IMG/VR virus record: IMGVR_UViG_3300035045_000355
Coordinates: 1 to 22,814 of that record
Length of the DNA stretch: 22,814 nt
DNA from: a virus
Strand: one strand, 5' to 3'
Both the position numbers and the translations under genes were made by a program. Below the pieces are notes generated by a model. It ran no database searches. It saw nothing but the letters and a program-made list of their open reading frames with translations, and was not told the origin of the DNA. Below are positions 1-22,814 of the stretch, one piece after another; positions within the stretch are counted from its first letter, which is position 1; each line of letters opens with the position of its first letter.

Positions 1-3000
1 ACATTTAATAATGCATATCTCAATGCAACCAATCAGAAGTTTGGTGATGCTTGTTTAGGTCTTTCACCTGGAACTGAAGCACATACTTTTGTAAGTGGTG
101 TTGCTGATTCAATCACTGCAGGTGGCGGTGCAACAGGTACGTTTACTGCTGCAACAGGAACTACCTATAATGGACTCACAGGTGATCTAGTAATTGAAAT
201 TGGAAATCACTCTTTAACAACAAGTAACACAGTTCTTATCGCTGATAACAGTATTGGATTTACTTGTGCACAAGATGGTAATACCTCTACCAAAACATAT
301 CCTCGTAGCACTGACCCTGCATCAGGATCTGCTCGTAATATAACCGCAGTTACATCAACTACGATCACAGTTAACGTAGGTGCAGTTCCAATTGATGAAA
401 GTTTTGCAGTCGCGGCCTCTGATGAATTTGGGTTTGGCACTGCAGCGTTTACAATTGAGTGTTGGATTAGACCAATTACTGTTGGTGCAGGAACAAGATC
501 TATCTTTGATTTCAGAACTGCTGCAACTGAAGTTGCTCCTTACTTATATCTTGATGGTGCAAATCTAGAGTATTATGTCAATGGTTTTATAGTAATTCAA
601 GGAACAGCAAACATAGTTGCAAATCAATGGACACACGTTGCTATTAGTAAATCAGGTTCTGTAACTAGAATGTTTGTTAATGGTGTTCAAGACGGTAGTA
701 ATTACAGCGATAGCAATAACTACGGAACAAATAAACCAATTAGAATTGGTGATGATACTGCAGGTAATAATCACTTCATTGGATATATTGATGAGTTTAG
801 AGTTTCTACAACTGGACGTTATACTGCAGCATTTACTGCACCTACAGGTATCTTCCAAGGTGATTCAAACACTGTATTACTCATTCACTTTGATGGTGTT
901 GAAGGACAACAGCATACAGATGATTGGTCTGGAACTGTATCATTTACTAAGGGTGAATATTTCAATAATGATGCAATTCTAGAAACTTCTAGAAAGACTG
1001 GTGCACCTGCAGGATTTGCGGGTAGATCTCACAGATACTACAACGCTGCAGATAATATTGAAGGTAATATCGATTTTATCAAGAAAGAAGTCGTATATCA
1101 GATGAGACAGAGATATCCAGAACTTGTTATTCTAGGAACTCGTTTCACTCCAACTAATGCAACATATGATGCTGTAACTGGTCTATTGTCAATGACAGTG
1201 ACTGGAAACACATTTACTAATGGTGGACAATTTACACCTCAGTCTGCAGCGTATAATCCTTCGACTGGTATATTGACTATCACTAAGATTGGTCACGGTG
1301 TAACAAATGGTAAGAGAATCAATATTAAAGTTGGTGGTATTACATTTACATGTGCTGAAGATAGTAATGCAACAAATCATCCATATCCTCGTAGCACTGA
1401 CCCTGTTGCAGGTAAATGGTTGACAGTTTCTAATGCGACTGCAGATACATTTACAGTTGATGTTGGAACCTCATCTAATACTACAACTCATACTTTCGTA
1501 AGTGCCTTAACTAATGCAATTACTGTTGAGAAAGATAGACTTAAGATTTTAGATAATTCTTTGACATTCACTTGTGCGATGGATGGTAATACTGCTAATA
1601 AAACTTATCCTCGTCCAACAGATCCTGCATCTAAAGATGTTGCTCTTCCAATCGTATCTTCCAGTTCTACCAATTTAACAGTTAATGTAGGACCTTCTCC
1701 TTTAGTTAATTTCCAACCAACTAACGCAACGTACGATCCTGCAACTGGTGCATTCGTCATGACGATTGCTAATCATACAATCAATGTTGGAACACAAATT
1801 AGATTAACTGCAAATTCATTTACATTTACTTGCACACAAGATGGTAACAGTGCACAGAAAACTTATCCTCGTGCAACTGCGGGCGATGGTCAACCTGATC
1901 CTGCATATAATACTGCTCTAGATGTAACTGCAGTCGGAACAACTACACAAAATATTAGTAGTGCAGCGTATGTTCCTACAACAGGTATTTTAACAGTCAA
2001 TACAAGTGGTAACCATGGATTATCTACTGGCAATAGAATTCAAATTGCTGATAATTCATTAACATTCACATGTGCTTATGATAGTAATGCTACAAACCAC
2101 ACATATCCAAGACAGACTGATCCTATCAGAGGTGAGTGGGTTGAAGTAACCGTTGTTGATGCTGATACATTTACTATTGATATTGGAACATCTAGTGATA
2201 CTTCTACACATACATTTGTTTCTGCAACTGCAGGTGCACTAATTAAACAAACTGGAACTGTAACTATTAACGTTGGTGTTTCTGCTCAGGCAGATCAATA
2301 TGCTCATACTTTCGTATCTGCTGCAACAAACGCAGTTGTTACAGGTGGTAATTACTTACATACATTTGTTTCTGCTACAAATAATGCAGTCATTATTGAC
2401 GAAGGAATTAATTGTGAAGATGATATTCGTGATACATTGAATGCGATCATTCAAGATCTTCGTAATGGTTCTAACAATCATGTTTGGGATGCTGCATCTT
2501 ACTATGTTAATAGAACTGTCAATCCAGTTCAGATTGCACAGATTGAACCTGCTGTTAAAGAAACATTATTTGCTTATGAAAAAGTTGATGATATGCTTCA
2601 GTATGTCATTACTAATGCTCTTTGGCCAGTTCAAGGTGATCATGGTTTAACTCAATTTACTGACGTTTCAATTACTGATTCTTCTTACACTACATTGAAT
2701 CAGTTTACACCTACTAATGCAACTTATAATCCTGCTACTGGTGATATGGTATTGACTATTGGAACTCATTCAATGACCACATCATCAATAGTTAATATTG
2801 CAATCGGTGGTATCACATTTACTTGTGACAAAGATGGTAATGATCGTCCTACCGCATATCCAAGAAAAACTGACCCTGCTGCAAAGGCAGTTCTAGCTGT
2901 CACCGCTGTTGTTCCAAACACATCAATTACAGTTAACGTAGGTAAATCATCTGCAAGAGATCAATATAATCATACATTTGTATCTGCAGTAACTAATTCT

Positions 3001-6000
3001 GTTACTGAATTAAATTACACTACTGGTGACTGTGCTGATGTATATTCAACTGTTGGTAACTTAATTAACATCATTACAGATACAATTACAAATGCTTCTG
3101 CATCATCACCTGTTGATCATTTGGCAAGTGTTACTAAAGTTGAACCTGCATATGAGTTCGTTGGTGGAACAGTTGATGGATATCTAGAAACAACTTTAGC
3201 AGTTGATTATCATAATGCAGGAACTGATTTATCATATACAAATCAGATTGGTCCTGATACACAATATCGTTTCAGAGATGCTGCAAACTTAATCAGACTT
3301 AATCGCACAGCAATCGTTGATAAAGCAGCGTACGATATGTTACAACGTTATCCTACGTTGGCACAAACAATGCCTAGAAACCAAGGTGGTGCAAGCACTG
3401 ACGGAACTATTCGTTGTAAGACTGACTTAGGTAATTTCTTAGATGCTATCGCAAATGATTTACAAGAAGGTGGTAATCTTGAAACTATAACAGGAACTGG
3501 ATTCTATCTCTTCCAAAATGGAGGACTACGTTATATTCGTCTTCAAGTATTCCAGTCAGTATATGCTCATGGAAGACTTGCTGAGTATATGAAACAAGCA
3601 GTTTTAGGAACCTTAACTGATGCCAATACTAACAGTATTGTTGTTGGAGATTGGGGAGTTACTGGTGCAGGTGTTTCTGGTTACTTTAATGCTGTTACTT
3701 CTAGAATTGATGAACTCATTGCAACTATTAATAATGTTATTGCTCCAACAGGTTCAGACTTTGAAACTGCTGCTGATAGATTATTCTTTAACAAGCAATT
3801 TATAAAGGAAGAAATTAACGGTCTTGTTCTACAGTATCTTTCATATGTCTTAAACAGTGTCACTTATAATGCAGGTGCTTGGAATGATGAATTAGATGTT
3901 GAAGATTTAATTGTTGCTCTTATTTCTGATTTACAGGCTGGTGGAACAGATAGCACAATCCAAGAAGCAAGCACTTATCTAACTGCTGCTCTTAATATTC
4001 AAACTATTGACAATGTTCTCCCTGCAGCATTATATGCTATTGAACAAGTTGGAATCCTTGGTGAGTATGCGATTGAAAATGGATTATTTGCTCAAGCAGA
4101 AGCTGGAAGTGCAAACAGTTCTACTCAATATGCAGCGCAATATACTGATGAATCAGCATATAGAGATTCTATTTCAACTTCAGCAATCAATGATGTTGTA
4201 TATGCATGGCGAGACTTAATTGAGATTGTTAAGGATATATTCTCACCTGGCGGAAAAGAAGCAAGATCTGCTGCTAAACAATTAGAGTATAATGAAAATT
4301 ATTACACTAATGAATTAAATAACGCAGTTACCAATCAATTTGGATCTGGTGCATGGTCTACTGATCAAGAAAACTTTATAGAAGGTATTGTTGGAGACAT
4401 TGTTCATGATCTTATTACAACTGATACTTACGATAAATCCACAGCATATACAATTACATTAAGTGCAAGTTCGGGTACGTTTGGTGTTGGAGAACTTGTT
4501 ACTTCCAGTAATGGTGGTGAAGCAACTGTTCTTGAATACGACGATGTAAATAAAATCCTTTATGTCGGTGCATTTGGTGGAAGTGCATGGGTGGCAACTA
4601 ATACATTATCTGCTCCTAGCGGTGCTACAGGAACCATTGCATCTGGTGGCGTAAGTTCTGCATACAATTGGTATAATAATCCAACTAACGTTAAGATTAT
4701 TGATAGAGCAAGAAACCTTACATCTAATATTGAAGGACTTGTTTCTACTACAAATATTTTCCCTGATCCTGAGAATCTTAATGCTACAGGTTGGACTGCA
4801 TCAGAAACAACAACTTCAGTAGATGTTACTGCTGCTCCTGATGAAACTCAAACTGCTGATAAGTTAATTGCTTCAACAAATAATACTGAGCACTACAAGT
4901 ATAAGAATTTCACTTTAAATTCCTTTGAGACTTTTGATAGTGATACTACTAAATTTGACTCTACTACTGAAACATTCGATACTGGTTCTGCAGGTGATGC
5001 AACTACTCAAACATTTACATATTCAATCTTTGTTAAGGCAGCTGAGTATACTAAGACTCGTATATACCTAGCACTTGATGACTCTCTTGCAACACGTCAA
5101 AGAGCATTCTTTGATCTTGATTTATCAAATGGAACTAAGGGTTCTATCTTTACACCTGATGTTGCTATAACTGTAGATGCCTTTGGAGTAATTCCTCATG
5201 GTAATGGATGGTATCGTGCTTACATTACAGCAACATTTGGATTTGGATTCTCTCAACTTCGCACACAAGTTTATACTAGAGGTTCTAACGGAGCACTAGT
5301 CCATACAGGTAATGGATCTGATGGAATATTTGTCTGGGGTCATAAACTCAATAGTGGTGCCCTTGATCCTTATACTGCAGCATCTGGTACATTATTCTAT
5401 TCAAACACTGATTATAATATCAAGACATTTGCTTTGGATAATCTTGAAGACTTTATGGGTAAGGCACTTGACAATACTTTAACATCTCCTTCACCTCTTG
5501 CATCTTTCTATAAGTTCTATGATGCTTCTCTTGCATCAGATTACAATAAATCTACTATTCAAAGATTTATTCGTTATCATCTAAATGTTATTAGAAATCA
5601 GTTAGCACAGTCAACTTATTATACAACTATTACTAACAACAATGCGATCACTGTTCCTACAATCAAATATGGTAATCCTGAGGTTCCAATTGGACTTAGT
5701 GGTGGTGTTAAACCTGCTGATTACTTCTATGGTTTACTTAGTGACGCATCAGCCGAAGTTGAAACTGTTACAGAGAATACTGGTGAAGTAGTTCAAGTTT
5801 ATAAGAGATTTAGAATTGACGGTAACATAACTGATGGTCCTTTCACAATGGGTGAAACTGTTACTAAACAGGGTGCAAGTGGTGTTACAGGTGTTGTATA
5901 CGGTTTCTACGAAGATGCAAACTATAAGTATCTTGATGTTCGGGTAACCGCAGGAGTTTGGGCAGTTACTGACAATATTGTAGGTGCAGCAAACTCTACT

Positions 6001-7647
6001 ACTGCTCAAATTAGTGCTATTGAAGATCGTCTTCATATTATCGATCTTCAAGGATTATTTGAAAATGATATCCCATTTAAAGGATATACATCTGGACAGA
6101 CAGCACAACCAACAGGATTCTATCAAAATAATGCAGCGGTTACAGATAACACTGGAGGTACGTTAACAGTTGATACTGCAAGTCTAACTGGAACATTTGA
6201 AACTACTGCAGTGGTATATCCTCAGACCTCTAGGAAGTTTATTGATGTTAAGAAGATTGATGGTTTAGATGTTAAGGTTGGTGATTTAGTCGCTTCCACG
6301 GGTAATGTTCGTCTTGGTATCAATATTCTTAATAACTTAAATGTATTTACCGAAGGTAATAGACTGTATTCAATTGTTGCAGGTCAGCAGCAAACCAATT
6401 ATGTAGTTATTGCTGAGATAGATCTTGCTAATAATTACCTATACGTCATTCCTGTTGGTGGATTTACACCTTCAATTGGTGATGTTCTTGGTGATTATGG
6501 AACAGGGACTGCATTACCTGTTGGACAGGTTCAAGTTACAACTGTTGTTACAAATGCAGGTCAGGGTGCTGCTAGAGTTCAAGATATTGAAAATATTGGT
6601 TTGAATAAGAGATTATATCTCTCTTCTGTTGTTGGTTCATTTACTGACAATGATGGTATTAAAGGTCCTGATAATTATGCTTCAGCGATTCTTAATGTTG
6701 AAGATGTTAAAGCTCGTGTCAAACGTTCCTTCAGAGGATTTGATGGAACACAAACATCATTCAAACTTACTACAGATAATGGAACTCAATATCTACCTGA
6801 CCCTGCAGGACACATGCTCATCTTTGTTAATGGTATCCTACAACCACCTGGTGCAACTAATGCATACACAGCGTTCTCTGATACTATTCAGTTTACTGAA
6901 GCACCTGATTTGGGAGCATCCTTTACAGGATTCTACGTTGGTAAACTAAGACAACTTGATGATATTAGTTTCGAGTTTGATTCATTAAGTCAATCATTTA
7001 ACTTGAAACGTAATGATGTGTTCTATTCATTGACTCTAACTGATGGTGTTCAGTCAAGCACAATTAGACCTGAAAACAATATCATTGTTTCACTGAATGG
7101 TGTGATTCAGGAACCTGGTATTGGTTTTGAGATTGTTGGTTCTAGAATCATCTTTACTGAAGTTCCTAGATTTGGTTCTACATTCGTTGCATTCTCTTAT
7201 GTTGGTTCTGAGGCAGACGTTGATGCTGCTGAGGTTGTTCCTCCAATTGAACCAGGTGACTTTATTGACATTCAAGGTGAGACTGCAGATAGAGAAGTTG
7301 CTGTTATTGAATCATCAAACTCTCTAATTACATTTGATTATCTTGGATCTGTATTCGGACAGAAAGCTGTCGGAACTGCAGCTCTAACAACTGGATTTAT
7401 TAAGAATGTTCAGGTAACTGGTGGTGGTTCAGGATACACTTCCAGACCTACTGTTCGTGTTGATTCTATCTCAGGTTTTGAGGGTAATATCCGTGCACTA
7501 GTTGGTGTTGCGGGTGTTGAACTCAGTGCAACTGGTTCTGGATATCAAAATCCATCAGTTGCAGTTGAGACCACTGTCCCTGATGATTATGTCGCACCTA
7601 ATCTTGCAGATTATGGTGAAGAACTAATTGATCCAGAGATCCTATAA
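1..7647 (+). CDS. Giant mosaic virion structural protein, 5'-truncated by window edge
   Basis: The frame has no stop from base 1 to TAA at 7645-7647, so at least 2548 residues are encoded and the true start lies upstream. The ATG at 670 cannot be the start, because it falls inside a LamG-like domain (nt ~403-870; FTIECWIRP before it, FVNGVQDG and GYIDEFRVS after it). Modules in order: six FTCxxDGN...YPR repeats (nt ~148-390, ~1246-2240, ~2701-3000); alpha-helical modules with a DIxxxLxAIxxDLxxG core (nt ~2400-4430); a jelly-roll/CBM-like domain (~4741-5380; GNGWYRAYITA, FVWGHKL); GETVTxxxSGVTG modules (~5800-6030); two copies of an NGIxQxPG module (~6718-7210); and two GSGY repeats (~7408-7566). 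No catalytic motif, signal peptide or membrane segment is visible. Known: such modules are common in marine phage tail and appendage proteins. Inferred: a baseplate-attached fibre or appendage in the virion. The exact T4 counterpart is unknown. The next gene's late promoter overlaps the stop codon. Confidence 0.85.
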   Translation, partial: TFNNAYLNATNQKFGDACLGLSPGTEAHTFVSGVADSITAGGGATGTFTAATGTTYNGLTGDLVIEIGNHSLTTSNTVLIADNSIGFTCAQDGNTSTKTYPRSTDPASGSARNITAVTSTTITVNVGAVPIDESFAVAASDEFGFGTAAFTIECWIRPITVGAGTRSIFDFRTAATEVAPYLYLDGANLEYYVNGFIVIQGTANIVANQWTHVAISKSGSVTRMFVNGVQDGSNYSDSNNYGTNKPIRIGDDTAGNNHFIGYIDEFRVSTTGRYTAAFTAPTGIFQGDSNTVLLIHFDGVEGQQHTDDWSGTVSFTKGEYFNNDAILETSRKTGAPAGFAGRSHRYYNAADNIEGNIDFIKKEVVYQMRQRYPELVILGTRFTPTNATYDAVTGLLSMTVTGNTFTNGGQFTPQSAAYNPSTGILTITKIGHGVTNGKRINIKVGGITFTCAEDSNATNHPYPRSTDPVAGKWLTVSNATADTFTVDVGTSSNTTTHTFVSALTNAITVEKDRLKILDNSLTFTCAMDGNTANKTYPRPTDPASKDVALPIVSSSSTNLTVNVGPSPLVNFQPTNATYDPATGAFVMTIANHTINVGTQIRLTANSFTFTCTQDGNSAQKTYPRATAGDGQPDPAYNTALDVTAVGTTTQNISSAAYVPTTGILTVNTSGNHGLSTGNRIQIADNSLTFTCAYDSNATNHTYPRQTDPIRGEWVEVTVVDADTFTIDIGTSSDTSTHTFVSATAGALIKQTGTVTINVGVSAQADQYAHTFVSAATNAVVTGGNYLHTFVSATNNAVIIDEGINCEDDIRDTLNAIIQDLRNGSNNHVWDAASYYVNRTVNPVQIAQIEPAVKETLFAYEKVDDMLQYVITNALWPVQGDHGLTQFTDVSITDSSYTTLNQFTPTNATYNPATGDMVLTIGTHSMTTSSIVNIAIGGITFTCDKDGNDRPTAYPRKTDPAAKAVLAVTAVVPNTSITVNVGKSSARDQYNHTFVSAVTNSVTELNYTTGDCADVYSTVGNLINIITDTITNASASSPVDHLASVTKVEPAYEFVGGTVDGYLETTLAVDYHNAGTDLSYTNQIGPDTQYRFRDAANLIRLNRTAIVDKAAYDMLQRYPTLAQTMPRNQGGASTDGTIRCKTDLGNFLDAIANDLQEGGNLETITGTGFYLFQNGGLRYIRLQVFQSVYAHGRLAEYMKQAVLGTLTDANTNSIVVGDWGVTGAGVSGYFNAVTSRIDELIATINNVIAPTGSDFETAADRLFFNKQFIKEEINGLVLQYLSYVLNSVTYNAGAWNDELDVEDLIVALISDLQAGGTDSTIQEASTYLTAALNIQTIDNVLPAALYAIEQVGILGEYAIENGLFAQAEAGSANSSTQYAAQYTDESAYRDSISTSAINDVVYAWRDLIEIVKDIFSPGGKEARSAAKQLEYNENYYTNELNNAVTNQFGSGAWSTDQENFIEGIVGDIVHDLITTDTYDKSTAYTITLSASSGTFGVGELVTSSNGGEATVLEYDDVNKILYVGAFGGSAWVATNTLSAPSGATGTIASGGVSSAYNWYNNPTNVKIIDRARNLTSNIEGLVSTTNIFPDPENLNATGWTASETTTSVDVTAAPDETQTADKLIASTNNTEHYKYKNFTLNSFETFDSDTTKFDSTTETFDTGSAGDATTQTFTYSIFVKAAEYTKTRIYLALDDSLATRQRAFFDLDLSNGTKGSIFTPDVAITVDAFGVIPHGNGWYRAYITATFGFGFSQLRTQVYTRGSNGALVHTGNGSDGIFVWGHKLNSGALDPYTAASGTLFYSNTDYNIKTFALDNLEDFMGKALDNTLTSPSPLASFYKFYDASLASDYNKSTIQRFIRYHLNVIRNQLAQSTYYTTITNNNAITVPTIKYGNPEVPIGLSGGVKPADYFYGLLSDASAEVETVTENTGEVVQVYKRFRIDGNITDGPFTMGETVTKQGASGVTGVVYGFYEDANYKYLDVRVTAGVWAVTDNIVGAANSTTAQISAIEDRLHIIDLQGLFENDIPFKGYTSGQTAQPTGFYQNNAAVTDNTGGTLTVDTASLTGTFETTAVVYPQTSRKFIDVKKIDGLDVKVGDLVASTGNVRLGINILNNLNVFTEGNRLYSIVAGQQQTNYVVIAEIDLANNYLYVIPVGGFTPSIGDVLGDYGTGTALPVGQVQVTTVVTNAGQGAARVQDIENIGLNKRLYLSSVVGSFTDNDGIKGPDNYASAILNVEDVKARVKRSFRGFDGTQTSFKLTTDNGTQYLPDPAGHMLIFVNGILQPPGATNAYTAFSDTIQFTEAPDLGASFTGFYVGKLRQLDDISFEFDSLSQSFNLKRNDVFYSLTLTDGVQSSTIRPENNIIVSLNGVIQEPGIGFEIVGSRIIFTEVPRFGSTFVAFSYVGSEADVDAAEVVPPIEPGDFIDIQGETADREVAVIESSNSLITFDYLGSVFGQKAVGTAALTTGFIKNVQVTGGGSGYTSRPTVRVDSISGFEGNIRALVGVAGVELSATGSGYQNPSVAVETTVPDDYVAPNLADYGEELIDPEIL
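148..390 (+). repeat. FTC/YPR beta repeat, copy 1
   Basis: First of six protein-level repeats in the giant protein. The pattern is hydrophobic strand, DNS-x-x-FTC (Phe codon at 259), AQDGN, KTYPRSTDP, then a TITVNVG strand. An HTFVSG tail of an earlier unit sits at nt ~88-105, so the array continues upstream of the window. Copy 1 is followed directly by the LamG-like domain. Confidence 0.75.
296..319 (+). repeat. 24-bp identical direct repeat, copy A (partner at 1382-1405)
   Basis: The 24 bases ending in cctcgtagcactgaccctg are identical at 296-319 and 1382-1405. Both encode the YPRSTDP part of an FTC repeat. Flanking copies have diverged in codon use, so identity over 24 bases suggests recent duplication or gene conversion between repeats. 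Confidence 0.8.
1246..2400 (+). repeat. Array of four FTC/YPR beta repeats with HTFVSA tails
   Basis: Four copies of the repeat, with FTC cysteine codons at 1351, 1573, 1831 and 2071. Each copy has FTCxxD[GS]N, then a YPR motif and a TxxVxVG or TxDxG strand. Copies at 1345 and 2065 form one subtype (DSNATNH, [GE]W after the DP, ending THTFVSA). Copies at 1567 and 1825 form a second subtype (DGNxxxKTYPR). Two extra HTFVSA tails occur at ~2305 and ~2359 without an FTC core, so these look like partial copies. There is one Cys per full copy. Subtype order suggests duplication of a two-unit block. Confidence 0.8.
1382..1405 (+). repeat. 24-bp identical direct repeat, copy B (partner at 296-319)
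   Basis: Exact match to 296-319 at the same point of the protein repeat (YPRSTDP). It is long enough to serve as a substrate for homologous recombination or slippage within the gene. Confidence 0.8.
2701..3003 (+). repeat. FTC/YPR beta repeat, isolated sixth copy
   Basis: A complete copy separated from the main array by about 100 residues of helical sequence. It has NATYNPATGDMVLTIG, then ITFTC (Cys codon 2824), DKDGN, AYPRKTDP, SITVNVG and an NHTFVSA tail. It lies between two helical segments, so it looks like an insertion into a helical module. Confidence 0.75.
6718..7210 (+). repeat. Tandem duplication of an NGIxQxPG beta module
   Basis: Two adjacent modules of roughly 75-80 residues. 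The first has TSFKLTTDNGTQ, LIFVNGILQPPG, IQFTEAPDLGASFTGFYVG (nt ~6718-6950). The second has YSLTLTDGVQSS, IVSLNGVIQEPG, IIFTEVPRFGSTFVAFSYVG (nt ~6967-7209). Both keep the same order of a [V/L]NG[I/V][L/I]Q-x-PG turn followed by a FTEAP/FTEVP strand. This module is familiar from phage tail fibres. The copies are well diverged at the DNA level. Confidence 0.75.
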
Positions 7648-7650
7648 ATA
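7642..7650 (+). promoter_or_regulatory. T4-type late promoter
   Basis: The bases ctataaata match the T4-like late consensus TATAAATA exactly. The box overlaps the TAA stop (7645-7647) of the upstream giant gene and lies 20 bases before the ATG at 7671. If initiation is a few bases past the box, as in T4, the leader is only about 15 bases. Expected to be read by phage-modified host RNA polymerase with gp55/gp33-type factors, which is inferred from T4. It would drive 7671-8903 and 8907-13055. Confidence 0.8.
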
Positions 7651-7670
7651 ACTAAAAATCGTAGCGAGTA

Positions 7671-8903
7671 ATGGCTAAACAAGCACTAGGTCTAGGTTCA
7701 GCAGCAAATGATAACTCAGGTGATACCCTGAGAGCTGGTGGTGACAAGATCAATGACAACTTTACTGAAATATACGGTGCCATTGGTAATGGAACTACAC
7801 TGACTGTTAGTGTTACAAACCCTGCTGTTGGTCAGGTTCTTAGATATAACGGAAGTACGTTTTTGCCTTCTGACTATACTCAACTTACTTCAGCATTAGA
7901 TGTAAATGGTAACAATATTGTATCCTCTTCTAACGGTAATATCGTTATTGATCCTAACGGAACTGGCAACGTAACTATTTCTAATGGAAGTGTCACAAAC
8001 ACTTTTAATGGAACTACTGGAATAGTAGACTTTCCTACAAAAATTCAGTATAAGAATGAGTTTACAACTCTTGGTGCTGCTCCTGCTGCAGCAACATATA
8101 CTGGTTATTTCTTTACTGTAGATGGTGATGATAATCCATATGTGAACATTAATATAACAGCAGGTGGAGCGGGCGATGTAAGAGCAAAGGTTGTAACTGA
8201 ATATTCGAGTATTGGATTACTTTCAGATGTTGATATTACTACTGCAGCACCAACCAATAACCAAGTCTTAAAATGGAATGGAACTAAGTTCGTTCCAGCT
8301 GATGATATTCAGGGAACTTCAGGAGGTGCCACTCAAAACCTCTTCGCTACTATCTTTGGTGACAGTGGTAGCACTACAGCGAATACTACAACAGACTCTT
8401 TAACAATTGCAGGTGGAACTAACATCACTACTGCAGTTGTTGGTGACACTTTAACAGTGAACTTCTCTGGAACGTTGACAAGCACTATAGCAGCGTTAAC
8501 TGACACTGATATGTCAGGACTCACTCAAGGTGATTCGTTGTTCTATAATGGAACTAATTGGGTTCCTACTAGATCACCTATCACATGGTGGGAACTTGGT
8601 GCTACTGGTAACGCACAAAACTTTACCTTTAACGGTCCTGGTTTCTCTGCAGCAACAAATGATCCTCAGATCTATGTTCAAAGAGGAGCAACATATGCTT
8701 TTGATAACTCTACTAATGGTGGTGCACATCCATTTAGAATTCAGAGTTCAGCAGGTTTAAGTGGCACTCCATACACCACTGGTCAAAGTGGTAGTGGAAC
8801 TGCAGTCCTTTATTGGACAGTTCCAATGGATGCACCTGGCACACTTTATTATCAATGCACAATCCATTCACAAATGAATGGGACTATCACCGTCGTAAGT
8901 TAA
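7671..8903 (+). CDS. Tail-appendage structural protein with C-terminal cupredoxin-like domain
   Basis: A 410-residue protein in three parts. The N-terminus (residues ~6-39: GSAANDNSGDTLRAGGDKIN, then DNFTEIYGAIG) is a motif known at the start of many marine phage fibre-like proteins. The middle carries three copies of a YNGT-W/F-VP repeat (LRYNGSTFLP, LKWNGTKFVP, FYNGTNWVP). The C-terminal ~105 residues (~304-410) resemble a cupredoxin fold: RGATYAFDNS, GAHPFRIQ, VLYWTVPMDAPGTLYYQC and THSQM-like loop CTIHSQM. His353, Cys396, His399 and Met402 match the type-1 copper ligands with the C-x2-H-x2-M spacing of amicyanin. There is no signal peptide. The start is the ATG 20 bases after the late promoter; the Shine-Dalgarno is weak (gcgag). 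Three bases separate it from the next gene. Inferred: a virion appendage. Copper binding is predicted from the ligands only. Confidence 0.85.
   Translation: MAKQALGLGSAANDNSGDTLRAGGDKINDNFTEIYGAIGNGTTLTVSVTNPAVGQVLRYNGSTFLPSDYTQLTSALDVNGNNIVSSSNGNIVIDPNGTGNVTISNGSVTNTFNGTTGIVDFPTKIQYKNEFTTLGAAPAAATYTGYFFTVDGDDNPYVNINITAGGAGDVRAKVVTEYSSIGLLSDVDITTAAPTNNQVLKWNGTKFVPADDIQGTSGGATQNLFATIFGDSGSTTANTTTDSLTIAGGTNITTAVVGDTLTVNFSGTLTSTIAALTDTDMSGLTQGDSLFYNGTNWVPTRSPITWWELGATGNAQNFTFNGPGFSAATNDPQIYVQRGATYAFDNSTNGGAHPFRIQSSAGLSGTPYTTGQSGSGTAVLYWTVPMDAPGTLYYQCTIHSQMNGTITVVS
8579..8900 (+). other. Cupredoxin-like domain with complete type-1 copper ligand pattern
   Basis: C-terminal domain of the 410-residue protein. 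His353 (codon at 8727) lies at the start of a strand (HPFRI), and Cys396 (8856), His399 and Met402 lie in the closing loop, CTIHSQM. That is the ligand order of plastocyanin/amicyanin, with the amicyanin spacing. The domain ends two residues before the protein's C-terminus. Confidence 0.7.
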
Positions 8904-8906
8904 TAA

Positions 8907-11900
8907 ATGACAAGAACTGTTCCTGGAACTGGTGCTGTAATCGAACCAATATTTGATGAAATATTTGGTGTTCGTGCAGTCAAAGTATTAAATGGAGGAT
9001 CTGGATACGTTCCTAATGATCCCCCACGTCTTACTGTGACTGGTTGCGGAACTCCTGATGAAGCAGCGTTATTATATCCAATCATTGATGCTGATTCTGG
9101 AAGAATCACTCATGTAAGAGTTCTGAATAGAGGAAAGGGGTATGATCCTCTAAGATTACAAATTATTCCTGAGCAGGAAACACCAAACGTCGTTACTTCA
9201 TTTGATGTCAATAGAGTATGGCAAAGTCATCCTAACTCTCCTACAACAGGTACGTTTACATCTGATAGACTTAGATTAGTTAGTGATAATCACCCTAAAC
9301 CAACTCAGCATTTCTTAACTGAGAGACAACCAGGCGGTTCTACAGATGTCGTTGATAGAAGTTTTGATCATACGATAATCTACCGTGGTGGAAAGGATGT
9401 TCCTTATGTTGGTCAAAGAGATTTTCAGAAAAATAAAGCACTTGGCATCATGGCAAATGGTGTCTTACTTCATACTCCAGAATGGGGAACAGCAGCAGGA
9501 ACTCCTACAAACTTCTCTGCTGATACTGTAAAATATGATTATGTAAAAAATACTAATACTTATGATGCTGTGAATGATAGTGGTATCTATTACTATCAAT
9601 CAAGTAAAATTGTAAATGAGTTTGCTCTTGATAATGGTGTATTTGATTGGGGTGATATACAACTCTACACTTGGAATATTAAAGTAGAAGTTGGAAGTAA
9701 TATTGTTGTTGGTGTATCTAACTTAGATGAAACACTTGGTTCTATTGAAGTTGGTAGAATTGTAGATGAAGTCTCAGGAACTGGTAGAGGTGAAATTTCT
9801 AAGATTGTTAGAGATAATCAGAATAATGTTACTAGAGTTTATATTAGAGCATTAACAGGTGATGCTTTCCAAGACAATGATCTTTTATTAGGTTCTAATG
9901 GATTTGAATTTAGAATCAGTGGTGATCCAATATCAATTAATCCTTATTATATTGATTTTGGAACTGATGCAGCAAAGTTCGGTCCTTTCACACCTGGTCA
10001 ATTCTATATTGCTCCCGAAAACATTCAAGTAAGAGCAAATTATCTAATTAAATTTAATCAGTCTGATGCATCTAATCAATTAGGTTCTCTTGGACATCCT
10101 ATAAGATTTAGCACAACTCCTGATGGTACGTTAAATAACGGAACATTATACTATGACAGCACTGGTGTATCTCAAGCACCTGCTGCAGATTATGAAAATC
10201 CTTATGGTGCATTATTCCTAATGAATAGTGATGAACAAACAAGGATTTATTTCCATTGTGCTTATCACAGATATATGGGAGGATATGCAGGTGATGAAGG
10301 TTATATGACCCTCAATACATCTGCAGAAACATACACTCCTACTAACAATTATTATGCTAGGGACTTTTATCAAAGTAATAGCAGTGATCCCAACACTATA
10401 GATAAGTCTAGATATATTGATGGACACTCAAAAATTCTTGGTGTTTCTTTTGATGGTTATCCAATTTACGGACCTTGGGGATATAATTCTAGTGGTGCAG
10501 TAGCAAGAGAAACCTCTTCTTATAGACTTAGAACCACTGCTGAATTAGCGGGTGCTCGTCCTCAGGTAAATACAGTATCAACGGTAACATACGCTGTTAC
10601 CATTTCTAATGGACAGTTCCTTTTTGGAGGTTCTCGTCCAAACTTTTTAGAATTAGATCGCGGTAAAACTTACATTTTCAATCAAAATGATGCATCTAAT
10701 GACAGTCAACACTTACTAATCTCAACTACGGACGATGGATGGCATGGGCAAAATCCTGTTATCATTGGGAATACTGCAAATTTGTATTCTGGCAATGGAA
10801 TTAAATATTATATTGACGGGAGCGAAGTAACCTATCAATCATATTTGTCAGGTTTTAACTTGGCAACATCTCGTGAGGTACGATTTACAGTTCCTGTGAA
10901 TGCACCTACTGCGTTATATTTGTTTGCATATACAACTGCAGGTCATGGAATTAGAACTGTTCAAGAAGGATATGTTCTAGGAGATTTGGTAGAAGATTAT
11001 ATTTACGATTCTTCTGTAGGAACTCTTGATGAATTTAACGGTAAATTTGCTGTAACACCAGAGTATCCTAACGGAACTTATGCATACTTCATGAGTGAAG
11101 ATAGTAGTGGTAATCCTGCATATCCATATGCTGTCGGTCCTAAGTTTTACGGAACACCATTATTTGAAGGAGATACCACACCTCCACAACCAACTGTATT
11201 CCCAACAGATGCAGAAGGTGATGTAGTTCTTGCTGATGATGGCAGTGTTTCTTATATCAAGATGACGAAGAAAGGTGATAATTTCTTCGGACCTGCAAAA
11301 GCAAAAATTCTTGGTGGGCAAGGATCTGGTGCTGTTGGAACTCCTACTGTTCAAACTGTTACTGGTTTAGCACTACTTGATGGTGGTAGAAGTTATGCTA
11401 CTCCTCCAACACTTATTTTTGAAGGTGGTGGTGGACAAGGTGCACAAGGTGCTGCTGAAATTGATACTCTAGGAAAAGTTACATCTATTGCAATTACAAA
11501 TCCAGGTGAATTCTATCAAGAACCTCCATTCATTTTAATCACAGGTGGTGGCGGTATTGGTGCTAAGGCAGAAGCGACCATCGATCAAGGTGTTATAACA
11601 GCAATTAATATTACGGATCCTGGTAATGGATATACTTCAGTTCCAAACGTTATCTTTACAAAATTAGTAACACTTAAGAGAAAATCTAGAGCACGTCAGG
11701 CGTTTAACTCATCAAACATTTATTTAACTGGTCTTGTTAAAAATGTTACGTCGAATGATACAGAAATATATGTTGATTCTACAGATGCATTTCCTGGTTC
11801 TGGTCAAATCATTCTTAATTATGAAACAATCACTTATACCTCTAAATCAGCAGGTAAGTTTGGTGGTCTGACAAGAGGTGTAAACTTTAATTATGATCAA

Positions 11901-13055
11901 CGGGTTATTCTTGACGCAGGTCAAAATGATTCAAATGGTGTTTCAACTTATAAGTTTAATGTTGGTGATAGAGTTATTCGTAAAGTTGAAAATGCTAATA
12001 ACAAAGTTGCAAAAGTATATGACTGGAATCCTGTTACCAGAGAACTTCTAGTTACTTTTGAAGTTGATGAATTAGCATTTATTGACGGTGGTATTCCTTC
12101 TACTGAAGATGCTATCGTACAGTTTGATGCAGGAGTTGCTTCTAGTGCACCTTCTGGATTCCAACCTCATACTGTTCTTACAACTACTGGATCTAATATT
12201 TTCTTATTGACAGATCCCCCTTCTCTTTTGGCAGACAGATCTTTCCAAGATATTCTACCAACAGCAGCAGGTGATGGAATTGCTGACCTAGATAATACTG
12301 GCACTGATTATGCCAATCAAATTAGTCTTGATGGTGGTATCTATAATTCTTTATATGGTATCGAAGAAACTCAAGGTGGAACAAATACAACATTATTCCA
12401 AGTTGGTGATAATGTAAAAGATGGAACTATTCCATTCAAGTATGCAACAATTCTGACTGCAGGTGCTTTGAGTGATGGTGTTGAACACACTGCACTTCTA
12501 ACTATTAAACTTGATGCAGCAAATGGTAATGGTATAAATTATAGCGTTAATGAAGTTGTTACAGGAGCAACTTCTGGAGTGATTGGAACTGTTGTTTCTT
12601 ATGATCCAACAACGACAACAGTAGTTGTAGGTAGCATTGTCCCATTTAATACTGGTAACATCAATGTTGGTATTGGTGGATATCTTTATGAGTTCTCTGA
12701 TAGTGGAACTGTAGTTGATGTTATTATTCAAAATCCTGGCACAAACTATACTGCTGCACCAACAGTAACGTTTGAAAATATTGGTGACATTCAAGCGACT
12801 GGAACTGCTGTTCTCACAGCTGCAGGAGACCAAGTTGCTTCTATTACTATCAATAATGGTGGATATGGTATTCAACAATCTGTTGATAACACATATAACC
12901 TACACCCCACAGTAACATTCACTAATGCAACTGGTGATACCACTGGTGCGGGTGCAGTTGCACAAGCAATTCTAGGAGGTGAGGACCTCGTAGGGAACGG
13001 TGGTGCACGATATAGAATCAAGAGTATTGAATATCAAGCAACTGTTCGCTCGTAA
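8907..13055 (+). CDS. YHYH-domain virion protein with two cupredoxin-like insertions
   Basis: A 1382-residue protein. The N-terminal ~90 residues hold two G-x-GY beta repeats (NGGSGYVPNDPP, NRGKGYDP). An interrupted YHYH domain follows: MANGVLLHTP (182-191) with GIYYYQ (226-231), GVSFDGYPIYGPWG (512-525), and EDYIYDSS...GTLDEFNGKF...TPEYPNGTYAYF...YPYAVGPKFYG (~696-748). Cupredoxin-like module 1 (~385-470) has His397, Cys451, His454, Met457. Module 2 (~575-685) has His602 but no Cys. The C-terminal half has repeated GG-x-GY-x-x-PP units (~775-910 and ~1265-1370), a DxxIYVDST...RGVN module (~950-993) and a VNEVVTGATSGVIGTV module. No catalytic site is evident. YHYH is a known family of unclear function, often in marine phage and bacterial surface proteins. 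The ATG lies three bases after the upstream stop, with no clear Shine-Dalgarno, so it is probably translated from the same late transcript. In T4, gene 7 precedes gene 8, but I see no gp7 similarity. Confidence 0.85.
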   Translation: MTRTVPGTGAVIEPIFDEIFGVRAVKVLNGGSGYVPNDPPRLTVTGCGTPDEAALLYPIIDADSGRITHVRVLNRGKGYDPLRLQIIPEQETPNVVTSFDVNRVWQSHPNSPTTGTFTSDRLRLVSDNHPKPTQHFLTERQPGGSTDVVDRSFDHTIIYRGGKDVPYVGQRDFQKNKALGIMANGVLLHTPEWGTAAGTPTNFSADTVKYDYVKNTNTYDAVNDSGIYYYQSSKIVNEFALDNGVFDWGDIQLYTWNIKVEVGSNIVVGVSNLDETLGSIEVGRIVDEVSGTGRGEISKIVRDNQNNVTRVYIRALTGDAFQDNDLLLGSNGFEFRISGDPISINPYYIDFGTDAAKFGPFTPGQFYIAPENIQVRANYLIKFNQSDASNQLGSLGHPIRFSTTPDGTLNNGTLYYDSTGVSQAPAADYENPYGALFLMNSDEQTRIYFHCAYHRYMGGYAGDEGYMTLNTSAETYTPTNNYYARDFYQSNSSDPNTIDKSRYIDGHSKILGVSFDGYPIYGPWGYNSSGAVARETSSYRLRTTAELAGARPQVNTVSTVTYAVTISNGQFLFGGSRPNFLELDRGKTYIFNQNDASNDSQHLLISTTDDGWHGQNPVIIGNTANLYSGNGIKYYIDGSEVTYQSYLSGFNLATSREVRFTVPVNAPTALYLFAYTTAGHGIRTVQEGYVLGDLVEDYIYDSSVGTLDEFNGKFAVTPEYPNGTYAYFMSEDSSGNPAYPYAVGPKFYGTPLFEGDTTPPQPTVFPTDAEGDVVLADDGSVSYIKMTKKGDNFFGPAKAKILGGQGSGAVGTPTVQTVTGLALLDGGRSYATPPTLIFEGGGGQGAQGAAEIDTLGKVTSIAITNPGEFYQEPPFILITGGGGIGAKAEATIDQGVITAINITDPGNGYTSVPNVIFTKLVTLKRKSRARQAFNSSNIYLTGLVKNVTSNDTEIYVDSTDAFPGSGQIILNYETITYTSKSAGKFGGLTRGVNFNYDQRVILDAGQNDSNGVSTYKFNVGDRVIRKVENANNKVAKVYDWNPVTRELLVTFEVDELAFIDGGIPSTEDAIVQFDAGVASSAPSGFQPHTVLTTTGSNIFLLTDPPSLLADRSFQDILPTAAGDGIADLDNTGTDYANQISLDGGIYNSLYGIEETQGGTNTTLFQVGDNVKDGTIPFKYATILTAGALSDGVEHTALLTIKLDAANGNGINYSVNEVVTGATSGVIGTVVSYDPTTTTVVVGSIVPFNTGNINVGIGGYLYEFSDSGTVVDVIIQNPGTNYTAAPTVTFENIGDIQATGTAVLTAAGDQVASITINNGGYGIQQSVDNTYNLHPTVTFTNATGDTTGAGAVAQAILGGEDLVGNGGARYRIKSIEYQATVRS
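10059..10317 (+). other. Cupredoxin-like module 1 inside the YHYH protein, full ligand set
   Basis: Residues ~385-470. NYLIKFNQSDASNQ leads to GHPIRFSTTPDG (His397, codon 10095), then RIYFHCAYHRYMGG with Cys451 (10257), His454 and Met457. Spacing is C-x2-H-x2-M, as in the neighbouring 410-residue protein. The His-to-Cys gap is 54 residues here versus 43 there. Confidence 0.65.
10630..10965 (+). other. Cupredoxin-like module 2, degenerate (no Cys ligand)
   Basis: Residues ~575-685. RGKTYIFNQNDASND and QHLLISTTDDG (His602) match module 1 strand for strand, and REVRFTVPVNAPTALYLF matches the strand before the ligand loop. The loop reads AYTTAGHG instead of C-x2-H-x2-M: Ala674 is in the Cys place and Thr677 in the His place. 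A type-1 copper site is therefore not possible. The module sits between the second and third parts of the YHYH domain. Confidence 0.55.
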
Positions 13056-13059
13056 CCCT

Positions 13060-13067
13060 CATAAATA
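13060..13067 (+). promoter_or_regulatory. Probable T4-type late promoter upstream of gp8
   Basis: cataaata matches the T4 late box TATAAATA at seven of eight positions, and the broader NATAAATA form recalled for marine T4-like phages at all. It lies five bases after the stop of the upstream gene in the only sizeable gap of this region. It would drive gp8 and the three coupled genes up to the terminator at 22539. Confidence 0.65.
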
Positions 13068-13070
13068 AAC

Positions 13071-13076
13071 AGGAGG
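13071..13076 (+). promoter_or_regulatory. Shine-Dalgarno AGGAGG, unusually far from the gp8 start
   Basis: A perfect aggagg, the only strong ribosome-binding site in the window, ends 16 bases before the ATG at 13093. Usual spacing is 5-10. In the gp8 frame an in-frame TAG at 13081-13083 excludes any longer form, and no GTG/TTG/CTG lies between it and the ATG. The start is therefore kept at 13093. Confidence 0.55.
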
Positions 13077-13092
13077 ACAATAGTATCCCAAA

Positions 13093-14625
13093 ATGGCAGC
13101 CCTATTAACTGATCAATTTAGAATATTTTCTGCAAAGAAATTTATAAAAGCACTGGAAGGTCCTGACGCAACTCAGAGTGACGATGCAGCGGGAACTTCC
13201 CGTGATCGTTTGTATCTTTTCATTGGTAGACCCCAGACTTGGGATAATGAAAACTCGCCCCCACAGGCAGTAGACTCATTCTCAGAATTTTCTGGATCGT
13301 ACGATGACATGATATCGATGAAGAGAGTCCTCGCTTCTGACACGATTCAGGTCGTTCGTAGAATTGACTGGGTTTCCCCAGAACAAACTACAGGTGGACT
13401 AGGTTTTACCTATGACATGTATAGACATGACTATTCTCCTACCAAAACTGCTGCTTCAGGTGCTACCAAATTATATGACTCAGACTTTTATGTTGTGAAT
13501 TCACAATATCAATGTTATAAAGTCATCTATAATGGAACTTCTCCCTCAGACCCAAATGGAAAACCTTCTACAGTTGAACCTACAGGTACTTCTACTTCAA
13601 TTATCACTACTGGTGATGGTTATCGTTGGAAATACATGTATACCATCCCTGTAGCATCGGTTCTTAAATTTTTCTCAAATGACTACATGCCTGTCTTCAC
13701 CAATACATCGGTAAAGACAAATGCAGTTGCAGGTGAAATTGATACAGTTGTTATCAACTCTGCAGGTTCTGGTTACAACAACGGAACTTATGATAATGTT
13801 GCAATTAATGGTGATGGAACTGGTGGTCGTGTTTCTATCGTTGTAGACGGTGGTAAGATTATTTCTGCTACTGTTACTTCTGGTGGAACAGGATATACAT
13901 TTGGTAAAATAAGTGTTGACAACATCACTGGTATTGGAACAGGAACTGGTGCCATAGTTGATGTTATCATTCCTCCTCCAGGCGGACATGGATCAGACGC
14001 AGTTGTTGAACTGGGTGCTTTCCGTGTAATGATCAACGCCAAACTATCATATGATGAAGGTGCAGGTGACTTCCCAATCGATAACGATTATCGTCGTATT
14101 GGTCTTGTTACTAATCCTTTAAAATTTGGAACTTCTGAATTGATTTCTGATTTGACGGTTTCTGCTACAAAGGCAGCAATCTTCTCCCCTACATTCCAAG
14201 GCAACTATGTGCCTGATGAAATTATTACTCAAACACGAGTTGTTGGTGGAACCAACGTTACTGCTCGTGGTCGTGTTATTTCTTGGAATGCCACAACTAA
14301 AGTTTTGAAATATTATCAGAACGCTATTGATGGTATCTTCCCCGAAGTTACAGGGACACAAAATGAGTTTGACGGATCTAACGTCATCAATGGTGCAACT
14401 TCTGGTGCAGCTGGTCAACCAGATGTTAATTTCCCTGCTGTTCCCAACTCTTCTTCTAGAACAATCAACAACACAGAATATGATTTGGGTATGAAGTTTA
14501 ACAATGGTTATTCCAAACCAGAGTTAGCGTCAAATAGCGGTCAGGTAGTTTATATAGATAATAGACGAGCAATCAGTCGTGCTAACGACCAAGTAGAAGA
14601 CATCAAAATCGTAATCGAATTCTAA
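13093..14625 (+). CDS. 8: Baseplate wedge subunit gp8
   Basis: A 510-residue homologue of T4 gp8 (334 residues), which forms part of the six baseplate wedges and, in T4, contacts gp10, gp7 and gp6. By-eye alignment: TDQFRIFSAKKFIKALE near the start; LYLFIGRPQTWDNENSPP against T4 FITFGRSEPWSSNEN; VLASDTIQVVRRIDW against VLPSMLDAVIPRRDW; TTGDGYRWKYMYTIP against EPGDGYVWEYLFEIP; NDYRRIGLVTNPL against KGFRQISIITNPL; and the C-terminus SGQVVYIDNRRAISRANDQ against SGEMIYMENRPPIIMAMDQ. The extra length lies mainly in two internal insertions: GSGY/GGTGYT repeats at ~205-305 and a DEIITQ...VTARGRVISWN module at ~365-460. The final TAA overlaps the next ATG by one base. Cytoplasmic expression late in infection, then assembly into the baseplate. 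Confidence 0.92.
   Translation: MAALLTDQFRIFSAKKFIKALEGPDATQSDDAAGTSRDRLYLFIGRPQTWDNENSPPQAVDSFSEFSGSYDDMISMKRVLASDTIQVVRRIDWVSPEQTTGGLGFTYDMYRHDYSPTKTAASGATKLYDSDFYVVNSQYQCYKVIYNGTSPSDPNGKPSTVEPTGTSTSIITTGDGYRWKYMYTIPVASVLKFFSNDYMPVFTNTSVKTNAVAGEIDTVVINSAGSGYNNGTYDNVAINGDGTGGRVSIVVDGGKIISATVTSGGTGYTFGKISVDNITGIGTGTGAIVDVIIPPPGGHGSDAVVELGAFRVMINAKLSYDEGAGDFPIDNDYRRIGLVTNPLKFGTSELISDLTVSATKAAIFSPTFQGNYVPDEIITQTRVVGGTNVTARGRVISWNATTKVLKYYQNAIDGIFPEVTGTQNEFDGSNVINGATSGAAGQPDVNFPAVPNSSSRTINNTEYDLGMKFNNGYSKPELASNSGQVVYIDNRRAISRANDQVEDIKIVIEF
13750..14000 (+). repeat. GSGY/GGTGYT beta repeats inserted in gp8
   Basis: Residues ~220-303 hold two units, VVINSAGSGYNNGTY and ATVTSGGTGYTFGKI, each followed by a Gly-rich stretch. 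T4 gp8 lacks them. The same repeat type occurs in the two genes upstream (7408-7566; 8971-9160; 11251-11660; 12715-12980), and a weaker copy is in the gene downstream (~16500-16640). Confidence 0.7.
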
Positions 14626-17600
14626 TGGCACAAAATACCAACCTAAACGTCACACCATATTACGACGACTTTGATACGAGTAAAAACTTCTATCGAGTTT
14701 TGTTTCGTCCTGGTTTCCCTATTCAAGCGAGGGAACTTACCACGATGCAAAGCATCATGCAAAACCAAGTGGAGAATGTTGGTGCTCACTTGTTTAAAGA
14801 TGGTGCGATGGTTATTCCAGGTCAAGTTGGTTATGACCTGACTGTTGATTGCATCATGCTCCAAGAATCTTTCTTAGGTGCTGATGTTGAACTTTATAGA
14901 ACTCAATTAACTGATAAGATCATTACTGGTCTTACTACAGGTGTAAAGGCAAAAGTTCTTTACAGTATTTCTTCTACAGAATCAGATAAAGGTTATATAA
15001 CTCTATATGTAAAGTATATTGAGTCTGGTGGAGCTAACAGCACTCAAGCAACTTTCGCAAATAATGAACAATTAATTACAGATACTGAAATCACTTTCGG
15101 AACCACTTTGATTGAGGTTGGTTCTCCTTTCGCACAATTACTTCCTACTGATGCTCTTCAAACAGGTTCTGTTGCTTATGTGCAGTCTGGTGTATATTTC
15201 ATCAGAGGATTCTTTGTTGATGTCCCATATCAATACATTCTTTTAGATCAATATGGAAGCAACCCCTCCTATCGTATCGGACTTGATATTCAAGAATCAA
15301 TCGTTACCCCAGAAGATGACCTTAGCCTCAACGATAATGCTGCAGGAACATCTAACTATGCTGCTCCTGGTTCTCATAGATTTAGAATCACCACAAACTT
15401 AATTAAGAAACTTCTTACTGATGATGCCGATAAAAACTTTATCGAACTTCTTCGTATCAATGCATCAAAGGTAGAAAAACTTCTTGATAGAACTGCGTAT
15501 GATGAATTAGAAAAGAGTATTGCACTTAGAACTTTTGAGGAGTCTGGAGATTACGTTGTTAAAGACTTTGAGGTTACTGTTAGAGAAAACCTTGATGATG
15601 GTTTTAATAATGGTGTATACGCTGCAGGTGCTACAACTTCATCTGGTGCTGTTGCTGCAGAATCAAAATACTCTGTTGAATTTGGTGCAGGTGTAGCGTA
15701 CGTTAGAGGATATAGAATTAAGAGATTAGCACCAACCTACGTTGATTTAGACAAACCTCGTGAAGTTAAGGCAGCACAGAACACGATTGTTCCATTTGAA
15801 ATGGGCAACTTTACAACTGTAAAGAATGTTTATGGATTCCCTAATGTTGCAGGTTCTACAATCACTAATGCATATCAAACTGTAGAGTTAAGAGATGCAT
15901 TTACAACTACACCAGGTGATGCAAATGGTGTTGTTATTGGTTTTGCTCGTGTTTCCTCTATGGAACATGTTGGTGATCCTGATAATACTTTTGGAAATGC
16001 CGATGATCAATATAAGTTGAATATCTTCGATGTTCAAATGTTCACAGTTTTAGAACTAGCAAGTGCTCAAAGTATTGCAGCAGGTTCACTAGTTGTTGGT
16101 GCAACCTCAGGTTCTAGAGCATATCTAGTCAATGCTATTTCTAGTGATGATACTCTCATTGTATATCAAGTAGAAGGTAATTTTGTAGAAGGTGAGATGG
16201 TCACCGTTGATGGAGAAGCAGTTGATACTATCTCTGCATTACACAGTTACACATATTCTGATACTCGTCAGTATGTTTCCAGAGATGAAAGCACAAATGC
16301 TGTTGAATTTACTGCAGATGCAATCTTAGAAGATGTTTTACCTGTTGAGGGTGAAACCTTTACATACAGCACTACTGCAGGTAATGTTTTAACTACAGAT
16401 ACTGTCAGTGCTGCTGATGGGTCTAGAACTGCAGGAACTTATACCATAGGTGCATCTGACTACACTACTGATGCAAATGGAACAGGAGCAACATTCTCTA
16501 TCGTAATTAACGGTTCTGGTGCTGCAACAGTTACTATTCTTAAGGGTGGTTTTGGGTACGTTGTAGATGAAACATTTACTATAGCAGATGCCAAACTTGG
16601 AGGAGGCGGTGGTGCTGCACTCACATTTGATGTTGCTACAGTTGGTCCTTCTATTGAGGGTTTACAATCAAACTTTGCTTTAGATCTAAGACCTGGTGAT
16701 CAAGTATATTTTAGTTCTACAGAGTTTGTTACTGTTGATACTGTAACTCAAACTGCAATCGCTACTACTAATACATCAAACATCTTTAATTATGGAAGAC
16801 AACTTGTAAATGTAACAGCTGGTTCTGCTGCTCCTTCTGCAGACACTTATAACGCTGCAGTCAGATTGAGAAGTAAATTGAATGGCATCAATAATGCTGA
16901 TCTTCTTAGCGATATGCCTAAGAAATACGTTAAGAGTATTTCTGATGAATCTATGATTGTTAGAAGAACATTTGATGCTCAAACTGTTGCTTCTAACTCT
17001 ATCTCTATCACTTTACCTGAGAACGAACAGTTCCAAGCAATCAGTGATGAGAACTATACATTTACAGTTCTTGCAGGATCAAACTCTACTCACCCAGTTG
17101 GTGATCAGATCACTATCAATACTACTAACTCTAGTGCTGTTGGATATACTACATTCTCAACTTCTGAAAGAACAACTTTACAGATTGCTAACTTAACAAA
17201 TATTACTTCTATTAAAGTAACAGCGACTATTTCTAAGAACGTTACTACTAGAAAAACAAAATCTGGTAATCAGATGTTTGTTCTTAAAGTTAATAAAACA
17301 ACTCAGGATCTTGATAAGCAAAATTATAATTTAACATATTCAAATCTATACGGAACAAGAATTCAAGATAGAGACATCTCTCTTGGTTTAGTTGACTGCT
17401 ATCGTCTTCATGCTGTATATGAATCTCTAGATGATAATGATCCTGTTATCCCATCCGTAACTTTAGTCGAACCTACTTTCTTTGCTACAGGAACTATCGT
17501 AACTGGTAGAACTTCAAAAGCAAGGGCAAAAGTTGTTGCTTTCTCTTCAGGAACCCTGAAACTTAATGTTGTTTATCTATCTGGTATATTCCAACCAGGT

Positions 17601-20600
17601 GAAATTCTTGATGGTTTTGACAGTAATAATACTGCAATCAATGCAATTATTAATGATAGTGCAGGATCTGTTATTGTTGGTTCAAAAGTTGTAACTGATA
17701 GTTACTTCATGGAATCAAATCAAACAGGTTTTATGTATGATATTTCTAAAATTGTTCGTAAGAAAGGTATCGTTGCTCCTGTTAGAAAATTAAAAATTAT
17801 TATTGACTACTACAGTCATTCTGCAACTGGAGATTATTTTGGTGGTCAATCTTATCTCGATACATCATACAGCGATATTCCTTTCTTTAAGGTTAAATTC
17901 CTTGCTGATTACCTAGACTTTAGACCAGGTGCAAAGAACTTGTTTAGTGGAACAGGTACGGTGGCATCTCCTGCATTTGTAAATTGTTCTACATTTGACT
18001 TTAAGTCAAGAGTGTTTAATGTATCTGGAACACCTAATGCTACAGTCTTTGATATTCCAAAATTAAATAGTAATTTCCGTTGTGATTTTGATTGGTATCT
18101 ACCTAGAGTTGACAAATGTTTTGTCACTCCTGATGGTGATTTCCAAATCATTAAAGGTAAATCTTCTGAAAGACCAAAAGAACCTGATTCTCTAAAAGAT
18201 GGTATGCTTATAGCAACCATATCGCATAAACCATATGGTTTTGATCCACTTGCAGATGTAGTAATTAAACGTTCTGATAACAAACGTTATACCATGCGTG
18301 ATATCGGTGGTTTGGAACGTAGATTAGATCAGGTTGAATATTATACTTCACTCAACATGCTTGAGACTGATACCATCAACACTCAAATTCTTGATGCTAG
18401 TGGTAAGAATCGTTTGAAGAATGGATTTATCGTTGATGATTTTGGTGATCATAGTAAGTCTGATGTTGGACATGAAGATTTTTCTGCATCTCTTGACTTT
18501 AGACAAGGGTATGCTCGTCCCTCTCATTACACAACTAACGTTCCTTTAGTAATTAATACAACTTTATCAACTAATATTCAACAAACTGGTCCTCTAATTA
18601 CGTTACCATATACTGAAGAGGCGATTGTTAATCAACCATATGCTTCTCGTGTTGAGAATATTAACCCATTTAACGTCTTTACCTATATCGGTCGTATTAC
18701 TTTAACACCTGGTTCTGATGATTGGTTGGATACTAATAGACTTCCTGCATCGGTTCAACAGATTGAAGGTGATTTCTTACAAGTTTCTTCTGAATTAAAT
18801 GTTGATCAGAATGGTTTTGCTCCAATTGAATGGGGAGCATGGGAAACTACATGGACAGGTGAAGAAGTCATATCATCTGAGGTAACTAGAAACTCTCATT
18901 GGTTAGAAGAAGATATCGGTAGATCACCTAGACCTGATGTTTGGGATGGTCGTGGTATGCGTCGTGTTAATCAGACTGATACAATCGAAGTTACTGAAGA
19001 TCAAGTAAGATCTGGTGTTAGAACTCAAGTTATTCCTAGAATTGATCGTCAATCTATGGGTGATGCTATTCTTTCTAGCACATCTATTCCTTGGATTCGT
19101 TCTAGAAACGTTGAAGTTGATGTTGCACGTCTAAAACCAAGAACACGTTTCTATTCATTCTTTGATGGAAAGGCAACTATTGATTATCAGATTCCTAAGA
19201 TTATTGAAATTATTAAAGATCCTACAGTTGATAGTAGAACAAACTCTACTCCCTTTGTTATTGGTGAAACCGTAACAGGTGAGATTAGTGGTTGTAAGTT
19301 TAAAGTTGCTGCTCCTGATGATTTTTATAAGTTCAATCCTTATGATGATACAACGCTTCCTACTTCATATGCATCTACAACTGCATTCTTGAATATTGAT
19401 ACTACTGAACTTTCTAAGCAAGCAATCGGTGACTTCTATGGAAATATGCAGGTTCAAGAAGTATTAGTTGGAACTTCTGGTGCTCGTGCTGTTGTTAAAG
19501 ATCGTCGTCTAATTTCCGATCGTTTTGGTAAATTAAAAGCATCATTCTTTATTCCTAATCCTGGCGTAGATACAAACCCAAGATGGGCAACAGGAACTAG
19601 AACTTTAAGACTTTCTACATCTGATGTTGATTCACGTCTTTCTGGTGCAGTTGCATCTTCTGCTCAAACTTCATATGAAGCAAGAGGTACGTTAAACACA
19701 GTTCAAGAAAATATCTTGGCAATTCGTAACGCAGAAATAGTTAATGATACTGTAACTCAAGAACAAACAATTCAGACAACTAGAACTGAGAGTAGACAGA
19801 TTGGTTGGTATGACCCTCTCGCACAATCATTCATTGTTGATGAAGTCGGTGGTCGTTTCCTTACTTCAGTTGATGTTTACTTCTTTAAAAAGGATACAAA
19901 CATTCCAGTTTCTATGCAAATCAGAACAATGGAAAATGGTTATCCTACAACAACCATTCTACCTTTCTCTGATGTTACTCTAGAACCTGATCAGGTTCAG
20001 TTATCAGAATCTGCTGCAGTTGCAACTAGATTCACATTTGATGCCCCTGTATACATTCCTCAATCACAAGAACATTGTTTTGTTCTCCTTTCTGACTCTA
20101 ACTCATATCAGATTTGGATTTCTAGAATGGGTGAGATTGATATCTCTGGTGACAGAACAATTTCCGAACAACCTTATGCAGGTGTTCTATTCAAATCTCA
20201 GAACGCTACTACATGGACTGCAGATCAATATGAAGATCTTAAGTTTATTATCAACGCTGCATCATTCAGTAATACTGGACAAACTAAACTTGTATTGAAT
20301 AATGCTGAACTCGGTAGAGGAAATGGTGGTAAATTGAATCTTCGTTCTGATGCAATTCAAACCTTCCAACCAGAGTTAGTTCTTACACTTAACTCCACAA
20401 CATTACCTTACACAGTTGGTTCTCGTATCTATCAAAAGACTACTTTAGCAGAGGGTACGATTACTGCAAGAACTGTAACAGCAGGTGGTGTTCAATTAAC
20501 TATTAATGATATTAGTGGTAACTGGGCAGCAGGATCTAATACTGGTGGAGTAATTGCTAACCGTGTTGTTTCTTCTAAGACATTAGCAACTATGGTTGTT

Positions 20601-22091
20601 AGTGGTGCTTCTGGTGACTTTACAGTCGGTGAAACAATTACAGGTAACTCCTCTACTGCTCCTACTGCAGAAGTTGTAAGTTGGACTACTGGAACAAATA
20701 CACTGACACTTAAATATGTGTCTTCTGCGTTTACTCCATCATCAGAAACTATTACTGGTGGAACTTCAACTAAAACTGCAACAGTCAGCAGTATTACTTA
20801 CTCTGGAGACGCTGTTGAGTCTGCTGCAATTCAACCTTCCTTCCCAACAGGAACACCAACCTATTCTACAAATCAAAGAAAGATTCGTGTTTATCATAGC
20901 AATCACTGTATGCACAGTGCATCTAACAATGTGATTATTGAAGGTGCTAAATCTGAGGTTTCTGATACTGCTTTGACTGCATCTATATCTGCTACAGATA
21001 CTAGTATTGCTGTAGGAGACGCTACTGCATTCCACAAGATTATTAACGGTGCTGCCATTGGAACAAGTAACGTTGGTTACATTAAGATTAATGATGAAAT
21101 TATTTCTTATAGTGCAATCTCTAGTGATAACAAAACTATTACTGCTCATGAACGTGGTCTTGGAGGAACAACCGCAGCATCACATGCAGATGAGTCTGTA
21201 GTTGAGTGTTATAACTTAGATGGTATTCCTCTAATCGAGATTAATAAAACTCATGCAGGAATTGGAAATGTTACTTTAGATTACTATGAAATTTCTACAT
21301 CATCTATTGCTAGATTAGGAATTCTTGGTGGTGGATCAGGTATCATAGCATCACAAAATATTCAATACAGCACTCTTGTTCCTCAGATTCAGAAGATGTT
21401 GCTTCCTAAGACTGACATTACTGCTAGAATTAACACAATTAGTGGTACGTCTATCAATGATGGATCTACTTTATCTCAAGCATCATTCTCAAATGATGGA
21501 GTATTCTCTGATATTATTTTAAGTCAGGATAATGATTTGATTACACCTCAATTAGTTTGTTCTGCAATCAATGAATCTTCTGAACTTAGCGGTGCTAAGT
21601 CATTCAGAATGGATCTTACAATGACTACTGAAAAGACTACAATTTCTCCTGTTATTGATACAGATAGAATGTCTATCACTTTGGTATCTAACCGTATCAA
21701 TAGTCCTTCAGATCCTAATACTGCAAAATTATCAGTTGGTGATGGACATGATGCAGTTTATATTACTAAGACTGCAACTCTAACTAATCCTTCTGGTTCT
21801 ATCAAAGTTTATTTTGCGGGATATCGCCCACCCAACAGTGAGATTAAGGTGCTATATAGAGTGCGTCCTGTTGGATCTTCTGTTCCTATAGAACAACTGG
21901 GATTTGACTTCTTCCCAGCTGCAGGTTCTAAGGTTCCTGCAACTACAGAAAGAGAAATATATTCATCATATGAATATGAAGTATCTGGTTTGAGTTTTGA
22001 TCAATATCAAATCAAAGTAGTGTTTGTTTCTCCTAATCAGGCATTAGTGCCGATTATCAAAGATCTAAGAGCAATCGCTCTTGCTGTATAA
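14625..22091 (+). CDS. Giant DUF4815-type virion structural protein
   Basis: A 2488-residue protein. The N-terminal ~430 residues (TPYYDDFDTSKNFYRVLF, FPIQARELTTMQSIMQNQ, HLFKDGAMVIPGQ, later GVAYVRGYRIKRLAP) match my recollection of the DUF4815 family of phage structural proteins. Other landmarks: LADYLDFRPG (~1095); a conserved block FDWYLPRVDKC...MRDIGGLERRLDQVEYYTSL (~1152-1245); IPWIRSRNVEV and RTRFYSFFDG (~1490-1515); GWYDPLAQSFIVDEVGGRFL (~1727-1746), then FxSVDVYFFKKD-type sequence typical of phage appendage proteins; GETVTG/GETITG modules (~1547 and ~1925-2060); an IKINDEIISYS...RGLGGTTAASH module (~2120-2190); and a C-terminal IKDLRAIALAV. No signal peptide or enzymatic motif. The start ATG overlaps the gp8 stop by one base and has no Shine-Dalgarno, so translational coupling to gp8 is likely. 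Inferred: a baseplate or short-fibre component. Equivalence to T4 gp9-gp12 cannot be shown from sequence. Confidence 0.85.
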   Translation: MAQNTNLNVTPYYDDFDTSKNFYRVLFRPGFPIQARELTTMQSIMQNQVENVGAHLFKDGAMVIPGQVGYDLTVDCIMLQESFLGADVELYRTQLTDKIITGLTTGVKAKVLYSISSTESDKGYITLYVKYIESGGANSTQATFANNEQLITDTEITFGTTLIEVGSPFAQLLPTDALQTGSVAYVQSGVYFIRGFFVDVPYQYILLDQYGSNPSYRIGLDIQESIVTPEDDLSLNDNAAGTSNYAAPGSHRFRITTNLIKKLLTDDADKNFIELLRINASKVEKLLDRTAYDELEKSIALRTFEESGDYVVKDFEVTVRENLDDGFNNGVYAAGATTSSGAVAAESKYSVEFGAGVAYVRGYRIKRLAPTYVDLDKPREVKAAQNTIVPFEMGNFTTVKNVYGFPNVAGSTITNAYQTVELRDAFTTTPGDANGVVIGFARVSSMEHVGDPDNTFGNADDQYKLNIFDVQMFTVLELASAQSIAAGSLVVGATSGSRAYLVNAISSDDTLIVYQVEGNFVEGEMVTVDGEAVDTISALHSYTYSDTRQYVSRDESTNAVEFTADAILEDVLPVEGETFTYSTTAGNVLTTDTVSAADGSRTAGTYTIGASDYTTDANGTGATFSIVINGSGAATVTILKGGFGYVVDETFTIADAKLGGGGGAALTFDVATVGPSIEGLQSNFALDLRPGDQVYFSSTEFVTVDTVTQTAIATTNTSNIFNYGRQLVNVTAGSAAPSADTYNAAVRLRSKLNGINNADLLSDMPKKYVKSISDESMIVRRTFDAQTVASNSISITLPENEQFQAISDENYTFTVLAGSNSTHPVGDQITINTTNSSAVGYTTFSTSERTTLQIANLTNITSIKVTATISKNVTTRKTKSGNQMFVLKVNKTTQDLDKQNYNLTYSNLYGTRIQDRDISLGLVDCYRLHAVYESLDDNDPVIPSVTLVEPTFFATGTIVTGRTSKARAKVVAFSSGTLKLNVVYLSGIFQPGEILDGFDSNNTAINAIINDSAGSVIVGSKVVTDSYFMESNQTGFMYDISKIVRKKGIVAPVRKLKIIIDYYSHSATGDYFGGQSYLDTSYSDIPFFKVKFLADYLDFRPGAKNLFSGTGTVASPAFVNCSTFDFKSRVFNVSGTPNATVFDIPKLNSNFRCDFDWYLPRVDKCFVTPDGDFQIIKGKSSERPKEPDSLKDGMLIATISHKPYGFDPLADVVIKRSDNKRYTMRDIGGLERRLDQVEYYTSLNMLETDTINTQILDASGKNRLKNGFIVDDFGDHSKSDVGHEDFSASLDFRQGYARPSHYTTNVPLVINTTLSTNIQQTGPLITLPYTEEAIVNQPYASRVENINPFNVFTYIGRITLTPGSDDWLDTNRLPASVQQIEGDFLQVSSELNVDQNGFAPIEWGAWETTWTGEEVISSEVTRNSHWLEEDIGRSPRPDVWDGRGMRRVNQTDTIEVTEDQVRSGVRTQVIPRIDRQSMGDAILSSTSIPWIRSRNVEVDVARLKPRTRFYSFFDGKATIDYQIPKIIEIIKDPTVDSRTNSTPFVIGETVTGEISGCKFKVAAPDDFYKFNPYDDTTLPTSYASTTAFLNIDTTELSKQAIGDFYGNMQVQEVLVGTSGARAVVKDRRLISDRFGKLKASFFIPNPGVDTNPRWATGTRTLRLSTSDVDSRLSGAVASSAQTSYEARGTLNTVQENILAIRNAEIVNDTVTQEQTIQTTRTESRQIGWYDPLAQSFIVDEVGGRFLTSVDVYFFKKDTNIPVSMQIRTMENGYPTTTILPFSDVTLEPDQVQLSESAAVATRFTFDAPVYIPQSQEHCFVLLSDSNSYQIWISRMGEIDISGDRTISEQPYAGVLFKSQNATTWTADQYEDLKFIINAASFSNTGQTKLVLNNAELGRGNGGKLNLRSDAIQTFQPELVLTLNSTTLPYTVGSRIYQKTTLAEGTITARTVTAGGVQLTINDISGNWAAGSNTGGVIANRVVSSKTLATMVVSGASGDFTVGETITGNSSTAPTAEVVSWTTGTNTLTLKYVSSAFTPSSETITGGTSTKTATVSSITYSGDAVESAAIQPSFPTGTPTYSTNQRKIRVYHSNHCMHSASNNVIIEGAKSEVSDTALTASISATDTSIAVGDATAFHKIINGAAIGTSNVGYIKINDEIISYSAISSDNKTITAHERGLGGTTAASHADESVVECYNLDGIPLIEINKTHAGIGNVTLDYYEISTSSIARLGILGGGSGIIASQNIQYSTLVPQIQKMLLPKTDITARINTISGTSINDGSTLSQASFSNDGVFSDIILSQDNDLITPQLVCSAINESSELSGAKSFRMDLTMTTEKTTISPVIDTDRMSITLVSNRINSPSDPNTAKLSVGDGHDAVYITKTATLTNPSGSIKVYFAGYRPPNSEIKVLYRVRPVGSSVPIEQLGFDFFPAAGSKVPATTEREIYSSYEYEVSGLSFDQYQIKVVFVSPNQALVPIIKDLRAIALAV
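20967..21190 (+). repeat. INDEIISY...RGLGGTTAASH module (related copy at ~11754-11886)
   Basis: ATDTSIAVGDATAF, GYIKINDEIISYSA, ERGLGGTTAASHAD matches, in the same order, DTEIYVDSTDAFPGSG, IILNYETITYTSK, FGGLTRGVN in the YHYH protein. This small beta module is shared between two non-adjacent genes of the window. Confidence 0.65.
22067..22082 (+). promoter_or_regulatory. Hairpin just before a coupled stop/start junction
   Basis: aagagc (22067-22072) pairs perfectly with gctctt (22077-22082) around an aatc loop. A flanking T-G wobble can extend it. It lies within the last codons of the giant gene, eight bases before the overlapping TAATG at 22089-22093, where a ribosome-binding site for the next gene would be. 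It could tune reinitiation. It is short enough to be chance. Confidence 0.3.
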
Positions 22092-22318
22092 TGAAAATTC
22101 CTGTAAAAGACAATGCGAATTGGTTTAGGGACTCCTATGCGGGTTCCGTCCAGTGTGCTGATAAATCTCTGTATGAGAAATATATGGCAGCACATAAAGC
22201 AGAACAAGTCAAGAAAAGGGAATTTACTACTTTACAAAATGAAGTTTCTGAGTTAAAATCAGATATGAGTGAAATTAAATCACTCTTACTAACGTTAGTC
22301 CAAAACAAAACATCATAA
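22091..22318 (+). CDS. Small coiled-coil protein, conserved-hypothetical type in T4-like marine phages
   Basis: 75 residues. The N-terminus (MKIPVKDNANWFRDSYAGSV, then CADKSLYEKYMAAH) has the look of a short protein I recall downstream of structural genes in marine T4-like phages: MKIPVKxxxxxxRD, then a YxxY segment. The second half (residues ~35-70: EQVKKREFTTLQNEVSELK, SDMSEIKSLLLTL) is a probable coiled coil with leucine or hydrophobic residues at heptad positions. No membrane segment. Its ATG overlaps the previous stop by one base (TAATG), and its own TAA overlaps the next ATG the same way. Function unknown. By position it could be an oligomerisation or assembly partner of the structural proteins, but nothing in the sequence proves this. 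Confidence 0.8.
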   Translation: MKIPVKDNANWFRDSYAGSVQCADKSLYEKYMAAHKAEQVKKREFTTLQNEVSELKSDMSEIKSLLLTLVQNKTS

Positions 22319-22533
22319 TGACTGTTGAAAAAGTATCACAAGAAGAGATGCATTCTCAATTCAAGGAGAGATATGCAAAGTTGATTGAAGAAAATCAACA
22401 ATTGTCTGCGAAAATTAAAGAAAATGAAGTGACTGCACTTAAATTATTGGGTGCTATTGAAACACTAGAATATTTTACAAAGGAAGAGGAAGAGACCGCT
22501 TCTACTCCTCCTGATCCAGTTCCATCAGAATAA
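22318..22533 (+). CDS. Small acidic coiled-coil protein, function unknown
   Basis: 71 residues. Residues ~5-57 are strongly helical and charged (EEMHSQFKERYAKLIEENQQ, then LSAKIKENEVTALKLLGAIE, TLEYFTKEEEE) with a heptad pattern, so a coiled coil is likely. The last ~12 residues are Pro/Ser-rich (TPPDPVPSE) and probably disordered. Net acidic, no Cys, no membrane segment. The ATG overlaps the upstream stop by one base, and no Shine-Dalgarno is visible. Last gene of the gp8 unit; the terminator starts six bases after the stop. I do not recognise a family. Confidence 0.75.
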   Translation: MTVEKVSQEEMHSQFKERYAKLIEENQQLSAKIKENEVTALKLLGAIETLEYFTKEEEETASTPPDPVPSE

Positions 22534-22538
22534 TTTGA

Positions 22539-22564
22539 AGGGGGCACAGTCCCCCTCTTTTTTT
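22539..22564 (+). terminator. Rho-independent terminator
   Basis: aggggg (22539-22544) pairs with ccccct (22551-22556) around a six-base loop (cacagt), followed by tcttttttt to 22564. It lies six bases after the stop at 22533 and directly before a new late promoter. It ends the gp8-to-22533 transcription unit. Confidence 0.9.
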
Positions 22565-22566
22565 AG

Positions 22567-22574
22567 CATAAATA
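22567..22574 (+). promoter_or_regulatory. Probable T4-type late promoter
   Basis: cataaata, the same variant box as at 13060, lies three bases past the terminator's T-run and 37 bases before the ATG at 22612. Terminator followed at once by a late box marks a transcription-unit boundary. Confidence 0.7.
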
Positions 22575-22611
22575 ATAAATGAAGCATAATCTAATCGAGT
22601 TGTCGTAACAA

Positions 22612-22814
22612 ATGGCAAATAGAATTCAATTAAGAAGAGGTGGCGCACAGGAATGGGCGAACTCTAACCCGACTCTTGCACAAGGTGAATTGGGTATCGA
22701 ACTTGACACGGGTCGTTTTAAGATCGGTGATGGTGTATCTGCATGGAACACCTTAAGGTACGAACGTCCTGTAGAGTCTACATCTAATACTGCAAATACT
22801 TTAGTCCAAAGGGA
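22612..22814 (+). CDS. Tail-fibre-type structural protein, 3'-truncated by window edge
   Basis: ATG at 22612, open to the window end (67 codons seen). The N-terminus reads MANRIQLRRGGAQEWANSNP, then TLAQGELGIELDTGRFKIGD, then GVSAWNTL. This is the I-Q-L-R-R-G...W...NPxLAxGExGxExDTGxFKIGDGxxxW motif found at the N-terminus of many phage fibre and appendage proteins, related by pattern to the N-terminal domain of the Bordetella phage Mtd adhesin. That motif usually serves as attachment or trimerisation start. No clear Shine-Dalgarno precedes it. It opens a new late unit after the terminator at 22539. The receptor-binding part, if any, lies outside the window. Confidence 0.8.
   Translation, partial: MANRIQLRRGGAQEWANSNPTLAQGELGIELDTGRFKIGDGVSAWNTLRYERPVESTSNTANTLVQR

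Follow-up and report, generated by a model that had tools for sequence, protein, structure and literature searches.

A predicted cupredoxin domain with a conserved, probable type-1-like copper site at the C-terminus of the gp9 baseplate protein of marine cyanophages

Why does a protein that connects tail fibres to the baseplate of a marine phage end in a domain with one cysteine, two histidines and a methionine arranged like the ligands of a copper protein? The question arises from a stretch of 22,814 bases (the window) that is almost identical to the block of baseplate genes in two T4-like Kyanoviridae, Prochlorococcus phage P-RSM4 and Cyanophage S-TIM4, and judging from its sequence the virus is a marine T4-like cyanophage of the Kyanoviridae. 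Gene order in the P-RSM4 annotation is giant structural gene, gp9, a 1380-aa protein, gp8 and VrlC. The gene considered here (7671..8903, + strand) encodes a 410-aa baseplate wedge tail-fibre connector: its product is 99.8% identical to P-RSM4 gp9 and S-TIM4 gp9, falls into PHROG 677 over its full length (residues 1-409, E 4.7e-191) and carries the Pfam domain T4_gp9_10_N at residues 3-105 (33.8 bits against a cut-off of 25), with T4 gp9 structures matched by residues 3-111. The sequence-only reading had placed the motif in a phage virion protein, and by homology this baseplate protein is indeed gp9.

The T4 and cyanophage proteins share a gene name, a homologous N-terminal domain and a position in the same baseplate block, whereas the C-terminal domain of T4 gp9 is a different beta-sandwich. 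In T4-like phages outside the marine set the match is confined to about residues 1-67, so the C-terminal part is taken to be lineage-specific and fibre-facing. Because its N-terminal part is homologous to that of T4 gp9, we infer both the placement of the protein at the fibre socket and its trimeric state. The virion proteome of the cyanophage S-SM1 comprises 41 proteins (PMC3037559), and experimental evolution of S-PM2d gave early mutations in baseplate and fibre genes, with no mention of gp9 (PMC9910659). A PADLOC search returned no link to defence systems. Upstream, the large structural ORF at window positions 1-7647 contains several repeats of a module whose pattern is FTC-x2-D-x-N...YPR-x-TDP...HTFVSA.

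The domain itself comprises the last 108 residues of gp9 (303-410; 8577..8900, + strand), and AlphaFold2, Foldseek, VIA-align and profile matches support it as a cupredoxin. The span initially proposed for it, 8579-8900, holds at its end, and its start lies two bases out of frame, the best start being 8577 (residue 303). Within the ORF at 7671-8903 we located the codons of the four residues, all on the + strand, in the order originally proposed and with the C-x2-H-x2-M spacing of amicyanin: H353 (8727..8729), the proposed N-terminal His ligand, within an HPF motif; C396 (8856..8858), the proposed thiolate ligand and sole Cys of gp9; H399 (8865..8867), the proposed C-terminal His ligand; and M402 (8874..8876), the proposed axial ligand. 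Each is invariant in an alignment of 94 sequences, H353 falling on the plastocyanin ligand His and the other three on the Cys, His and Met of plastocyanin and amicyanin. The composition of the protein also speaks against chance: its 410 residues include a single Cys and just two His, and each of these is a proposed ligand. Any C..H..M arrangement turned up in just 1 of 20,000 shuffles of the gp9 protein, and across the eight genes of the window such motifs occur twice only, once in gp9 and once in a domain related to it that the following gene encodes.

The predicted fold points in the same direction as the motif. An AlphaFold2 model of residues 303-410, built with 94 natural relatives, reached a pLDDT of 96.7 and a pTM of 0.88, and all 14 Foldseek matches in the PDB at E<=1e-3 were cupredoxins or multicopper oxidases (three-domain nitrite reductase, rusticyanin, pseudoazurin, a multicopper oxidase and amicyanin). 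VIA-align placed the Hyphomicrobium NirK N-terminal domain first (Z 10.8, with an rmsd of 2.1 A over 92 residues), and rusticyanin scored Z 9.8. Fold prediction and comparison with solved cupredoxins had been suggested as a check of the cupredoxin-like C-terminal domain; the model came out as a cupredoxin, and the alternative, a fold other than a Greek key, was not seen. As modelled, the domain is a Greek-key beta-sandwich belonging to the cupredoxin fold superfamily. His353 sits just before a strand, Cys396 at the end of the penultimate strand, and His399 and Met402 in a short loop ahead of the last strand, positions that in this model fit the standard cupredoxin arrangement.

A relationship to copper proteins is also detectable in sequence, provided that the whole family is used. 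Searched as a single sequence, gp9 matches no curated cupredoxin family model at cut-off, and phmmer against the PDB gives weak matches, the best being NirK at 0.0023; this best match, 2vmj, is a NirK engineered with the short copper loop CTPHPFM. The profile of the 94-sequence family detects plastocyanin (E 4.7e-6), amicyanin (6.2e-6), NirK (7.6e-6) and rusticyanin (4e-5), with matches overall ranging from 5e-6 to 7e-5, so that a profile-detectable sequence relationship to the cupredoxin superfamily is indicated. When aligned with plastocyanin, H353, C396, H399 and M402 fall on all four copper ligands. With amicyanin the Cys, the second His and the Met coincide, but the first His lies two residues away from its counterpart; we read this offset as an error of the alignment in a loop. 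In the plastocyanin alignment the ordered His, Cys, His and Met match the known ligands of a type-1 copper protein, and the earlier assignment of these residues to a type-1 ligand set gains from this alignment and from their near-absolute retention across divergent relatives.

As for the kind of cupredoxin, the label "amicyanin-type" proved accurate for the loop spacing and too specific for the family. The domain scores 16.7 bits on the amicyanin equivalog TIGR02657, far under its cut-off of 110.2, and amicyanin family membership was rejected on this score; its closest folds are other cupredoxins. Nor does it reach the gathering cut-off of Pfam PF00127 Copper-bind (13.8 bits against 21.2). Of 50 phage domains, 34 have a plant domain, PF25489 (At5g54830-like), as their best relative in Pfam, with the window copy under its cut-off.

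Among known systems, the NirK N-terminal domain (three-domain enzymes; 2dv6, 6tfo) and rusticyanin resemble the gp9 domain in fold and size and give the best structural scores; they differ in being redox proteins outside the cytoplasm, with no virion context and about 17-24% identity. Plastocyanin shares all four ligands and amicyanin the C-x2-H-x2-M spacing, but the gp9 domain falls below the cut-offs of both families and has HPF at its first His, a residue usually followed by Asn (HN) in plastocyanin and amicyanin. H-P-F at the first His, together with a fold match, is instead common to the T1 domain of laccases (multicopper oxidases). In the laccase motif HPFHLHG the later His residues serve the trinuclear centre, and in gp9 (HPFRIQ) they are R and Q, so a lone type-1-like site would be expected, with no oxidase activity. 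HPFHLHG is described as a copper motif of laccases (PMC5855693).

How the relatives were collected matters for how the conservation of the ligands is read. In a divergent set of 94 sequences (29-94% identity) the only invariant columns are H353, Y394, C396, H399 and M402, an invariance that is partly ascertained given that part of the relatives was fetched with patterns containing ligand residues. For this reason the profile was rebuilt with the ligand columns masked, and the HCHM set was then found in 215 of 223 unique copies. The eight others consist of six ligand-poor domains of the neighbouring protein and two dead copies in which several ligands were lost together, reading FAVM in S-B05 and TSSA in L226. 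Copies that did not themselves bring in their locus retain HCHM in 52/52 gp9 proteins and in 9/10 divergent extra copies, and a first IMG/VR scan using patterns that avoid all four ligands returned 80 relatives, all 80 with H, C, H and M. The masked profile, the unselected copies and the ligand-free scan together counter ascertainment by ligand-containing patterns as the source of the conservation. Loss of Cys, His or Met in most homologues, named beforehand as a possible disproof, is contradicted by these counts. Among close gp9 relatives 41 of the 108 domain positions are invariant, so conservation at that distance is weak evidence by itself; the codons of H353, C396 and H399 in relatives use both synonymous forms (TGC and TGT for Cys). 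A motif arising by chance was ruled out by the shuffles, the invariance in the divergent set, the ligand-masked profile and the unselected copies. In the S-B05 relative (2947-3270) the three strongest ligands are lost at once, replaced by F, A and V, and the Met is kept.

The gene downstream offers both a second candidate site and an internal comparison. It encodes a 1382-aa baseplate wedge subunit (8907..13055, + strand; PHROG 708) with two domains of interest, A and B, and a YHYH region (Pfam YHYH, E 5.2e-16); for phage-tail YHYH domains a zinc site has been predicted (PMC7824862). Domain A (10002..10331, + strand; H397, C451, H454, M457) carries an H…C-x2-H-x2-M site with H/C/H in 114/114 relatives and M in 113/114, and a profile-profile comparison (E 6.2e-6, probability 85%) sets each of its proposed ligands against the corresponding one of the gp9 domain. 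It has no listed VIA-align match, and the profile of the region gave no convincing relative in the PDB. The model of this region of the neighbouring protein is modest (pLDDT 68), confident in the domain B part, and domain B fills the fold search; domain A is therefore called cupredoxin-like on the basis of the profile match and ligand conservation. Domain B (residues 551-689; 10557..10973, + strand; model pLDDT mostly 83-96) is a third predicted cupredoxin-fold domain, with VIA-align Z 7.4 to auracyanin A and a two-domain laccase, a middling score in a match list made up entirely of cupredoxin-fold proteins. Its ligand positions are unconserved in the window phage and in most relatives, with C-x2-H-x2-M intact in the relatives from S-RIM14 and S-SSM4. 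Domain B retains its predicted fold without ligands, a natural internal control indicating that the cupredoxin fold alone does not need them.

From this evidence, combining predicted fold, aligned ligands and their retention, we consider it probable that the gp9 domain binds copper in a type-1-like manner. The main rival would have the site take another metal (zinc or iron) or none, the four residues being kept for the folding of a beta-sandwich fibre socket. Virion assembly in a copper-poor cytoplasm speaks for it, as does the ligand-free cupredoxin fold next door, which suggests that the scaffold can work free of metal. Yet ligands that were not needed ought to have changed over time, like those of domain B, whereas those of gp9 are near invariant; where losses do occur, as in S-B05 and L226, they hit several ligands together; and Cys-His2-Met in a cupredoxin fold is the classic copper set. 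We accordingly regard this rival as unlikely, while giving it more weight than any other.

The wider reading, which we favour with less assurance than copper binding as such, is that gp9 ends in a cupredoxin with an intact type-1-like site that serves as a copper-stabilised head, for docking or adhesion, where the tail fibres attach. By analogy with T4, where the N-terminal part docks to the baseplate and the C-terminal part holds the long fibre, gp9 would be a trimeric socket joining tail fibres to baseplate, and the cyanophage protein would have kept the N-terminal part and placed a cupredoxin at the fibre-facing end. It would be made in the apo form in the host cytoplasm and would take up copper after assembly or lysis, the bound metal then pinning the two sheets and the ligand loop into a rigid, long-lived docking or adhesion head. 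Copper as the metal, the time of loading, the trimer geometry and the docking or adhesion role are what we infer, and against this reading stands the scarcity of copper in the bacterial cytoplasm, the site of virion assembly.

Copper could alternatively act as a lure, the loaded domain being displayed so that outer-membrane metal-uptake proteins of the host grip the tail. T4 gp37 likewise has metal ligands in a host-contacting phage protein (iron held by HxH motifs), although its iron is octahedral, His-only and set in a trimeric fibre, whereas the gp9 site is predicted to be mononuclear, Cys-His2-Met and contained within one domain. The lure would be the Trojan-horse idea for phage tails with copper in place of iron, metal in phage tail fibres having already been argued for iron (PMC11705849). 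Homology puts the site in a part of the virion that faces the host, and tail fibres as well as lectin, peptidase and YHYH proteins carry related domains. Copper in a type-1 site, however, is firmly bound and mostly hidden from the surface, a state better fitted to storage or electron transfer than to display; a receptor is not known, and the second copy is found in a baseplate wedge protein and not at a fibre tip. We give the lure little credence.

Comparably improbable is a redox switch, in which proximity to a photosynthetic cell would change the oxidation state or metal occupancy of the site and thereby govern when the fibres are deployed. Redox activity is a property of type-1 sites, and some cyanophages have been recorded to adsorb in a light-dependent manner (Jia et al. 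2010, cited in the review PMC9229316), but such adsorption can be explained otherwise, no electron partner is known and the domain is also present in phages not assigned to cyanobacteria. That the domain derives from a captured electron carrier and acts in auxiliary metabolism, as would the plastocyanin (petE) that cyanophages carry as a photosynthesis gene (PMC3037559), is scarcely credible for a domain fused to a baseplate protein within a structural gene block and distant from plastocyanin itself (profile E 4.7e-6).

A search of a collection of open-access journal papers found no report joining a cupredoxin with a phage baseplate or virion. Cupredoxins as such are well known; what appears new, provisionally, is one with a kept predicted copper site as part of a virion. 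Should copper be held there, a metalloprotein would be part of the infection apparatus of one of the most abundant virus groups of the ocean. T4 carries about 18 copies of gp9 per virion, and by the same stoichiometry there would be some 18 copper sites per particle, in addition to those of the neighbouring protein. The reading, if true, would give a handle on how the tails of cyanophages, about whose fibres little is understood, dock these fibres and survive in seawater, and would tie phage biology to trace-metal chemistry in a way that is measurable by ICP-MS on purified phage. It would also explain the C-terminal part of a gene annotated merely as a connector in hundreds of genomes.

How far does the module extend beyond this phage? 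The earlier suggestion that marine phages may already have such sequences on record as structural proteins was borne out by hundreds of records, most of them named "baseplate wedge tail fiber connector"; we saw none annotated as a copper protein. A tblastn search with the gp9 domain alone returned 356 phage records, nearly all from marine cyanophages, and the domain is present as well in phages with no cyanobacterial assignment. Predicted viral structures (BFVD) place it in gp9, in the proximal long tail fibres of P-SSM2 and S-SCSM1, in S8 peptidase proteins and in lectin or YHYH proteins, and one environmental phage locus (IMGVR_UViG_3300048034_000143, 1484-2830) contains four HCHM-domain copies in tandem. 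This spread over gp9, fibres, peptidase, lectin and YHYH proteins and tandem copies marks the domain as a module in general use among the tail and fibre proteins of marine phages, and no peculiarity of this genome. We may go further and speculate, with low expectation that it holds, that marine cyanophages and other marine phages with the module in their fibres are copper-containing particles, their fibre socket being dependent on copper, adsorption being controlled by copper or redox state, and the virus pool as a whole acting as a copper ligand of surface seawater.

The domain is found, too, on contigs binned as Planctomycetota, Rickettsiales, Gammaproteobacteria, Bacteroidetes and one Prochlorococcus single cell, which may be phage contigs. 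In BFVD, "beta-sandwich proteins" of Pithovirus and Marseillevirus also match the gp9 cupredoxin fold.
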